A stretch of DNA of 64,000 bases from Verrucomicrobiaceae bacterium (GTDB taxonomy: Bacteria; Verrucomicrobiota; Verrucomicrobiia; Verrucomicrobiales; Verrucomicrobiaceae): contig JAIXOU010000019.1 in assembly GCA_027486585.1 (NCBI GenBank), positions 1 through 64,000 of the forward strand. Direction: 5' to 3'. A model generated the notes under the pieces. The model made no database searches. It saw nothing but the letters and a program-made list of their open reading frames with translations, and was not told where the DNA came from. The first letter of the stretch is position 1; the number at the start of each line of letters is the position of its first letter. The translations under genes and the position numbers were made by a program. Of the stretch, positions 1 to 64,000 are shown piece by piece.

Positions 1-2
1 AC

Positions 3-2303
3 ATCCTGGCCGGCAATCCGCACGCCGACCGACACGGCAACAAAGCGGTGTGGCATTTCCTGAGTCAACCAGCAGCGGGAGCGGCATCGTCTGTCATCCC
101 CAGTGATTCGCTTTTGTCGAAATGGCGGAAAGCGAAGGACGCCGACGAGCGGGCACGAATCGCCGCACAAGTGCAGCATTCGCTCCAGCAAGACGCCGCA
201 GCCGCGAAGGCGAGCCCGACCGATCGCGAACTGCGCAACCAGATTCTCTCGTTCAACGGTCCGCTCCTCGCCGACGCGTGGCGCTCGGTGAAAGCGCAGG
301 CCGGAGATGGCCCGGTGTCGCCTTACGGGCTCGACCCTGCGCTGCTCGGCAAGCATCCCAAAGGCGGCGAGGTTGCCGCGACGAGCCTCTGCGTGCAGGC
401 ACCGTCAGTCATTGAATTGAGACTCCCCGCATCCCTGGTGGCGGGCGCTGAACTGGTGACCACTGGCCGCTTGCATCCCGCCAGTGGAGGGGAAGGCAGT
501 GTGCAAATGCAGGTGCTCACCACGAAGCCATCCGCGTCATCAGGATTGCAAGCCACAGTGGCAAGTTCGGCCAAGGAAGGCGGCGCATGGAACTCCAGCA
601 ATCCCTCGGTGATTTTCGATTCGCCGATCCTGGTCCAAGATGGAAGCGCCGCACGTCAGCGGTTCGAAAGGGCCTTCGATGACTTCCGCGCCCTGTTCCC
701 CGCCGCGCTGTGCTATACCAAGATCGTTCCCGCCGATGAGGTGGTGACGCTGACCCTGTTCCATCGCGAGGATGAGCAACTCAGGCGATTGATCCTCGAC
801 GATGCGCAAAGTGCTGCGCTCGACCGCCTTTGGGATGAATTGCATTTCGTCAGTCAGGATGCCCTCACGCTGGTGGATGCCTTTGAGCAGATCTGGCAGT
901 TCTCCTCACAAGACGGCCCCGACGCGCCCAATGGCGACAAACGACTGGAGCCGCTGCGGGAGCCGATCATGCGCGGAGCCGAGGCCTTCAAGAAACTGCA
1001 AATCGAAGTGGAGCCCAAACAGGTGCAAGCTGTGCTCGATTTCGCCACACAGGCATGGCGTCGCCCGCTCAGAGACGCAGAGCAGAAAGAACTGCGCACC
1101 CTTTATCAAAAGCTGCGCACGCAGGAGATGCCGCACGCCAAAGCTGTGCACATGATGCTCGCGCGAGTTCTCGTGGCACCAGCGTTTCTCTATCGCGGCG
1201 AAAAAGCCGCGCCTGGACCAAAGGCCACGCCAGTGAACGATTGGGAGATCGCCACACGCCTGAGCTACTTCCTTTGGTCCTCCGCGCCCGATGCCGAACT
1301 CACGCAGCTCGCTGCCACCGGCAAACTCCACGAGCCCGATGTGCTCGCCGCGCAAGTGAAACGCATGATGAAGGACGAGCGCATCCGCCGCCTCGCCACC
1401 GAGTTCGGCTGCCAATACTTGCACGTCCGCGAAGTCGCCACACTCGATGAAAAGAGTGAACGCCATTTCCCCACGTTCGTGAATGTGCGCGAGTCCATGC
1501 AGGAAGAAGTGACACGCTTCTTCATAGACCTCTTTCAGAATGATCGCAGCGTCCTCTCGCTGCTCGATGCGGATTACACGTTCGTGAATGCGGAGTTGGC
1601 ACGGCACTACGGATTATCGACAGAAGAATGGGGACAAAAGAATCCTCTGAAAAATTCTCCTGTCCCCATTCTCCTGTCGAATTTGCCGTCTGATTGGAAA
1701 CGCGTCGACGGTCTCCGCTCTCAAGGCCGAGGCGGCATCCTCGGCTTCGCTGCCACGCTCGCGAAGCAAGCCGGAGCCTCGCGCACCAGCGGCATCTTGC
1801 GCGGGGCTTGGCTCTGCGAAGTGGTGCTCGGCGAGAAGCTTCCCGTTCCACCCAAAGGCGTGCCCATTCTCCCCGAGCAACCGCCCGAAGGCCTCACCGA
1901 ACGCCAACTCGTCGAGAAGCACAGCACCGATGCCAACTGCGCTGGCTGTCACCGTCGCATCGATCCCTTCGGCTTTGCCCTTGAAGGATTCGACGCCATC
2001 GGACGCTCTCGCAAAGCCGACACGAAGGTCTTATTGCCAGATGGCTCTCGCGTCGATGGCCTCGAAGGCCTGCGCAGTTATCTGCTCGAGAACCGCAGCG
2101 ATGATTTCCTCCGTCAGTTCTGCCGCAAGCTGGTCGGCTACGCCCTCGGACGCAGCGTGCAACTCTCGGACAAGCCGTTGATTGCGTCCATGCTCACCCA
2201 GCTCAAATCCGGCGATCACAACGTCGGTGCCGCCATCGAGTTGATCGTCCGCAGTCCGCAGTTCCGCGAAGTGCGCGGTAAAGATTTCGTCGTCCATAAC
2301 TAA
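3..2303 (+). CDS. DUF1592/DUF1588/DUF1585 family protein, 5' end outside window
   Basis: The frame is open to the first bases of the window, so the GTG at 48 is not the true start and the N-terminus is missing. The visible part carries, in order, a DUF1595-like helical segment (about residues 325-385 counted from position 48), DUF1592 (about 395-520, with the RLSYFLWSSAPDAEL motif), DUF1588 (about 565-660) with a heme-like CAGCH at residues 631-635, and DUF1585 to the end. These domains form the large planctomycetal/verrucomicrobial secreted proteins whose lost N-terminus usually holds a cytochrome c-like domain. Their biochemical role is not established. The DUF1552 gene follows after 14 bases, the usual partner order. 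A palindromic element (1617-1680) is inserted in frame inside the DUF1592 region and adds about 21 residues. Family assignment is secure; function is not. Confidence 0.9.
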   Translation: MLAGNPHADRHGNKAVWHFLSQPAAGAASSVIPSDSLLSKWRKAKDADERARIAAQVQHSLQQDAAAAKASPTDRELRNQILSFNGPLLADAWRSVKAQAGDGPVSPYGLDPALLGKHPKGGEVAATSLCVQAPSVIELRLPASLVAGAELVTTGRLHPASGGEGSVQMQVLTTKPSASSGLQATVASSAKEGGAWNSSNPSVIFDSPILVQDGSAARQRFERAFDDFRALFPAALCYTKIVPADEVVTLTLFHREDEQLRRLILDDAQSAALDRLWDELHFVSQDALTLVDAFEQIWQFSSQDGPDAPNGDKRLEPLREPIMRGAEAFKKLQIEVEPKQVQAVLDFATQAWRRPLRDAEQKELRTLYQKLRTQEMPHAKAVHMMLARVLVAPAFLYRGEKAAPGPKATPVNDWEIATRLSYFLWSSAPDAELTQLAATGKLHEPDVLAAQVKRMMKDERIRRLATEFGCQYLHVREVATLDEKSERHFPTFVNVRESMQEEVTRFFIDLFQNDRSVLSLLDADYTFVNAELARHYGLSTEEWGQKNPLKNSPVPILLSNLPSDWKRVDGLRSQGRGGILGFAATLAKQAGASRTSGILRGAWLCEVVLGEKLPVPPKGVPILPEQPPEGLTERQLVEKHSTDANCAGCHRRIDPFGFALEGFDAIGRSRKADTKVLLPDGSRVDGLEGLRSYLLENRSDDFLRQFCRKLVGYALGRSVQLSDKPLIASMLTQLKSGDHNVGAAIELIVRSPQFREVRGKDFVVHN
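1617..1680. repeat. GACA-unit palindrome, in-frame copy inside a CDS
   Basis: Left arm 1617-1643 (begins TCGACAGAAGAATGGGGACA) and right arm 1654-1680 (ends CCCCATTCTCCTGTCGA) pair over 27 bases with three mismatches around a 10-nt loop. The left arm contains two copies of a GACAnAAGAAT unit. The element keeps the reading frame and encodes STEEWGQKNP...PVPILLS, residues not expected between the conserved HYG and the following DUF1588 part. It has nearly the same arms as the copy at 49391-49452. Confidence 0.85.
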
Positions 2304-2317
2304 CCAACCTCAAGCTT

Positions 2318-3649
2318 ATGAAAACCCATCAATTCAACCGTCGAGCCTTCCTGCGCGGAGCAGGTGTCACCATGGCACTGCCATGGATGGAATCCGTCAA
2401 TGTCTGGGGCGATGAACCCAAGAAGAACAAGCCTGCCAGCGAGGCACCCGTGCGTCTTTGCGTGACCTTCTCCGGCAACGGCTTCCAATCGAAAGAATGG
2501 TGGGCCAAGGGCGAAGGCAAGGCGATGGAGCTTGGCCGCGTGCTCGCGCCATTGAATGAGTTCAAAGAGAAGCTACTCTTCGTGCGCGGCTTGTATCATG
2601 AGGAGGCGCGCAAAGGGAACATCCACAGCTCGCAGACGGGCAATATGCTCTCTGGCGCGCCCATCGCCAGCGGTGGGGAGATTCGTTCGGGCACTAGCTT
2701 TGATCAGATGCTGGCGCAAACCTATGGCCGCAGCACCAAGGTGCCGAGTCTCGTGCTGGCCTGCGAGAAGTCGAATCCGTCTGTGCACAAGAACTACTCG
2801 ATGCTCTACAGCTCGCACATCTCGTGGAGTTCACCGACGACACCGACACCGCTGGAGTTGTATCCCGCACTTGCATTTGATCGTCTCTTCAAAGACGAAG
2901 CTTCGCCAGCCGACAAGAGCGTGCTGGATGCCGTGCTGGCCGATGCGCAGGATTTGCGCCGCGACATCAGCGCCAGCGACCAACGGAAACTCGACGAGTA
3001 TCTCGACAGCGTGCGCGACGTGGAGAAGCGCATCGAAAATGCGGGCAAACGCGGCGAACTGCAAGGCTGGCGGCCCACTTTGGATAAACCGAACATCCAG
3101 CGCCCGGCCGACGGTATCCCGCAGGACATCGCGGAGCACATGAAGCTCATGTGCGACCTGCTCGTGCTCGGTTTCCAGACAGACACCACGCGCATCACCA
3201 CGCTGAAGCTCAACAACGACCACAGCGCCCTGCGTTTCCCGAACCTGCCCAGCATCCAGCAGCCCGGCCACGGCATTGATTACATGATCCATCACCTCCT
3301 TAGCCACAGCGATGGCGAGGACTTCCTCAAGGTGAACCAGCTCTTCATGGAGCAACTCGCCTACCTCGCACGAAAGCTCGACGCCGTCCAGGAAGGCCCG
3401 CGCACCTTGCTCGATAACACCATGCTCATGCACTGCTCCAGCATGATGGCCGGAGCCAAGCACGACAACGATCAGCTCCCCATCATCGTCCTCGGCGGCG
3501 CAGGCGGACGGCTCAAAGGCGGACGTGCGCTCGACTACAAAGACAGGCCAGACCGCCAACTCTGCCGCCTCTTCATGTCGATGATGGACAAGATGGAAGT
3601 GCGCCCGAAGACCTTCGGCGATGCGAAACTCATGCTGGAGGAAGTGTGA
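2318..3649 (+). CDS. DUF1552 family exported protein
   Basis: A 443-residue protein of the DUF1552 family (PF07586), function unknown. A twin-arginine-like signal is visible at the N-terminus (NRRAFLRGAGVTMALPWM, residues 6-23), so export in folded form is likely. Typical family sequence follows, such as SGNGFQSKEWWAKGEG and, near the end, a GAKHDNDQLPIIVLGGAGG segment reminiscent of the alkaline-phosphatase-like fold shared with DUF1501. It starts 14 bases after the DUF1592 gene and its stop is followed almost at once by a sulfatase, so all three are probably co-transcribed. A second DUF1592-DUF1552 pair lies at 49468-54173. Confidence 0.9.
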   Translation: MKTHQFNRRAFLRGAGVTMALPWMESVNVWGDEPKKNKPASEAPVRLCVTFSGNGFQSKEWWAKGEGKAMELGRVLAPLNEFKEKLLFVRGLYHEEARKGNIHSSQTGNMLSGAPIASGGEIRSGTSFDQMLAQTYGRSTKVPSLVLACEKSNPSVHKNYSMLYSSHISWSSPTTPTPLELYPALAFDRLFKDEASPADKSVLDAVLADAQDLRRDISASDQRKLDEYLDSVRDVEKRIENAGKRGELQGWRPTLDKPNIQRPADGIPQDIAEHMKLMCDLLVLGFQTDTTRITTLKLNNDHSALRFPNLPSIQQPGHGIDYMIHHLLSHSDGEDFLKVNQLFMEQLAYLARKLDAVQEGPRTLLDNTMLMHCSSMMAGAKHDNDQLPIIVLGGAGGRLKGGRALDYKDRPDRQLCRLFMSMMDKMEVRPKTFGDAKLMLEEV

Positions 3650-3651
3650 TC

Positions 3652-5121
3652 ATGCCGACCGTCATGCGGGCTCTTTTTCTTCTCGCGCTTGCATGCCAAG
3701 CCGCGCCAGCCGCCGATGCTGCTTCATTGAGGAAGCCCAACGTTCTCTTCGTCGTCTTCGACGATCTCAACAACCGCCTGGGTTGCTACGGCGATCCCGT
3801 GGCGAAGTCGCCGAACCTCGACCGGCTTGCGGCGCGCGGCACAGTGTTCACGCGGAACTTTTGCCAGCAGCCAATCTGCGGTCCATCGCGCGCTTCGTTC
3901 ATGAGCGGGCGCAGGCCGGACTCACTTGGGATCTGGAGCATGACGAAGTATCTCTACGACCTGCATCCCGATGCGGTGACGATGCCGCAATGGTTCATGC
4001 AGCACGGCTACACGTCCATGAGCATTGGCAAGGTGCTCGGCGGCTATGGCAAGGAAGTGGACTTTAAGACGCTGAGCGTGCCGGATCGCCGCACCGGCGG
4101 CAAAACGAAGGATGAGTTTGCCTTGCCAAATAGCTCACCATTGCCGCCGAATCTCGCGAAGGACCTGCTCTGCGAGAATCGCGATGTGCCGGACGAGGCG
4201 TGCTTTGACAACGTGTCGGCCAGTCTTGCGATCACCGAGTTGCGGGCGCTCGCGAAAAAGCCGGAGCCGTTCTTTCTCGCATTGGGCATCTTCAAGCCTC
4301 ACTCGCCTTACAAGGTGCCGAAGCGCTACTGGGACATGTATCGCCGCGAGGACATTCCGGCCATCGAGACGCCCGCACGGCCTCGCAACGCGCCCGAGCT
4401 CGCCTTTCACGCGAACCACGAAATCCTCGGCGAGCCGACTGCCCACCGCACGCTCGATGAGGAAGCGAAGCGCGAGATCCGCCATGGTTACTATGCGGCG
4501 ATGAGTTTCGCCGATGCGCAGTTTGGCCGCGTGCTGGATGCGCTCGATGAACTCAAACTCCGCGACAACACCATCGTCGTCATCATTGGCGACAACGGCT
4601 TCCATCTGGGCGAGCACGATGTCTGGGGAAAGATGACCTTGTTCGGGTGGGACGCGCGAGTGCCGCTCATCATCAGCGCTCCCAGTGTCGGAAAGGGCGG
4701 CGCGAAGACGAGCTCCATCAGTGAGTTGATCGACATCTTTCCCACGCTCACGGACCTCAGCGGTCTTTCCTCTCCTCCTCAGCTCGAAGGTGCCAGCCTC
4801 GTGCCTTTGCTCAAGGACGCCAGGGTCTCCGTGAAAACTGCCGCGCTCACACAGCATCCACGCCCCGCGCTTTACTGGGGCGGCGGACCGCAGGCCTTGC
4901 CGCAGGTGATGGGCTACGCGCTCAAAACCGACCGCTGGAGCTATCATGAGTGGCGCGACTTCAAAACCGGTCATGTCGTCGGCCAGGAACTCTACGACGA
5001 GCAAACCGATCCGCTCGAAACGGTGAACCTCGCCGGCACTGTCGAAGCCGCAGCACAGATTCCCGCGCTTGCTGAGCAACTCCGATCAATTACGACAAAA
5101 AAATTGGAGACAAAAAGATGA
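3652..5121 (+). CDS. Secreted sulfatase, iduronate-2-sulfatase-like
   Basis: A type I sulfatase of about 489 residues. A signal peptide (MRALFLLALACQAAPAADA) precedes KPNVLFVVFDDLNN, whose paired Asp residues bind the metal. The formylglycine motif is CGPSR with Cys near residue 76. GDNGFHLGEHDVWGK is typical of the iduronate-2-sulfatase/choline-sulfatase branch. ATG 3652 is chosen because GGAGG lies at 3637-3641 with 10-base spacing; GTG 3646 and ATG 3664 are alternatives. The last residues (TTKKLETKR) are encoded by the left arm of the palindrome at 5093-5161, and the stop overlaps the next start as ATGA. The substrate is presumably a sulfated polysaccharide; the exact ester cannot be read from sequence. 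Confidence 0.92.
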   Translation: MPTVMRALFLLALACQAAPAADAASLRKPNVLFVVFDDLNNRLGCYGDPVAKSPNLDRLAARGTVFTRNFCQQPICGPSRASFMSGRRPDSLGIWSMTKYLYDLHPDAVTMPQWFMQHGYTSMSIGKVLGGYGKEVDFKTLSVPDRRTGGKTKDEFALPNSSPLPPNLAKDLLCENRDVPDEACFDNVSASLAITELRALAKKPEPFFLALGIFKPHSPYKVPKRYWDMYRREDIPAIETPARPRNAPELAFHANHEILGEPTAHRTLDEEAKREIRHGYYAAMSFADAQFGRVLDALDELKLRDNTIVVIIGDNGFHLGEHDVWGKMTLFGWDARVPLIISAPSVGKGGAKTSSISELIDIFPTLTDLSGLSSPPQLEGASLVPLLKDARVSVKTAALTQHPRPALYWGGGPQALPQVMGYALKTDRWSYHEWRDFKTGHVVGQELYDEQTDPLETVNLAGTVEAAAQIPALAEQLRSITTKKLETKR

Positions 5122-5161
5122 GGAGCAGAAATCCATTTTTCTGTCTCCAATCTTTTTGTCG
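5093..5161. repeat. GACA-unit palindrome bridging two sulfatase genes ('empty' form)
   Basis: Left arm 5093-5119 (starts CGACAAAAAAATTGGAGACA) and right arm 5135-5161 (ends CCAATCTTTTTGTCG) pair over 27 bases with about three mismatches; the loop is about 15 bases. The left arm encodes the C-terminal residues of the upstream sulfatase, and the right arm encodes the N-terminal residues of the next one. The right arm, 5135-5162, is identical over 28 bases to 33508-33535, where the same palindrome is interrupted by a nuclease-like gene. Confidence 0.88.
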
Positions 5162-6668
5162 CGCTGTCTTCATCGCGCTGCTGCTTGCTCCGATGGCTGA
5201 AGTGCACGCTGAGGCATCACTGAAGAAGCCCAACGTCCTGTTCATCGCCATCGATGATCTGAAGCCTCTGCTCGGCTGTTATGGCGCATCGTGGATCAAG
5301 TCGCCAAACATTGATCGGCTTGCATCGCACGGCACGCGGTTTACGGCGAACTACTGCCAGGTCTCATTCTGTGCGCCTTCGCGCTTCAGTCTGCTCACAG
5401 GTTTGCGGCCAGACACCACGCACATCGTGATCAATCCCACGAAGCAGGACGACCTTCTGCGCAACCGCTTCCCAGACATCGTCACGCTGCCGCAGCACTT
5501 CAAAAACAACGGCTTCCTTACCTGCGCCATGGGCAAGGTCTTCGATGGTCGAACCGTGGACGACGGCCATGACACCGCTTCGTGGTCGGTGCCGTATGTG
5601 CGTCGATTTGATGAAGCGCCCGGCGGTCTCGGCAAGCCGCCTGGTTATCAAAATAAGAGCACGCAGCAACGACTCACCGCTGCCGCACCCGGCACGCAAG
5701 GGCCGCCGGTGGAGTGCGAGGACGTTCCCGACAACGCCTACTACGACGGTGCGATGGCGCGCACTGGAGCGGCGAAGATCCGGGAGTTTGCGAAGGCAAA
5801 GCAACCGTTCTTCCTCGCGGTTGGATTCTTGCGACCGCATCTGCCGTTCATTGCGCCGAAGAAATATTGGGATCTCTACGACCGGGCGAAGCTGCCGCTG
5901 GCTCCCTTTCAAACGATGCCCGCCAGCAGCCCGCACGATCTAGCCTTTTACAGCAACTCCGGCGAGCTGCGAGCTTGGTCGGATGTGCCGAAGACCGGCC
6001 CGATTCCCGAGGCGCTTCAGCGCGAACTCATCCACGGATACGCTGCCTCGGTGTCTTACAGCGATGCCAATGTCGGCCTGTTGATCGCCGCGTTGGAGGA
6101 ATCTGGCGCGCTTGAGAACACCATCGTCTGCCTCTGGGGCGACCACGGCTGGCATCTCGGCGAGCACGGACATTGGGGCAAGGTCACCAACTACGAGGAC
6201 GCGACCCGTGCACCGCTCATCATCGCCGCGCCGGGCCACAGACAGGGTGCCGAGGTGAAAGCCATCACGGAGTTCCTTGATGTTTATCCGACGCTCTGCG
6301 ATCTCGCCAGCTTATCGAAGCCAGCGCATTTGCAAGGCACCAGCCTCACGCCTTTGCTTGGCGAGGTGCGGACAACGCTGCACGAAGCTGCGATCAGCCA
6401 GATGACTCCCAACGCCAGCAAGGATGGCGTGATGGGTTGGACGCTGCGCACGCCACGCTACCGCTACATCGAATGGCGCCGCGCCGACCTCAGCACCGAC
6501 ACGCCTCGCATCACCGAACAAGTCGAGACCGTCGAACTCTACGACTACCAGACTGATCCGCTCGAACGCCATAATCTCGCAAGCAAGACCGAGCATGCCG
6601 CCGTGCTGAAACAGCAGCAAGCCCTCTTCGACAAACTGCTGCCGCATCTGCCGAAGCGCTTGGAATAA
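5118..6668 (+). CDS. Secreted sulfatase, iduronate-2-sulfatase-like
   Basis: A 516-residue sulfatase. It has KKPNVLFIAIDDLKP (metal-binding Asp pair), a formylglycine motif CAPSR with Cys at residue 85, and GDHGWHLGEHGHWGK near residue 340, all as in iduronate-2-sulfatase relatives. ATG 5118 overlaps the previous stop (ATGA). The unusual N-terminus MRSRNPFFCLQSFCRAVF is written by the right arm of the palindrome at 5093-5161 and runs into the hydrophobic core FIALLLAPMAEVHA, so the repeat supplies part of the signal peptide. It is a paralogue of the preceding sulfatase, and the two probably act on related sulfated sugars outside the cytoplasm. Confidence 0.92.
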   Translation: MRSRNPFFCLQSFCRAVFIALLLAPMAEVHAEASLKKPNVLFIAIDDLKPLLGCYGASWIKSPNIDRLASHGTRFTANYCQVSFCAPSRFSLLTGLRPDTTHIVINPTKQDDLLRNRFPDIVTLPQHFKNNGFLTCAMGKVFDGRTVDDGHDTASWSVPYVRRFDEAPGGLGKPPGYQNKSTQQRLTAAAPGTQGPPVECEDVPDNAYYDGAMARTGAAKIREFAKAKQPFFLAVGFLRPHLPFIAPKKYWDLYDRAKLPLAPFQTMPASSPHDLAFYSNSGELRAWSDVPKTGPIPEALQRELIHGYAASVSYSDANVGLLIAALEESGALENTIVCLWGDHGWHLGEHGHWGKVTNYEDATRAPLIIAAPGHRQGAEVKAITEFLDVYPTLCDLASLSKPAHLQGTSLTPLLGEVRTTLHEAAISQMTPNASKDGVMGWTLRTPRYRYIEWRRADLSTDTPRITEQVETVELYDYQTDPLERHNLASKTEHAAVLKQQQALFDKLLPHLPKRLE

Positions 6669-6687
6669 GAAACTAAAGGAGAAAAAT

Positions 6688-6999
6688 ATGATCCACGTCA
6701 TTGCCACCATCGAACTCGCGCCAGGCACGCGCGAAACATTCCTGACCGAGTTCCGCAAAATCATTTCCGACGTTCGCGCAGAAAAGGGCTGCATCGAATA
6801 CGGCCCTGCTGTCGACGCACTAACCGATCTATCCAATCAAGCCAAGGTCGGTCCCGACAGGATCGTCGTCGTGGAGAAGTGGGAAGATCTCGATGCGCTC
6901 AAGGCACACTCGGTTGCGCCGCACATGCAAGCGTATCGCGTAAATGTAAAAGACTACGTGCTCGGCGTGCATTTGCTGGTTCTCGACCCGGCCGATTAA
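6688..6999 (+). CDS. Antibiotic biosynthesis monooxygenase (ABM) domain protein
   Basis: A 103-residue single-domain protein of the ABM ferredoxin-like fold (PF03992). Family signatures are the opening IHVIATIELAPGTRE, the central EKGCIEYG and the VVVEKWEDLDALKAH strand. Members include quinol monooxygenases and small heme or aldehyde handlers; nothing here picks the substrate. There is no signal peptide. A good ribosome binding site (AAAGGAG) sits seven bases before ATG 6688. It lies 19 bases after the sulfatase stop, so it is probably in the same operon. Confidence 0.85.
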   Translation: MIHVIATIELAPGTRETFLTEFRKIISDVRAEKGCIEYGPAVDALTDLSNQAKVGPDRIVVVEKWEDLDALKAHSVAPHMQAYRVNVKDYVLGVHLLVLDPAD

Positions 7000-7082
7000 G
7001 GCATTCACGACAGATTGATGAAGCAAAAATACACCGCGCGCTCAGCAAGACTTTTCACACAAATTTGGAACACAACGCAACG

Positions 7083-8087
7083 ATGAAAACCACTCCCACC
7101 CACCTCACCGCCCTGCTGCACGTCCCCATCATGCAGACCTTTATGCGTAGTTGCCTAAGCTTATGCTTTCTTTGCTCCATCGCATCCGGACAGGAAACAT
7201 GGACCAAGACCGATGTGGATCGATTGATGACCGAGCTGTCCAACTGGGGCAAGTGGGGAGCCGATGACCAGATGGGGACGCTGAATTACATCACAACCGA
7301 GGTCCGGCAGGCTGCTGCAAAGCTGGTCAAGGAGGGGATAAATGTGTCCCTCTCCCGCGATGCCGCCAAAACAAAAGCCCCGGACAACGGCAGCCCTTAT
7401 GAGCACAACATCGCCGCTGCCAGTGAGAATCAGGGCTGGAACGGAGGCAGCATCAAGGTTGCCTATCATGGCCTGGCCCACACGCATCTCGATGCGCTCT
7501 GCCACAAGCTTTACGGCGGCAAGATGTATAATGGCTATTCATACGAGACCGTCACCGCCAATGGGGCTGAAAAGAACTCCATCATCAACCTCAAGGCGGG
7601 TGTCTTCAGCCGCGCTGTCCTGATCGACATCCCGCTGCTGAAAGGTGTGGATTATCTCGAACCGGGAACGGCTATTTTCGCCAAGGATCTCGACGCCTGG
7701 GAAAAACACAGCGGGGTAACAGTCGGGGCGGGCGACATCGTCCTGGTGCGCACTGGCCATTGGAATCGACGGGACAAACTCGGTGCCGCCGCCCAGCGTC
7801 CGGGTCTGCATGTTTCCTGCGTGCCATGGCTGCATGATCGAAAGGCGGCGATGATCGGCACCGACCTTGCCTTGGATGTATCTCCCTCCCAAGTCCGGTT
7901 TTCCGACCAACCGGTGCATCAGCTATGTCTGATCGCCCTCGGTATGCCTGTGTTGGACTGCGCCGACCTCGAACAATTGTCCATCGAAGCCGCCAAACGG
8001 AAGCGATGGGATTTTCTCATCAGCATGGCCCCGCTCGCCGTCGATGGAGCCACCGGCAGTCCGATCAATCCGATCGTGACGTTCTGA
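7083..8087 (+). CDS. Cyclase-family metal-dependent hydrolase, exported
   Basis: A member of the cyclase family (PF04199; relatives include kynurenine formamidase and isatin hydrolase). The metal-binding signature HTHLDALCH lies near residues 133-141. The N-terminus (MKTTPTHLTALLHVP...) contains a second Met at 7131 followed by a cleaner signal peptide (MQTFMRSCLSLCFLCSIASG), so either start is possible; I use ATG 7083. The frame stays open upstream to about 6879 but overlaps the ABM gene there, so that part is not coding. Substrate unknown. Neighbouring carbohydrate genes do not obviously explain it. Confidence 0.82.
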   Translation: MKTTPTHLTALLHVPIMQTFMRSCLSLCFLCSIASGQETWTKTDVDRLMTELSNWGKWGADDQMGTLNYITTEVRQAAAKLVKEGINVSLSRDAAKTKAPDNGSPYEHNIAAASENQGWNGGSIKVAYHGLAHTHLDALCHKLYGGKMYNGYSYETVTANGAEKNSIINLKAGVFSRAVLIDIPLLKGVDYLEPGTAIFAKDLDAWEKHSGVTVGAGDIVLVRTGHWNRRDKLGAAAQRPGLHVSCVPWLHDRKAAMIGTDLALDVSPSQVRFSDQPVHQLCLIALGMPVLDCADLEQLSIEAAKRKRWDFLISMAPLAVDGATGSPINPIVTF

Positions 8088-8129
8088 GCGCCCAGCGTCG
8101 CATGTGCCGAACCGCCAGCAATACAGAGC

Positions 8130-10178
8130 ATGAATCACACACTCACATTCCTCCTCGCATCATTCAGCGCGATCACGCTGCATGCGGCGACGCCTACACC
8201 GGAGGAAAACGATGCCGCTGCGCAATGGGCGAAGCGCCATGTCTTCGCGGAGCAGGCGAAGCTGCCGTTCAGCTTCACGCTCGGCGGAAAATCATCGGAT
8301 GAGTTGCTGCGTGATTGGAAGCAAACCGATGCAACGCGTGAACTTGATACCCAGCGCCGAGAGCGCACGCTCACGTGGATGGATGCGACTACGGGACTGC
8401 AAGTGCGGCTTGTTTCGACCGAGTATGTCAGCTTCCCCATTGTCGAGTGGACCGTTAGGATCAAGAACACCGGAAAGGCCGACACGCCGCTCATCGAGAA
8501 CATCCAAGGTCTCAATAGCACCTTCGCCGCGAATCCTAAAGACGCGCTTTCACTGCATGGCATTCGCGGTGACACCTGCGTGGCTGAGAGTTTTCAGCCC
8601 TGGACACGCGAGCTAAAAACAGGTGCGCGTCATGTGTTCTCTCCGCCAGTGAAAGGCGGCTACGCCTCCGGCAAATCCAGCGATGGCCCGGATGGTTGGC
8701 CTTACTGGAATCTACAAACACCTGGAGGCGGTATGATTCTCGCCGTCGGCTGGCCTGGGCAGTGGGAAGCGAAGTTTGAGCGCAGTGAAGATGGTTCATT
8801 GCATCTGAGGGCTGGGCAGCAACTCACGCATCTCGTGTTGAAGCCGGGCGAAGAGATTCGCACGCCGTCCACCACGCTTTTATTTTGGCAAGGTGACGAT
8901 CTCGTGCGTGCGCAGAACCTCTGGCGCTCCTGGTATCTGGCGCATGTGCTGCCACGCATCGGCGGCGTGCCGCAGCCGCCTACCACACAGATTCAAGTGG
9001 GCGGCTCACTCGCCACATGGCCAGGTGTGCAGGCGTATCTCGATGCGGGCATCAAGCCGGACATCCTGTGGCGGGATGCAGGTTCGGACTCAAAAAGCAC
9101 TTGGTATCCCAGCGCCGGACCGCGCAAGACGGAGTGGCTGAACACCGGCACCTGGGAACCCGATCCCGCCAGGTATCCGCAGGGTTTCAGGCCGTTCAGC
9201 GACAAGGCACGCGCAAATGGCATGCAGTTCCTGCTGTGGTTCGAGCCTGAGCGCGTCGGCGATCCCGGCTCATGGATCGGCAAGAACCATCCCGATTGGC
9301 TTCTGCCCGGCAACAGCGCTGGCGACGTGCTCAACCTCGGCAACCCGGATGGCTTGAAGTGGCTCATCGACCACATCGACGGCATGGTGAAATCGCAAGG
9401 TCTCGACTGGTATCGCGAAGACCTCAACGGTGATGGCTACGGCACCGCCTGGCGAAAAGCTGACGCGCCTGACCGGCAGGGCATCACCGAGAACCTACAT
9501 GTTCAGGGACATCTCGCCTTTTGGGATGAACTGCGTCGCCGCCATCCGAACCTTCACCTCGACTCTTGCGCCTCAGGTGGACGCCGCAACGATTTGGAAA
9601 CCATGCGTCGCGCGGTGCCGCTGCTGCGCAGTGATTGGTCAGTCGTCGATCTGCGAGAAAAGCCCCTGCAAATCGAAGGCAATCAGGCACAGACTTATGG
9701 TCTCTCGTCCTGGCTGCCCTGGCAGGGCGCGGGCGTACCGTTCTTCAAGGATAGCTATGCCGTGCGCAGCTATTACATCACCGGCTTTGGCATGGTCACC
9801 CCCGGTTGGACCAAGACGCCGGAATCCATCGCCGCAGTTCAGAAAGGCTACGCCGAGTGCCGCCGCATCGCCCCGCTCATGCTCGGCGACTACTTCCCGC
9901 TCACTCCTTACAGCCTTGACACGACTTCGTGGATCGCGTGGCAATTCCATCGCGACGACCTCGGAGAAGGCATCGTGCAAGCCTTCCGCCGTCCCGATGC
10001 CACGAGCGACACGCTCACCGTCAAGCCTCGCGGTCTCGACTCGAGGCAACGTTACGAGATCGAAAACTTCGACGGTGGCAAAGAAGTCCGCACCGGCGCT
10101 GAACTCATGCGCGGCTACGACCTCACGCTCCGCGAGAAACCTGCTGCCGCCGTGCTCTGGTTGAAAGCCATCAAGTGA
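8130..10178 (+). CDS. Alpha-galactosidase-like glycoside hydrolase (GH36-type)
   Basis: A 682-residue secreted enzyme with signal peptide MNHTLTFLLASFSAITLHA. The N-terminal half is a beta-rich supersandwich domain. The TIM barrel from about residue 280 shows PDILWRDAG, FLLWFEPERV and DWYREDLNGDG, where an Asp near residue 431 matches the GH36 nucleophile. LRSDW near residue 501 matches the acid/base strand, and SCASGGRRND precedes it. It should release terminal alpha-galactose or a similar sugar. It starts 42 bases after the cyclase gene. Subfamily and substrate are inferred from motifs only. Confidence 0.85.
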   Translation: MNHTLTFLLASFSAITLHAATPTPEENDAAAQWAKRHVFAEQAKLPFSFTLGGKSSDELLRDWKQTDATRELDTQRRERTLTWMDATTGLQVRLVSTEYVSFPIVEWTVRIKNTGKADTPLIENIQGLNSTFAANPKDALSLHGIRGDTCVAESFQPWTRELKTGARHVFSPPVKGGYASGKSSDGPDGWPYWNLQTPGGGMILAVGWPGQWEAKFERSEDGSLHLRAGQQLTHLVLKPGEEIRTPSTTLLFWQGDDLVRAQNLWRSWYLAHVLPRIGGVPQPPTTQIQVGGSLATWPGVQAYLDAGIKPDILWRDAGSDSKSTWYPSAGPRKTEWLNTGTWEPDPARYPQGFRPFSDKARANGMQFLLWFEPERVGDPGSWIGKNHPDWLLPGNSAGDVLNLGNPDGLKWLIDHIDGMVKSQGLDWYREDLNGDGYGTAWRKADAPDRQGITENLHVQGHLAFWDELRRRHPNLHLDSCASGGRRNDLETMRRAVPLLRSDWSVVDLREKPLQIEGNQAQTYGLSSWLPWQGAGVPFFKDSYAVRSYYITGFGMVTPGWTKTPESIAAVQKGYAECRRIAPLMLGDYFPLTPYSLDTTSWIAWQFHRDDLGEGIVQAFRRPDATSDTLTVKPRGLDSRQRYEIENFDGGKEVRTGAELMRGYDLTLREKPAAAVLWLKAIK

Positions 10179-10304
10179 AGGTTTCCCTGAAAAACACAAC
10201 TATGCGGAACGCAGATGTCGCATTTCACATAGGCTTTGCCGCCGCAATGCGTGCGCAGGCGGGTAAGATGAATAAAGAACGTTAATTCTCCTTCCACGCC
10301 AACC

Positions 10305-11219
10305 ATGAAACTCATCCACACCGTTGCCTGCATTTCTTTGAAATCAGTTTGGCAGGCTGTCTCGCTCCGCTCGGCTCTGCTCACCGCGCTGCTCGCGCTT
10401 TCTTCCCATGCCTTTGGACTGGGGCTGCAAATGTATAGCCTTCAGGAAGACTTTGATCATGATACACCGGGCACGCTGGATCGGCTGAAAGCGCAGGGGT
10501 TCACGGACCTTGAAACGAGTGTCTTCACGAAGCTGCCTGCTGCGGAACTTCGGGCGTTGCTTCAGGCGCGTGGAGTGACGTGTTCCAGCCATCATGTGAG
10601 GCCGGAGACCTTGGAGAAAAACATGGAACAGGTCATTGCGGATGCGAAGGCGCTCGGCGCGGTGCAGGTGGTGTGCCCCATCTTGCCGCATAAGGCACCG
10701 CTGGATCGTACGCAGGTGCTGAAGGCGGCGGCGAAATTCAATCGCTACGGCGCTGCCTTGAAAGCGGCGGGCCTGCGTTTTGCGTATCACAATCACGCGG
10801 GCGATTTCATGGCGACGGATTCACCAGCGGCTCCGGGCGAGACCTTTTACGATGTGCTCATCGCTGCCACCGAACCAGGCGTGGTGAGTTTTCAGCTCGA
10901 TGTCTTTTGGGTGGCGTGGGGCGGCGCGAAAGCGGCGGATGTCATCGACAAGCATGGCCAACGCATCTGCTCGCTGCATCTCAAGGACCTAGCTCGCGAT
11001 GCGAAGCCGGACGTGGCCAATCCCAAGTCCGCTCGTCCGCTCATGGTGCGTCTGGCGGCGGGCCGCGTGGATATTCCGGCGGTGATTGCGGCTGCGAAGG
11101 CGAAGGGTGTATCGCATTTCATCATCGAAGACGAAAGCCCCAACGCTGGCGCACAGCTCCCCGAAAGCTTGCAGGCAGTGAAGCCTCAGTTGGACGGAAC
11201 ACCGAGCCCGAGCAAGTAG
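10305..11219 (+). CDS. Sugar phosphate isomerase/epimerase family protein (xylose isomerase-like TIM barrel)
   Basis: A 304-residue AP-endonuclease-2 family TIM barrel (PF01261). Recognisable pieces are GLQMYSLQEDF at strand 1, YHNHAGDF in the middle (metal-binding His and Asp region), QLDVFWVAWGG and ICSLHLKD. An N-terminal hydrophobic stretch (LLTALLALSSHAFG) after a long basic region suggests export, common for PVC members of this family. The preceding 126 bases hold no gene. Substrate unknown; the context of alpha-galactosidase and another glycosidase-like gene suggests sugar or inositol metabolism. Confidence 0.82.
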   Translation: MKLIHTVACISLKSVWQAVSLRSALLTALLALSSHAFGLGLQMYSLQEDFDHDTPGTLDRLKAQGFTDLETSVFTKLPAAELRALLQARGVTCSSHHVRPETLEKNMEQVIADAKALGAVQVVCPILPHKAPLDRTQVLKAAAKFNRYGAALKAAGLRFAYHNHAGDFMATDSPAAPGETFYDVLIAATEPGVVSFQLDVFWVAWGGAKAADVIDKHGQRICSLHLKDLARDAKPDVANPKSARPLMVRLAAGRVDIPAVIAAAKAKGVSHFIIEDESPNAGAQLPESLQAVKPQLDGTPSPSK

Positions 11220-11237
11220 TCGACGTCCAATGTCTTT

Positions 11238-13709
11238 ATGAAGCGACTTGTTAGCCACACACTTGCACTCTGCCTGCTTCCGCTCGTTGGAAGTGTGCGC
11301 GGCGCGGATGTGCCATCGTTGGCGAAGGCGAATACCGAGGGCGGCTCGTGGTGGCACCAGATGTTCTCGATGGCGTTCGATGGCCACGGGAACTTTGTCG
11401 CGCCGCATCTCGATACGCTGCACACCACCTCCGCCAGTCTCAGTGCCGGTGGTTACCATGGCGTGTGGGATGCCGACCTGAATCGCGACATGCCATGGAT
11501 GCGCGGGCATGAGCAGGCCTTCGCGAATCACCCGGAAACGAAGCGCGTCATTTACATCGAAGGCAACCGTTCTGAGAAAGTGTTGGCGCGCTTGTCTGCC
11601 GATGGACGCGTGTTGTTCACCTCACGTCTGCTCGAAAACCTCAGCGACCCCAAACGCCGCCGTTACATCGAAAGCCTCCTCAAGCCCGGAGGTCGTACCG
11701 TGTGGTTCAGCGACTGGGAGTTCATGCAATCGCCCGAGCTGAAGACCAGCCTCGGCAAAGCACTCCCGACCGCGAAGGACCTCCGCCTGGCGGCGTTCAC
11801 GCATCCGCTCAATGGTAGCGTCGTCACGAATGAAGCGGACTTCTGGCGCACGCGCTCGGCATCGGCGCTCATCGGCAAAGGCAGCGAGGCGTTTGAAAAG
11901 TATGCCGTCGTCCCGGACGACATGGTGACGGCGCTCGGTCTCAAAGGAATCACCACGCAGCGTGCGGATGGGCAGTGGCTCATCGAGTCGGGTGACTTGA
12001 TGCTCTACGACGCTCAGTTTGCCCGCTATCAGGCAGCGAAGGGTCGCCGCGCCATGGAAGTCTTGAAGGCAGACGTGGTCCACTACGACGACTGGGACCT
12101 GCGTTCACCCACTGCGATGAATGCCAGAGCGGACATTCATGTCGCTGCGTTTCGCGAGTTCGTGAAGAGGCGTTTCAGCGATGAAGACTGCCGCGAATTC
12201 GGCTTTGAGAAGTCCAATGTTGCGGCCTTCGACGTGCTCGATTATCTGCTCAATCCGCCCTGGCGTTCCGAATACCAAGGCGAAGGCGACCAACCGCTCT
12301 GGCGCACTGCCGCCGATACCCGATGGCTTTCCAACAAAGTGTGGCGAGCCTTCCAGATCGCCACCGTGGAAGAAAAGCTGGACAGCATGAAGGAGGTCTA
12401 TCGGCTGAACAAACAAGCGGCTCGTGAACTGGGCCGCGTTGTGCCCATGGTCGCCAACGTCATCCCCATGCTGAGCGCTCTCTTCCTCCAGCGCGATTGC
12501 GTGGACATGGCAAACTTCGAGTGGCCTGTGTTCAAGACCTTCACTGCCTTCGTGAAGCCTCTCGGTTATTATCCGCAAGCACGGCTGGGCATTGGTCCGC
12601 GAATGGCGTCCAAGATCGGCGTCACAGGCCATGCCATCGTGGACCCCTATGTGGAGCCGCAATACAGCGGCTGGGATGGCGCCGGATTCACGAAGCGCCA
12701 TGGCGAGACATTACACAAGGTCATCTACTTCGACCTTCTCGCGAATCGTGGCATCCCCGCCTTTTCGCTGACCTTTGATGGCGGTTACTCGCCCGGCTCG
12801 ATCCATTCCGCCGGCAATCTCCACACCTTCATCCAGCAAATCGCGCCCATCATCTCGAAGCGCGAATACCTTGCCGATATCGGCCTCGCGTCCAGTTCAT
12901 GGAGCCAGATTGCCGCGCAATCACCGTGGGCCTGGAACCAAGAAGTAACGAAGCGCCACGCCTCCGAGTTTCTCGGCTGGGCGCAATACCTCGCCTCCGC
13001 TCGCGACTTCCCGCAGTGGGATGTCGTCCCCTTTGATGATGTCACACTGAAGGACATCGTCCGCTTCAAACTCGTCATCCTGCCCTCGGTGCTCGTGATC
13101 ACCGCCGACCACCTCACCGTGCTCGAAGCCTACTTGAAGCAGGGCGGCAAACTCCTCATCACCGGCGAGACCGGCACCTTCACCGGACCAAAAGCGCTGC
13201 TCCTACCGCGCACCGAAGACATCATCACCCCGCTCGCCAAACATTTCCCCGGCCAGATCAACCTCATCAAAACGAAGCCCGGCCTCGCCTACCATGAGGA
13301 CGCGAAAAACTCCGCACCGCTTCACGAAGCCCTCGCTCGATCCAGCGATCATCATCCCGTGCTCACCGCCAACAATGCCCCCGAACACATCGGCATTTAC
13401 GCCAATCAGAGCCTAACAAACCCCTGCGAATTCACCATCGATCTCGTCAATTACCACCACGACCTCGCCGCCGATCATCTCACCCCCGTCACACGCACCG
13501 ACTTCACCGTCACGCTGCAAGTGCCGAAGCTGAAAAGCACCGACAAGCTCACCCTCGAATCCATCCGCTACGACGAGACTGCCCCAAATAACACGCAGCG
13601 GCTAGCTCTCGGTGCTGACCACATCTCCATCAGCAAAGGCTCCCTGACCCTTCGCCTACCGCCTTTCGCGCACTACCAAGTCCTGCGCATAAGCACTGCC
13701 CAGCCGTAA
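11238..13709 (+). CDS. Large secreted protein with glycosidase-like and beta-galactosidase-trimerisation-like regions
   Basis: An 823-residue protein with signal peptide MKRLVSHTLALCLLPLVGSVRG. I do not recognise a named family. The middle (about residues 270-500) has features reminiscent of GH42/GH-A barrels: MEVLKADVVHYDDWDL, then AFREFVKRRFSDEDCREFGF. The stretch near residues 610-650 (FKLVILPSVLVITADHLTVL, then LKQGGKLLITGETGTF) resembles the glutamine-amidotransferase-like trimerisation domain of beta-galactosidases. The C-terminus is a beta-rich tail. It starts 18 bases after the isomerase-like gene. An extracellular glycosidase is a reasonable guess, but no catalytic pair is proven. 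Confidence 0.75.
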   Translation: MKRLVSHTLALCLLPLVGSVRGADVPSLAKANTEGGSWWHQMFSMAFDGHGNFVAPHLDTLHTTSASLSAGGYHGVWDADLNRDMPWMRGHEQAFANHPETKRVIYIEGNRSEKVLARLSADGRVLFTSRLLENLSDPKRRRYIESLLKPGGRTVWFSDWEFMQSPELKTSLGKALPTAKDLRLAAFTHPLNGSVVTNEADFWRTRSASALIGKGSEAFEKYAVVPDDMVTALGLKGITTQRADGQWLIESGDLMLYDAQFARYQAAKGRRAMEVLKADVVHYDDWDLRSPTAMNARADIHVAAFREFVKRRFSDEDCREFGFEKSNVAAFDVLDYLLNPPWRSEYQGEGDQPLWRTAADTRWLSNKVWRAFQIATVEEKLDSMKEVYRLNKQAARELGRVVPMVANVIPMLSALFLQRDCVDMANFEWPVFKTFTAFVKPLGYYPQARLGIGPRMASKIGVTGHAIVDPYVEPQYSGWDGAGFTKRHGETLHKVIYFDLLANRGIPAFSLTFDGGYSPGSIHSAGNLHTFIQQIAPIISKREYLADIGLASSSWSQIAAQSPWAWNQEVTKRHASEFLGWAQYLASARDFPQWDVVPFDDVTLKDIVRFKLVILPSVLVITADHLTVLEAYLKQGGKLLITGETGTFTGPKALLLPRTEDIITPLAKHFPGQINLIKTKPGLAYHEDAKNSAPLHEALARSSDHHPVLTANNAPEHIGIYANQSLTNPCEFTIDLVNYHHDLAADHLTPVTRTDFTVTLQVPKLKSTDKLTLESIRYDETAPNNTQRLALGADHISISKGSLTLRLPPFAHYQVLRISTAQP

Positions 13710-13718
13710 AACGCACCT

Positions 13719-13737
13719 CCTTCTGCTGCCCAGAAGG
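13719..13737 (+). terminator. Hairpin after the 823-residue gene
   Basis: A perfect 7-bp stem (CCTTCTG / CAGAAGG) with a 5-nt loop begins 10 bases after the stop. There is no T-run after it, so it may only stabilise the transcript end or cooperate with Rho. Confidence 0.4.
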
Positions 13738-13801
13738 CTCTAAGCGCTAAACAACGCGTTGAGCTCTGAATGCCACTCGGCTTCTACTCCTATCAGAACA
13801 T

Positions 13802-13911
13802 CACCAAGAAGTGTCCACTGCCGTTTTCCTGAATGGAATCAATGGTCTATCTAGAGGCTACTATAACAAGTACTACAACCACTACGATAAGCCGAAGGAA
13901 GTGAGCCAATA
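13802..13911 (+). pseudogene. Short tail resembling an exopolysaccharide tyrosine kinase C-terminus
   Basis: This otherwise gene-free stretch (13710-13998) contains a plus-strand frame ending at TAG 13909-13911 that reads AVFLNGINGLSRGYYNKYYNHYD before KPKEVSQ. A ...LNG... strand followed by a tyrosine-rich tail is how Wzc/CpsD-type kinases end. No start, Walker motifs or preceding domains remain, so it would be a remnant of about 35 codons. The assignment is inference from a short match. Confidence 0.3.
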
Positions 13912-13998
13912 GGCTGTGCCTTCCTTTCTCTAAACCGGACACGAAAGTGTGCGGTCAAAATCTCGACCGCGCCCATTGTCATCAACTATCACTCGTGA

Positions 13999-14697
13999 TC
14001 AGATCGCCTTCGATGACCGAAAAGTTCCCTCCAACAAATGATTCTCCAAACAGTAACGGGCTATCTCAGCTGCTGAATGAATCCCGGTCTTCTTGAAAAT
14101 GTTGTGCTTATGCACCGAGACGGTCTTCGCGGACAAATTCAAGTCTAGCGAGATCAATTTCAGCGTCTTGCCCTTAGCAATCTGAAGGAAGATTTCGAAT
14201 TCCCGTTGACTCAAAGCCTTGTGCAACTCTTTTCCGTCCAACGGAACTCTGAGCGCATTCTCTGCGAAGGACTGCGCCACACTACGCGACAGGTATTTCT
14301 TGCCACGGAGTACGGAATCAATAGCGGTGATGACCTCGGCAGGACGAGAGTCCTTGGCAACATATCCGACGGCCCCTGCCTTCAAAGCGCGTTCGATCCA
14401 GGGTGCCTCCAAATGCATGCTAACGATGATCGCCGCTGGAGCGTCACTCATGTGAGAGAGGTAACTCAGCAGCGTTAAACCAGAGCAATCAGCCAACTCC
14501 AAATCAATCAGCGCCACATCAATGCGCACACGTGACAGTTCTTCACGAGCCTCCGCCGCAGTGTTAACCACAAGAATGACGGTCTCATTGTACACCGTCT
14601 GGATGAACTGAGACAAAGTTTCCGCGAACATCGCGTGATCATCAACGATGAGGATGGTTTTGGGATGAAGTCTGGAATGAGTGGATGGATTGGTCAT
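13999..14697 (-). CDS. Response regulator, receiver plus LuxR-type HTH
   Basis: A 232-residue NarL/FixJ-type regulator. The receiver domain has acidic residues at IVDDH, phospho-acceptor Asp at residue 65 (VALIDLELADCSG) and the conserved Lys in YVAKDS. The C-terminal HTH is ALSQREFEIFLQIAKGKTLK through KTVSVHKHNIFKKTGI. It is encoded just downstream of the receiver-kinase gene at 14792-15895 on the same strand, a plausible partner. The gap between them is 94 bases. Confidence 0.9.
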   Translation of the reverse strand: MTNPSTHSRLHPKTILIVDDHAMFAETLSQFIQTVYNETVILVVNTAAEAREELSRVRIDVALIDLELADCSGLTLLSYLSHMSDAPAAIIVSMHLEAPWIERALKAGAVGYVAKDSRPAEVITAIDSVLRGKKYLSRSVAQSFAENALRVPLDGKELHKALSQREFEIFLQIAKGKTLKLISLDLNLSAKTVSVHKHNIFKKTGIHSAAEIARYCLENHLLEGTFRSSKAI

Positions 14698-14791
14698 CTA
14701 ACGGAGGTTTCAAAAAACCGATGGGGGCATTTATGATCTTGCTGCGGGTATTTTGAAAATGATAAATTCATCTAACAAGATACCTGGGCAG

Positions 14792-15895
14792 CTACTCGAC
14801 GCAGGGGAAGAGCATTTGAAATTCGGTGCCCTTGCCTAGCTCACTCGTAACACTCATACAACCGCCAGATTGTTGAATGATGCTATTACAATTGGCCAGC
14901 CCCAGACCGGTGCCTTTTCCCACAGGTTTTGTGGTGAAAAAAGCCTCAAAGATGTGTGCTTTGGTTTCCTCACTCATGCCCGTGCCGGTGTCTCTGACAC
15001 TGAGCATGATGTAGTCTCCGGGAAGAGAGCCGGGATAGGCCTGTGTTGAATGTTCATCAAGGGTTACGTTACTGGTGGCAATGGTAAGTCTGCCACCGTC
15101 TGGCATGGCATCGCTTGCATTCGTGGCCATATTCATCAGCACGTGACCGATGGAGCTGGGGTCTGCGAGGATTTTGCAGGCGTGACTTCCGGGGCAGATG
15201 TCGAGGGTGATGTTTTCATGAATGAGCCGCTGCAGCATTTGTTCTAGATCACGCAGCACGACATTGAGATCCATGACCACGGGTTGAACGGTTTGTTTGC
15301 GGCAAAGGACCAGGAGTTGCAGCGTCAGGGCAGAGCCATGTTTTGTAGCGTGCAGGATTTCTTCGGCGAAATGGTGCAATGGGTCAGCACGGGAAAGTTT
15401 CATCAGCAGCATGTCGCTGTAGCCCATGATGACACTGAGGATGTTGTTGAAATCATGAGCAACGCTGGCGGCGTGCTGGCCCATGAGCTGGGCCTCCCGC
15501 TGCCGGCGTTCGGTGCGCTCTTCGGCTTCCTGCATGGCGCGGCGCACTGCAGGGACTAGGCGAAACAGCCGGGTCTTCAGGACATAATCAGCGGCACCGC
15601 TTTTGAGGGATTCGACGGCTAATTCCTCCCCCATGGTGCTGGATAAAAGGATAACGGGAAGATCGGGCCAATGGTCACGGACAATGGCGGTGGCGGAGAG
15701 TCCGTCGAAGGCTGGCAGCGAAGTGTCCGAAAGAACGAGATCAAAGCGCCCATGACTGAGCTGATCTCCAAAGTCGGCACGGTTTTTTACCCAGGTGGTC
15801 GTGCAAGGAATGTCACCAGCCTCCAAGGTGGAGCAGATGAGCGCCGCATCGGTGGGATTGTTTTCAAGACACAGGATTCTAAGCGGAGTGTTCAT
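14792..15895 (-). CDS. Receiver-histidine kinase (NtrB-like)
   Basis: A 367-residue cytoplasmic protein. An N-terminal receiver has its phospho-acceptor at Asp57 (LVLSDTSLPAFDG), with ENN where an acidic pair is usual. It is followed by a kinase core with VAHDFNN (His147), an N-box NMATNASDAM, a G1 box DTGTGM and a G2 region GKGTGLGL. The receiver-first order means it is itself an output of an upstream kinase. No membrane segment is present. It probably phosphorelays to one of the neighbouring regulators. Confidence 0.9.
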   Translation of the reverse strand: MNTPLRILCLENNPTDAALICSTLEAGDIPCTTTWVKNRADFGDQLSHGRFDLVLSDTSLPAFDGLSATAIVRDHWPDLPVILLSSTMGEELAVESLKSGAADYVLKTRLFRLVPAVRRAMQEAEERTERRQREAQLMGQHAASVAHDFNNILSVIMGYSDMLLMKLSRADPLHHFAEEILHATKHGSALTLQLLVLCRKQTVQPVVMDLNVVLRDLEQMLQRLIHENITLDICPGSHACKILADPSSIGHVLMNMATNASDAMPDGGRLTIATSNVTLDEHSTQAYPGSLPGDYIMLSVRDTGTGMSEETKAHIFEAFFTTKPVGKGTGLGLANCNSIIQQSGGCMSVTSELGKGTEFQMLFPCVE

Positions 15896-15939
15896 CTATA
15901 AATAGGTAGTCTGAGTTCAATGATCTCGATGTTGAGAGC

Positions 15940-16221
15940 CTAAAGCTTCTCCTTTGCAGCAGGTAGCGGAGGTTGGTTGATCGCCGCCCCAAAAAAGCCC
16001 AGATGACGGACTGCTTTTACAAACTCATTAAAACCCACCGGTTTTACCCCATGGGTATTCACGCCACAATTGGAGCAATCGGTCAGGTTCGGCGCTTTCG
16101 CCGAGGCGCTAAGCATCATGACGGGGGTGTTTTCCAAGTGTGCCTCTGTCTTGAGGACCTTGAGCACCTCAATGCCATCGATTTTCTTTGGAAATGGGTT
16201 AGGTTTGGGGTAGCTCTGCAT
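15940..16221 (-). pseudogene. N-terminally truncated receiver domain (Rcp1-like)
   Basis: A 93-residue frame begins at about the middle of a receiver: KKIDGIEVLKVLKTEAHLEN, then PVMMLSASAK and the conserved-Lys region VKPVGFNEF. The first two strands, the acidic pair and the phospho-acceptor Asp are missing; the frame starts with an unrelated MQSYPKPNPFP. It could still be translated, since a near-consensus copy of the palindrome common to this region sits 19 bases upstream (16240-16251), but it cannot be phosphorylated normally. Confidence 0.65.
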
Positions 16222-16239
16222 AGTCGATATAACGTATTT

Positions 16240-16251
16240 TGCGTTAACCCA
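16240..16251 (-). promoter_or_regulatory. Variant copy of the TGGGTTAACCCA palindrome
   Basis: Reads TGGGTTAACGCA on the minus strand, one base off the perfect 12-bp palindrome found at 21704, 23468 and 26312. It lies 19 bases upstream of the truncated receiver and, like the other copies, is followed by an A/T-rich run. Probably an operator of the same regulator. Confidence 0.5.
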
Positions 16252-16396
16252 AGATAGTCATGCAGCGTGCATTGTTCGACAAGTCGGTCAGAATCTCAAA
16301 GTGGTGTCAGCCTATGGTTTGAGTCTTGTCGGGTGTTTGGCTGACAACGGCTGCGGACATCTGATGACGTGCCGCTGATTGGTTGCATGACGCTAC

Positions 16397-17029
16397 TTAA
16401 TCCACCAGCAGGTGCTTCAGCGCATAGCGGGTCAGTGCCACGTTGGTGGCCAGGCCCATCTTCTTTGAAATGCGATTGCGGTAGGTGCTCACCGTTTTAT
16501 CACTCAGCGCCAGCTCCGCAGCGATTTCCTTGATCGCTCTTCCTTTGGCGATCATCTGCAATACCTGGAGTTCACGGCTAGAGAGTGCCTCGTGGGGTGC
16601 ATGTTGTACGTCGCTGTAGAGGTTGGAAGCCAGTCTTTCCGCGAGTGTTGCGCTCACGTACTTTCCACCGGCCAGAACCTTCTTCACCGCCGCCACCACC
16701 TCTACCGAAGTCTGGCTTTTATTGAGAAAACCCGAGGCGCCCAGCGTGAGAGAACGAATGGCGAACTCCTCCTCCGAATAGGCAGTTAAGACCAGCACCG
16801 GAGTTTGAGGACGCAGCCGTTTCATTTCCTCCAGCACCGCCAAGCCGCTATGACCAGGAATGTTGATCTCCAGGATGATGATGCTCCACTCCTGCGTCAG
16901 AGCCTGCTCCAGGGCTTCCCTGGAATTGGTGGCCTCAGCTATGACCATTTTCGGAAACGCCTCGGTCAATATCTCTCTTAGCCCTCGCCGCAGTATCTCG
17001 TGGTCATCCACGATCAAGACGCTCCTCAC
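16397..17029 (-). CDS. Response regulator with LuxR-type HTH; phospho-acceptor Asp replaced by Glu
   Basis: A 210-residue NarL-type regulator, closely related end to end to the one at 17429-18061. The receiver keeps VDDH and the Lys in LNKSQTS. However, residue 54 is Glu (IIILEINIPG; codon GAG, complementary to CTC at 16868-16870), whereas the paralogue has Asp54. Glu at this site often mimics the phosphorylated state. The HTH (ALSSRELQVLQMIAKGRAIK, KTVSTYRNRI) is intact. The start is GTG, overlapping the stop of a small upstream frame as GTGA. Confidence 0.9.
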   Translation of the reverse strand: MRSVLIVDDHEILRRGLREILTEAFPKMVIAEATNSREALEQALTQEWSIIILEINIPGHSGLAVLEEMKRLRPQTPVLVLTAYSEEEFAIRSLTLGASGFLNKSQTSVEVVAAVKKVLAGGKYVSATLAERLASNLYSDVQHAPHEALSSRELQVLQMIAKGRAIKEIAAELALSDKTVSTYRNRISKKMGLATNVALTRYALKHLLVD

Positions 17030-17232
17030 GCGTGGTGCCTTTGGGTGTCAGGATTGAGTGCCTGAACTCTGCCCTGCCCAGTACTTTGCGGATTCCCGAT
17101 CCGCATCAGAGGTGTCATGTAAACAATTTTCATGTCACGTGGCTGACCTTCCGCCAGCGGGATTTTTTTGGCGTTGGTTATGACTTTATTTTGTCTGGCC
17201 GGAGCGCTCTCAAAGTCATTGATTTTGTCCAT
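17026..17232 (-). CDS. Small hypothetical protein coupled to the Glu54 regulator
   Basis: A 68-residue frame starting MDKINDFESAP and ending NPDTQRHHA, no recognised domain. Its stop overlaps the GTG start of the regulator at 17029 by GTGA, the geometry of translational coupling, which is the main argument for it. The position corresponds to where the paralogous regulator has a kinase gene. It may be real or may be degraded leader sequence. Confidence 0.35.
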   Translation of the reverse strand: MDKINDFESAPARQNKVITNAKKIPLAEGQPRDMKIVYMTPLMRIGNPQSTGQGRVQALNPDTQRHHA

Positions 17233-17428
17233 GGGTGATTTGAGTTATGGTTCGGCAACAAGACCGAAGGATAACCTTACTTACATTCACACAGCACGCA
17301 TCATTTCGCAAGTTGGCTAAAGTCTTGAATCTTTGTCAGCCATGGCCATGAATGCTGTCAGCAGATTGCCTGACAGTCATTGTGGAGATGGGCAGCAAGC
17401 AGGACCAACGAGTGCATCCTTCGGTCAA
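17233..17428. other. Intergenic region between the paralogous regulators
   Basis: No gene is seen. It holds an inverted repeat CTGTCAG (17355-17361) / CTGACAG (17370-17376) with an 8-nt loop, about 50 bases past the stop of the regulator at 17429. This may act as its transcript end. The promoter for the small frame and Glu54 regulator would also be here. Confidence 0.4.
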
Positions 17429-18061
17429 TCAATCCACGAGCAGGTGCTTTAGGGCATAGCGGGTTAGTGCCACGTTGGTGGACAGATCCATCTTAGTTGC
17501 AATGCGGCCTCGGTAAGTGCTCACCGTTTTTTCACTCAGCGCCAGCTCTGCAGCGATCTCCTTGATCGCTTTTCCTTGAGCGATCATCTGCAAAACTTGG
17601 AGTTCGCGGATGGAGAGCGCCTCATGGGGCTCGTGTTCGCTGCTAGCTCCGAGGTTAAAAGCTAGTTTTTCCGCCAACGCTGAGGTGACATATTTCCCAC
17701 CGGACATGACCTTTTTTATAGCTGCCACCAGCTCATCAGAAGTCTGGCTTTTGTTGAGAAAACCCGAAGCGCCCAGCTTGAGCGCACGGATGGCGAACTC
17801 CTCCTCCGAGTAGCCGCTCAATACCAGCACCGGAATGTGCGGGCGCAGACGTTTTATTTCCTCCAGCACCGCCAGCCCGCCTTGACCGGGAATGCTGATA
17901 TCCAGAAGGATGATGTCCCAGTCCTGGGTCATGATGAGTTCCAAAGCCTCCCGTGAATTGGTGGCTTCGCTTGCTTCCATTTGAGGAAACGCGGCTGCAA
18001 AGATTTCCTTGAGGCCGCGTCTTACGGTTTCGTGGTCATCCACGATCATCACATGTTTCAT
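17429..18061 (-). CDS. Response regulator, receiver plus LuxR-type HTH
   Basis: A 210-residue NarL-type regulator with a canonical phospho-acceptor at Asp54 (IILLDISIPG), VDDH at the N-terminus and Lys in LNKSQTS. Its HTH is ALSIRELQVLQMIAQGKAIK. The frame is open further upstream to 18172, but the domain begins at MKHVMIVDDH (ATG 18061), overlapping the 3' end of the kinase gene by 26 bases. The kinase at 18036-19655 is its obvious partner. Confidence 0.92.
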   Translation of the reverse strand: MKHVMIVDDHETVRRGLKEIFAAAFPQMEASEATNSREALELIMTQDWDIILLDISIPGQGGLAVLEEIKRLRPHIPVLVLSGYSEEEFAIRALKLGASGFLNKSQTSDELVAAIKKVMSGGKYVTSALAEKLAFNLGASSEHEPHEALSIRELQVLQMIAQGKAIKEIAAELALSEKTVSTYRGRIATKMDLSTNVALTRYALKHLLVD

Positions 18062-19655
18062 ATGAGGTCCTCTTTCGGGTTGGGATGGCGTGGTTTGGCA
18101 GGCTTGCGGTAACGACGGTGCCATGGTCCTCGTCACGGGTGATGGTGATCTTTCCGCCCAGCAAAGCAGCACGCTCTTTCATGCCGAGCAGGCCCAGCGA
18201 CACCGGGCTCGCGAGTTCTGCTCCGGTGATGCCTCGGCCGTTGTCCTGCACGCAGAGCGTCACCCATCCGGCTTCCGTCTTCAGCTCTACTTTAACCTCG
18301 GACGCCTGGGAGTGCCGGGTGACGTTGGTGAGGCATTCTTCAAAAATGCGGAATAGCGCAGTGGATAGCTCCGGTGGCATTTCCTGTTCTGTTTCCGGCA
18401 GATGCACCTTGCAAGAGATGCCGATGCGTTCATGCAAACGTCTGGCTTCATATTGCAAGGCGGTGCCCAGTCCCAGTTTGTCCAGAACCACGGGGCGCAG
18501 CTCCGCCGCAATCACTTGCACGGAGGTGGTGATGTCATCGACCATTTTTGGCATGTCAGAGAATCGCTGCAAGATGGCGTTGACTGCGGAGCAGCCTAGC
18601 AGCTCTCTGAGCTTCCGCTCCGCCCAGATCAGATCCATCTTGAGTCCGGTCAACTTCTGCCCCAGTTCATCGTGAATCTCCCGGGAGATGCGTGTGGCCT
18701 CCTCCTCACGCACGGTTTGTAGCCGCGCAAGCAGGGAGCGCAATTGAGTGTGAGAGGTCTCGAGAGCGTCCTCAGCCTGTTTTCTGATGGTGATGTCGCG
18801 GATGTTGCACTGGATCACATGGCGCTCTCCGGTGGAGTACACATTGCTGACAAACTCCACCGCGATCATGCGGCCATCCTTCGTTAAGAGAGGCAGGTTT
18901 TCATAACGGACATACCCATCTTTTTGTAGCTGCATCAACTTCTCCTGATTCGAGACGATGTCCCCGAATGGGCTGAGCTCCCAGATAAACCTGCCAACCA
19001 CCTCTTCGTGGGTGAAGCCCAGCAGTTTGAGCAGGAATGGATTCACCTCGTTGATGCGACCAGTATGAGCATCCAGAATCAAGATGCCATCCTGCGCTGT
19101 TTCGAAAAGCTTCCGATACTTCAATTCGGAGGCGCGGATCGCCTGCTCACCCTGCGCTGCTGCCTTTTCGCGGTTCATGCGCTCCGTGATGTCGCGGAAG
19201 TTGCATGCGATGAGACGTTGTTGGTCCACCGTGTAGGAGTTGCTGATGAACTCGACATCGATCATCCGCCCGTCCTTGGTCTCAAGGCACAGTTCCTCGT
19301 GGTGGAGGATGTCTGTGTGTTGCAATTCCGCAAAGGTGGCCTTCGAAGCCGCCTCACCTTTAAAGGGCCCGATTTCCCAAAGTTTTTTCCCCAGAAACTC
19401 CTCCTGGGAGTAGCCGAGCAATCGTTGCATGAACAGGTTGGCGTCCATCACCTGGGCGGTATCTGCGTTTAAAATCAAAATCCCATGTTGGGCCGTTTCA
19501 AACAGACGCCGGTAACGCTGTTCTGAGGCAAGGATCCCCTGCTCATGATGCTCATAGGCCTCTGCTGTTCGGATCACCAGCTGCTCAGTCAGCACCTTGT
19601 GGCCGGGCTTTTGTGCCCTTGGCTGCTCTTTAAATTCGGTTAGTTTACAGATCAT
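18036..19655 (-). CDS. PAS-PAS sensor histidine kinase (NarX/DegS type)
   Basis: A cytoplasmic kinase of about 539 residues. Two similar PAS domains (about 43-156 and 178-288; both contain RLFETAQ(H/D)GILIL) are followed by a HisKA_3 dimerisation helix with the phospho-accepting His in REIHDELGQKLTG (about residue 328). A HATPase_c domain follows with NVTRHSQA, DNGRGI and GLLGMKERA. No membrane segments are seen, so the PAS domains likely sense an internal signal or cofactor. The frame is open upstream to a TTG at 19757, but ATG 19655 (MICKLTEFKE) is more likely, with GAGG about 15 bases upstream. It shares a 26-base overlap with its regulator. Confidence 0.9.
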   Translation of the reverse strand: MICKLTEFKEQPRAQKPGHKVLTEQLVIRTAEAYEHHEQGILASEQRYRRLFETAQHGILILNADTAQVMDANLFMQRLLGYSQEEFLGKKLWEIGPFKGEAASKATFAELQHTDILHHEELCLETKDGRMIDVEFISNSYTVDQQRLIACNFRDITERMNREKAAAQGEQAIRASELKYRKLFETAQDGILILDAHTGRINEVNPFLLKLLGFTHEEVVGRFIWELSPFGDIVSNQEKLMQLQKDGYVRYENLPLLTKDGRMIAVEFVSNVYSTGERHVIQCNIRDITIRKQAEDALETSHTQLRSLLARLQTVREEEATRISREIHDELGQKLTGLKMDLIWAERKLRELLGCSAVNAILQRFSDMPKMVDDITTSVQVIAAELRPVVLDKLGLGTALQYEARRLHERIGISCKVHLPETEQEMPPELSTALFRIFEECLTNVTRHSQASEVKVELKTEAGWVTLCVQDNGRGITGAELASPVSLGLLGMKERAALLGGKITITRDEDHGTVVTASLPNHAIPTRKRTSYETCDDRG

Positions 19656-19987
19656 GGGTTTATAAGAGTCCTCTGTGGAGTTTGAAAGGATCTTGAATGT
19701 TCGTGGCAACTTTGAATTATAGTTTTTTACCACTATTTGAACGACGAGGATATACAATTATTGGAGTGTGAGATGAGGTGCGCAATTCATGAGGAACATG
19801 GCGCAATCATAGCAGTATAGGGTCGCGTAAACCTTGGGGTCTTCACCCCACGCGGGTTCTCATTGAACTCGCGCGCTGCCTGTCACCCAAAGAAAAGCTA
19901 CCCATCACAGAGAAAGAGCTTCGTTCTCAAACGCTCACCACAGCGTGTGTGGCGTAATGAAACCAAGCTGTTGAACGGTTCCGAGAG
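19656..19987. other. Intergenic region upstream of the PAS kinase
   Basis: No coding frame is convincing. It should contain the promoter of the kinase-regulator pair (minus strand) and the transcript end of the receiver gene at 19988-20398. No clear hairpin plus T-run was found. Confidence 0.4.
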
Positions 19988-20398
19988 TCACTTGGCCAGT
20001 CCAAGGGAGATGTAGCTTTGACCTTCCAGCGTCTTTCGAATCGCTTCAAATAACTCACCCCAAGGAGTACCCTTGGCCACGTAGGAGCTGGCCCCTGACT
20101 GCATGGAGCGCGTCACGAAGATGCTTTCCTGGTTCATGGAGACTGCGATCATAAGCGGCGGACGCGTCAGAGTTCGCAGTTCGGAAATGAGATCCAGCCC
20201 AGAGCTATCCCCCAGCTCAATGTCCACCAGGGCAATGTCATAGCAGCGCAGCCTAGCTTCAGCCATGGCCTCGGTACTGCTATTCACGGCAGCGATCGTG
20301 GCTAGGGGGAATTCAGCCTTGAGCATGGCTTTGAATGCCCCGCGGACAAGGGCACTATCATCGACGATCAACACGCTAAACGGCAAGTCTGAAGACAT
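19988..20398 (-). CDS. Stand-alone receiver domain protein
   Basis: A 136-residue receiver with IVDDS, phospho-acceptor Asp59 (IALVDIELGDSSG) and conserved Lys in YVAKGTP. The protein ends just after the last helix (SYISLGLAK), so it lacks the DNA-binding domain of its relatives here (compare 13999-14697, with similar VDIELGDSSG/IDLELADCSG). It may be a phosphate sink or a truncated regulator. It lies 21 bases downstream of the kinase-like gene at 20420-21136. Confidence 0.85.
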   Translation of the reverse strand: MSSDLPFSVLIVDDSALVRGAFKAMLKAEFPLATIAAVNSSTEAMAEARLRCYDIALVDIELGDSSGLDLISELRTLTRPPLMIAVSMNQESIFVTRSMQSGASSYVAKGTPWGELFEAIRKTLEGQSYISLGLAK

Positions 20399-20419
20399 TC
20401 GGCAGTATGGTGTAAGGGT

Positions 20420-21136
20420 TTACTGTGCGGCCGTGAGTGAACCTGTTGGTGCACATGCGATGACGCCGATACGCACGCCCCCCATTTGCGGCGCCTCGCA
20501 GACATAGATCTCGCACGCCGCAGCCGCACATCTTGCCCTGACCACTGCAAGTCCGCCTGCTACCTCGGGACAGGTCCATAGTTCATCGCAGCCATCGTGG
20601 TCAATGGCTACATTGATCCGATTCTTCTGTGACTGGCTGATGACCGCAATCTTACTTGCTCCAGAGTAGCTGATGCACAGAGAGATCAACGACTGGACGA
20701 TTCGGAAAAGGTTCAGCCGAGAGGCGAGCGGTAACTCGGGCTCCTCACCCTTCGTGTCCAGTGTCACCGAACCTGGGAACTGGTCTCTGAGGCTTGGCAA
20801 ATGCTGCTGAAGGGCTGAGTTGAGGCCGAAAACTTTCAAGACCGGTGGGAACTGAGCATTTGTCAACTCACGCACCACCTGAAGCCCTTCCCTTAACGAC
20901 GAATCGAGTTGGGTCAGCAATTTCACAGTCTTCGAAGAGGCTAGTTTGGGATCGAGTTCCAATCGAACGAGTTCCGCGACGGCCGCGCTAGCGACGAGTG
21001 TCCCCGCCACGTCCCTGTGCAGGTTGGTGGCTAGGGCAATGCTTTGGGCATCAAGGTCACGGATCACGTGCTGCAATCCCAACCACACGGCCTCAGCGCT
21101 TGGCTGGCTTACAAAGTCAGGAAGTTTGGATGTCAT
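20420..21136 (-). CDS. Degenerate histidine-kinase-like protein
   Basis: A 238-residue protein that follows the HisKA_3/HATPase layout. LATNLHRDVAGTLVASAAVA (His40) resembles the phospho-accepting helix, RIVQSLISLCISYSGASKIAV corresponds to the N-box helix, and GGLAVVRARCAAAAC to the lid/G2 region. The N-box Asn is replaced (SLISLCISYS), and the G1 motif is DHDGCDELW rather than DxGxG. ATP binding is therefore doubtful. It may be a pseudokinase or phosphotransfer scaffold for the receiver encoded next to it. No sensory domain or membrane segment is present. Confidence 0.7.
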   Translation of the reverse strand: MTSKLPDFVSQPSAEAVWLGLQHVIRDLDAQSIALATNLHRDVAGTLVASAAVAELVRLELDPKLASSKTVKLLTQLDSSLREGLQVVRELTNAQFPPVLKVFGLNSALQQHLPSLRDQFPGSVTLDTKGEEPELPLASRLNLFRIVQSLISLCISYSGASKIAVISQSQKNRINVAIDHDGCDELWTCPEVAGGLAVVRARCAAAACEIYVCEAPQMGGVRIGVIACAPTGSLTAAQ

Positions 21137-21758
21137 CGGTTATTCAAATAAACTATTCTGGCCATGATTCACCGTGCGCCGAATTCCCCAAGTTACCAGC
21201 TTCGCAGGGAAGGGTGACTATCCCTTGAGATGAAAGAAATCAGAAGGTGAGTGGATTCATGGCAAGGTGAAGTGGGATCGTCGGGCAGGAGCAAAGCTGA
21301 TAGCCACCTCCAGACCTTCCCCATAGTCGTGATTTCTTCGTTTAAAGCTAGATTTATTGTTCGTGCATTGATGGCCAGTCAGATCTTTAGAGCGGCCATC
21401 TTGTCCTTCCTCTCTAGCAGGCCGTCTATCAGGGCGCGGGCCTTCTAAATCCTATGCCGGTGAGGCTGGTTTGTGTTCAAATGCCGGCCTCTCTCAGAGG
21501 CGGCAAGCGGTAGGCCTGAATCGTCTCCATCTTGTTGATCCACGGCTTCCCTGCAGCGCATGTTTCAGCCTGCGCTTGAGGTTTCTGCAAAACAGATCAA
21601 AAACCAAGCTGAATAGAGGTCGATTTCGTATGGCTGATGGGTTAATCAATAAAAACCAAGCGATCAATCACAAGGTCTTAGTGATTATACTTATTTTATA
21701 TTATGGGTTAACCCATTAATAACCTATCAGCAAATTAGGGATACGGTTAATTTCGATT
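21137..21758. other. Long intergenic region at a divergent boundary
   Basis: About 620 bases between the minus-strand kinase-like gene and the plus-strand NlpC/P60-like gene. Short frames exist but none has a convincing start or a recognisable product. The last 100 bases are A/T-rich and carry the perfect palindrome at 21704-21715, so at least the promoter of the rightward gene is here. Confidence 0.5.
21704..21715. promoter_or_regulatory. TGGGTTAACCCA palindrome upstream of the NlpC/P60-like gene
   Basis: A perfect 12-bp palindrome 43 bases before the GTG start at 21759, directly after a TATATT-like hexamer. Identical copies occur at 23468-23479 and 26312-26323, each less than about 100 bases upstream of a gene start. 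Confidence 0.65.
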
Positions 21759-22559
21759 GTGAACTTAACTGGATCAGTCACTTCCTTCGGGAACCTCATC
21801 TTCATCGTTGTGCTCTTTGCCTCAAATGGGCTCGGCCAAGTGTCGTACCAGGAGGCGGGGAGTCGCTATTACCAGCACGCCAGTGAGGCGGCACGAGCGG
21901 CCCAATGGGTTGACTATCATTCCCGCCAGGCTTGGCAGAATCCATGGCAGCAGGACCTCGTTGCCCTTGCTTGGCAGTGGAAGGCTTACGAAACCCACCA
22001 GCGTCAGTGGGCCGCCTACTACCAGCAGTACGCATACGCACAATCGGTTACGTACTCCCAGCCTCCTACCGCGCAGTCCCAGCCTCCAGCCACGCACTCC
22101 AAGTCTCTTACCACGACGCCTCAGTCCCAGGCCATCGGCGGCCTCCAGTCACCTATCGTCATGCGTGGCAGCCAGGCCTATGGCCATACCAGTCTGCCCT
22201 CCGTCCTTCAGCGCATGATCCAGGCTGGCAACGCCCTAAAAAACAAGCCCTACATCTTTGGCGGCGGCCACCGCCAGCTCGAGGACGTGGGTTACGACTG
22301 CTCCAGTTCGGTGTCATACATGCTCATCAAGGCTGGGCTGTTAAACCAGGTGCTCACTTCCAAGAGCTTCGCCGACTATGGCGCATCTGGGCCCGGGCGC
22401 TATGTCACCCTTTGGATAAAACCCGGGCATCATGTCTTCATCACCATCTGCGGACTGCGCTTTGACACCACCGGTGGTCAGGTGGCAGATGGGCCACGTT
22501 GGCGTAAGACGGACCGCAGCCTCAGCGGATTCATGCCACGCCATCCACACGGGCTGTGA
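21759..22559 (+). CDS. Secreted NlpC/P60-like peptidase
   Basis: A 266-residue protein starting at GTG. It has a signal-like N-terminus (NLIFIVVLFASNGLG), then a Gln/Tyr/Trp-rich low-complexity region with repeated SQPP(T/A) pieces (about residues 30-130). A C-terminal domain follows with PYIFGGGHRQLEDVGYDCSS, where the Cys before SSS is the expected nucleophile of the NlpC/P60 family, and KPGHHVFITICG, where a His sits at the expected second catalytic position. It probably cleaves peptidoglycan stem peptides or acts on the envelope. A copy of the TGGGTTAACCCA site lies just upstream. Confidence 0.75.
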   Translation: MNLTGSVTSFGNLIFIVVLFASNGLGQVSYQEAGSRYYQHASEAARAAQWVDYHSRQAWQNPWQQDLVALAWQWKAYETHQRQWAAYYQQYAYAQSVTYSQPPTAQSQPPATHSKSLTTTPQSQAIGGLQSPIVMRGSQAYGHTSLPSVLQRMIQAGNALKNKPYIFGGGHRQLEDVGYDCSSSVSYMLIKAGLLNQVLTSKSFADYGASGPGRYVTLWIKPGHHVFITICGLRFDTTGGQVADGPRWRKTDRSLSGFMPRHPHGL

Positions 22560-22575
22560 CCGCCCTTCAGCCGAC

Positions 22576-23001
22576 ATGAGACGTACTTCGAAAAAGACGG
22601 ATAGGAGCGCAGCCTCCTTCCAACAGGATGCCGGCCTGTTACTACTCCGGCTTGGCCTGGGCCTACCCATGTTGTTGCAGCATGGGCTGCCCTACTGGAG
22701 GCAGTTTCAGGAAGAAGCTTCAAGCTTTCTTAGCGTCTTCGGTCTTGATGCCCGTACTACTCTTGTCCTAACCATCGCTGCCGAAGTCGGCGCATCCCTG
22801 CTCATGATCGCTGGGTTATTCACTCGTGCTGCATCACTTCTCTTTGCTGCCACTATGGCGGTGGCTTTTGTCGTCGTCCACGGTGCCAGCTTCGAGGGGG
22901 AGCAATCCGGAGAGCTGGCCTTCCTTTACTTCATCGGGTCGGCCTCTCTCATCATCATGGGGCCGGGGCGCTTCTCATGGGATTGCTACAAGAACGCCTA
23001 G
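22576..23001 (+). CDS. DoxX family membrane protein
   Basis: A protein of about 141 residues with four predicted membrane helices: LLLLRLGLGLPMLLQHGL, LVLTIAAEVGASLLMIAGLF, ASLLFAATMAVAFVVVHG and LAFLYFIGSASLIIMGPG. The GLPMLLQHGLP and GSASLIIMGPGRFSWD motifs are typical of DoxX (PF07681). The frame is open back to 22432, but ATG 22576 fits the domain and avoids overlapping the upstream gene. It starts 16 bases after the NlpC/P60-like stop, so the two are likely one operon. Role in redox or membrane stress is known only for some relatives. Confidence 0.85.
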   Translation: MRRTSKKTDRSAASFQQDAGLLLLRLGLGLPMLLQHGLPYWRQFQEEASSFLSVFGLDARTTLVLTIAAEVGASLLMIAGLFTRAASLLFAATMAVAFVVVHGASFEGEQSGELAFLYFIGSASLIIMGPGRFSWDCYKNA

Positions 23002-23040
23002 CCTGACCTGCTGACTAACTTCAACCTGTTATCTCCATTC

Positions 23041-23108
23041 AGCCACGCGGCAGTCCGTGCTAGTCATGAAACTCGACTGCGACTTTCGGTAAGCTCACAT
23101 AGGCGGCG
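23041..23108 (+). repeat. Direct repeat, copy A
   Basis: Shares a block of 20 identical bases (ATGAAACTCGACTGCGACTT, 23066-23085) and weaker flanking similarity with copy B at 24418-24485. In this copy the frame from the ATG stops after eight codons. Confidence 0.55.
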
Positions 23109-23467
23109 TCTCGTGGCGACTTTCATGAATAGATCAAGCTAGGGCGGCAAACACGTTCACATGACTGCACAGGGCTAACGCATGAAACGAGCGCTTGAAT
23201 ATGACTCGCGGCTAAAATGGGCTTGCTTCAAGAGATAGCGGCGCACTGGTCAATCAATCCTTTGGCACGTCAGCGTCTTGGATTCGTCTGTGAAGACAGC
23301 CGTCTTGGGAAGACTTTACCCAAGATATTTAGCTGGTAAATCACTAACTGGCGGTGGCGCTCGTACGCCACCGCCAGCCAATAGCCAGAGGCGGAAAGGA
23401 CAAACAAAAACCGTCCCACCTCGAGTTTTATATTCATGACAAATAAGAATGAATACAAAACCAACAA

Positions 23468-23479
23468 TGGGTTAACCCA
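23468..23479. promoter_or_regulatory. TGGGTTAACCCA palindrome upstream of a response regulator gene
   Basis: A perfect 12-bp palindrome 91 bases before the start at 23571, followed by AATAAAA. It is the same site as at 21704 and 26312. Confidence 0.65.
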
Positions 23480-23570
23480 AATAAAAGCAGGCGGCTGAGC
23501 AGCGTTCGAGTTAATCCATAACCTTATTCGTCGCCAACAAAGGCTCACTAACTTCACGATCTCACCGCAG

Positions 23571-24260
23571 TTGAAAACCCAGCCTCAAACTAGACGCGTC
23601 GGACTCGTGGAAGACGATCGGGTGATACGCACCTTTCTCACTGCACTGCTACAAAATCAGGCTGGGGTGGAGTCTGTGAAGACTTGGGAGTCAGCGGAGG
23701 ATTTTGCAGCCAGTTCTTTGGCACGAAAGGACCTAGACCTTCTGTTGGTGGATTTGAATCTACCTGGTGAGAGTGGCATTTCAGTGATTCAAAAAATGCA
23801 GCAAGAGCAGCCTGAGTTACCTTGCATTGTGCTGACTTCCTCCAGCGATCCCCAGGATGTTTTTGATGCGATGCGGAGCGGTGCATCTGGATATTTAGTC
23901 AAGGATTCGAATCCGGATGAACTGCTCAGCAGTATTCGAATGGCCATCCATGATGGTGTCATCTTGAGCCCGGTTATCGCCAAACTTCTTGTGAATGAAT
24001 TTCTGAGCAAGGGGAAAGCCGCTCCAATCGACTCTGCTTACATTCCAGGTGGGGTAAAAAGCCTGACCAATCGCGAGATTGAAGTGCTTAAAATGATTTC
24101 AATGTTTGGTTCAGCCAAGGCGACGGGGGAAGCTCTGGGATTGAGCCATGAAACCATCCGTGTCCACATGAAAAGGATTTACCAAAAACTTCACGTTAGA
24201 TCAAAGACTCAAGCGGTGGCCGTCTGGCATCAAGAGAACTCCAAAAAACATGGTCTTTAG
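23571..24260 (+). CDS. Response regulator, receiver plus LuxR-type HTH
   Basis: A 229-residue regulator with VEDD at the N-terminus, phospho-acceptor Asp61 (LLLVDLNLPGESG), conserved Lys in YLVKDS and HTH SLTNREIEVLKMISMFGSAK through HETIRVHMKRIYQKLHV. The apparent start is TTG at 23571; no ATG lies close to the domain start and no strong ribosome binding site is visible. No kinase is adjacent on this strand. The upstream palindrome at 23468 suggests it belongs to the regulon defined by that site. Confidence 0.88.
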   Translation: MKTQPQTRRVGLVEDDRVIRTFLTALLQNQAGVESVKTWESAEDFAASSLARKDLDLLLVDLNLPGESGISVIQKMQQEQPELPCIVLTSSSDPQDVFDAMRSGASGYLVKDSNPDELLSSIRMAIHDGVILSPVIAKLLVNEFLSKGKAAPIDSAYIPGGVKSLTNREIEVLKMISMFGSAKATGEALGLSHETIRVHMKRIYQKLHVRSKTQAVAVWHQENSKKHGL

Positions 24261-24417
24261 GCTTGTGCTGACTCACTTCCCCTAGCCACGGGAAAATGAA
24301 TGGCAGCAGTAGAGTGTTTGAGAAAAGCCATTCTACAGCCATAAGCCTTGGGTGCCGAAACATAGACCGCTTTATCCACCGACTGACTCCGAGGAAGTTA
24401 CTCCCACTTCCACACTC

Positions 24418-24485
24418 AGCGCAGCGAAGTTCGGTGCTATCCATGAAACTCGACTGCGACTTGCTGGAAGCTCACCTTGGCGGTG
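24418..24485 (+). repeat. Direct repeat, copy B
   Basis: Counterpart of 23041-23108 about 1.38 kb away (identical block 24443-24462). Here the ATG opens a 26-codon frame (MKLDCDLLEAHLGGVELVLK..., stop at 24521-24523). Nothing identifies a product. The surrounding interval 24261-24514 holds no other gene. Confidence 0.5.
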
Positions 24486-24514
24486 TTGAGCTTGTTTTGA
24501 AAGGCATTGAGCAT

Positions 24515-24712
24515 TTAGCGTAAAACAGGAATGGCTGACCGCCGATTTGCATCCGTCCTTGATTCCACAAAGCTTGTTGTGCCTTTTGCAACCTCACGGA
24601 TCAGTTTATCGACAAGTGTCTTGCTGACTTTCTTCGACAGAAGGGCTTCGTCTTCGATGATTTGGCAGCACTCCGTGATGCCAAGAAGGCCAAAGATGGA
24701 ACAACTACCCAT
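24515..24712 (-). CDS. Small hypothetical protein overlapping the end of the receiver gene
   Basis: A 65-residue frame beginning MGSCSIFGLLGITECCQIIE, no domain recognised. Its ATG lies inside the last codons of the receiver gene (the upstream stop TAG is at 24705-24707), an overlap consistent with coupling in the H-NOX operon. Helical, charged composition. Judged plausible but unproven. Confidence 0.4.
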   Translation of the reverse strand: MGSCSIFGLLGITECCQIIEDEALLSKKVSKTLVDKLIREVAKGTTSFVESRTDANRRSAIPVLR

Positions 24713-25667
24713 GGTTTGGTTGTTCTTCAGCCTGGTGCTTCTCTTTTGCGAATCGTGACAGTATGTCGTGCAGGGAGGATACGTCGAAGGGCTTGGCAAG
24801 ATAGTCGTCCATGCCTGCTTCTAGGCAGCGCATGCGGTCCCCAGGCATTGCGCTGGCCGTCATGGCGATGATTCTACAGGTGGATTGTGCAGCGCCAGAT
24901 TGAATTTCAAGTTCACGGATTCGGCGGGCAGCTTCATAGCCGTCCATGACTGGCATTTGGCAGTCCATGAGAATGGTGTCGTAAGCGTGCTCTTGATGCA
25001 TTTGGATTGCTTGTTTGCCATTGGCTGCGATGTCAGTATCACAGCCCATCTTCTGTAGCAGCAAGACCGCGAGTCTGGCGTTTGCTTGATTATTCTCAGC
25101 CACGAGCACCCTCAGTCCGAGATGTCGGCTGAAGTCTCGAAGCTGTTGAAGCGATTTACGGATCGCATTCTGCTGCAACGGACGTGAGAGCTGGTTCCAG
25201 TCGTCAGGAATCCTGATGCCTTCGGGGGCTGCCCGGGTCACTATGATTCTTGGCACGTTTGAGGAGACTTGTTTCCGCCATTTATCAAGAGCTCTAACTA
25301 AAGTAGTGTTCAGCCAGGAACCATCAATGATGAGAACATTAGGTGGCGGGCCCTTTTTGCGCAGGTCAGCTTGCAGCTCGGCAACGCTCGTGATCTGCCG
25401 CAAAGTTATCTCAGGACTTTGCATAGCCGACAGAATGGATTCGCGAACATTTTCAGAGTCGTCGGCAACCCAAAGGGCAATTGAGCAGGATCTTGGCTGC
25501 GAGTCCGCAGTCTGCATCACCGAACTGATCAAAAATGGGATGCGCAACCAAAAGCGTGAGCCTATGCCAGGCTTGGTCGCCCCTTCGATCTCATCGTTTG
25601 TGAGATCAACGAGTGCGAACGGAAAGCGTTCTTTTAGCTGAGGCCATGGTGAATAGGGTGCATTCAT
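24705..25667 (-). CDS. Truncated hybrid kinase: ATPase tail, pseudo-receiver and receiver
   Basis: A 320-residue protein. Residues 34-45 (GIGSRFWLRIPF) look like the last strand of a HATPase_c domain; everything before it (dimerisation helix, N- and G1-boxes) is absent. Residues about 61-180 resemble a receiver without phospho-acceptor. Residues 186-310 form a full receiver with phospho-acceptor Asp235 (ILMDCQMPVMDGYEAARRIR) and Lys in DDYLAKPF, although the acidic pair reads EN. It looks like the C-terminal half of a BarA-like hybrid kinase. It is 21 bases downstream of the H-NOX gene, where a hybrid H-NOX-associated kinase is commonly encoded. Confidence 0.8.
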   Translation of the reverse strand: MNAPYSPWPQLKERFPFALVDLTNDEIEGATKPGIGSRFWLRIPFLISSVMQTADSQPRSCSIALWVADDSENVRESILSAMQSPEITLRQITSVAELQADLRKKGPPPNVLIIDGSWLNTTLVRALDKWRKQVSSNVPRIIVTRAAPEGIRIPDDWNQLSRPLQQNAIRKSLQQLRDFSRHLGLRVLVAENNQANARLAVLLLQKMGCDTDIAANGKQAIQMHQEHAYDTILMDCQMPVMDGYEAARRIRELEIQSGAAQSTCRIIAMTASAMPGDRMRCLEAGMDDYLAKPFDVSSLHDILSRFAKEKHQAEEQPNHG

Positions 25668-25688
25668 GACTTGGATTCAAGGGGTGCT

Positions 25689-26234
25689 TCAAACCTTCCA
25701 ACTTACCTGAAAGACATCATGATCTGCTCCGTCGTCCTGCCGTTGCTCATGGCAAAGGGTGACCGGTGTTGCAAACATTTCCCCGAGGCCGTCCAGAAGA
25801 CCAATGACAAATGCTGACAGGCCACGCCGATGACTTCGATAGTGCAGACGCAAAGAATTCTTTTCGACGTCGGAGCACTCAAACTCCGGCGGTCTCAATG
25901 CCGGCATCATCACGATGCGTGTATGAAAATTTGGCAAATTCGCCAGAAATTCTCCGAGCGACTTACCTCCAGCCTTCATGAGGTGCCCGTAACCCTCTTG
26001 GGTTGTCTTCAGGATCCACCAGCGACCAAATTCATTCAGCACCACTTCAGCTGGCACGGCCAGAACCGCCGATGCTGCAGCCACCAGTCGAAAAGTGAGC
26101 TCGTCTGGGTAGGTTTCGCTAGAGATGAACATTTCCTCTTCCACCCCTGCTTGCTGCCGGATGTTCTCCCAAACCCCTGCACCATGATTTGTGACGATCA
26201 AATCTTGGACTGCTTTGTTGACCATTCCGTACAT
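25689..26234 (-). CDS. H-NOX heme nitric oxide/oxygen sensor
   Basis: A 181-residue H-NOX domain protein (PF07700). The N-terminus MYGMVNKAVQDLI is typical, the proximal heme ligand is His104 in NFHTRI, and the heme-propionate motif YxSxR is present as YRSHR (residues 132-136) with Pro115 before it. In bacteria such soluble proteins bind NO at ferrous heme and control a kinase or cyclase encoded next door. Here the adjacent gene is a hybrid kinase lacking its catalytic core. A perfect TGGGTTAACCCA lies 78 bases upstream (26312-26323). Confidence 0.93.
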   Translation of the reverse strand: MYGMVNKAVQDLIVTNHGAGVWENIRQQAGVEEEMFISSETYPDELTFRLVAAASAVLAVPAEVVLNEFGRWWILKTTQEGYGHLMKAGGKSLGEFLANLPNFHTRIVMMPALRPPEFECSDVEKNSLRLHYRSHRRGLSAFVIGLLDGLGEMFATPVTLCHEQRQDDGADHDVFQVSWKV

Positions 26235-26311
26235 GAGTTTTGTTGAATTTGGGTTAGACGATTTAGGTTACCTCAACTTCCTCCATAACCACTGTTAGAT
26301 AACTGGTTTTA

Positions 26312-26323
26312 TGGGTTAACCCA
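26312..26323. promoter_or_regulatory. TGGGTTAACCCA palindrome upstream of H-NOX
   Basis: A perfect 12-bp palindrome, 78 bases before the H-NOX start on the minus strand; downstream it continues TAAAACC. It is the third perfect copy in the signalling region. Confidence 0.65.
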
Positions 26324-26398
26324 AAGCTCCTCCGGGAAGTCGTTTTCAAAGACAATGCGTTAAACTTTATGGAGCTATCAAGTTGCTCACTACGGCCG

Positions 26399-26587
26399 CT
26401 ATTGTTCGACGTAAGCCGGTTCGGTGCGGGTGTCATCGTAGTAGCGGTAGACCGGACAGGTGGAGCCGGATATTGGCGGCACCAGCCACGACCAGCCGCT
26501 GGGCACGTTACGGCCACATTGAATCGTAGCAGTTGCAGAATGAGGCTGCCTGAGAAATGAATGAAGATTCGGCGCTTGAACCAGTCT
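26399..26587 (-). pseudogene. C-terminal remnant of an unidentified protein
   Basis: A minus-strand frame without a start ends at TAG 26399-26401 and reads ...GRNVPSGWSWLVPP...CPVYRYYDDTRTEPAYVEQ. The Trp/Tyr/Pro-rich, non-repetitive composition looks like the end of a real protein. There is no upstream continuation (stop at 26588-26590). Family not recognised. Confidence 0.3.
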
Positions 26588-26979
26588 TTACGAGGTGAAC
26601 TCCACGATCAATAAATGAAAGTCTTGAGAGCTGTATTCGTTTGCTCTTGCTAATGCCAAAGTGATTCCCAATCGCAATGCATTGAAAGGGCCCCTAAAAA
26701 AGGGCAGTGGTGAATGAGTGTGATTCAATTCTTATCAGTAAGGACCGTCAGTGCAGCTCAAGGATAAGACAGTTACGTTATCCCATATTACTAGACCCAC
26801 CCAACAAAATGTTCGTCACCATACTACAAAACATAGACGGCGAAATCGATACCTTTGGAAGCAGCGGAGTGATGGAGTGTGGGAGTCTTGGAAAAAGCTT
26901 CTGAAACTCGACCGCTCCACCGCTCCACCACTCCACCACTCCACCACTCCACAGTTGCTAACGAAAGCAGCGACCGCCC
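26588..26979. other. Non-coding region before the GH32-like gene
   Basis: No gene seen. The only structure is the octamer-phased palindrome at 26866-26953, ending 26 bases before the next start. Short frames over the repeat are low-complexity translations of it. Confidence 0.5.
26866..26953. repeat. Palindrome with octamer-repeat arms (GGAGTG type)
   Basis: The left part is three octamers GGAGTGAT, GGAGTGTG, GGAGTCTT; the right part is five octamers C(G/A)CTCCAC. They are reverse complements in outline, with a loop of about 20 bases. Same architecture as the GACA family (arms made of short tandem units) but a different word. Confidence 0.7.
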
Positions 26980-28293
26980 ATGCCCTTCCGTTTTACCCTT
27001 TTCATCAGCATCATCCAACTGCTGCTATCGCTTCCACCTTTTGCGGAGGCACAGGACCTTCATTTCAAGCCGAAGAGCCATCTGCTCGGTGATGTGCATC
27101 CAGCATTTCATGAGGGGGAATGTTTCCTCTATTACCTCAAGCCCGGCAAATATGACGCCATGCTTGTGAGATCGCGTGACTGGCTGCATTGGACGGAGAC
27201 GCCCATCACCCATGACGTGGTGAAGGCCGATGACTGGATGTCGCCCTACTATGTGCTTGGCGTGTTTCATGATCCGACGGCTAAGCTCTTTCGTAGCTTT
27301 TATGGTCATGCGCAGGGCCGCATGGTTAGCTCTGTGAGTCGGGATCTGTTGCATTGGTCATGCGCGCCAAAGGAGTTTCATATTCCAGCCGACGACTACT
27401 ATGAGCGCCGCCGTGATCCCTTTGTCTTCTGGATTCCCGAGATGAAACAATACGGCTGCGTTATGACCACCTGGATGAAAGGCCGCCCGAAGGAAACCGG
27501 TGGAGCTGTCAGTCTCGCCACATCAGTGGACCTGCAGCAATGGCAAGACCACGGCCCTATCCTTGATCCTGGAATCTTTGGCGAACCCGAGTGTCCGCAG
27601 ATGTTCCACCTCGGCGGACGTTGGCACTTGCTCGTTAGTATCTACGATCGTGCGGTAGGCCGACCCACCTATTGGACTAGTGCCTCACCACTCGGACCAT
27701 GGAAAAATGAACCCGAAGGCCATCTCGACGGTAAAGACCTCTGTGCTGCTCAGGTCGCCTTGGATGGCGGCACACCCGTACTCTTTGGCTGGATACCCCA
27801 CGATCCCGCACGACCTGGAAAGCAAACTTGGGGTGGACATTTGGCACTGCCACGCGAAGTGCATCTGCTCTCAGATGGCAAACTCGGCACGCGTCTGCCA
27901 GCGAAGCTTAGCCAAACTTTCGAACACCTGCCCTGGCAGCACGAAATCATTCCCGCAAAAAGCTGGATAGCCGATTTAAAGATTACACTGCCAGAGGCAA
28001 CAAGCGAAGTCCGCATCAGCCTTGCTCCATTGGGCGAAGTCGTCGTAACACGTGATCAATTAAGCGTCCTCGACTTCTCTGGCGGGTCATGGAGCTCGTT
28101 GCCAATCGCACTGCCCATGCCCAGCCACATCACTGCTCGTGTTTTCATTGACGGCAATATGGTGGAAGTGTTTCTGGACGATCGCTACACCCTAGCAGCA
28201 CGCCTTCCTGAGGTCCCTCGGCCGGTGACTCTTGCGTTGCCAAAGACCAACGCAGCTCTAACGCGAATCAGTGAATGGCATCATATCCGCTGA
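26980..28293 (+). CDS. GH32-like beta-fructosidase, secreted
   Basis: A 437-residue protein with signal peptide FTLFISIIQLLLSLPPFAEA. GDVHPAFHEGECFLYYL occupies the place of the first-blade nucleophile motif, RRDPFVFW contains the RDP motif, and GEPECPQMFHLGGRWHLL contains the E-C acid/base motif of GH32 five-bladed propellers. WGGHLALPREVHLLSDG marks the start of the C-terminal beta-sandwich. Expected to hydrolyse fructans, levan or a related furanoside. It is followed by a mutarotase remnant. Confidence 0.85.
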   Translation: MPFRFTLFISIIQLLLSLPPFAEAQDLHFKPKSHLLGDVHPAFHEGECFLYYLKPGKYDAMLVRSRDWLHWTETPITHDVVKADDWMSPYYVLGVFHDPTAKLFRSFYGHAQGRMVSSVSRDLLHWSCAPKEFHIPADDYYERRRDPFVFWIPEMKQYGCVMTTWMKGRPKETGGAVSLATSVDLQQWQDHGPILDPGIFGEPECPQMFHLGGRWHLLVSIYDRAVGRPTYWTSASPLGPWKNEPEGHLDGKDLCAAQVALDGGTPVLFGWIPHDPARPGKQTWGGHLALPREVHLLSDGKLGTRLPAKLSQTFEHLPWQHEIIPAKSWIADLKITLPEATSEVRISLAPLGEVVVTRDQLSVLDFSGGSWSSLPIALPMPSHITARVFIDGNMVEVFLDDRYTLAARLPEVPRPVTLALPKTNAALTRISEWHHIR

Positions 28294-28301
28294 TTCTACT
28301 C

Positions 28302-28544
28302 CGAATGCTAAACCACGATGGCACCCGTCGCGTGATGCAAATCCTCACTGACCAGCCCGGCATCCAGAGATCTGCACCGCCACTCAAGGGCAAAATCGGC
28401 GCGGGCTACGACGGCTTCCACGGCCTCTGCCTAGAGACCCAGCATCACCCCGATTCCGTTCATCACGCCGAGTTCCTAACGACCATTCTCTGTCCCGGCG
28501 AGACATGTCGCAGTGTCACTGTGCATCAGTTTAGCAAACAGTGA
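28302..28544 (+). pseudogene. galM: Aldose 1-epimerase (galactose mutarotase) remnant
   Basis: The frame reads a piece of the GalM C-terminal half: GTRRVMQILTDQPGIQ, then, after a jump over the expected middle, GAGYDGFHGLCLETQHHPDS and CPGETCRSVTVHQFS up to a stop at 28544. A functional enzyme is about 340 residues; only about 80 remain and the N-terminal half with the catalytic His is gone. An internal deletion between GIQ and RSAPP is evident. It lies directly after the GH32-like gene, consistent with a former sugar-use operon. Confidence 0.7.
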
Positions 28545-28592
28545 TCTCTCGGTTTGGCCGAAAGAACCCGAAAAACTACGTCGTTTAGTCAC

Positions 28593-28603
28593 TGGTATGA
28601 CCT
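28593..28603. promoter_or_regulatory. FadR/GntR-type operator before the SDR gene
   Basis: TGGTATGACCT carries the perfect inverted core GGT-ATG-ACC, which fits the TnGTnnnACnA operator style of the FadR subfamily. It lies 20 bases before the SDR start, and the FadR-type regulator gene at 29396 is the next gene, so autoregulation of this operon is likely. Confidence 0.5.
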
Positions 28604-28622
28604 CCTACCACAAACCTCTTCC

Positions 28623-29375
28623 ATGAATCAAATCGATCTCCAAAACCGCATTGCCATCATCACAGGCGGCGCTCGGGGCATTGGCCGGGCCATTGCCGAA
28701 CGCCTCCTCGCTTCGGGGGCGCGCGTCTCGCTTTGGGATGTGGATGCAGCAGCGCTCGCGCAGGCTTCGTCCGAGATGGGCACGCCGGACACCGTTCATA
28801 CTGCGACTGTCGATCTCGCGGACCTCGGCTCCGTCCAGGCCGCAACCGCAGCCACCGTGGCCAAGTTTGGAAAGATCGATATCCTCGTGAACAATGCCGG
28901 CATCACCGGTGGGAATGCAAAGACGTGGGAACTCGACCCAGCCGACTGGCGGCGCGTGATGGAGATCAATCTCAACGGACCGTTTTACTGCTGTCACAGC
29001 GTGGTGCCGCATCTCATCACCAACGGCTACGGCCGCATCGTGAACATCGCCTCCATCGCAGGCAAGGAAGGCAATCCCAATGCAGCCCACTACAGCGCTT
29101 CCAAGGCTGCTGTCATCGCCTTGACCAAGTCTCTCGGCAAAGAACTCGCGACGGCGAACATCACCGTCAATGCCATCACACCCGCTGTCATTGCCACGGA
29201 CATCCTCCAGCAGATGCAGCAGTCGCACATCGACTACATGCTCTCGAAGATCCCGATGGGACGCTTTGGCAAAAAGGAAGAAGCCGCTGCACTCGTGGCC
29301 TGGCTTTGCTCAGAAGACTGCTCCTTCACCACCGCCGCCGTCTTCGATCTCTCCGGCGGCCGCGCGACTTATTAA
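28623..29375 (+). CDS. Short-chain dehydrogenase/reductase
   Basis: A classical SDR of 250 residues. The cofactor motif TGGARGIG is near residue 14, NNAG follows, and the catalytic YxxxK is present in HYSASKAAV with the upstream Ser in NIASIAG. Asp after the second strand (WDVDAA) favours NAD(H). ATG 28623 is used; the frame is open to 28554 but the domain starts here. It precedes a FadR-type regulator by 20 bases, suggesting oxidation of a sugar, sugar acid or polyol controlled by that regulator. Confidence 0.9.
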   Translation: MNQIDLQNRIAIITGGARGIGRAIAERLLASGARVSLWDVDAAALAQASSEMGTPDTVHTATVDLADLGSVQAATAATVAKFGKIDILVNNAGITGGNAKTWELDPADWRRVMEINLNGPFYCCHSVVPHLITNGYGRIVNIASIAGKEGNPNAAHYSASKAAVIALTKSLGKELATANITVNAITPAVIATDILQQMQQSHIDYMLSKIPMGRFGKKEEAAALVAWLCSEDCSFTTAAVFDLSGGRATY

Positions 29376-29395
29376 ACTCCATCACACACCTCTCC

Positions 29396-30106
29396 ATGAA
29401 CATTACCGCACTCGAACGTCCAGCATCCCTTGTCGAACGTGTCTGTCAGCAACTTGCCGAACTCATCCGTGGCGGTAGCGCTGAGGAAGAGCGCTGGCTT
29501 CCCGGCGAACGCTCGTTGGCTGAGAAACTCGGCGTCAGCCGCACCGTCGTTCGCGAGGCGACAAAACGATTGGAGCAGCAAGGTATGCTGGAGATTCAAC
29601 ACGGCACGGGCATCAAGATCGTGGACCGCCTTCATCGTCCACTGAACGATTCGTTGACGCTGTTGATCCCGGACATGGCTGATCGCCTCCAGCAGCTCAA
29701 TGACGCCCGGCTCTCCATCGAACCGGATGCCGCCGCTTATGCCGCGCAGCGAGCCACCAAGGAGCAACTCAAGACGATGCGGCGCATCCAGAAGCAGCTC
29801 GAAAACGCCGCCGAAGGCCCTGCCGCCATTGAGGCCGACATCGCCATGCATCACGCCATCGCCGATGCCAGCGGCAACCTCATTTACCGTCTCATCCTCG
29901 ATTCCCTCGCTGACCTCGGCGTCTCCAGCCGCCTGCGCACCATTGGACGCATCGGCAAGCGAGCCGCCATCGAGCAACACGAAGCCATCCTCGTCGCCAT
30001 CGAGAACCGTGACCCCGAAGCCGCCCGCGAGGCCATGCGCAGCCACATCCTTGCTGCTGGTGAGGATATGGATCTTCCCGCACTCAAAACCATAAAGGCG
30101 AAATGA
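29396..30106 (+). CDS. GntR family regulator, FadR subfamily (FCD domain)
   Basis: A 236-residue regulator. The N-terminal winged helix is visible (ERWLPGERSLAEKLGVSRTV, REATKRLEQQGMLEIQHGTG) and is followed by a helical FCD ligand-binding domain with metal-binding His in MHHAIADASGN and a late SHILAAGEDM. Ligands are usually sugar acids or other carboxylates. It is encoded 20 bases after the SDR and four bases before a PSCyt1-type gene, so it may control this whole run. A matching operator is at 28593-28603. Confidence 0.9.
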   Translation: MNITALERPASLVERVCQQLAELIRGGSAEEERWLPGERSLAEKLGVSRTVVREATKRLEQQGMLEIQHGTGIKIVDRLHRPLNDSLTLLIPDMADRLQQLNDARLSIEPDAAAYAAQRATKEQLKTMRRIQKQLENAAEGPAAIEADIAMHHAIADASGNLIYRLILDSLADLGVSSRLRTIGRIGKRAAIEQHEAILVAIENRDPEAAREAMRSHILAAGEDMDLPALKTIKAK

Positions 30107-30109
30107 GAT

Positions 30110-32671
30110 ATGAAGCCCATCTTTCTGTCATCCATCTTTTTGTCATTGCTCTGCGTCACCAACCATGCAGCAGACACCGCATTCTTCGACTCGAAAGTCC
30201 TGCCCATCCTCCAGCAGCGTTGCTTTGAATGCCACTCGCACGGAACAAAGATCAAAGGCGGCCTTGCTTTGGATTCACGCTCTGGCTGGGCGGAGGGCGG
30301 AGACAATGGTCCCGCCATCAAGCCAGGCCAATTGGAGGAAAGTCTGGTCATCAAAGCGGTCCGCTATGTGGACTCGGAGTTCGAAATGCCTCCGAAGGCC
30401 AAGCTTCCTGCCAGCGAGATCGCCATTCTCGAAGAATGGGTGAAGCTCGGTGCGCACGACCCGCGAACCGCTGGGACCGGAAAGCAAAAGAAAGGCATCG
30501 ACCTCGCCGAAGGCCGGAAGTTCTGGGCCTTCAAACCCGTGAGCAATCCCAAGTCGCCGCTTGTGCGGGATACCGCATGGCCGCTTGATTCGCTGGATCA
30601 TTTCATCCTCAAGCCGCTGGAAGCCAAGAGCATCAAGCCCGTGGGTGATGCCGATCGCTACACTTGGCTTCGTCGTGTAAGCCTTGATCTCACGGGCCTA
30701 CCGCCAACAACGAATGACATCGAATCCTTTTCAAAAGACGCGTCATCCGATGCGTATGCGAACGCTGTCGATCGTTTGTTAAACTCCAAAGCCTACGGCG
30801 AACGCTGGGCGCGGCATTGGCTCGATCTCACCGGTTATGCCGACATGATAGGCACGTCGAACGGCGTGTTCGCTGAGCACGCATGGCGTTATCGCGATTA
30901 CCTCATCAACGCCTTCAACGCCGACAAGCCCTTCGATGAGTTCGTGCGAGAGCAGATCGCTGGCGACTTGATGCCGTCAAAATCTGTCGAAGATCGCGCC
31001 GAAAACATCACCGCCACGGGCTTCCTCATGGTGGGCGACATCGAGATCGTGAACCCGGACAAGGCAAAGATGGAGACCGATCATATCGATTCCCAGATGA
31101 TCAAAATCGGCCAGACCTTCATGGGCATGACGCTTGGCTGCGTGCGCTGCCACGATCACAAGTTCGACCCCATCGGAGTCGATGACTACTACGGCATCGC
31201 GGGCATGCTGCGCAGTTCACCTTCCTCGCACAAGATGCCAGACATGGGCGTGTGGAGCACCATCAACAGCACCGCACTGCCTGAGACCCAGGCTCAACTT
31301 GCTGCGCGCAAAAAGCTCGAAGCCGAGAACGAACAACGTATCGCAAGCCTCAAGGTCGAGCAAAAGAAGCTCACCGACGAGAAAGCCACTGTCGCCAAAC
31401 AACTAGCTGCTCTTGGCAAACCCACAGCGCCAGTATCAAAAGTCGTCGCCGCTACGGACAATGCACAACGCGACATTAAGACCAAAGCCGACACCAAGCC
31501 AGCTGCCGACAAAGACGCCCTCACCAAACGCCGCGACGAAATCGACGCCCAGCTCAAGAAGCTCGCCGACACCATCAAACACGCCGAATTCTTCAAGGAC
31601 AAGACTCCAAGAGCCTTCGCCATGAGCGATGGCCCGACGCCTGCCGACATGCCCGTTTATGTGCGTGGCAATCCGTATGCACCAAGCACCGTCGTGCCGC
31701 GTGGAACCCTTCGCGTGGCCTCGTGGGATAAGTTCCCCGCCATCCCAGCAGGCCAGAGTGGACGTCTGCAATTTGCGGACTGGCTTGCCGACAAACGCAA
31801 CCCGCTCACCGCTCGCGTGACCGTGAACCGCATCTGGCAAAAGCTCTTCGGCACCGGCATCGTGCCCAGCGTGGACTACTTCGGCACTCGTGGTGATGTG
31901 CCCACGAACCCGGAGTTGCTCGATCATCTGGCCACCCGGTTCATGCGCGGCGGTTGGTCACAGAAAGCCTTCCTTCGCTCGCTCGTTCTTAGCCGTGCTT
32001 ATCGCCTGAGCAGCTCCAACGACGCCCTGGCGATGAAGCTCGATCCCGAGAACAAACTCTTCTGGCGCATGAATCGCCAGCGCCTCGATGCCGAGGCTCT
32101 GCGCGATTCCATGCTCGCCATCAGCGGCGAACTTACCCGTGATAGCGGCGGGCCTGCGCTGGTGCTCGAAGAACCCGAGAACTGCGGTGCATTGGCTCTG
32201 AAAGGTGTCAATCCGCCCAACTACAAGCACGCGAAACCGCGCCCAACGCAGGAGTTTGAGCGCACCCTCTATCTTCCCGTGCTCAGAGGTGGCACCGCTG
32301 GGCCAGATCGCTTGCGAGCCTTCTTTGATTTCGTCGATCCCGCTGGCACGGCCGGTCAGAGAAACCAGACCGTGGTTCCCACGCAGTCACTCTTCCTGCT
32401 TAGCAATGACCTCCTACGCAAACGCGCCACCAAGCTCGCTGACCATTTCATTGCCGCCGAACCGAACGAACTCGCGCGACTCGAAGCCCTCTGGCTCCGC
32501 GTGCTGAATCGTCCCATCACCAGCACCGAGCGAGAAGATGCGACGGCCTTCCTCGGCAAGGTGGAACCGCTCATCAAAACCGTCAAAGGCCGCCCCGCCT
32601 TGGACTCCATCAAGTGGCGCGAACTCTGCCACAGCCTCCTCGCCTCGAACGAGTTCGTGTTTCGTTTATGA
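30110..32671 (+). CDS. PSCyt1-PSCyt2-PSD1 (DUF1549/DUF1553) family protein
   Basis: An 853-residue exported protein. A cytochrome c-like PSCyt1 domain has CFECHSHG near residue 40. PSCyt2/DUF1549 (about 155-365) includes LRRVSLDLTGLPPT, GERWARHWLDL and a second heme-like CVRCHDHKFDP. A Lys/Glu-rich coiled-coil linker (about 395-490) leads to PSD1/DUF1553 (about 560-850). Function unknown; the family always travels with DUF1501 genes. The signal peptide MKPIFLSSIFLSLLCVTNHA is partly encoded by one arm of a GACA-type palindrome (30119-30144). The stop overlaps the left arm of the loaded element at 32670. Confidence 0.9.
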   Translation: MKPIFLSSIFLSLLCVTNHAADTAFFDSKVLPILQQRCFECHSHGTKIKGGLALDSRSGWAEGGDNGPAIKPGQLEESLVIKAVRYVDSEFEMPPKAKLPASEIAILEEWVKLGAHDPRTAGTGKQKKGIDLAEGRKFWAFKPVSNPKSPLVRDTAWPLDSLDHFILKPLEAKSIKPVGDADRYTWLRRVSLDLTGLPPTTNDIESFSKDASSDAYANAVDRLLNSKAYGERWARHWLDLTGYADMIGTSNGVFAEHAWRYRDYLINAFNADKPFDEFVREQIAGDLMPSKSVEDRAENITATGFLMVGDIEIVNPDKAKMETDHIDSQMIKIGQTFMGMTLGCVRCHDHKFDPIGVDDYYGIAGMLRSSPSSHKMPDMGVWSTINSTALPETQAQLAARKKLEAENEQRIASLKVEQKKLTDEKATVAKQLAALGKPTAPVSKVVAATDNAQRDIKTKADTKPAADKDALTKRRDEIDAQLKKLADTIKHAEFFKDKTPRAFAMSDGPTPADMPVYVRGNPYAPSTVVPRGTLRVASWDKFPAIPAGQSGRLQFADWLADKRNPLTARVTVNRIWQKLFGTGIVPSVDYFGTRGDVPTNPELLDHLATRFMRGGWSQKAFLRSLVLSRAYRLSSSNDALAMKLDPENKLFWRMNRQRLDAEALRDSMLAISGELTRDSGGPALVLEEPENCGALALKGVNPPNYKHAKPRPTQEFERTLYLPVLRGGTAGPDRLRAFFDFVDPAGTAGQRNQTVVPTQSLFLLSNDLLRKRATKLADHFIAAEPNELARLEALWLRVLNRPITSTEREDATAFLGKVEPLIKTVKGRPALDSIKWRELCHSLLASNEFVFRL
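30119..30144. repeat. Single arm of a GACA-type palindrome inside a signal peptide
   Basis: CATCTTTCTGTCATCCATCT followed by TTTTGTC closely matches the right arm at 5135-5161. No matching left arm is visible upstream, so it is a half element. Its translation (IFLSSIFLS) forms the hydrophobic core of the signal peptide. Confidence 0.6.
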
Positions 32672-33535
32672 CAAAAAGATTGGAGACAAAAATATCCAAT
32701 CTTTGAGCCTCTAACTTATATGCCCATCATTCCATCTATCACCACAAGACGCCTCTCCCAGAAAGAGTTTGGTGCGCTGGCGTATGAGGTGATGGATCAT
32801 GTTTTTGCGATTCATGGCGATTTCGGGCGCTTCTTTGACGAGAAGATTTACAAGAAGGAGTTAGCTGCGCGAATGAAGGGCGTTCTGCTGGAGGTGTTTG
32901 TGGACGTTGTTCATGGCACCTTTTCCAAGCGTTACTTTGCCGATGTCATCGTTCATGATGGCGGGCTGTTTGAGTTCAAGGCCGCGGACGCCATTCACTC
33001 CAAACATCGTGGGCAGACTATTCACTACTTATTGCTCTTCGATCTCGCTCACGGAAAGCTTATCAATTTGCGCACAGAAGAGGTGAGGCACGAGTTCGTG
33101 AACTGCCATCGTCGTCTGGCCAATCTTCGCAATCCCGCCTTCATTGATACGGCGTGGGACCGAAATACGACTGGCGCTGAAGCATTTCGAGATACGCTCA
33201 CGACGCTCGTTCACGATTGGGGAACTGGACTCGATATAGCACTCTACGAGGAAGGCCTGGAACATTTCTTTAACAAAGCGCAATCATTGAATCCCACCGT
33301 CCCAGTTTTTGGCAATAGTGGTCATCTTGCCGATCAGCGCATGAGGCTTGTTACTCCAGAGGCTGCCTTCAAGCTCACCGCCCTCACCGAGCCATTGGAC
33401 AACCTCCTTACTAACGCCCGCAAGCTCATGCGTCACACCCCGCTCAAAGCCATTCACTGGGCAAACCTAACCCACGACGAAATCACCCTCACCACAATCC
33501 ATCCCTAATTTTTCTGTCTCCAATCTTTTTGTCGC
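32670..33535. mobile_element. Palindrome arms enclosing a GxxExxY nuclease-like gene ('loaded' element)
   Basis: Left arm 32670-32693 (GACAAAAAGATTGGAGAC then AAAAAT) and right arm 33508-33534 pair over 24 bases with only a 2-base bulge; the first 18 are perfect. The arms match those at 5093-5161, where they are separated by about 15 bases. Here they are 814 bases apart and enclose one gene whose stop codon touches the right arm. Upstream, the PSCyt1 stop overlaps the left arm; downstream, the DUF1501 ATG begins two bases after the arm. A small perfect stem (AAAGATTGG / CCAATCTTT, 32675-32704) also forms at the left side. Mobility is inferred. Confidence 0.65.
32720..33508 (+). CDS. GxxExxY-family PD-(D/E)XK nuclease-like protein
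   Basis: A 262-residue cytoplasmic protein. EVMDHVFAIHGDFGRFFDEK followed by IYKKEL matches the family opening (G..F.E..Y). YFADVIVHDGGLFEFKAADA carries Asp75 and the E-F-K motif (Glu85, Lys87) of the PD-(D/E)XK fold, followed by Gln in QTIHYLLLFDLAHGKLINL. It is roughly twice as long as common members, owing to a C-terminal extension from about residue 140. Family function is unknown. It interrupts an otherwise standard PSCyt1-DUF1501 gene pair and is bracketed by the two arms of a palindromic repeat. Confidence 0.82.
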   Translation: MPIIPSITTRRLSQKEFGALAYEVMDHVFAIHGDFGRFFDEKIYKKELAARMKGVLLEVFVDVVHGTFSKRYFADVIVHDGGLFEFKAADAIHSKHRGQTIHYLLLFDLAHGKLINLRTEEVRHEFVNCHRRLANLRNPAFIDTAWDRNTTGAEAFRDTLTTLVHDWGTGLDIALYEEGLEHFFNKAQSLNPTVPVFGNSGHLADQRMRLVTPEAAFKLTALTEPLDNLLTNARKLMRHTPLKAIHWANLTHDEITLTTIHP

Positions 33536-33536
33536 C

Positions 33537-34931
33537 ATGAACTCAATCCTCACCCGCCGCCAACTCCTTCATCGCACCGCCTGCGGCTTCGGTGCTCTCG
33601 CTTTGCAAGACATCGCCAGCGCGGCAGCTAATCCGCTCGCGGCTCGAATCCCCGGCATGGTGCCGAAGGCCAAGCGCGTCATCTTTCTCTTCATGGGCGG
33701 TGGACCGTCGCAGATGGATCTCTTTGACCCAAAGCCCTTCATTGAGCGCAAGCACGGGCAGAAAATCGACTCGCCCCTGCGCAAAGAAGTGACGCAGATC
33801 GGCACGGATCAGTTCCTCGCGCTCAAGGCCATGGCTCCGGTGCGTCCGCGTGGACAGAGCGGCATGATGATCTCTGATTTGATGCCGCACCTCGCCACAG
33901 TAGCGGATGACATTTGTCTGCTGCGTGGCATGAGCGCGGACAATCCGCAGCACGCAGGTGCAACATTGCAGTTCCACACCGGTACCTTTGCCGAAGTGCG
34001 TCCGTCCATGGGCGCGTGGGTCAGCTACGGCCTCGGTAGCGAAAACGCGAACCTTCCCAGCTTCGTGAGCATCCAGGGCGGGGGCGTGCGCGAATACGGC
34101 TCCGCTTTCCTGCCCGCGATCCATCAAGGCACGAAACTGACGGTGCCGCTCGACAGCAAATCATTGCCTGTGGAGAACCTGCGCAACGTCTCCGAGAACG
34201 ACGCCATCCAGCGCCAGCGCATGGATTTCATGGCCCGCATGAACAAGCGTCTTGTCGGCGATCTGCATGGCGATGCGAACATGGAAGGCATGATCCAAAA
34301 CATGGAACTCGCCGCCCGTATGCAACTCACCACGCCCGCGATTGTGGACATCTCAAAAGAGAGCAAAGCCACGCTCGATCTCTACGGTGTTGGCGGCAAG
34401 GACACGAACACCTTTGGCCGCGCCTGCCTGCTCGCGCGCAAACTCAGCGAGGCCGGCGTGCGCTTCGTGCAAGTCAGCACCGGCGGCTGGGATCATCACG
34501 GTGACATCCGTGGCAACCTCCCCAAACTCTGCTCGCAGACCGACCAGCCGGTGGCCGCCCTTCTGAAAGATCTCAAGTCACGCGGCCTCCTAGAAGACAC
34601 ACTCGTGCTCTGGAGCGGTGAGTTTGGGCGCACACCATGGAGCCAGGATCTCAGCGGCAAATCGCCCATCGAGAAACACGGCCGCGAGCACCAACCCGAA
34701 AGCTTCTGCTCATGGATGGCCGGGGGCGGCGTCAAAGCCGGCCTCACCTACGGCGACACCGACGACATGGGCTACCGAGCCATCAACGGCAAGATCCACA
34801 TCCACGATCTCCACGCCACCATGCTGCACCTGCTCGGCATCGACCACCTCAAGCTCACCTCCCGTCACCTCGGTCGCGACTTCCGCCTCACCGATGTTTA
34901 TGGAGAGGTGGTGAAGGAGATTCTGGCGTGA
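33537..34931 (+). CDS. DUF1501 family exported protein
   Basis: A 464-residue protein of the DUF1501 family (PF07394), alkaline-phosphatase-like fold, role unknown. It has a twin-arginine-like signal (LTRRQLLHRTACGFGALAL), then AKRVIFLFMGGGPSQMDLFD, GGWDHHGDIR, WSGEFGRTP and the characteristic end HLGRDFRLTDVYGEVVKEIL. Its start lies two bases after the right arm of the loaded element, and no Shine-Dalgarno sequence is visible between. It is normally paired directly with the PSCyt1 gene now displaced to 30110-32671. Confidence 0.92.
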   Translation: MNSILTRRQLLHRTACGFGALALQDIASAAANPLAARIPGMVPKAKRVIFLFMGGGPSQMDLFDPKPFIERKHGQKIDSPLRKEVTQIGTDQFLALKAMAPVRPRGQSGMMISDLMPHLATVADDICLLRGMSADNPQHAGATLQFHTGTFAEVRPSMGAWVSYGLGSENANLPSFVSIQGGGVREYGSAFLPAIHQGTKLTVPLDSKSLPVENLRNVSENDAIQRQRMDFMARMNKRLVGDLHGDANMEGMIQNMELAARMQLTTPAIVDISKESKATLDLYGVGGKDTNTFGRACLLARKLSEAGVRFVQVSTGGWDHHGDIRGNLPKLCSQTDQPVAALLKDLKSRGLLEDTLVLWSGEFGRTPWSQDLSGKSPIEKHGREHQPESFCSWMAGGGVKAGLTYGDTDDMGYRAINGKIHIHDLHATMLHLLGIDHLKLTSRHLGRDFRLTDVYGEVVKEILA

Positions 34932-34948
34932 ACTGATCGCCTTCAAAA

Positions 34949-35018
34949 TAGGCAAGAGAATGGGGGCAGAAGAATGGCGTCTTCAATTCATTCTCCTACC
35001 CCCCCATTCTACTGCCTA
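34949..35018. repeat. GACA-type palindrome (GGCA variant) between DUF1501 and PQQ genes
   Basis: Left arm 34949-34976 (TAGGCAAGAGAATGGGGGCA...) and right arm 34989-35018 (ends CCATTCTACTGCCTA) are imperfect reverse complements with a 12-base loop. Units start GGCA instead of GACA but otherwise match the copies at 1617 and 49391. It lies between the DUF1501 stop (34931) and the next true start (35038). Confidence 0.75.
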
Positions 35019-35037
35019 CCTGCTTTTGAAACCATCC

Positions 35038-38000
35038 ATGAAACACCTGCTCTCCCTCCCCCTCGCCACCTCCGCCGTCCTCGCGCTCGCCTCGTTCGCG
35101 TTCGCTCAATCGAACGACGCGGAGCGTCTGCTCGAAATGAGCCACACCACAGGCGGCTTGGTCGTCCATGTCGGCGCGCGCGATGGAAAGCTCGCGGCCG
35201 AGATTGCAGCGACGCGGCACTCGTTGATCGTGCATGCGATGGATGCGGATGCCGCTAAGGTGCAGAAGGCGCGCGCGACTTTTTCCACTCATAGCGCGGC
35301 CCTGCGGCTCTCGGCGGAACTTTGGGCGCTCGATTCTCTGCCTCATGCCGAGAACCTTGTGAACCTACTCATCCTCGACGAGGCGGCGAAGGTCGCGCAC
35401 GACGAGGCGATGCGGGTGCTGGCTCCCGGTGGTTCTGTTCTGAGAAAAGTGAGCGGCACATGGTCGATGGAAACGAAACCACACACGCCGAAGACAGCGG
35501 AGTGGACGCATTATCAATACGACTCGGCGAACAATCCGGTGGGCGAGGACAAGAGCTGCGGACTTCCCCGTCGTTTTCAGTGGGCGGGCACGCCACTTTG
35601 GTCCACGGCGCATGAGAGCATGGCGAGCCTGAATGCGATGGTGTCGGCGAACGGCCGCGTATTTTACATCATGGACGAAGGTGCGCGCGCCTCCGTGCAA
35701 CTCGCGGCTGACTGGCAACTCACGGCACGCGATGCTTACAATGGTGTCGTGCTCTGGAAGAAGCCACTCACGCAGTGGCTCACACGTTTCTGGCCGTGGA
35801 AAAGTGGTCCGGCGCAGATGCCGCGCAAGTTGATCGCCATTGGGGATCGAGTGTATGCACCGCTCGACATCAACGGCCCGCTGATGCAGTTCGACGCCGC
35901 CACTGGCGAGCAGCTTCGCGTTTATGAAAGCACAGCTGCCGCCGAGGAGGTCATCTCCACGCAGGGCATTCTTCTCGTGGTGTGCAATCCCTCGCCGCCG
36001 GACATGAAGAAGATCGCCGAGGAGACGCAGAAACGCCGTCATTTCAGCTACGACGGACGTGACCGTGTTGTGCTCGATCACACAGCGCCGCAAAACATCG
36101 TCGCCATCGAGGCGGAGAGCGGAAAGGTGCTGTGGAAACATCCCGGGCCGCAAATCAGCGTGCTCACGCTCGCGGCGCGTGGTGAGGACGTGGTGTATCA
36201 CGACGGTTACAGCCTGGTTTGCCTCGATTTGAAAACGGGCGCGCAGAAATGGAAGTCCGCGCCCATCGCGCAGACGACGAAGCCGTTGTTCACCTTCTCC
36301 GAAGAAGCGCCCACCGTCGTGCTGAACGACAAGGCGGTGTATTACGCGTGGAATCGCAAGCTCACGACCGTTTCGCTCGCGGATGGCAAACTCATGTGGG
36401 AGGCACCGTGGGTAGACAACGACTACCGCAGCCCGGTGAGCGTGATGCTGATGCAGGATCTGGTGTGGTCGATGAACATCGCCAGTGCGAAAGCGCCTGG
36501 CACCTTCATGGGCCGTGATTTGATCACGGGTGAAGTGAAGAAGCAGTTCGATCTGCCGGAGTTCAAAGGGATCGGCCATCATCGCTGCTACAAGGCGAAG
36601 GCCAGTGGCGACTTCGTGCTTCTGTCCCGCTCTGGCGTCGAGTATGTGAATCCCACCGATCAAAGCTATGATGAGAACCACTGGATCCGCGGCGCGTGCC
36701 TCTACGGCATCCTCCCCGCGAATGGCATGCTCTACTCCACTCCGCATGCTTGTGCGTGCTATATCAAGGGCAAGATGAACGGCTTCACCGCGATGAGGCC
36801 CGGTCTCACGGAGCCATTCAAGGCCCCGAAGGACAAGGCGGATCCCATCGAGAAAGGTCCGGCTTATCAGAAGGTGTTGTCAGGAGCACGGAACCCGGAA
36901 GACTGGCCCACTTATCGTCACGATGTCTCACGCAGCGGTCATGCGACCACACAGATCAGCACCGGCCTCAAACAAGCGTGGAAGACAAAACTCGGCGGGG
37001 AATTGACCAGTCTCGTCGTGGCGGAAGGCAAGGTCTTCGTTGCTCAAAAAGACCGCAACACTATCCATACGCTCGACTCTGCCAGTGGCAGACCACTGTG
37101 GGCCTACACGGCGGGCGGAACGATCGATTCACCGCCCACGATTGACGCCGGCTTTGTTTACTTCGGCAGCGGTGATGGCTGCGTTTATTGCCTCGTGGCA
37201 GCGGACGGCACGCTGTGCTGGCGCACTCGTGCCGCGCCGGATGAGCGCCGCGTGGTGGCCTATGGCCGGCTCGAGTCCGCCTGGCCGGTGAGCGGCAGCG
37301 TGCTCGTGGAGAACGGCATGGTCTATGCCGCCGCAGGACGTTCATCCTTCCTTGATGGCGGCATCCGCATGGTGAAAATCAAGGCCGCGACGGGAGAGTT
37401 CTTCGGCGAGGAAACGGTCTATGACTTCAGAGATGGCAAACAGCCACCAATCACCGGTTCATTTGAGATGGACGGAGCTTTGCCCGACATTCTCTCCAGC
37501 CAGAACGGACTCGTGTTCATGCGTCACTCCAGCTTTGACAAGGAGTCACTCTCCCGCCGCCAACCCGCTCCGCACATCTTCTCGCCCACTGGCTACCTCG
37601 ACGACAACTGGTGGCACCGCACCTACTGGGTCTATGGCGACGATACGAAGAGCGGTTACGGCGGCTGGTGGCAGAGCGGCAATAAACTGCCGGCAGGCCG
37701 CATTCTCGTCTTCAACGACGACACGGTTTACACCTTCGGCCACAACTTCTACGCCGGTCAAAACTCCGCCCAGTTCGGTCGTGGTGAGAAGTATATCCTC
37801 GCCGCGAATGAAAAGCGCGAAGGCAAGGAGCCTGACTACAGCGTCGCGGCGAAGGAACACAAAGAAGGCAACTATCTGAAGACCGACTGGACAAAGATCC
37901 GCACCACGCCGGTGAAATGGTCCGACGAACTGCCCTTCCACGTGCGTGCCATGGTTCTCGCCGGTGACACGATTTTCATGGCCGGGCCGTATGGCGATGC

Positions 38001-38868
38001 CGTGCGCTCCGACGATGCCTTCAATGGCAAACGCGGTGTTCGTCTTGCCGCCGCCTCTACCACGGAAGGCAAACTGCTCGCTAGTTATCAAATCGACGCA
38101 CTGCCAGTCTTCGACGGTCTCGCCGGTGCGAACGGCAAACTCTATCTCGCCATGAAGGACGGCAGCGTCGCATGCTTCGGCAGCGAAGGCAGAGAACTGG
38201 TCTCGAAGCTCGGTGAACCGATCGAAGTCCTCGCCGAAAACCTGCTGCCGGACGACACTGAATATCGCAAGGAGTTCATGGACAAGATCGGCGTCACGAA
38301 CCTCGGCAAAGGACAAGCCGGTGCCACTCCGGCGAAGCGAGCGCAGATCACCGGCGAGGACATCTCCTATCGCTTCGCCAAAGTGGTCGGAGGTAGGGCC
38401 GTCTCTTGCGAACTGGGCTACCGCCTTGCCGCAAATGAAAACAGTGTCGCGCAGGCGCTCTACGAATTCGGCAAGCCCGTCACCACCAAGACCACGTGGA
38501 CTTTCAAGATGCAGCGCACGCCCGGTTTCCCGAACCCTCCCTACTATGGCAACGGCTTTTTCGTTCTCGGCGATGGTGCTGGCGACGATCAGCTCATCAA
38601 ATGCGGCCTGCAATTCATTCAGAGCCGCCTCATCATCATTCAGGGGAATACCCCAGCTCAAAAGGGCGAAAGAGCCGACTTTGGCGGTGACGCGAACGCA
38701 GTTAACGAATTTGCCGTCACCTTCGACCCCGACGCGCAGACGGTCACCCTCAAAGCCGGCAAGCAATCCCTTACTACAAGGCTCACCAAGCCGCTCAAAC
38801 AGATCACCCACACTGGCTTCTCCACCTGGAAGGCCGTCACCGACTTCAGCGCACTCGGTCAGGAGTGA
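35038..38868 (+). CDS. PQQ-propeller protein with an N-terminal methyltransferase-like domain
   Basis: A 1276-residue secreted protein. The true start is ATG 35038 (signal peptide MKHLLSLPLATSAVLALASFAFA); the frame is open to 34960 only across the palindromic element. Residues about 30-140 (TGGLVVHVGARDGKLAAEIA, LAPGGSVLRKVSGTW) look like a SAM-methyltransferase Rossmann fold. The rest contains many PQQ/quinoprotein-type blades (for example VVLWKKPLTQW, KVLWKHPGPQ, RPLWAYTAGGTIDSPPTIDA, DGCVYCLVAADGTLCWRTR) in two groups, and a jelly-roll-like C-terminus. No PQQ-enzyme active site can be asserted. It is probably an extracytoplasmic redox or carbohydrate-related protein. Confidence 0.82.
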   Translation: MKHLLSLPLATSAVLALASFAFAQSNDAERLLEMSHTTGGLVVHVGARDGKLAAEIAATRHSLIVHAMDADAAKVQKARATFSTHSAALRLSAELWALDSLPHAENLVNLLILDEAAKVAHDEAMRVLAPGGSVLRKVSGTWSMETKPHTPKTAEWTHYQYDSANNPVGEDKSCGLPRRFQWAGTPLWSTAHESMASLNAMVSANGRVFYIMDEGARASVQLAADWQLTARDAYNGVVLWKKPLTQWLTRFWPWKSGPAQMPRKLIAIGDRVYAPLDINGPLMQFDAATGEQLRVYESTAAAEEVISTQGILLVVCNPSPPDMKKIAEETQKRRHFSYDGRDRVVLDHTAPQNIVAIEAESGKVLWKHPGPQISVLTLAARGEDVVYHDGYSLVCLDLKTGAQKWKSAPIAQTTKPLFTFSEEAPTVVLNDKAVYYAWNRKLTTVSLADGKLMWEAPWVDNDYRSPVSVMLMQDLVWSMNIASAKAPGTFMGRDLITGEVKKQFDLPEFKGIGHHRCYKAKASGDFVLLSRSGVEYVNPTDQSYDENHWIRGACLYGILPANGMLYSTPHACACYIKGKMNGFTAMRPGLTEPFKAPKDKADPIEKGPAYQKVLSGARNPEDWPTYRHDVSRSGHATTQISTGLKQAWKTKLGGELTSLVVAEGKVFVAQKDRNTIHTLDSASGRPLWAYTAGGTIDSPPTIDAGFVYFGSGDGCVYCLVAADGTLCWRTRAAPDERRVVAYGRLESAWPVSGSVLVENGMVYAAAGRSSFLDGGIRMVKIKAATGEFFGEETVYDFRDGKQPPITGSFEMDGALPDILSSQNGLVFMRHSSFDKESLSRRQPAPHIFSPTGYLDDNWWHRTYWVYGDDTKSGYGGWWQSGNKLPAGRILVFNDDTVYTFGHNFYAGQNSAQFGRGEKYILAANEKREGKEPDYSVAAKEHKEGNYLKTDWTKIRTTPVKWSDELPFHVRAMVLAGDTIFMAGPYGDAVRSDDAFNGKRGVRLAAASTTEGKLLASYQIDALPVFDGLAGANGKLYLAMKDGSVACFGSEGRELVSKLGEPIEVLAENLLPDDTEYRKEFMDKIGVTNLGKGQAGATPAKRAQITGEDISYRFAKVVGGRAVSCELGYRLAANENSVAQALYEFGKPVTTKTTWTFKMQRTPGFPNPPYYGNGFFVLGDGAGDDQLIKCGLQFIQSRLIIIQGNTPAQKGERADFGGDANAVNEFAVTFDPDAQTVTLKAGKQSLTTRLTKPLKQITHTGFSTWKAVTDFSALGQE

Positions 38869-38896
38869 AGGCGTCCATTGACCTGGGTTTTGAATC

Positions 38897-39079
38897 ATGA
38901 AGAATGTCCTATTTATCCTTGCTGCGTTTGCGTCCGCTCCTCTCGCGCTCGCCGAAATCAAAATCGAAACCATCAGCCTTCCCATGCGCGATGCCATCAA
39001 GCTCACGTCACGTCATCTCGGCCGCGACTTCCGCCTGACCGATGTCTATGGCGAGGTGGTGAAGGAGATTCTCGCATAG
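38897..39079 (+). pseudogene. Chimeric remnant: CocE hydrolase start fused to DUF1501 end
   Basis: A 60-codon open frame. Residues 1-36 (signal peptide MKNVLFILAAFASAPLALAE, then IKIETISLPMRDAIKL) match the start of the CocE-type hydrolase at 54177. Residues 36-60 (SRHLGRDFRLTDVYGEVVKE, ILA) match the last residues of DUF1501 at 33537-34931 almost exactly. The parents share TCAAGCTC-type sequence at the junction, so an illegitimate deletion or copy is likely. It ends one base before the next PSCyt1 gene. It could still yield a short secreted peptide. Confidence 0.75.
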
Positions 39080-39080
39080 T

Positions 39081-42014
39081 ATGAAGTCCTTCTTTTTGCC
39101 ACAATCTCTTTGCCTTTTCTTTACTTCGACCGTCGTCGCCATCGATTTTGATAAAGAAATCCGCCCTATTTTCCAAGAGCACTGCATTGAATGCCACGGT
39201 GAGAAAAAACAAAAGGGCGAGCTGCGACTCGATGCGAAGCCCTTTGCGTTGAAGGGCGGGCATGCTGGGGCGGCGTGGGTGGCTGGTGATTTTGCGAAGA
39301 GTCCGCTGTTTCAGCGCATCACGTCCACGGATGACGAGGAGCGTATGCCTCCGAAAGGTGAGGCGCTTTCGCCTGAGCAAATCGCAGCGGTGAAGGCATG
39401 GATTGAGAGTGGTGCTGTGTGGCCGGAGAATCTGGCGGACCGGGCGGCTGCGGTGGATAAGCGGTTGCAGCATTGGTCGGTGCAGCCTGTGAAAGTGGCT
39501 TCGGCTTTAGCCGAAACTTTCGGGCTGAAGACCGAGCTGCTTTCCATCGACAGCTTCATCAAGGCCTCGCTCTCCGCCAAGGGACTCATGATGTCTCCTG
39601 AAGCGGATCGGCGCACGCTCATCCGACGGTTGTGGTTTGATCTTGTAGGATTACCGCCAACGCCGGAGCGGGTGGACCAGTTTGTCCGCGATACAGACCC
39701 GCGGGCTTACGAGACATTGGTGGATGAGTTGCTCGCGTCGCCGCACTACGGTGAGCGTTGGGCGCGGCATTGGCTAGACATTGCGCACTATGCGGACACG
39801 CACGGTTTCGAGCGCGATCAATTGCGGCCGAATGCGTGGCGTTATCGTGACTACGTCATCGAGTCGTTGAATGCGGATAAGCCTTACCACGAGTTTCTGC
39901 GCGAGCAGATTGCGGGTGATGTCATTCGTGCCGATGACCAGAAGGCGCTCATCGCGACTGGATTTCTCGCAGCGGGGCCTTGGGATTTTGTGGGGCAGGT
40001 GGAAACGAAGAGCGACATGCTCAAACGTGCGGCTCGCGCAGGCGACCTGGATGATATGGTCACGCAGGTCATCACTTCGACCATGGGCATCACGATCAAT
40101 TGTGCCCGTTGTCACGACCACAAACTCGATCCCATCACGCAGCAGGAGTATTACAGCCTGTGGTCGGTCTTCGCAGGCGTGAAGCGCGGCGAACGCGAAG
40201 TCAACGCAACGGAATCCAAGCGACTTGCTGCTGAGAAAGTGCGTCTCAGCGATGCCATCGCTCAGGCGCGAACGAAGATCGCCAAGCTCACTGGGGAAGG
40301 CTTTGAACTCGCCTCTCTAATTCCGAAGGACTCCGGTATCGATCTGCGCAACGGCAGCATCACAAAGGACAAGCTCGGCTATTTCCGCGACATCGCGGCG
40401 AACAAAAAAGTATCCGTTCCATCAGTCCCATCCGCCCTATCTGTCTTTCTTCCCAATGGCCCGGCCCCAATCCCTGCGACCAGTGGTCATTTTTGGGACA
40501 CCATCGCGAACCGTCCGCTGAATGGGCAGCGCAGCACCACGCTTGGCGACACCGACTTCGCCATCAAAGGCCACACGATGCTCGCCATGCACGCGAACAG
40601 CGCCATCACCTTTGACCTTGTGAAGTTGCGCGAGCAAAGCGGCCTCGTTGCCATGCGACTCACCGGTCTCGTCGGCTTCGGAGTCTCAAAGGAAGCTGCC
40701 GCGAGTCGTGCTGACTTTACCGTCTTGATGGATGCCGAGCTGAAGTTTCAAAAGCTCAAGCTGCGCAAAGATGAGACCGCCGTGCTCGACATCGAATTGC
40801 CCGCGACGGCGAAGACGCTCACTCTCATCGCCACGGATGGCGGCGATGGCATCAACAGTGACTTGCTTTTCATCGGTGACCCTAAGCTCGTCCCCAAAGT
40901 CACCGAAACCCGCTCCACCAAGGCAGAGGCGCTTGCATTGAAGTCGCTCCGTGCCGAAGCGCAGAAGCTCGAAAGCGAACTCAAAGCTCTGCCTGAGCCT
41001 GCGAAGGTCTTTGCCATCGTTTCCGAGACGAAGCCGCCCGTCGTCAAAGTGCAGCGCCGTGGCAATCCCGAGGACGAAGGCGTGGAGGTCGTGCCTGCTG
41101 CATTTGCCTGGGCAAAGCATGCGCCAGTCGCACTCGGCGACAACACCACGTTGGAAGGCCAGCGCCGCCGTGCGCTCGCGGAGTGGATCACGCATCCCGA
41201 CAACCCGCTCACGCGCCGCGTGCTCGTGAATCGGCTCTGGCATCATCACTTCGGCCAAGGACTCGTCACTACGCCGAGCGACTTCGGTCTCGGCGGTGAC
41301 AAGCCCTCGCATCCCGAATTACTTGACTGGCTCGCGGACGAGTTTTTGAAAAGCGGCTGGTCGCTCAAGCACATGCACAAGCTCATCGTTATGAGCGCAG
41401 CGTTTCGGCAGCAAAGCGGCTTAGGCTTTAGCCGAACCGCTGCGGCAAAAGCTGCAGCCACTTTGGACTCCGCCAACCGCCTCCTGTGGCGGCAAAACCC
41501 GCGCCGTCTCGATGCCGAGTCCTTGAACGACGCCGTGCTAGCCGTCAGTGGTACGCTCAATCCTGCGATGGGCGGCCCGGGCTATCGTGACTTCAATTAT
41601 ACCGAAGCCTACGCGCCCATTTACGACTACATCACACCGGACAAGCCGGAGCTTTGGCGGCGCAGCATTTACCGCTTCATCGTGCGCACCACGCCACATG
41701 AGTTTCTGTCCACGCTCGATTGTCCCGATCCAGCCAATCTCACACCCGCCCGCGTGAACACGACCACCGCCTTGCAGGCGCTCACGCTGAGCAACAACGA
41801 CTTCATGCTCCAGCAGGCGCGGCATCTCGTCACGCGCATCGAAAAGGAAACCGATTCCCGCGCCGCCGCCATCCGCCGCGCATTCGCTCTCGCCTTCCAA
41901 CGCGATGCCACTGCCACCGAACTGCAAGCCGCCATCCCCCTCGTCACCGAGCAGGGCCTCTTCGCGCTCTGCCGGATGCTCATCAATGCCAACGAGTTTG
42001 TTTACCTCGACTGA
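39081..42014 (+). CDS. PSCyt1-PSCyt2-PSD1 (DUF1549/DUF1553) family protein
   Basis: A 977-residue exported protein. PSCyt1 has CIECHGEKKQKG near residue 38, DUF1549 has RLWFDLVGLPPTPERVDQF, GERWARHWLDIAHYADTHG and CARCHDHKLDP, and DUF1553 makes up the C-terminal third. It starts one base after the chimeric remnant's stop. Two small GGCT-type palindromes (39500-39515 and 41416-41440) lie in frame, in a linker and before NRLLW. The sequence VPSVPSALSVFLP (about 40420-40455) is also low-complexity and may be a worn repeat. Pairs with the next gene. Confidence 0.9.
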   Translation: MKSFFLPQSLCLFFTSTVVAIDFDKEIRPIFQEHCIECHGEKKQKGELRLDAKPFALKGGHAGAAWVAGDFAKSPLFQRITSTDDEERMPPKGEALSPEQIAAVKAWIESGAVWPENLADRAAAVDKRLQHWSVQPVKVASALAETFGLKTELLSIDSFIKASLSAKGLMMSPEADRRTLIRRLWFDLVGLPPTPERVDQFVRDTDPRAYETLVDELLASPHYGERWARHWLDIAHYADTHGFERDQLRPNAWRYRDYVIESLNADKPYHEFLREQIAGDVIRADDQKALIATGFLAAGPWDFVGQVETKSDMLKRAARAGDLDDMVTQVITSTMGITINCARCHDHKLDPITQQEYYSLWSVFAGVKRGEREVNATESKRLAAEKVRLSDAIAQARTKIAKLTGEGFELASLIPKDSGIDLRNGSITKDKLGYFRDIAANKKVSVPSVPSALSVFLPNGPAPIPATSGHFWDTIANRPLNGQRSTTLGDTDFAIKGHTMLAMHANSAITFDLVKLREQSGLVAMRLTGLVGFGVSKEAAASRADFTVLMDAELKFQKLKLRKDETAVLDIELPATAKTLTLIATDGGDGINSDLLFIGDPKLVPKVTETRSTKAEALALKSLRAEAQKLESELKALPEPAKVFAIVSETKPPVVKVQRRGNPEDEGVEVVPAAFAWAKHAPVALGDNTTLEGQRRRALAEWITHPDNPLTRRVLVNRLWHHHFGQGLVTTPSDFGLGGDKPSHPELLDWLADEFLKSGWSLKHMHKLIVMSAAFRQQSGLGFSRTAAAKAAATLDSANRLLWRQNPRRLDAESLNDAVLAVSGTLNPAMGGPGYRDFNYTEAYAPIYDYITPDKPELWRRSIYRFIVRTTPHEFLSTLDCPDPANLTPARVNTTTALQALTLSNNDFMLQQARHLVTRIEKETDSRAAAIRRAFALAFQRDATATELQAAIPLVTEQGLFALCRMLINANEFVYLD
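39500..39515. repeat. Small GGCTTTAGCC-type palindrome, in frame
   Basis: TTCGGCT-TT-AGCCGAA, a perfect 7-bp stem with a 2-base loop, encoding SALAE in the linker before DUF1549. A related copy is at 41416-41440. Confidence 0.5.
41416..41440. repeat. GGCTTTAGCC-type palindrome, in frame
   Basis: GCGGCTTAGGCT and AGCCGAACCGC are near-perfect reverse complements sharing the core GGCTTTAGCCGAA with 39500-39515. It encodes SGLGFSRTA, residues out of place before the conserved NRLLWR segment. Confidence 0.5.
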
Positions 42015-42017
42015 AAT

Positions 42018-43484
42018 ATGAATCCGAACTCTGCTTTTCCATGCGGACAACGCGAACAATTCGTCACCCGCAGAAATTTTCTTTGGGAACTTGGTGGCGG
42101 CCTCGGCGGCGTCGCTCTCGCGGCGATGATGAATGAAGCGCAGGCTGCGGCAAATCCGCTTGCGACCAAGGCCGGACATCATTCTGCGAAGGCCAAAGCC
42201 GTGATCCAGATTTTTTGCCCCGGCGGGCTCAGTCATGTGGATACGTGGGATTACAAACCAGAGCTGGTGAAGCGTCAGGGCAAGCCATTCGATGTGGATG
42301 GCAAGCTGCAGTTCTTCGCGTCGAAGCCGGGCAATTGTCAGCAGAGTTGGTGGCCGTTCCGTCAGCACGGCGAGTGTGGACGCTGGATAAGCGATTTGTT
42401 CCCAAAGCTGGCGCAGCGCGTTGATGATATGGCCTTCATCCATTCCATGCAGAGCAAGACAGCGTTGCACGGGCCGGCGATGTTCATGGCGAACAGCGGC
42501 TTCATCCTGCCCGGCTTTCCTAGCATGGGTGCTTGGGTCACTTATGGACTCGGCAGCGTGGGTGATGATCTACCCGCCTTCGTCGTGCTGCCTGATCCTC
42601 GCGGACTGCCACCGGGCGGAGTCATCAATTGGGGGGCTGGTTTTTTGCCCGCGATTCATCAGGGAACGACGCTCCAGACTGATGTCGAGAAGCCACCCAT
42701 TGCCGATTTGTTCCCATCGAAAAACTTCGCCCATCTCCGCGGGAAGACCGAGCAGGCCAGTCGTGATTTTCTCCAAACGTTAAACCGCGCCCACGCCGCC
42801 GAGCGCCCCGGTAACAGCGAACTCGAAGCCCGCATCTCCGCCTACGAGCTAGCCGCTCGTTTGCAACTCAGCGCTCCCGATGCCACTAATCTGCGCGGCG
42901 AATCCGACGCCACCAAGCAGCTTTACAAGTTCGATCACGAAGACATTGGCACCTTTGGTCGCCAATGCTTGCTCGCTCGCAGACTCGTCGAGCGCGGCGT
43001 GCGTTTTGTACAGATCTTCTGTGGTGCGGAGAATACCGGTGCGAAAAAGATTCGCCCGAACTGGGACAGCCATGAAGATATCATACGCGACCATGGTTAC
43101 TGGGGGCCCATTCTCGACACCGGCGCCGCCGCGCTGCTTACCGATCTCAAATCACGAGGCATGCTCGAAAGCACGCTGGTCATGTGCACCAGCGAGTTTG
43201 GTCGTCAACCTGCCGCGCAAGGCGCTGGCAAAGGCCGCGATCACAATGCCGGTGCCTTCACTGCATGGCTAGCGGGCGGCGGCATTAAAGGCGGCACCGC
43301 CTACGGCAGCACCGACGCCCTCGGCTTTAAAGCCGCCGAGAATCCCGCCTACTGTTACGATCTCCACGCCACTGCACTGCACTTGCTCGGGCTGAATCAC
43401 GAGAAACTCAGCTTCTACAACAACGGCATCAACCGCCGGCTAACCGACGTGCATGGGCACGTCATCAAGGAGATCCTCGCGTGA
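42018..43484 (+). CDS. DUF1501 family exported protein
   Basis: A 488-residue DUF1501 protein with a Tat-like start (FVTRRNFLWELGGGLGGVAL), KAKAVIQIFCPGGLSHVDTWD near residue 60, TSEFGRQPAAQG and the C-terminal RRLTDVHGHVIKEILA. It follows its PSCyt1 partner after three bases. Spacing and pairing match the couples at 30110/33537 and 44507/47993. Function unknown. Confidence 0.92.
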   Translation: MNPNSAFPCGQREQFVTRRNFLWELGGGLGGVALAAMMNEAQAAANPLATKAGHHSAKAKAVIQIFCPGGLSHVDTWDYKPELVKRQGKPFDVDGKLQFFASKPGNCQQSWWPFRQHGECGRWISDLFPKLAQRVDDMAFIHSMQSKTALHGPAMFMANSGFILPGFPSMGAWVTYGLGSVGDDLPAFVVLPDPRGLPPGGVINWGAGFLPAIHQGTTLQTDVEKPPIADLFPSKNFAHLRGKTEQASRDFLQTLNRAHAAERPGNSELEARISAYELAARLQLSAPDATNLRGESDATKQLYKFDHEDIGTFGRQCLLARRLVERGVRFVQIFCGAENTGAKKIRPNWDSHEDIIRDHGYWGPILDTGAAALLTDLKSRGMLESTLVMCTSEFGRQPAAQGAGKGRDHNAGAFTAWLAGGGIKGGTAYGSTDALGFKAAENPAYCYDLHATALHLLGLNHEKLSFYNNGINRRLTDVHGHVIKEILA

Positions 43485-43501
43485 GCATCCTGATAAATCT
43501 T

Positions 43502-43548
43502 CGCCAAAAGATGGGAGATAAAAATCCATCTTTCTGTCGTCTCATGAA
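43502..43548. repeat. Degenerate GACA-type palindrome after DUF1501
   Basis: AAAGATGG (43507-43514) and CCATCTTT (43526-43533) form a perfect 8-bp stem around GAGATAAAAAT. This is the same layout as the left side of the loaded element at 32675-32704. It is followed by CTGTCGTCTC, a worn version of the usual outer arm. It lies 18 bases after the DUF1501 stop in a 207-base interval with no gene. Confidence 0.6.
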
Positions 43549-43656
43549 GCGTCTTTCCTTCTTCGCGGCAGGCAATCAGGAAAAGTAGGATGGGCTGTCT
43601 GGCCTGAGCTCTCCGAATCAATTCAAAAAAGACGAAAGAAAGCCCCTGTCTGAAAC

Positions 43657-43692
43657 TTTTATATATCTACAAAAGATTCCACATATAGAAAA
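43657..43692. promoter_or_regulatory. Imperfect inverted repeat before the IclR gene
   Basis: TTTTATATATCTA (43657-43669) and CACATATAGAAAA (43680-43692) are near reverse complements immediately upstream of and touching the IclR start codon. Its position suits autoregulation by the IclR protein. The region is distinctly A/T-rich compared with its surroundings. Confidence 0.4.
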
Positions 43693-44510
43693 TGGAAAAC
43701 AAGCGCACCGCCAAACGCAAGATCACCTCGCCTGTCCGTGATTCCGGTTTCAGCACTCCAAGCCTGGACCGCGCACTCGCAGTCATGCAGTGCATGGGCG
43801 GTCAATCTTCAGGGCTCACGCTTTCGGAGATCGCGGAGCGGCTGGGGCTGTCGGTGAACTTTGTGTATCGCGTCACGCAGTCGCTGGTGGCGCATGGGTA
43901 TGTGGTGCGGGATGCGGAGAAACGCTTCAGCATCGGGGCGCAGATGCTGGCGCTGTGCCAGCCGGTGGTGGATGATGTGCCGCTGGCGGAGGCCGCCCTG
44001 CCGGCGATGCGCTGGCTCAGCGAGCAGACGGGCGAGGCGGCGCATCTAGGCATCATCAGCGGCCATGAGGGCATCGTGCTGGAGCGCGTGATCGGGAAGG
44101 CGTTGATCAAGTTCTATGTGGAGCGTGGCACGCGCTTTCCGCTGCACACGAGCGGTCCGGGGAAGGTGATGCTGGCCTTCATGCCGGAGGCGGAGCGGGA
44201 TGAAGTCATCGCAGGCATGAAGTTCGAGCGTTTCCAGCCGTGGACGATTTCGAATCGCAAAGACTTCCTGAAATGTCTCGACGACGTGCGCAAGAAGGGC
44301 TGGGCCGTGGATGCGGGCGAGCACTTGGAGGGACATCACTGCCTCGGCGCTCCCATTCTCGACGCCGAAGGCAACGCCATCGCCAGCCTGTGGATCTCGG
44401 GACCTAGCCAGCGGCTTTCGGAGGAGCGGCTCGCTAAGCTCGCTCCGGTGGTGAAAAAAGCGGGCGCGATGGCCACGACCGCACTCAACCCTGCCCACGC
44501 AAAAGCATGA
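43692..44510 (+). CDS. IclR family transcriptional regulator
   Basis: A 272-residue regulator. A winged helix (PSLDRALAVMQCM, LTLSEIAERLGLSVNFVYRV) is followed by the IclR effector domain (GHEGIVLERVIGKALIKFYV, FPLHTSGPGKVMLAFMPE, GHHCLGAPILDAEGNAIASL). It leads a run of six genes, and its stop overlaps the next start (ATGA, 44507), so it probably controls them. Effector unknown; IclR proteins often sense small metabolites from sugar or aromatic breakdown. Confidence 0.92.
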   Translation: MENKRTAKRKITSPVRDSGFSTPSLDRALAVMQCMGGQSSGLTLSEIAERLGLSVNFVYRVTQSLVAHGYVVRDAEKRFSIGAQMLALCQPVVDDVPLAEAALPAMRWLSEQTGEAAHLGIISGHEGIVLERVIGKALIKFYVERGTRFPLHTSGPGKVMLAFMPEAERDEVIAGMKFERFQPWTISNRKDFLKCLDDVRKKGWAVDAGEHLEGHHCLGAPILDAEGNAIASLWISGPSQRLSEERLAKLAPVVKKAGAMATTALNPAHAKA

Positions 44511-47500
44511 AATCACTGATTCGTTCGATTTCTGGGCCGTTTCTGGCGCTGCCCATCCTTGCCACGGCTGCGGAGCCCGATGGCGCGGCGTTCTTTGAAT
44601 CACGCATCCGGCCTGTGCTGGTGATGCACTGCTACGAATGCCACAGCGCGGAGAAGACCAAGGGCGGCCTGCGGCTGGACTATCGCGGCGGTATTGAGAA
44701 AGGCGGCGAGAGTGGTGCGCTGGTGAATGCGAGTGCGCCTGACAAGAGTCTGCTGCTGCAAGCCATCCGCCACGATTCAAAGGACCTGAAAATGCCGAAA
44801 GGAGCTGACAAGCTGCCCGATGGTGTGATCGCTGATCTCACACGCTGGGTCAGCATGGGCATGCCGGGTTTGTCGGAGAATCCGCCGAGCGCGCAAGCCG
44901 CTGCCACCGAAGAATGGCAGGCCAAACTGACCAAGCGTCGCGCTCACTGGGCCTGGCAGCCGGTTAAAACGCCAACGGTGCCGAAGCTGGCGGCTCACCC
45001 GGTGGACAGCTTTCTCATGGCGAAGATGCAGGAGAAAGGCCTGGAACCCGCGGCTCCGGCAGCGCCTTCCGCGTTGCTGCGCCGGCTGAAGTTCGCGCTG
45101 GTGGGCCTGCCGCCGACGGAGGAAGAGATGGAGTCTTTTGCTGCGGCAATGGGACAATCAGACAGGGAGACAATCAGACAATCAGATGGGGAGAAGGCCG
45201 ATGTCACATTGTCTCCCCATCCCATTGTCTCATTGTCTGCGACAGAATCTCTCATCGACCGCCTTCTCCAGAGCCCGCAGTTTGGCGAGCACTGGGCCGC
45301 GTATTGGCTGGACTTGATGCGCTTTGGCGAGACCGGCGGCTATGTGCGCGATTACCCGATCCCGCAGGCTTGGCGTTACCGCGACTATGTGATCCGCGCC
45401 TTCAATGCGGATGTGCCGTATGACCGTTTCGTGCAGGAGCATGTGGCGGGCGATCTGCTGTCGCCGCGAATCAATGCAGCGATGAAGATCAATGAGTCAC
45501 CGCTTGGCACGGGATTCATGCGACTGATGGAGGTTTCTTCGACGGCCTCGGACGTGGCGCTGGAGGAGGCGCAGATTGTGGAAAACCAGATCGACACGCT
45601 GGCGAAGGCTTTTCAGGGCCTCACGGTCTCCTGCGCACGATGCCACGATCACAAGTTCGATGCGATCTCCACGGCGGATTACTACGCCCTGTTTGGGACA
45701 CTCGCCAGCTCGCGGCAGAGCCAGGTGATCATTGATGCCCCGGAGGTGAAGAACAACGGAGTGGCAGCGATGCAATCCGCCAAGCAGCAGATGAAAGGTC
45801 GCCTGCTAACGCTGTGGAAAGAGGATGTGCAAACTCAGAGCACAGCCATGCAAACATGGCTGCAAGCCGGGCCAGGCAACAAGCCAGACAAGACGACCTT
45901 TTGGGGCCACGTGTTGCTGCGTCAGAAAGTGGATCGCGCTGACCCGGGGCATCTTTTCTGGTGCATCTCCGCCGCCTTTGCTGCGACAGGGAGACAATCA
46001 GACAAGGAGACAATCAGACAACCAGACGGGGAGAAGACTAATGTCTCATTGTCTCCCCATCCCATTGTCTCATTGTCTCCGAACAAGGCGGGCGAGCGTT
46101 GGGAAAAAGCAGCCGCGTCATGGCTCGACGAGCAGCGGCGTGAGTCCATAGCCCGCGAAGAGCGGAACCGGAACAAGTTCAAGACCACGGCGGACTTTCG
46201 CCAGAGCGATGCTGGCTGGTTCCTCTCGGGTGTGCAGCCGAGCACGGTCTGGAGCGGCGGCAGCGATTTCGCGCTGATGCCAGAGGGCAAGGAGCTGGTC
46301 GATCGCTTCGTGTCTCCGGGCCTCAGCTCAGATCGGTTGACCCGCAAGCATGGAGCCATCGCACGCTCGGTGGATTTTTCGCTCGGCACGCAGTTCGTCA
46401 GTCTTCGGGTAGCGGGTGGTTCGTCGGCGCATGTGCGGCTGATTCAAAACAACTTCCAGCAGATGGAGAACATCGCTCATGCCAACAAAGTGCGGCATTT
46501 TGATTCACGCTTTCCCACTTGGGTGACGGTGCCTGTGGGGCATCAGGCGAGCTGGCAGGGACGGCGCTCGTATTTGGAAATCCTGACCAAGGATGATGCA
46601 GCCCATTTCCGCCGTTCCGATGAGGGCAACAAACCCTATCAACTCGTGGTCAATGACGCGACTGGTCGCTCATGGTTCGGCGTTGATCAGATTGTGGAGC
46701 ACCAGACTCCAGGAGCGCCCGAGAATGACCTGCGGCTGACCCTTCGACTCGCGCCTCCAAGTCCAGAGTGGAACGCAAAAAATCTCGCGGCGCACTGGCG
46801 CAAGGAATGTGATGACGCGCTGGATCGCTGGGGCCGCGATGCGGCGAAAGCCGACGACGTGGAGTTGCTGAACTGGCTGCTGGAACACGGCGCTCTGCGC
46901 AATCAAATGGCCCAAATGCCCGGCGATGTGCAAAAGCTCGCTGGGCAGTATCGAGCGCACGAATCCGCTGTGCCGCGTTTCCAGCGTGCCTCGGCCATCG
47001 TGGCGGAGGGCACTGGGTTTGATTCGCCCGTGCATCGTCGCGGCTCGCCGGATTCGCTAGGTGAAAAGGCTCCGCGCCGTTTCCTCGAAGTGATCCACGG
47101 TGCGGAAGGCTACACCGCCGGAGCACAGGCGCGGCTGGAACTAGCGCACGACCTCACCTCACCGCAGAACCCGCTCACCGCCCGCGTCATGGCCAATCGC
47201 GTGTGGCGCTGGATCTTTGGCCAAGGTCTCGTTGCCACCGTGGACAACTTCGGCGTCATGGGAGAGAAGCCCAGCCATCCCGAGTTGCTCGATTACCTCG
47301 CAAACTATCTCGTCGAGCATGATTGGTCGGTGAAAGCCTTGATCCGTCATCTCGTCACGAGCCAGGCCTTCCAGGCCCAAAGCATCGCCTCCGCCAAGGC
47401 GCAGCAAGTGGACCCAGCGAATCGACTTCTCTCGCACATGCCGGTGCAACGCCTGCGGGCCGAGGCGGTGCGCGATTCCATCCTCGCGGTCTCTGGCACG

Positions 47501-47986
47501 CTGGATCAAACGATGTTTGGCTACACAGGGCCAGCGAATCAGAGCGAGAGCGCTGCCGTGGCCCATCCGAAGCTGCGGCGTGGTGTTTATCAATACATCC
47601 GACGCGAGTCGCTCGATCACATGATGCTCATGTTTGATGCGCCGGAGCCATCCCGCACCCAGGGCGACCGCGAGACCAGCAGCGTGCCCGGGCAGTCGCT
47701 GCTCATGCTGAACAGCGCTCTGGTCCACGAGCAAGCCACCGCCTGGGCCGCGAAGGATATGAAGCTCCGCAAAGGATACTCGACCGAGCAGCGCATCGAG
47801 CATCTCTTTTCCAAGGCGCTAGGCCGCCAGCCCTCCGCTGACGAGGTGCAGTCGCTCGTCGAGTTCCTTGATGACCAGGCCGAGGCCTACGCACTCCCGC
47901 CCGCCGCGCGTGGCACGGACCAGCGACTCTGGGCGGACCTTTGCCACGTCCTCATCAACGCCAAAGAGTTCCTCTACATCCCCTGA
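44507..47986 (+). CDS. PSCyt1-PSCyt2-PSD1 family protein carrying two in-frame palindromic inserts
   Basis: A 1159-residue exported protein. PSCyt1 has CYECHSAEKTKGG near residue 44, DUF1549 has KFALVGLPPTEEEMESF, GEHWAAYWLDLMRFGETGG and CARCHDHKFD, then come a beta-rich middle (about 540-740) and DUF1553 at the end. Two nearly identical inserts of about 30 codons (45153-45239 and 45985-46080) encode RQSD(K/R)ETIRQ(S/P)DGEK and LSPHPIVSLS. The first sits between the DUF1549 helix EEEMESFAAAMG and SLIDRLL, the second in a linker. Both preserve the frame. The protein is longer than its relatives here partly for this reason. Confidence 0.9.
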   Translation: MKSLIRSISGPFLALPILATAAEPDGAAFFESRIRPVLVMHCYECHSAEKTKGGLRLDYRGGIEKGGESGALVNASAPDKSLLLQAIRHDSKDLKMPKGADKLPDGVIADLTRWVSMGMPGLSENPPSAQAAATEEWQAKLTKRRAHWAWQPVKTPTVPKLAAHPVDSFLMAKMQEKGLEPAAPAAPSALLRRLKFALVGLPPTEEEMESFAAAMGQSDRETIRQSDGEKADVTLSPHPIVSLSATESLIDRLLQSPQFGEHWAAYWLDLMRFGETGGYVRDYPIPQAWRYRDYVIRAFNADVPYDRFVQEHVAGDLLSPRINAAMKINESPLGTGFMRLMEVSSTASDVALEEAQIVENQIDTLAKAFQGLTVSCARCHDHKFDAISTADYYALFGTLASSRQSQVIIDAPEVKNNGVAAMQSAKQQMKGRLLTLWKEDVQTQSTAMQTWLQAGPGNKPDKTTFWGHVLLRQKVDRADPGHLFWCISAAFAATGRQSDKETIRQPDGEKTNVSLSPHPIVSLSPNKAGERWEKAAASWLDEQRRESIAREERNRNKFKTTADFRQSDAGWFLSGVQPSTVWSGGSDFALMPEGKELVDRFVSPGLSSDRLTRKHGAIARSVDFSLGTQFVSLRVAGGSSAHVRLIQNNFQQMENIAHANKVRHFDSRFPTWVTVPVGHQASWQGRRSYLEILTKDDAAHFRRSDEGNKPYQLVVNDATGRSWFGVDQIVEHQTPGAPENDLRLTLRLAPPSPEWNAKNLAAHWRKECDDALDRWGRDAAKADDVELLNWLLEHGALRNQMAQMPGDVQKLAGQYRAHESAVPRFQRASAIVAEGTGFDSPVHRRGSPDSLGEKAPRRFLEVIHGAEGYTAGAQARLELAHDLTSPQNPLTARVMANRVWRWIFGQGLVATVDNFGVMGEKPSHPELLDYLANYLVEHDWSVKALIRHLVTSQAFQAQSIASAKAQQVDPANRLLSHMPVQRLRAEAVRDSILAVSGTLDQTMFGYTGPANQSESAAVAHPKLRRGVYQYIRRESLDHMMLMFDAPEPSRTQGDRETSSVPGQSLLMLNSALVHEQATAWAAKDMKLRKGYSTEQRIEHLFSKALGRQPSADEVQSLVEFLDDQAEAYALPPAARGTDQRLWADLCHVLINAKEFLYIP
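45153..45239. repeat. GACA-octamer palindrome, in-frame copy 1
   Basis: The left side is a run of octamers (GACAATCA, GACAGGGA, GACAATCA, GACAATCA, GATGGGGA). Left arm 45168-45194 pairs with right arm 45212-45238 with about three mismatches; the loop is 17 bases. The right arm is identical to that of copy 2 (46052-46078). Translates without a stop. Confidence 0.8.
45985..46080. repeat. GACA-octamer palindrome, in-frame copy 2
   Basis: Same element as 45153-45239, 832 bases downstream in the same gene. Left arm 46008-46034, right arm 46052-46078. It carries one additional octamer on the left and several point differences, so the copies are not an assembly artefact of one another. Confidence 0.8.
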
Positions 47987-47992
47987 TCCGCC

Positions 47993-49375
47993 ATGCAGCC
48001 TTCACCACCTAGCCGCCGATCTTTCCTGCAAACCAGCGCCTCGGGCTTTGGCTGGCTCGCCCTGCAATCTCTCTTGGCAGACCGCTCCTTCGGCTCGCAA
48101 GTGCAGATCACCACACCTCACCTCGCTCCGAAAGCGAAACGCGTTGTCTGGTTCTTCCTCGACGGTGGCCTCTCGCATATCGACAGCTTTGATCACAAGC
48201 CGCGCCTCACGCAGGATCACGGCAAGCCGCTCCAAATCGCTGGCAAAAAAGAGGACATCACCGGACGCACCACCAATGCCATCCTCGGCAGCCCCTTCGC
48301 TTTTCAGCGCTACGGCCAGTGCGGAAAGAGGGTGAGTGATCTCTTTCCACACATCGGCTCCTGCGTGGACGATCTCACCTTTCTTCACGCCGTGCACGGA
48401 CCGTCGCCCGATCACGAGAGCGCCATCGGCATGCTTCATGGTGGCTCGCTTTTGCAGGGATTTCCCAGCGTTGGCTCGTGGGCGCACTACGGCCTCGGTT
48501 CGGAGAATCAGAACCTGCCCGGTTTCGTCGTCATGGGCTCGCGGAAGCGCATGTATCGCACCAATGGATTCCTGCCGCCGGTCCATCAAGGCTCGCCTTT
48601 TTTTCAGGACCCAGCCCGGCCTTTGTCGGATCTCGTGATGGCGGAGAAGATCAAATCGCTCCAGCAAAACAAGATGCGTGCGGTGGGGCAGCTCGACCGC
48701 GACTTTCTGAAATCCTCCGCACAAAATCAGATCATCGAGGCCGCCATCGCCAACCACGAAAAAGCCTACGTCATGCAGGACGCCGTGCCCGAGGCGACCG
48801 ATCTCACCAAGGAGACCGCCGCCACCCTCGCGCTGTATGGTGTGGGCACCGAACGCAAGGAAACCGATGAGTTTGGCAGGCAATGCCTCGTCGCCCGGAG
48901 GTTGCTCGAGCGCGGCGTTCGCTTCATCGAGATCGTCAGCAACGGCTGGGACCAGCACGGCGACTTGAAGGATAAACACGCCCAAAACGCCCGCGCCATT
49001 GATCGACCCATTGCCGGTCTGTTGAAGGACTTGAAAGGCCGCGGCCTGTTAGAAGACACGCTCGTCGTCTTCGCCACCGAGTTTGGACGCACGCCGAACA
49101 CCGAAGGTGGCGGCAACAAACCGGGCCGCGACCATCATCCCTGGGGCTTCACCATCTGGATGGCCGGCGCTGGTCTGCGTCCCGGCACCAGCCACGGTCA
49201 GCTCGACGACTTCGGCTACTTCCCGGTCGAAGGAGCCGTCGATATTCACGACATCCACGCCACCGTCCTTCACCTGCTTGGCATCGACCACGAGCGCCTC
49301 ACCTACCGCTACTCCGGCCGCGATTTCCGCCTCACCGACGTGCATGGCAAACTCGTGAAGGAGATCCTCGCGTGA
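47993..49375 (+). CDS. DUF1501 family exported protein
   Basis: A 460-residue DUF1501 protein. N-terminal Tat-like signal SRRSFLQTSASGFGWLALQS, then AKRVVWFFLDGGLSHIDSFD, NGWDQHGDLKD, ATEFGRTPNTEGG and the end RDFRLTDVHGKLVKEILA. It starts six bases after the PSCyt1 stop and forms the third PSCyt1-DUF1501 pair of the window. A palindromic element begins 15 bases after its stop. Confidence 0.92.
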   Translation: MQPSPPSRRSFLQTSASGFGWLALQSLLADRSFGSQVQITTPHLAPKAKRVVWFFLDGGLSHIDSFDHKPRLTQDHGKPLQIAGKKEDITGRTTNAILGSPFAFQRYGQCGKRVSDLFPHIGSCVDDLTFLHAVHGPSPDHESAIGMLHGGSLLQGFPSVGSWAHYGLGSENQNLPGFVVMGSRKRMYRTNGFLPPVHQGSPFFQDPARPLSDLVMAEKIKSLQQNKMRAVGQLDRDFLKSSAQNQIIEAAIANHEKAYVMQDAVPEATDLTKETAATLALYGVGTERKETDEFGRQCLVARRLLERGVRFIEIVSNGWDQHGDLKDKHAQNARAIDRPIAGLLKDLKGRGLLEDTLVVFATEFGRTPNTEGGGNKPGRDHHPWGFTIWMAGAGLRPGTSHGQLDDFGYFPVEGAVDIHDIHATVLHLLGIDHERLTYRYSGRDFRLTDVHGKLVKEILA

Positions 49376-49390
49376 CCTGCTCAAGCATCC

Positions 49391-49452
49391 ATCGACAGAA
49401 GAATGGGGACAGAAGAATGGCCTTATTCTCCTGTCCCCATTCTTCTGTCGAT
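49391..49452. repeat. GACA-unit palindrome, nearly perfect copy
   Basis: The 28-base arms 49391-49418 (ATCGACAGAAGAATGGGGAC...) and 49425-49452 are reverse complements with a single mismatch and a 6-base loop, the best-preserved copy in the window. Each arm contains two GACAGAAGAATG(GG) units. It lies between the DUF1501 stop and the GTG start at 49468. Translating through it gives HRQKNGDRRM...FSCPHSSVD. Confidence 0.9.
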
Positions 49453-49467
49453 CAAATCCCACTTCTC

Positions 49468-52400
49468 GTGAAACACCTGCTTATCTTCCTCCTAGCCACC
49501 ACCTTCGCTTACGCCGAGGAGCACTATCTGCTCGCAGCGGACAATCAGGTCATCGAGATCGACCGCACTGGCAAAGTCGTCTCCGTGCTGAAACATCCAG
49601 GTCACGGCGGCATTTACGATGCGGCACGACTGCCGGACGGAGGCATCGCGTATGCGCATCGGGGCGGCCTGGCGGTGTTTGATGCAGCGAAGAAGCTCGT
49701 CCTGGAGCACAAGGCCGTCGCAGGCCTCAAAGGTGCGGAAGCGAACAGCGTGGCCGTGCTCGAAGGCGGCAAGAAGTTCGCACTCATGGACAGCGGCGTG
49801 AATCAGATCCGCATCGTCGATCAAAGCGGCAAGGTGGTGAGCGAGACGCCGCTGCCGGATCTCAAAGACGACCCGTTGCACTTCCGCTATCGCATGATCC
49901 GCGAGGTGTCCGGCGAGAACGCCTTCTGGATCGGCCAATACGGCCGCAAAACCGTCCTGAAAGTCGAAACAGGCACGGGGCGTGTGTTGCAGACCTTTCC
50001 GCTCGATCCGCTGCTGAAGCCATCGCCCACCGTGAAGAAGGCCTTCGCCACCTTGCAGGATGCGGATGGCTCGTTGTGGGTCGCCACGTCCACTGGATGC
50101 CAGTTGCTGCATGTGGATGCGAAAGGCCAAAAGCTCGGCTGCTGGACGAAAGAAGACCTCGGTCTGCAATGTCGCTACCTGCTCGGCCTGTCACGACTGG
50201 CCAATGGCAACGTGCTCATGGCCTGCGGGGATTATCACATGCAGAAAGCCGACGAGGGCCGCGATCTGCTCGCGGAGATCGATAAGGCCGGAAAAGTCGT
50301 GTGGAAGCTCACGCGAGATCAGTTGGTGGATCAAATCGACGGCGTGATCGACAAAGGCAGCGGCCTCGAAGAACTGCACATCACAAATGTTCATGTCTTT
50401 GACTCACCCGCTCCAAAATCAGCCTCCACGAGCCCGATCCACAGCTTCATCGACAAGCACTGCATCGACTGCCATGACGACAGCGTCGCGAAGGGCGACT
50501 TCGACATCACCGCGCTGACCTTTAATCTCCGTCAAGCCGAAACACGCGGTCGATGGACACGAGTGTTTGATCTGATCGAAAAAGGCGAGATGCCGCCGCC
50601 GGAGAAGTCCAAAGTCAGCATGGAGGAACGCAAAGCCGTCGTCTCGCAACTCAGCGCGAGCCTACTCGCCGCCGCACAGGCAGAGACGGCGAAAAACGGC
50701 CGCGGTCCGGTTCGGCGGCTCACTCGTGTGGAGTTTGAAAACAACCTGCGTGCGCTGCTGAAGCTGCCTGACCTCGACATCCGCGACAAACTGCCCGAGG
50801 ACCGCGACGCGCATGGTTTCACCAAGGTCTCCGCGCTGCTGGATATGTCGCATGTGCAGCTCGATGCCTATCTCGAAGCCACCGAGACCGCTCTGCGCAC
50901 GGCGATGGCAGGCCCAAAACCACCCGCAGCACCCGTGACGCAACGATTCACCGGCACGGAGCTTTTTCCAGGTCTGAACACCTTCGGCGAACGCGAGGCG
51001 ATGTTCTTCGCACGCAACAACCGCATGGTGCCCATCACAGCGGCGGAGTTGAAAACGATGACACCTGAGCAGCGCCGCGATCCTAGCTTGGAGATGGCGC
51101 TCTTTCGCTCCGCCACCTGGCCGTATTATGGCTATCCGCCTGGTTTCCGAGCCAAACAAAAGGGAGCGTATCGCGTGCGTTTTCGCGGACGAGCCGTGCG
51201 GCAGGTGCGTGACTTCCGCCTCGTGCCCGCGCATGAACCCGTGGCGATGAGTTTTCGCGCCCGGCAGCCTTCCGGAGCCGATGTTTCCGGCGATGTGCGC
51301 GAGACCGGTGGCTGGATGGATTTGCAACCCGATGCGCGTGATTTCGAAACGACGATTCATCTCAAGGCAGGCGAGACCTTTGAATACAGCCCGCTCGGCT
51401 TACCCGTGCCCTTCATCCGCACCGATGGCGGCTTCTTCTATGATTACCCGCCGATGCCGCCGGATGGACATCGCGGCGTCGCGATCCAGTGGCTTGAAGT
51501 CACCGGCCCGATCAGCGATGCACAGTGGCCACCGCCATCGCATCACGTTTTGTTTGATGAGGTGGAGATCGCCAAAGCCACCGGCGCCGATGCTGAAAAG
51601 CTCTTCCGCCGATTCGCCGCGACGGCCGCTTTGCGTCCTATGAGCGAGAAGGATCACCAGCCCTTTTTGAAGCTCATTCAGGCTAAAATCACCGCTGGAG
51701 CCACTTTTGCCGATGCCATGCTCGCGGGCTATCAGGCGCTGCTTTGCTCTTCGCACTGCCTTTACCTCACCGAGCCGAGAAAAGACGCTCCCGATACCCA
51801 CTTTGCCATCGCGAGCCGTCTCTCGCATTTTCTCTGGAACTCGCGACCCGATGACGAACTGGTCCAACTCGCGAAAACGGGCCGTTTGCATGACAAAGCC
51901 GTGCTCCGAGCGCAAACCGAACGCCTCATCGCCGATCCGCGCTTCGAGCAGTTCGTGCGCACCTTTGCCGAAGAATGGCTCGACCTTCGCAAACTGCGCC
52001 GCGACATCCCGGACGAGCGTTTATATCCCGAGTATCGCAAAGACGACTACCTCGTCGATTCGATGGCCTACGAGACGCAGTCCTTCCTCCGCGCCATGAT
52101 TCGCGAGAACCTGCCCTCGAGTACAGTCATTGCCGCCGACTTCACTTTTGTGAATGATCGCTTGGCACGTCACTATGATCTGCCACGTGTCAGCGGTTCC
52201 GCCATGAAGCGCGTTTCATTGCCCAAAAGCAGTCCGTATGGCGGACTCATCACGCAAGCTGCACTGATGAAACACACCGCCAATGGAACCACCACCTCCC
52301 CCGTGTTGCGCGGCGTGTGGATCATGGAAAAACTGCTCGGCCAGCCGCCACCACCGCCACCCAAGAGCGTGCCCGCTGTGGAGCCGGACATTCGTGGTGC

Positions 52401-52878
52401 CACGACAATCCGCGACCTGCTTGCCAAACACACCTCTTTGAAATCCTGTGCAGCCTGCCACGCGAAGTTCGATCCTATCGGCTTTGCCATGGAGAACTTT
52501 GATGTCATGGGTGCTTGGCGGGATCGCTATCGCGGCATGGAGCGCGGCGAAAAGATCACTGGCATTGATCCCGCCGGACATCCCTACACCTACTTCGTCG
52601 GCCAACCCGTCGATGCCTCCAGTAAGCTTCCTACAGGCGAATCCTTCCACGACATCCATGATGTCAAACGTCTCCTCACGGCCAACCCGCGCCAACTTGC
52701 CAAAAACCTCCTCGAACACCTCGTCCTCCACGCCACCGGCACGCCCGTGGGATTCGCGGATCGCGAAGAAATCGAGACGATGCTCGATGCGTGCGCGGCG
52801 GATGGGTTTCGTGTGAAGGACCTGATTAACGCACTCGTGCAAAGCCGTATTTTCCTTGGTTCAATACTCCAGTCATGA
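49468..52878 (+). CDS. Propeller-PSCyt-DUF1587/1595/1592/1588/1585 protein
   Basis: Start is GTG 49468 (signal peptide VKHLLIFLLATTFAYA); the frame is open to 49372 only because the palindrome at 49391-49452 has no stop. 1136 residues. The N-terminal ~310 residues form a beta-propeller (LLAADNQVIEIDRTGKVV, IYDAARLPDGGIAYAHRGG). A cytochrome-like domain follows with HCIDCHDDSVAKG, then DUF1587 (RLTRVEFENNLRALLKL), DUF1595, DUF1592 (ASRLSHFLWNSRPDDEL), DUF1588 with CAACHAKFDPIGF, and DUF1585. It overlaps the DUF1552 gene by ATGA. The propeller fusion may provide substrate or partner binding. Function of the family is unknown. Confidence 0.9.
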   Translation: MKHLLIFLLATTFAYAEEHYLLAADNQVIEIDRTGKVVSVLKHPGHGGIYDAARLPDGGIAYAHRGGLAVFDAAKKLVLEHKAVAGLKGAEANSVAVLEGGKKFALMDSGVNQIRIVDQSGKVVSETPLPDLKDDPLHFRYRMIREVSGENAFWIGQYGRKTVLKVETGTGRVLQTFPLDPLLKPSPTVKKAFATLQDADGSLWVATSTGCQLLHVDAKGQKLGCWTKEDLGLQCRYLLGLSRLANGNVLMACGDYHMQKADEGRDLLAEIDKAGKVVWKLTRDQLVDQIDGVIDKGSGLEELHITNVHVFDSPAPKSASTSPIHSFIDKHCIDCHDDSVAKGDFDITALTFNLRQAETRGRWTRVFDLIEKGEMPPPEKSKVSMEERKAVVSQLSASLLAAAQAETAKNGRGPVRRLTRVEFENNLRALLKLPDLDIRDKLPEDRDAHGFTKVSALLDMSHVQLDAYLEATETALRTAMAGPKPPAAPVTQRFTGTELFPGLNTFGEREAMFFARNNRMVPITAAELKTMTPEQRRDPSLEMALFRSATWPYYGYPPGFRAKQKGAYRVRFRGRAVRQVRDFRLVPAHEPVAMSFRARQPSGADVSGDVRETGGWMDLQPDARDFETTIHLKAGETFEYSPLGLPVPFIRTDGGFFYDYPPMPPDGHRGVAIQWLEVTGPISDAQWPPPSHHVLFDEVEIAKATGADAEKLFRRFAATAALRPMSEKDHQPFLKLIQAKITAGATFADAMLAGYQALLCSSHCLYLTEPRKDAPDTHFAIASRLSHFLWNSRPDDELVQLAKTGRLHDKAVLRAQTERLIADPRFEQFVRTFAEEWLDLRKLRRDIPDERLYPEYRKDDYLVDSMAYETQSFLRAMIRENLPSSTVIAADFTFVNDRLARHYDLPRVSGSAMKRVSLPKSSPYGGLITQAALMKHTANGTTTSPVLRGVWIMEKLLGQPPPPPPKSVPAVEPDIRGATTIRDLLAKHTSLKSCAACHAKFDPIGFAMENFDVMGAWRDRYRGMERGEKITGIDPAGHPYTYFVGQPVDASSKLPTGESFHDIHDVKRLLTANPRQLAKNLLEHLVLHATGTPVGFADREEIETMLDACAADGFRVKDLINALVQSRIFLGSILQS

Positions 52879-54173
52879 ACTTCCCCTACATCTCCACTCC
52901 GATTCCACGCCGCCGTTTTCTCCGCGGCCTAGGCGTCACGCTTGGCCTTCCGTTCCTGGAGCAAAACTACGCCCGCGCGGCATTGCACGCGCCTCCAAAG
53001 CGAATGTTGCTTATCTCTAATAACCTCGGCGTGCTGCCTCAGCATTTCTTTCCAAAGGACAAAGGTCCCGGCTATACGCTCTCACCTTATTTGAAAGAAC
53101 TCTCAGCCTTTAGGAATGACTTCACTGTGTGCAGCGGTCTTTCGCATCCGGCGGTGACTGGCGGACACAGTACGGAAAACTGTTTCCTCACCGCCGCACG
53201 CGAACCTACTCGAAGCGGATTTCGCAATAGCATCTCACTCGATCAGTTCGCTGCTGAAACCATCGGCCAGCAGACGCGATTTCCCACGCTGAACCTTGGC
53301 GTGAATATTGACAAAGCTAACCGCAGTCTGTCTTGGACACGCGATGGCGTGCTGTTGCCCGCTGAGGATAGACCGGCTGCTTTGTTTCGAAAAATGTTCC
53401 TCCAGGGAGATGCAAAACAGACCGCGCTTTCACTCAAACGCCTCCAAGAGCGAGGCAGCGTGCTTGATGTGTTGAGCGAGGACATGCGTGGTTTCCAACG
53501 CGGACTAAGCGCCACGGATCGCTCGCGTTTGGACCAATACTTAACCTCGGTTCGAGAGCTCGAGGAGCGACTCGCCATCTCCGGAGAATGGGAGAGAAAA
53601 CCCAAGCCCAACACTCAAGTTGCGCCACCTCAGGATATCGCCGACAAAGCCAAATTTTTTCCCAAGATTCAGCTCATGCTCGAAATGGCACGGCTCGCCT
53701 TCGAGTCCGACTCCACGCGCATCATCACCCTCATGGTGGACGGTTTTGCCACGCCCGTTTTTGAGATTGATGCACAGCACCGCACTCGCGATGGCTATCA
53801 CAATCTCAGCCACCACGGCCAGTCGAAAGAGAAACTCGCCGAACTCGAAAAGGTGGATCTTCAGCAGATGCGTCACCTGCGCGATCTCATTACTGCACTC
53901 GCCGCCTCGCCTACGGCCGACTCCAAACGCCTGCTTGACCACACGATGGTCCTCTACGGCAGTAACCTCGGCGATGCCAATGTTCACAACTGCACCAACC
54001 TCCCAGTCCTCCTCGCCGGCGGCGGATTCAAACATGGCCAGCACCTCGCCTTCGACACCGAGCAGAACAAGCCACTGTGCAATCTCTTCGTTTCCATGAT
54101 GCAGAACATGGGTATCGAATCAGCGTCATTTGGTAGCAGCGGCGGCACCCTCAGCGGATTGAACCAACTCTAA
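52875..54173 (+). CDS. DUF1552 family exported protein
   Basis: A 432-residue DUF1552 protein with Tat-like signal RRRFLRGLGVTLGLPFLEQN. Family segments include GLSHPAVTGGHSTENCFLTA, SLDQFAAETIG and, near the C-terminus, GSNLGDANVHNCTNLPVLLA followed by GGGFKHG. The start overlaps the DUF1592-type stop (ATGA). Partner arrangement identical to 3-3649. Cellular role unknown; likely periplasmic. Confidence 0.92.
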   Translation: MNFPYISTPIPRRRFLRGLGVTLGLPFLEQNYARAALHAPPKRMLLISNNLGVLPQHFFPKDKGPGYTLSPYLKELSAFRNDFTVCSGLSHPAVTGGHSTENCFLTAAREPTRSGFRNSISLDQFAAETIGQQTRFPTLNLGVNIDKANRSLSWTRDGVLLPAEDRPAALFRKMFLQGDAKQTALSLKRLQERGSVLDVLSEDMRGFQRGLSATDRSRLDQYLTSVRELEERLAISGEWERKPKPNTQVAPPQDIADKAKFFPKIQLMLEMARLAFESDSTRIITLMVDGFATPVFEIDAQHRTRDGYHNLSHHGQSKEKLAELEKVDLQQMRHLRDLITALAASPTADSKRLLDHTMVLYGSNLGDANVHNCTNLPVLLAGGGFKHGQHLAFDTEQNKPLCNLFVSMMQNMGIESASFGSSGGTLSGLNQL

Positions 54174-54176
54174 ATT

Positions 54177-55871
54177 ATGAAAATACTCCTCATCTCACTT
54201 AGCCTCGCCACCTCTGCTTTCGCTGAGGTCAAAACCGAAACCCTCAACATGCCAATGCGCGATGGCATCAAGCTCGCCACTGACATCTATCGCGATGATG
54301 CCGTGACAAAGGCTCCTGTGATCCTCACCCGAACGCCATATGATCGCACGAAGCAGAAGGCCACGGGAGAGCGATGGGCAAAGGCAGGCTACATCTTCAT
54401 CGCGCAAGATTGTCGCGGGAAGTTTGGGTCGGAAGGAGCGTTTGCGCCATACAACAATGAAGGCCAGGATGGCTACGACTCCATCGAGTGGATCACGGGC
54501 CAGCCTTGGTGCAGTGGTCGTGTGGGTATGATGGGCGGGTCGTATGTCGGCGCGGTGCAGTGGCAGGCAGCGGCGGAGAATCCACCCGGACTTGCCGCCA
54601 TCGCACCGCAAGCGACCTGGAGCAGCTTTTATCGAAACCTCCACCTCGGCGGCTCCGTGCGGCTTTCGCTCATCGCAGGCTGGATCGCGGGCAACACTCC
54701 AAAGCACGAAGGCGTGAAGCCTGCGGACATGAGCGAGGCCTTGCTACGTCTGCCACTCAGCGATGTCGATGAAGCCATCGGTTGGCCCATGCCTTGGCTC
54801 GATGCCTTCCTAACGCATCCCAAGCCGGATGGCTTCTGGACTCGGCTCAATCTCACCTCGCGTCTTCCTGAATTGCAACTACCCGCGCTACATGTTGTCG
54901 GCTACTACGACTACTTTTCGCGCGAGTCGGTGGGTAACTTCATGATCATGCAAAAGCAGGCGCGTGATGTGAAAACACGCGAGCAGCAGCGCCTCATTCT
55001 CGGCCCGTGGGATCATGGCACCATTGGCAAGACAAAGGTCGCTGAAGTTGAATTCGGACTCGATGCTGCCTTGGATACCTTTGCGCTTCAGCTCGACTGG
55101 TTTAATCGCCATCTCAAGCAAGACCCGGCTGCACAAGCTAAAACCTTCCCGCCCGTGCGCTACTTCTCCATGGGCGATAACGTCTGGCACGATGCTCAAA
55201 CGTGGCCGCCGGAAGGCTTCACCGCGACTTCGTTCTACCTTCGTTCCGAAGGCAAAGCGAACACTCGGCAGGGAAGGGGAGTTCTTTCTCTGAAAGCACC
55301 TACCCAAGATGAAACACCGGACACCTTCCTCGCAGATCCCGCTAAGCCAACGCCATCAAACCCCATCACCGAAGCACGCCCCATCAAAGCCGCTGTCTGG
55401 GGACCTGTGAATCAAGGCGCCACCGAGGATCGCGATGACGTGCTTGTTTACTCCAGCGAGCCGATGACTGAACCGCTCACTTTTGCCGGCAATGCTGAAG
55501 CCAAGCTTCATGTCAGCACCGATACGCCCGATGCTGATTGGGCCGTCAAACTCATTGACGTGCATCCTGATGGTTTTGCGCAAAACATCGCGCGCGGCAT
55601 CTTGCGTGGACGCTATCGCGCTTCCTTGCTCAAACCCGAGTTGATGCAGCCCGGCCAAATTTACGAGATCACTGTCGATCTCGGTCCCGTCGCTGCCACC
55701 ATCGCCAAAGGTCATCAACTCCGTGTGGATATCAGCGGTGCCGACTTTCCCCTCTACGACCGCAATCCTAACACTGCCGAAGGCATCACTAGCAGCAAAA
55801 CCGCCATCGCCACCGAGCAGGTGCATCATAAGACGGGAGCGTTGTCGCGCATCGTGCTGCCGGTGAAGTAA
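54177..55871 (+). CDS. CocE/NonD family hydrolase (X-Pro dipeptidyl-peptidase S15 type)
   Basis: A 564-residue secreted alpha/beta hydrolase with signal peptide MKILLISLSLATSAFA. MPMRDGIKLATDIYRDD opens the domain; the nucleophile Ser is in MMGGSYVGAVQWQAA (GxSYxG), the acid is likely Asp in YYDYFSRES, and the His is in GPWDHG. A C-terminal jelly-roll domain (DWAVKLIDVHPDGFAQNIAR, GHQLRVDISGADFP) completes the CocE layout. It cleaves esters or X-Pro peptides in known members. It starts three bases after DUF1552. The first 36 residues are the parent of the chimeric remnant at 38897. Confidence 0.92.
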   Translation: MKILLISLSLATSAFAEVKTETLNMPMRDGIKLATDIYRDDAVTKAPVILTRTPYDRTKQKATGERWAKAGYIFIAQDCRGKFGSEGAFAPYNNEGQDGYDSIEWITGQPWCSGRVGMMGGSYVGAVQWQAAAENPPGLAAIAPQATWSSFYRNLHLGGSVRLSLIAGWIAGNTPKHEGVKPADMSEALLRLPLSDVDEAIGWPMPWLDAFLTHPKPDGFWTRLNLTSRLPELQLPALHVVGYYDYFSRESVGNFMIMQKQARDVKTREQQRLILGPWDHGTIGKTKVAEVEFGLDAALDTFALQLDWFNRHLKQDPAAQAKTFPPVRYFSMGDNVWHDAQTWPPEGFTATSFYLRSEGKANTRQGRGVLSLKAPTQDETPDTFLADPAKPTPSNPITEARPIKAAVWGPVNQGATEDRDDVLVYSSEPMTEPLTFAGNAEAKLHVSTDTPDADWAVKLIDVHPDGFAQNIARGILRGRYRASLLKPELMQPGQIYEITVDLGPVAATIAKGHQLRVDISGADFPLYDRNPNTAEGITSSKTAIATEQVHHKTGALSRIVLPVK

Positions 55872-55929
55872 GGCATCGTCATAAAAGCTCTCGTCTCCTA
55901 ATCAAGCCTAAAACAATTTCAAACCAAGC

Positions 55930-56535
55930 ATGAAATCATTCCTTCCAACCCTACTCCTTGCTTCTCTCCTGCTTATTTCCAAAGCCCATACGGAAGAGGT
56001 CCTTTTGTTTCAAGATGGGAAAGCTGAGATGTTAAATGACAAGCTCAAGTTTTTTCATGGTTCTTGGAAATTTGCAGAGGGAGCGATGTTGGGAGAGCAG
56101 GTTCCCACGGAAAAACACACCGCCACCATCAAGGCGCTCATTCCATTTGATCGGCTCAAGGTGGAGTGGAAAATGAAGTTTGCCCAACCCAAAGAGACCT
56201 TCCTTTTCGTTGCATGGCCGGCCGATTCTGGGGCACACGCCATTGATTTTACCTTCAATCCAGACACTGGAAGGTTCACGATTGTGCGTCCGAAATTCAA
56301 AGACTTGCCTCGGGCGATTTTGACCAAAGGTAAACTGGCCAAGCTCAATACGGAATGGCATGAACTCGTCTGTATCCACGACGGTGCCCTCGTTACAGTA
56401 ACCATTGACGGCGCCACTATCACAGCGCGAGACGAGAGCTTTAGTCGTCCAATGGGACCCTTTTATCTAAATGGCGGCGGATTTAATGGGGCCCAGTTTC
56501 TCATAAAAGATCTCCGCATCACTTCGCTCCAATAG
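55930..56535 (+). CDS. Secreted beta-sandwich protein (DUF1080/lectin-like)
   Basis: A 201-residue protein with signal peptide MKSFLPTLLLASLLLISKAHT. The rest is a single beta-rich domain (KVEWKMKFAQPKETFLFVAW, ELVCIHDGALVTVTIDGATI, GPFYLNGGGFNGAQFLIKDL) similar in layout to the concanavalin-like 3-keto-disaccharide hydrolase/DUF1080 fold. No catalytic residues can be named. It is 58 bases after the CocE gene and ends the IclR-led run. It could bind or trim a sugar. Confidence 0.75.
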   Translation: MKSFLPTLLLASLLLISKAHTEEVLLFQDGKAEMLNDKLKFFHGSWKFAEGAMLGEQVPTEKHTATIKALIPFDRLKVEWKMKFAQPKETFLFVAWPADSGAHAIDFTFNPDTGRFTIVRPKFKDLPRAILTKGKLAKLNTEWHELVCIHDGALVTVTIDGATITARDESFSRPMGPFYLNGGGFNGAQFLIKDLRITSLQ

Positions 56536-56606
56536 TTTTCGGCCTGTGAAAACTTTTTTCGGCAAATGAGGCCCGTGGCTGTGACTCTCATGCAGCACCC
56601 CTTGAT

Positions 56607-57131
56607 ATGCCGCCGCCTCTTGATCCTCAGCACGCCCAGTTCCTCCGCCTTTATGCGGATCAGGAGCAGGCGTTGCATGGCTATGTGCGGTCGATGTTGC
56701 CAGACCGGCACGAGGCCTCGGAGGTCATGCAGGAAGTCATTGTGACGCTGTGGCAGAAGTTCGAGGGAGCGCATGATTTTAGGAAGTGGTCCTTCGGCGT
56801 GGCGCGAATGAAGGTGCTGCACCATCTCCAGAGGAAAATGCGGGACCGGCATGTCTTCAGCGAAGAGCTTGTCAAGCAGCTTGCGGACCGGCAGGCTGAG
56901 TTGGAGGTGCGGCACACCAAGCAGCGCGAGGCGCTGGAGCATTGTTTGGAAAAACTGCCACAGGGCCAGCGTGAGTTGGTGATCACGGCTTACACGAAAG
57001 GCACGCGCATGGACGATCTGGCGGTTCAGCGCGGCGAGACCGCGATGGCGCTTTACAAGAAACTTCATCGCATCCGGCAGGCCTTGCTGGAGTGCGTCCG
57101 CAGAACCCTGACTCAGGAGGAACTGGCATGA
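56607..57131 (+). CDS. ECF RNA polymerase sigma factor
   Basis: A 174-residue sigma-70 family protein. Region 2 is YVRSMLPDRHEASEVMQEVI followed by TLWQ and FRKWSFGVARMKVLHHLQRK; region 4 is CLEKLPQGQRELVITAYTKG through ETAMALYKKLHRIRQALLEC. It belongs to the ECF type widespread in PVC bacteria. The stop overlaps the anti-sigma start. It starts 71 bases after the lectin-like gene. It most likely directs transcription of its own downstream run of sulfatase genes. Confidence 0.93.
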   Translation: MPPPLDPQHAQFLRLYADQEQALHGYVRSMLPDRHEASEVMQEVIVTLWQKFEGAHDFRKWSFGVARMKVLHHLQRKMRDRHVFSEELVKQLADRQAELEVRHTKQREALEHCLEKLPQGQRELVITAYTKGTRMDDLAVQRGETAMALYKKLHRIRQALLECVRRTLTQEELA

Positions 57132-58147
57132 ACATGAACTGGCACGATCTTATCGAACGCTACATCTCTGGCACCATCACGGAGGCCGAGACAGAGGCAT
57201 TGGAGCAGCAACTCAAAACGGATGCCGATCTGCGCGACTGGTATCTCGATGCGGTGAATCTCGACTCGGCACTCGAACTCACTGCAGAGTCCGCCGAGCT
57301 CGCCATGATCCTGCCGGTGCCACCTTCTCACCGGGTGCTCACGCCAGCTTCGTCTCATCCTTTCCGCTGGCTCTCCTGGCGACCGCTCACCGCTGCGGCG
57401 GCAGGGCTGGTGATTGGGATGTTCTGCACCTCGGTGGTGTTTGGTTTCGGAGCGCGGTCGGTCGAGAAGGTGCTGTCGCTTTTGCAGGAGAGTTTTGAGA
57501 GTGGACCTGCGCCCTTGGTGACGGGTGTGCCGCCTTTGCTGGAGCAATGGAGCGGAGATTACTCGGAGATCGTGTTGGAGCACGAGGGCGTGAAGCCGAA
57601 GGATGGCAACAAGATGGCTCGGTTGCTGCGCTCGGATTTCGAGGGCCGAACGGTGCCGTTGCCAAGCCGTCAGGGTGATCTGATGCGTGTGGTGGATGTG
57701 AGGCCGTTTCAGAGCGAGGCGAATGGCGCTGATGTGGTGCTGACGCTGTCGGCGCTGTTCAACGCCGTGACTTTCCCGGCAACGGAGCGCTACGACGGGA
57801 TGGTGACCATTTACGCGCTCGGCGCTGATACCGATCTGCGCGGTGCCACGGAAGACAGTGTGAAGGAGGACGCGCTGGCCTTCAGCGTCGGCAGGCTCCC
57901 CGCACTGGATCGCGTTACGAGCACCTGGCAGCCTGCCTCAACGCGGCTGTTGCTGCCGGCGGGGACTGCGTTTGTGATGCTGAAGGCGTCCGTCTGCCGA
58001 ATGCCCGTAGGAAGCAAGAGCCTGTCCTCGCTGCCCGAGTCCGTGACCTTTGCCGGGCACTTCGTGGATGACGTGCGCGCGTCCATCCGCATCCGCGATG
58101 CGGTGCCCAACCATCGAGCCCAAGCGGTCACCCAAGTCGCGAAATGA
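57128..58147 (+). CDS. Membrane-anchored anti-sigma factor with large external domain
   Basis: A 339-residue protein. The N-terminal cytoplasmic segment (LIERYISGTITEAETEALEQ) is the usual anti-sigma helix set. One membrane helix follows (AAAAGLVIGMFCTSVVFGFG, about residues 90-112), then an external beta-rich domain of about 220 residues (GNKMARLLRSDFEGR, SIRIRDAVPNH). ATG 57128 overlaps the sigma stop (ATGA), with AGGAGG just upstream. The external domain may sense a carbohydrate or envelope state and release the sigma factor. Confidence 0.88.
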   Translation: MNMNWHDLIERYISGTITEAETEALEQQLKTDADLRDWYLDAVNLDSALELTAESAELAMILPVPPSHRVLTPASSHPFRWLSWRPLTAAAAGLVIGMFCTSVVFGFGARSVEKVLSLLQESFESGPAPLVTGVPPLLEQWSGDYSEIVLEHEGVKPKDGNKMARLLRSDFEGRTVPLPSRQGDLMRVVDVRPFQSEANGADVVLTLSALFNAVTFPATERYDGMVTIYALGADTDLRGATEDSVKEDALAFSVGRLPALDRVTSTWQPASTRLLLPAGTAFVMLKASVCRMPVGSKSLSSLPESVTFAGHFVDDVRASIRIRDAVPNHRAQAVTQVAK

Positions 58148-58192
58148 GTGATGAGGAAACAACAGCAACCACAAAGACAAAGTTCATTCCCT

Positions 58193-60187
58193 ATGAATTT
58201 CGCCATCAAACTCCTCACCGCCCTGCTGCTCGCGCCGCTTGCGGCACTCCACGCCGCCGATCAACCCGCCAAGAAGCCCAACGTCGTCCTCTTCCTTGTC
58301 GATGACATGGGCTGGATGGACTGCGGTGCTTACGGCTCGCGGTATTACCAGACGCCGCACATGGACGCCTTCGCCAAGCAGGCGATGCGTTTCACCGATG
58401 CCTATGCGATGCCTCTGTGTTCGCCCACGCGGGCATCCATCCTCAGCGGGCAATACACGTCCCGGCACGGGGTCACCTCCGCCGTCGGCCATACCAAGCC
58501 CGTGAAGGCCGCCTTGCCGGAACAGTCTCCGGGTAACGCGCCCTTGCTCATGCCCGAGAGCGGCAGCTACCTTGATCCGGCGCAATACACTCTCGCCGAG
58601 GCCCTGCGCGATGCTGGCTACAGGACCGCCCACATCGGCAAGTGGCATCTCGGCCTCACCGAGCCTCATTGGCCGGAGGCCCAGGGGTTCGATGTCACTT
58701 TCCACTGCCATCCCGATCCCGGACCCCCTGGCGGCTATTTCTCGCCCTACGGCGTCCTGCCCCCTGGCTCGGAGCGGCCCAAAGGGAAGAACGCCAAGTA
58801 TGTGGTCGGCAACATTTCCGACGGGCCGGACGGCGAATACATCGTGGACCGGCAGGCGGCCGAGGCGGAGAAATTCATCGACGCCAACAAGGACCGCCCC
58901 TTCTTCCTCAACCTCTGGTGCTACGGCGTGCATGGTCCGTGGGGACACAAGGAGGCCTACACCGCCGAGTTCGCCAAGACCACCGCCCCCCGCGGCGTGC
59001 AGGGCAACCCCATCATGGCCTCCATGCTCCGCAGCGTGGACGAGTGCTTCGGGCGCATTCTGGCCAAGCTCGACGCCCTTGGCCTGGCGGAGAACACCAT
59101 CGTCATCTTCACCTCCGACAACGGCGGCAACGATCACAGCAACAGCGGCGAGGACGCCAAGGCCCAGAAGCGCAAGGCCGACGACCCGATGTTGCGGGAC
59201 TGGCGCAAATGGGCGGGAGACAAGCCGCCCACCAGCAACGCACCGCTCCGCAGCGGCAAAGGCAGGCTGTATGAAGGCGGCACCCGCGTGCCGCTGATGG
59301 TGCGCTGGCCCGGCAAAATCGCGCCCGCCGCCGCCAGCGATGCCATCGTGGGATGCTACGACATCTATCCCACCATCCTGGACCTGACCGGCCTCCCTTT
59401 GCCCCCGCAGCAGAAGATCGACGGCGTTTCCTACGCGCCCGTGCTGCGGGGCACCGGGACCTTGCAGCGAGACGCCTACTTCATCTGGTTCCCGCATCTC
59501 GTCCCCGGCGTCAGCGTGCGGCAGGGGGATTGGAAGCTGATCCGCCGGTTCACCGAGCGCCCCGGCGATTACGAGGGCGTGCATGAACTCTTCAACCTCA
59601 AGGATGACCTCGGCGAAACGAAGAACCTCGCCACGCAGATGCTGGAGAAAGTGAAAGCGCTCGATGCCTTGATCGATGACTTCGTCCGCGACACCGGGGC
59701 ACTCTACCCCAAGCCCAATCCCGCCTACAAACCGCGCGCCGCAAAGCCGCAACCGTCCGGACCCAAGCCGGGCGCTGATCCGGCGGCGGGACTCGTCCCG
59801 AAATTCTGCAAGCTCATCGTCGCCGACGGGGCCGCGCGCGTCGAAGCCGATGGCCGCACGCCCTTCCTCGGCACCGCGCAGATCGAGACCAAAGGCCCCA
59901 TCACCCTGAAACTTCGCGCCCGCAGCGCCAAGGGCGGACCCGGCAAGGTGCAATGGGTCACTCAAGACCAAACCGAATTCCCCGCCACCGGCCAAACGGT
60001 GGCGTTCACTCTCGGCGCAGGCGACGAATGGCAGGACATCACCATGGACATCCCCCTGACCTGTGACCTGCGCATCCTCCGACTCTATCTTCCCGCCGAC
60101 CAATCTCCAGTCGAGATCGCCTCCATCCAATACACCGGCAAGAACGCCAAACCCAAAACCTGGAATTTTACCTCGGAGAAAAAATGA
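58193..60187 (+). CDS. Secreted arylsulfatase A-like sulfatase with extra C-terminal domain
   Basis: About 664 residues. Signal peptide FAIKLLTALLLAPLAALHAA, then KPNVVLFLVDDMGWMD (metal Asp pair), formylglycine motif CSPTR in PLCSPTRASILSGQYTSRHG, KWHLG and SDNGGNDHSN. After the sulfatase domain and a Pro/Lys-rich linker there is an additional region of about 125 residues (IVADGAARVEADGRTPFLGT, DEWQDITMDIPLTCDLRILR) that looks like a jelly-roll binding domain. The frame is open to 58148 but ATG 58193 begins the signal peptide. Its end overlaps the next start (ATGA). Confidence 0.9.
   Translation: MNFAIKLLTALLLAPLAALHAADQPAKKPNVVLFLVDDMGWMDCGAYGSRYYQTPHMDAFAKQAMRFTDAYAMPLCSPTRASILSGQYTSRHGVTSAVGHTKPVKAALPEQSPGNAPLLMPESGSYLDPAQYTLAEALRDAGYRTAHIGKWHLGLTEPHWPEAQGFDVTFHCHPDPGPPGGYFSPYGVLPPGSERPKGKNAKYVVGNISDGPDGEYIVDRQAAEAEKFIDANKDRPFFLNLWCYGVHGPWGHKEAYTAEFAKTTAPRGVQGNPIMASMLRSVDECFGRILAKLDALGLAENTIVIFTSDNGGNDHSNSGEDAKAQKRKADDPMLRDWRKWAGDKPPTSNAPLRSGKGRLYEGGTRVPLMVRWPGKIAPAAASDAIVGCYDIYPTILDLTGLPLPPQQKIDGVSYAPVLRGTGTLQRDAYFIWFPHLVPGVSVRQGDWKLIRRFTERPGDYEGVHELFNLKDDLGETKNLATQMLEKVKALDALIDDFVRDTGALYPKPNPAYKPRAAKPQPSGPKPGADPAAGLVPKFCKLIVADGAARVEADGRTPFLGTAQIETKGPITLKLRARSAKGGPGKVQWVTQDQTEFPATGQTVAFTLGAGDEWQDITMDIPLTCDLRILRLYLPADQSPVEIASIQYTGKNAKPKTWNFTSEKK
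58206..58236 (+). repeat. Signal-peptide-coding repeat, copy 1
   Basis: A 31-base stretch encoding KLLTALLLAP is identical to 61420-61450 in the sulfatase two genes later; the sialidase-like gene between them has a diverged version (60200-60246). Exact DNA identity, including third positions, contrasts with the differing mature sequences. Confidence 0.7.
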
Positions 60188-61407
60188 AACACACCCTCAC
60201 ACTCTTGACCGCCCTGCTGCTGGCGCCGCTGGCAGCGATACATGCCGCCGACAAAACCGAAAAGCCAGGAATTGCCAAGTTTGAAGGGATTGATCCAAAC
60301 GAGGGCACGGCAGCCACCTCGAAGGATACACCGCCGAGGCTGATCCCCAATCCCGGAAGCACCAAGGACTACGCTCGCGTGAAACGCACCTGCACGGGCG
60401 TGCCCAGCATCGCGGTTTCGCGCGGCGGACGAATCTGGGCCATGTGGTATTCCGGCACCACGCCGGGCGAGATCATCGAACGCTGCCCGAACGCTTATGT
60501 CGTCGTCAGCACCAGCGGCGATGGCGGCAGAACCTGGAAGGAAGTGCTGGCCATTGATCCCGATGGCGCGGGGCCGCTCAAGGCCTTCGACCCGCAGCCA
60601 TGGGTTGACCCTGATGGGAAGCTCTGGATCATCTGGCATCACACCGGTGTCAAACACGCCTGGGCCATCACCGCCGACGATGTGGAGAGGGAAAATCCTA
60701 GTTGGTCCGAACCGCGCCAGATCGCCAAAGGCGTGATGATGAACAAGCCCGCACTCCTTTCCAACGGCGATTGGCTGCTTCCAGTCTGCGACAGAAAAAC
60801 GGAAAAGATCAGCGTGATCCAGTCGCTCGTTTCGCGCGACAGAGGCAAGACCTTCACCGTGAAAGGAGCGTTCGAGGTGAGCTACGACCTCAAGCCCTTC
60901 GAACCCATGCTCATCGAGCGCAAGGACGGCTCGCTCTGGATGCTTGTGCGCACCGCGCAGGGCATCGGCGAAAGCGTCTCCACTGATGGTGGCACGAGTT
61001 GGAGTCCGTTGAAGACCCAGGCGATCAAGCATACGGCCGCCCGTTTCTTCATCACCCGGCTTCAGTCGGGCAGTCTGCTGCTGGTGAAGCATTCGGGGAT
61101 CGACGTGGACCCCGCATCGGTCGGCAAGCTGCAGCGGCGCGACCTCACCGCCTTCATCTCCAAGGACGACGGCAAAACCTGGTCCGGCGGCCTCGTCATC
61201 GACGACCGCATCGGCTGCTCCTACCCGGACGGCCAGCAAACCGCCGACGGCACCATTCATCTCATCTGGGACTTCATGCGCTCCCAGAGCCAGGAGATCG
61301 TCATGACAACTTTCCGCGAGGAAGACGTCCTCGCCACCTCTGCTGAAACCATCGCCCGCGTGAAATCAAACCGTCGCCTTGTGAGTAAAGGAGGCACACC
61401 TGAATGA
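60184..61407 (+). CDS. Secreted sialidase-like (BNR propeller) protein
   Basis: A 407-residue protein with signal peptide LTLLTALLLAPLAAIHAAD. Six-bladed sialidase-type propeller features include VSRGGRIWAMWYSG, the Asp-box-like STSGDGGRTW, STDGGTSW and SKDDGKTW, and the final QTADGTIHLIWDF. It may release sialic acid or another terminal sugar, or simply bind glycan. It overlaps both neighbours (ATGA at 60184 and at 61404), so it is translated together with two sulfatases. Confidence 0.85.
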   Translation: MKHTLTLLTALLLAPLAAIHAADKTEKPGIAKFEGIDPNEGTAATSKDTPPRLIPNPGSTKDYARVKRTCTGVPSIAVSRGGRIWAMWYSGTTPGEIIERCPNAYVVVSTSGDGGRTWKEVLAIDPDGAGPLKAFDPQPWVDPDGKLWIIWHHTGVKHAWAITADDVERENPSWSEPRQIAKGVMMNKPALLSNGDWLLPVCDRKTEKISVIQSLVSRDRGKTFTVKGAFEVSYDLKPFEPMLIERKDGSLWMLVRTAQGIGESVSTDGGTSWSPLKTQAIKHTAARFFITRLQSGSLLLVKHSGIDVDPASVGKLQRRDLTAFISKDDGKTWSGGLVIDDRIGCSYPDGQQTADGTIHLIWDFMRSQSQEIVMTTFREEDVLATSAETIARVKSNRRLVSKGGTPE

Positions 61408-62786
61408 GAACAACCACACTCAAACTCCTCACCGCCCTGCTGCTCGCGCCACTGGGGACACTCCACGCTGCCCAAGCGAGCAAGCCCAATATCATCGTCA
61501 TCCTCGCTGATGACATGGGCTATGCCGATGCGGGATTCAACGGCTGCAAAGACATCCCCACGCCGCATCTCGACTCCATGGCGAAGAAGGGCATCCGGTT
61601 TTCGGCTGGTTATGTCACTGCTCCGCAGTGTGCGCCGTCGCGTGCGGGGCTTTTGATGGGCGTGGATCAGAACCGCATCGGGTGCGAGAACAACAACGTC
61701 ACTGACATCGCCGGACTCAGCGAGGGTGCCACGATTGCCGACCGCATGCGTGCCACAGGCTACCGCACCGGCATGGTGGGCAAGTGGCATCTGGGAACCA
61801 ATCCGGGCCAACAGCCGCTGGATCGCGGGTTCGACGAGTATTTCGGCTTCCTGCGCGGCAGCAGTTGGTATCTCCCGCAGGCTGGCCAAAAGAGCATCGG
61901 GCAGATCCTCGAAGGCCGGACGCTCGTGCCCGTGGGTGGCTATCTCACCGATGCGTTTGGCGAGCGGGCGGTTCGCTTCATTACCGAGAACCATGCGAAG
62001 CCTTTCTTTCTCTACGTCGCCTTCAATGCCCCGCACTCACCTTATGAAGCCCCGGCGGAGGAGATCGCGAAGTTCGCCCACATCACCGACACCCAACGCC
62101 GCACTTACGCCGCGATGGTTGCCGTCATGGACCGCAACATCGGGCACATGCTGGCCGCGCTGAAGTCTGCGCATGTTGAGCAGAACACGCTCGTCGTCTT
62201 CCTCAGCGACAACGGCGGTCCCGGCGATGGATACTCGAACAACAAGCCCCTGCGCGGCTGGAAGGGCGAGACCTTTGAAGGCGGCATCCGTGTGCCCTTT
62301 GTCATGCAGTGGCCCGGCACCATCAAACCCGGCCAGACCGTGGATATGCCGGTGTCGTCGCTCGATCTGTTGCCCACCGCTCTTGCCGCCGCAGGTCAGC
62401 CCATACCTGCGCCACTCGAAGGCCAAAGCCTCCTGCCCGCGCTGCGTGGAGAAGCGCCATTTCCCGCACGCACTCTCGCGTGGCGCTTCGTCTTCGGCCC
62501 CGCCGTCGCCAAGTCCCCGTGGGCCATCCGCGATGGCAACTGGAAGCTCGTTCAAGGAAGCGCCGCTTCCTCCGAGGTGCAGCTCTTCGACCTGAGCAAG
62601 GATGCCAGTGAAGCCAACGATCTCTCGACCGCACGCACCGACATCCGAGAGCGCCTCCAAAAAGCCCACGACACCTGGGTCGCCTCCATGCCCGCGCCCT
62701 ACACCCGCGTGAGCAGCGACAAAGTGCTAGACTTCATCAAAGTCAAACAAGCGGGGCGTGCAAAGGCACCCGAGAAGAGCAAATGA
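61404..62786 (+). CDS. Secreted arylsulfatase A-like sulfatase
   Basis: A 460-residue sulfatase with signal peptide LKLLTALLLAPLGTLHAA, KPNIIVILADDMGYADAG (metal Asp pair), formylglycine motif CAPSR in PQCAPSRAGLLMG, KWHLGTNPG and SDNGGPGDGYSNN. A strong ribosome binding site (AAAGGAGG) lies within the end of the preceding gene, 10 bases before ATG 61404. The stop overlaps the next start (ATGA, 62783). It differs clearly from the sulfatase at 58193 after the signal peptide, so the pair likely removes sulfate from different positions. Confidence 0.92.
   Translation: MRTTTLKLLTALLLAPLGTLHAAQASKPNIIVILADDMGYADAGFNGCKDIPTPHLDSMAKKGIRFSAGYVTAPQCAPSRAGLLMGVDQNRIGCENNNVTDIAGLSEGATIADRMRATGYRTGMVGKWHLGTNPGQQPLDRGFDEYFGFLRGSSWYLPQAGQKSIGQILEGRTLVPVGGYLTDAFGERAVRFITENHAKPFFLYVAFNAPHSPYEAPAEEIAKFAHITDTQRRTYAAMVAVMDRNIGHMLAALKSAHVEQNTLVVFLSDNGGPGDGYSNNKPLRGWKGETFEGGIRVPFVMQWPGTIKPGQTVDMPVSSLDLLPTALAAAGQPIPAPLEGQSLLPALRGEAPFPARTLAWRFVFGPAVAKSPWAIRDGNWKLVQGSAASSEVQLFDLSKDASEANDLSTARTDIRERLQKAHDTWVASMPAPYTRVSSDKVLDFIKVKQAGRAKAPEKSK
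61420..61450 (+). repeat. Signal-peptide-coding repeat, copy 2
   Basis: Identical over 31 bases to 58206-58236; see that entry. Confidence 0.7.
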
Positions 62787-64000
62787 AATCCGAGATGCTT
62801 CACAAAGACAAAAAGATCAAAGACCAAAACATGACGACGCGAATCCGCCTTTTTCACCTCTCTTATTTCTGTCTTCTCCTCACCTCGCTGCCCGCTGCAG
62901 CGGAGACGAAGCGGGCGGGTGGCGATGCTTTGGATTTGCCGGAGCCGATGAAGCGGCCGGTGAAATACTTTGGCGACGTTCATCCGGTGCTCGCAGTGCA
63001 TTGTGTGTCGTGCCACGGGCCGGACAAGCAGAAAGGCGGACTGCGGCTCGACTCGCGCGAGATGGCGCTGATGGGCGGCAGTGGCTATGGACCGGCGATT
63101 GTTCCGGGGAAGAGCGCGGAGAGTCCGCTGATCCTTTTCATGGCGCATCTGGAGCCCGAGATGGAGATGCCGCCGAAGAAGGATCCGCTGCCGGACTCGA
63201 CGATAGCGGTCTTGCGCGCCTGGATCGATCAGGGCGCTGTGTGGCCTGGGAAAGGTCTGGATCCCAATCAAAAAGTCCTCGGAAATCAGCCGCTATTTTT
63301 CGAGAAGGCGGTCACGCATTGGTCTTTTCAGCCGGTAGTGAAAGCGACGGTGGAATCGCTGCAGAAGGGGCCCGCGACGATTGATGCGCTCGTCGATGCC
63401 CGTCGAAAGGAAAAGGTCATCACCGCCTCGCCGCGCGCGGATGCTCCGACGCTTTTGAAGAGGCTGCATTTCGATCTCACTGGGCTGCCGCCAAATGATA
63501 CGGAAATGAAAACCTTTGTCGCGGCTTTTGCCAACGATGCCGATGCGGCCATCGCGGCAAAGGTCGATGAACTGCTCGCTTCACCGCATTTCGGCGAACG
63601 CTGGGGGCGTTACTGGCTGGACATCGCGCGCTATGCTGACACGCAGGATTTCTTCCCGACAGTGGATCTCCGCTACCCTTTCGCCTGGACTTACCGCGAC
63701 TATGTGATCGGGGCCTTCAACGAAGACAAACCCTACGGTCAGTTCATCCGCGAGCAGATCGCGGCGGATTTGCTGGACTTGAAGGCGGATGATCCTGCGT
63801 TGGCAGCGCTGGGTTTTCTCACGGTCGGGCCGCGCTTTTTGCGGCGCACCGAGGAGCAGATCAATGACCGGATCGACGTGGTGACCCGTGGCCTGATGGG
63901 GCTGACGGTGGTTTGTGCCCGCTGTCATGATCACAAATACGACCCCATCCCGACGGCCGATTTTTATGCGCTGCACGGCATCTTTAGCAGCTCGGAGATT
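62783..64000 (+). CDS. PSCyt1-PSCyt2 (DUF1549) family protein, 3' end outside window
   Basis: The frame stays open to the end of the window (at least 406 codons). ATG 62783 overlaps the sulfatase stop as ATGA; ATG 62831 gives a cleaner signal peptide (MTTRIRLFHLSYFCLLLTSL) and may be the true start. PSCyt1 has HCVSCHGPDKQKGGLRLDSR; DUF1549 has RLHFDLTGLPPNDTEMKTF, GERWGRYWLDIARYADTQDF and CARCHDHKYDP; the DUF1553 part lies beyond the window. The bases just after 62783 (GACAAAAAGATCAAAGACCA) resemble a worn GACA-type arm. Its DUF1501 partner is expected downstream. Confidence 0.88.
   Translation, partial: MKSEMLHKDKKIKDQNMTTRIRLFHLSYFCLLLTSLPAAAETKRAGGDALDLPEPMKRPVKYFGDVHPVLAVHCVSCHGPDKQKGGLRLDSREMALMGGSGYGPAIVPGKSAESPLILFMAHLEPEMEMPPKKDPLPDSTIAVLRAWIDQGAVWPGKGLDPNQKVLGNQPLFFEKAVTHWSFQPVVKATVESLQKGPATIDALVDARRKEKVITASPRADAPTLLKRLHFDLTGLPPNDTEMKTFVAAFANDADAAIAAKVDELLASPHFGERWGRYWLDIARYADTQDFFPTVDLRYPFAWTYRDYVIGAFNEDKPYGQFIREQIAADLLDLKADDPALAALGFLTVGPRFLRRTEEQINDRIDVVTRGLMGLTVVCARCHDHKYDPIPTADFYALHGIFSSSEI

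Follow-up and report, generated by a model that had tools for sequence, protein, structure and literature searches.

A paired palindrome as the putative operator of haem gas-sensor and NlpC/P60-like genes in one genus of Verrucomicrobiaceae

Within one genus of Verrucomicrobiaceae, the 12-bp palindrome TGGGTTAACCCA probably acts as operator for a small set of co-regulated genes; the protein expected to bind it is a NarL/LuxR-type response regulator, encoded at 23571-24260, or its orthologue in other genomes. Sites, their conservation, their pairing, the gene context and the co-occurrence with the regulator are all read directly from the DNA. The features of the window, meaning the whole analysed stretch of 64,000 nucleotides, are listed in Table 1.

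Table 1. Palindrome copies and associated genes in the window
Feature	Position	Strand	Context or evidence
C-terminal half of receiver domain	15940..16221	-	profile positions 54-111 of 111
One-mismatch copy TGCGTTAACCCA	16240..16251	.	18 bp 5' of truncated receiver gene
Weaker companion TGGGTTAATCAA, 2 mismatches	21638..21649	.	66 bp from perfect copy at 21704
Perfect TGGGTTAACCCA	21704..21715	.	43 bp 5' of NlpC/P60-like gene
Secreted NlpC/P60-like cysteine-peptidase-type protein	21759..22559	+	homology to operator-bearing homologues
Perfect TGGGTTAACCCA	23468..23479	.	91 bp 5' of response-regulator gene
REC-GerE (NarL/LuxR-type) response regulator	23571..24260	+	PF00072 87.2 bits, PF00196 51.1 bits
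H-NOX-associated hybrid histidine kinase remnant	24705..25667	-	internal deletion
H-NOX (HNOB, PF07700)	25689..26234	-	163.8 bits, curated cut-off 25.5
Weak companion TAGGTTACCTCA, 3 mismatches	26264..26275	.	48 bp from perfect copy at 26312
Perfect TGGGTTAACCCA	26312..26323	.	77 bp 5' of H-NOX gene

The three perfect copies (21704, 23468, 26312) and the one-mismatch copy (16240) described in the initial annotation were all found again. The distances of 43 and 91 bp to the start codon agree with that description, and those of 78 and 19 bp are corrected to 77 and 18 bp. The clustering is indeed far above chance, as the window has seven matches with up to two mismatches against 1.14 expected and none of 100 shuffled windows reaches seven; the calculated expectation for a perfect copy is 0.004 per 64 kb. 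The whole genome (6.5 Mb) contains five perfect copies, three of them within a 4.6-kb stretch of the window, and no perfect copy of the reversed-motif control. All five lie 43-92 bp 5' of a start codon, which bears out the claim that the motif is always near a start; the perfect motif is not equally common within genes across the genome. When one mismatch is allowed, 18 places including the five perfect ones compare with 10 for the control, so single-mismatch matches alone are near background. The A/T-rich run noticed beside the copies is real and lies on the gene-proximal side; across 43 aligned sites, it is seen again in relatives as a run of A. Inspection of promoter hexamers by eye revealed no -10 box at a consistent position relative to the sites, so the sites may serve activation or repression.

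Across 48 genomes of the genus, 28 perfect copies were counted, 17 of which are located 5' of H-NOX, FIST/NosP-like, LuxR-type response-regulator or NlpC/P60-like genes. The association is closest for one H-NOX clade, termed clade A (tree support 100/99), in which all 17 genes have an upstream site: 16 with at most one mismatch and one with a pair of 2-mismatch sites spaced by 49 bp. In 14 of the 17 the site occurs as two copies separated by 48-51 bp, and the distance between TAGGTTACCTCA and the perfect copy at the window's H-NOX promoter matches this conserved spacing. The sister clade B has the site at none of 11 genes, and the more distant outgroup at none of the 14 genes (from 76 outgroup loci) used in the tree. 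When all 4,096 twelve-base palindromes were ranked, TGGGTTAACCCA came first, being present in 12 of the 12 clade A promoters used (three near-copies and two later-found genes of the 17 were left out); the best unrelated palindrome occurred in one of the 12. An exact search for the paired half-sites in 47 genomes returned 10 places, and its control none. Nine of these are at an H-NOX, FIST or regulator gene and one is within unrelated coding sequence. Among 572 control upstream regions, taken from all frames of at least 150 aa at 83 operator-less loci (76 outgroup, 7 clade B) and including some doubtful frames, none has a site with up to one mismatch. A follow-up on 18 genomes was partly blind, as G050, G055 and G059 had already been met in the motif search; the truly blind H-NOX positives are G051 and G060, the latter with two-mismatch sites only, and an H-NOX fragment of G046 (L235) was left out of scoring. 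Of 91 H-NOX loci found in named genomes, the best 80 were scanned for a site of up to one mismatch within 300 bp; only the four with at least 66% identity have one. The other 76 loci (806 kb) contain two copies with up to one mismatch anywhere, about the number expected by chance. On this pattern, TGGGTTAACCCA looks like a genus-restricted operator.

The site is common to the otherwise unrelated promoters of H-NOX, FIST, NlpC-like and regulator genes, and the flanking sequences differ. FIST/NosP-like genes carry it with at most one mismatch in 10 of 12 cases, those of G046 and G053 having no upstream site at this threshold. The pair spacing is 43-45 bp at FIST genes, with 50 bp in G038. There, a single intergenic region serves both H-NOX and FIST and contains three sites at intervals of 49-50 bp, of which one is perfect and two have 2-3 mismatches. 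The FIST protein on contig C52 of G000 scores 116.6 bits for FIST and 50 bits for FIST_C; it reaches 63 bits with the NCBIfam NosP equivalog, under the cut-off of 450, and is therefore described as NosP-like and not assigned as NosP. The product of the window's 21759 gene has no Pfam or NCBIfam match and is presumably NlpC/P60-like, a label kept from the initial annotation and based on a motif. Homologues with the operator in G038 and G003 are about 50% identical to it over the C-terminal 134-147 aa, and one in G023 is 45% identical. Within the islands retrieved, six of seven NlpC/P60-like genes have a site with up to one mismatch; that of G037 has a 3-mismatch site only. Together with the counts for clade A H-NOX and FIST genes and the sites at several response-regulator genes, this supports the earlier proposal of a common regulator linking gas sensing and envelope-type genes.

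The regulator at 23571-24260 is the best candidate for binding TGGGTTAACCCA. Its recognition helix reads SHETIRVHMKR, its best PDB matches include the solved NarL DNA-binding domain, and a score of 119.3 bits against a cut-off of 250 for NF007935 (NarL equivalog) marks it as NarL-like, not NarL. The window, contig C72, G038, G003, G001, G002, G037, G059, G022 and G017 all have the regulator orthologue in convergent orientation to the gene for the H-NOX kinase or what remains of it; G023 is an exception, with about 14 kb between the two genes. With up to two mismatches within 800 bp upstream, the site was found at 9 of 13 members of the regulator clade and at none of four RR2 paralogues or four sister-clade regulators. 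The regulator genes of G059, G022, G037 and G017 have no such site, and in G017 a one-mismatch site lies about 940 bp upstream, at the operon head. Among regulators added later, a two-mismatch or better site is present at those of G051, G050 (C79) and G046 (C335) and absent at those of G053, G060 and G046 (C72); for G058, G050 (C84) and G046 (C345) the upstream sequence was too short to score. G014 lacks H-NOX, yet retains the paired site 5' of its regulator gene. The initial annotation had pointed to the LuxR-type regulators of the window as a group, of which only the one at 23571 fits. The recognition helices differ at 13999, 16397 and 17429, and none of these three genes has a site with up to two mismatches in the 800 bp upstream.

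Regulator and clade A H-NOX occur together in 13 genomes, with two having H-NOX only, five the regulator only and 28 neither (Fisher p 3.5e-6, uncorrected for kinship; related genomes are not independent). Both H-NOX-only genomes are fragmented assemblies, and G006 is 74% complete. Absence of the regulator mostly means that the best match in the genome is below 45% identity. G037 and G057, in which the second V of SHETVRVH is replaced by A, were counted as having it; G007, with a similar regulator (SHETIRAHLKK, 42% identical) and no site nearby, was left out, and its inclusion would slightly weaken the co-occurrence. The helix pattern missed regulators at several loci, including L164-L166, L169, L170, L173 and L247, of which L247 (G057) alone was read by eye. 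No relative of the regulator was detected at the 76 outgroup H-NOX loci at E 1e-10.

H-NOX proteins are defined by a proximal haem histidine and a Y-x-S-x-R motif. The window protein has His104 and Y132-x-S-x-R136, and His104, Y132 and R136 are invariant in 42 aligned H-NOX (one partial, gaps left out), with position 134 being S in clade A and T in clade B. Its neighbouring kinase gene is a deleted remnant: the alignment shows the first 19 aa fused in frame to the HATPase end and receiver, HisKA and most of the HATPase are missing, and a search for HNOBA, HisKA and full HATPase_c found the receiver domain only in the 320-aa product. The window H-NOX therefore probably uses another kinase, such as the intact one encoded beside a second H-NOX on contig C72, or does not signal.

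The binder, its direction of control, the ligand and the path of the phosphate are inferences in the proposed circuit. The gas that binds the H-NOX haem would most likely be NO, and where a FIST/NosP-like protein is present its haem would bind the gas too. The ligand-bound sensor would change the activity of its partner hybrid kinase, which would pass phosphate to the response regulator. A regulator dimer may then bind the palindromes, often two copies about 43-51 bp apart, 5' of H-NOX, FIST, its own gene or operon and the NlpC/P60-like secreted genes. Feedback would in this way act on sensors and regulator together, with an output at the envelope. More tentatively, a single response regulator may have drawn H-NOX and FIST/NosP-like proteins, haem NO sensors that are unrelated to each other, into one regulon by way of the paired palindromes, and regulator and operator may have co-diverged, a reading that we hold somewhat less probable than its negation. 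Clade B H-NOX promoters have their own C-rich palindrome, about CCTCA-NN-TGAGG, and the sister-clade regulators carry the helix SYETVR[DE]Y, as opposed to SHET[VI]R[VA]H in the regulator clade; clade A appears to pair TGGGTTAACCCA with SHETVRVH. If true, the paralogous gas-sensing circuits would represent a natural case of switched operator specificity.

A different protein could bind this operator and control the regulon, for instance an excisionase-type HTH_17 protein or a repressor encoded elsewhere in the genome, but this is unlikely. HTH_17 genes stand beside some H-NOX islands, with upstream sites of 1-2 mismatches in G003, G002, G000 (C72) and G050; the G037 gene forms a fusion with the response regulator. 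However, island-type HTH_17 (E 4e-26 or better) was found in only five of 47 genomes (G000, G050, G003, G002 and G037), the others giving generic matches at E 1e-17 or weaker, which rules it out as a universal regulator. Furthermore, G038, G022, G023, G059, G051 and G060 have the operator without island-type HTH_17, and the response regulator is present in all six.

Retention of the palindromes by descent or for a non-regulatory role, such as a recombination site, mobile-element end or RNA structure, is very improbable. It would fit the inclusion of promoters from close relatives and the mere five perfect genome copies, but not a site with held spacing that is common to unrelated promoters with differing flanks and absent from all 572 controls. 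Still less credible is chance clustering of a 12-mer. Despite the near-background count at one mismatch and 11 of the 28 perfect genus copies being away from known targets, 25 perfect copies belong to the 20 genomes that encode the regulator or clade A H-NOX, against three in the other 28. The unbiased pair search yields almost only sensor and regulator genes, and chance is also contradicted by the palindrome ranking and the H-NOX tree. Binding by the NarL/LuxR-type regulator is the preferred reading.

The closest described role is that of HnoC in the hno network of Shewanella oneidensis, which is reported to be phosphorylated in an H-NOX/kinase pathway and to act on hno transcription in a feedback loop (PMC8738867). 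The likeness lies in transcriptional feedback on NO-signalling genes; here, the candidate is of the NarL/LuxR type (GerE) with a defined paired palindrome, and its regulon also covers FIST/NosP-like sensors and NlpC-like genes. The NarL/FixJ-type regulators NarL, NreC and DosR have the same REC and GerE layout. NarL is described to bind inverted heptamers such as TACCCCT-AA-AGGGGTA (PMC4549865) and NreC a GC-rich palindromic region (PMC8139620), whereas the palindrome TGGGTT-AACCCA has no half-site spacer and places TGGG outermost, and the candidate's recognition helix is of the form SHETVRVHMKK. As in NosP/NosK, the gene for a FIST and FIST_C protein has a hybrid histidine kinase gene behind it, and NosP is described as controlling its kinase in an NO-dependent manner, with a c-di-GMP-related output through NosR, which has a degenerate HD-GYP domain (PMC12570481). 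Here, the output would be a transcriptional regulon common to FIST and H-NOX. The usual account of H-NOX and NosP-type proteins has them feed into kinases and c-di-GMP (PMC8738867, PMC12570481).

Within the open-licence literature, a full-text search for TGGGTTAACCCA matched only fungal xylanase work, GGGTTAACCC combined with bacterial promoters gave no bacterial operator in titles or abstract starts among the matches listed, and haem NO sensing combined with Planctomycet gave nothing. As far as this literature extends, the operator is unpublished; transcriptional feedback in an NO signalling network, the type of system to which it would belong, is already known. A shared operator would directly link H-NOX and NosP-type sensing at the level of transcription and define an NO-sensing regulon in Verrucomicrobia. 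The palindrome offers a handle for finding regulon outputs, including secreted NlpC-like enzymes, and the two diverged clades provide a natural test of DNA-specificity change in NarL-type regulators.

Two further copies stand apart from the regulon. The one at 16240, which the initial annotation had included in the shared set, lacks comparative support, being repeated solely in a near-identical stretch of G050; the receiver behind it scores 29.4 bits, slightly below the cut-off of 30.2. The copy at C94:68503 is located 5' of a secreted-protein gene, itself ahead of polysaccharide-export genes, and is repeated in G050 only; its membership is unproven. The three perfect window copies also lie inside small overlapping frames of 82-95 aa, which are taken as spurious.

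Sensor genes were named by Pfam, HNOB denoting H-NOX and FIST together with FIST_C denoting the second sensor. The H-NOX genes of the genus form two clades, A and B, with support of 100/99 for clade A. All 17 clade-A genes carry the 12-bp palindrome TGGGTTAACCCA, the predicted operator, at most 125 bp from the start. In 16 of these it has no more than one mismatch, and the gene of genome G060 has two two-mismatch sites 49 bp apart. A second site is located 48–51 bp from the first in 14 of the 17, with up to four mismatches summed over both; the genes of G003, G037 and G059 lack one at that spacing. Neither such pairs nor sites with at most one mismatch were found in 572 control upstream regions, and the operator was absent upstream of the 11 clade-B and 14 outgroup H-NOX genes. 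Enumeration of all 4,096 twelve-base palindromes placed TGGGTTAACCCA first, with 12 of the 12 clade-A promoters used, while the best unrelated palindrome reached one. Promoter elements could not be placed relative to the operator sites.

Several clade-B H-NOX genes are preceded, roughly 70–130 bp before their starts, by a putative C-rich palindrome of their own resembling CCCCTCA-NN-TGAGGGG. Allowing one mismatch, CCTCA-NN-TGAGG occurs in 7 of 11 clade-B promoters, as does CCCCC-N8-GGGGG; the best of six simple shuffles reached two, and the surroundings are C-rich.

A scan of the window recovered the three perfect copies and the single-mismatch copy reported in the initial annotation. The source assembly (6.5 Mb, 147 contigs) contains five perfect copies, compared to none for the reversed control. 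With up to one mismatch, 18 places were found versus 10 in the control, so that only perfect or paired sites are informative alone. Outside the source genome, support for the copy at 16240 is confined to the near relative G050, and the copy on contig C94 is likewise repeated only there. The secreted protein gene behind the C94 copy is followed, several genes on, by polysaccharide export genes (Poly_export), making a link to exopolysaccharide possible. Bacterial tubulin genes are known from Prosthecobacter; the one-mismatch site near the tubulin gene of the source genome is probably due to chance.

Features and their locations (G000, source assembly; other G numbers, genomes of relatives; C numbers, contigs of G000; L numbers, fetched loci)
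Feature	Location	Detail
Perfect operator	window 21704	
Perfect operator	window 23468	
Perfect operator	window 26312	
Single-mismatch operator	window 16240	
Perfect operator	C72	92 bp upstream of second H-NOX gene; one-mismatch copy 49 bp off
Perfect operator	C94:68503 (L147 10003-10014)	86 bp upstream of secreted protein gene
GGTTAACC pair at H-NOX	G000, G050, G023, G038	in G038, region common to H-NOX and FIST
GGTTAACC pair at FIST	G001, G006, G023, G059	
GGTTAACC pair at regulator gene	G014	
Candidate regulator	window 23571-24260	REC-GerE protein
Kinase remnant	window 24705-25667	320 aa
Short kinase of G050	L188 1059-2021	
FIST gene, Verrucomicrobia subdivision 3	L097 9220-10413	74% identical to that of G000; near H-NOX gene
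Second H-NOX island	L145 9948-18292 (G000:C72)	divergent DUF3050 gene, second regulator
Bacterial tubulin gene	L008 1713-3012 (G000:C1)	Tubulin and Tubulin_C; 200 bp from one-mismatch site
HTH_17 gene and response regulator	L144 999-1874 (G037)	single 291-aa reading frame
Clade-B C-rich palindrome, examples	L206, L208, L210, L211, L230, L231, L234	

Across 48 genomes of the genus, which are mutually related and in several cases fragmented, 28 perfect copies were counted. Of these, 17 precede a gene for H-NOX, FIST, the regulator or an NlpC-like protein, and the remaining 11 lie elsewhere; 25 fall in the 20 genomes with the regulator or a clade-A H-NOX, and three in the other 28. An exact scan of 47 genomes for two GGTTAACC cores 29–48 bp apart returned 10 places (control: 0), nine of them at an H-NOX, FIST or regulator gene. 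The tenth, within a large coding sequence of the source genome, is taken as chance. The closest named H-NOX records (at least 66% identity) belong to Verrucomicrobiaceae or Verrucomicrobia bacteria.

Allowing one mismatch, the operator is present in six of six FIST promoters from the first 30 genomes (G000 and G038 included) and in four of six from the other 18, G046 and G053 being without. It is accompanied by a second, sometimes degenerate copy at a distance of 43–45 bp, or 50 bp in G038. The next gene after FIST encodes a kinase of 738–784 aa in G038, G003, G023, G001 and G000; Pfam identifies the G000 protein as a hybrid kinase. Because the FIST protein scores 63 bits against the NCBIfam NosP model, below the cut-off of 450, it is termed NosP-like. 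No operator was found at the FIST gene from Verrucomicrobia subdivision 3.

In G038, a 12 kb island unites an NlpC-like gene whose operator sites are spaced by 39 bp, the genes for FIST and the FIST-associated kinase, H-NOX with a 1596-aa kinase, and the regulator, which has a perfect operator 328 bp upstream. Identity among the G000, G038 and G003 NlpC-like proteins is about 46–51% over their C-terminal 134–147 residues; the operator is also present at the G023 homologue. In the fetched islands, six of seven NlpC-like genes carry a site differing at no more than one base, the exception being G037.

The nearest NCBIfam model to the candidate regulator is NarL, with a score below its cut-off. 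The base-reading residues of NarL presumably correspond to R, V and K in this protein. The recognition helix of this protein and its orthologues reads SHET[VI]R[VA]H, as opposed to SYETVR[DE]Y in clade-B regulators. In GerE-type domains, helix 9 reads DNA (PMC4549865, PMC9263151). In most of the islands read, the orthologous genes face the H-NOX kinase gene convergently; G023 is an exception, with some 14 kb between the two. Of 13 orthologues, 9 have a site with no more than two mismatches in the 800 bp upstream, in some cases ahead of a codirectional gene that precedes the orthologue. None was found in this range for the paralogue RR2 (0/4), clade-B regulators (0/4) or other window regulators (0/3). 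Regulators encountered subsequently comprise three with a site of this kind, three lacking it and three whose available upstream sequence is too short to tell. Of the 48 genomes, 13 have both the regulator and a clade-A H-NOX, two only the H-NOX, five only the regulator, and 28 lack both (Fisher p 3.5e-6, without correction for kinship).

The window copy of the H-NOX/kinase system is partly decayed. Both the H-NOX gene and the operator are intact, and the protein retains the haem histidine and the Y-x-S-x-R residues. In the kinase product, the N-terminal 19 residues of the H-NOX kinase are fused in frame to the HATPase end and receiver, HisKA having been lost by internal in-frame deletion. G050 encodes a product of equal length and architecture whose sequence has diverged somewhat. 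As the short form of this hybrid kinase occurs in two genomes that have diverged somewhat, it may have been retained.

Given the observed palindromes, their pairing, the gene order and the co-occurrence, the most likely mechanism is a chain from gas to regulator to operator. Gas binding to H-NOX and the FIST protein would alter their kinases, which would hand phosphate to the regulator. A regulator dimer would then bind the paired palindromes and control the sensors, itself and the secreted NlpC-like enzymes; here we infer the ligand, phosphate path, operator's binder and sign of control. The nearest known system is that of Shewanella, where the transcription factor HnoC is phosphorylated in the H-NOX pathway and controls hno genes (PMC8738867). 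Judged against the open-licence literature searched, three features appear to be new: this operator, a regulator of the NarL type and the union of two haem sensor families.

The second H-NOX island of the source genome additionally encodes an aKG-HExxH peptide beta-hydroxylase-type protein (TIGR04267) and, further along, secreted proteins carrying repeats of the RQGRGADD type. The island may be a gas-controlled cluster for peptide modification. Loci L133, L139, L140 and L187 were listed alongside it. The HTH_17/response-regulator frame of G037 is a possible gene fusion.
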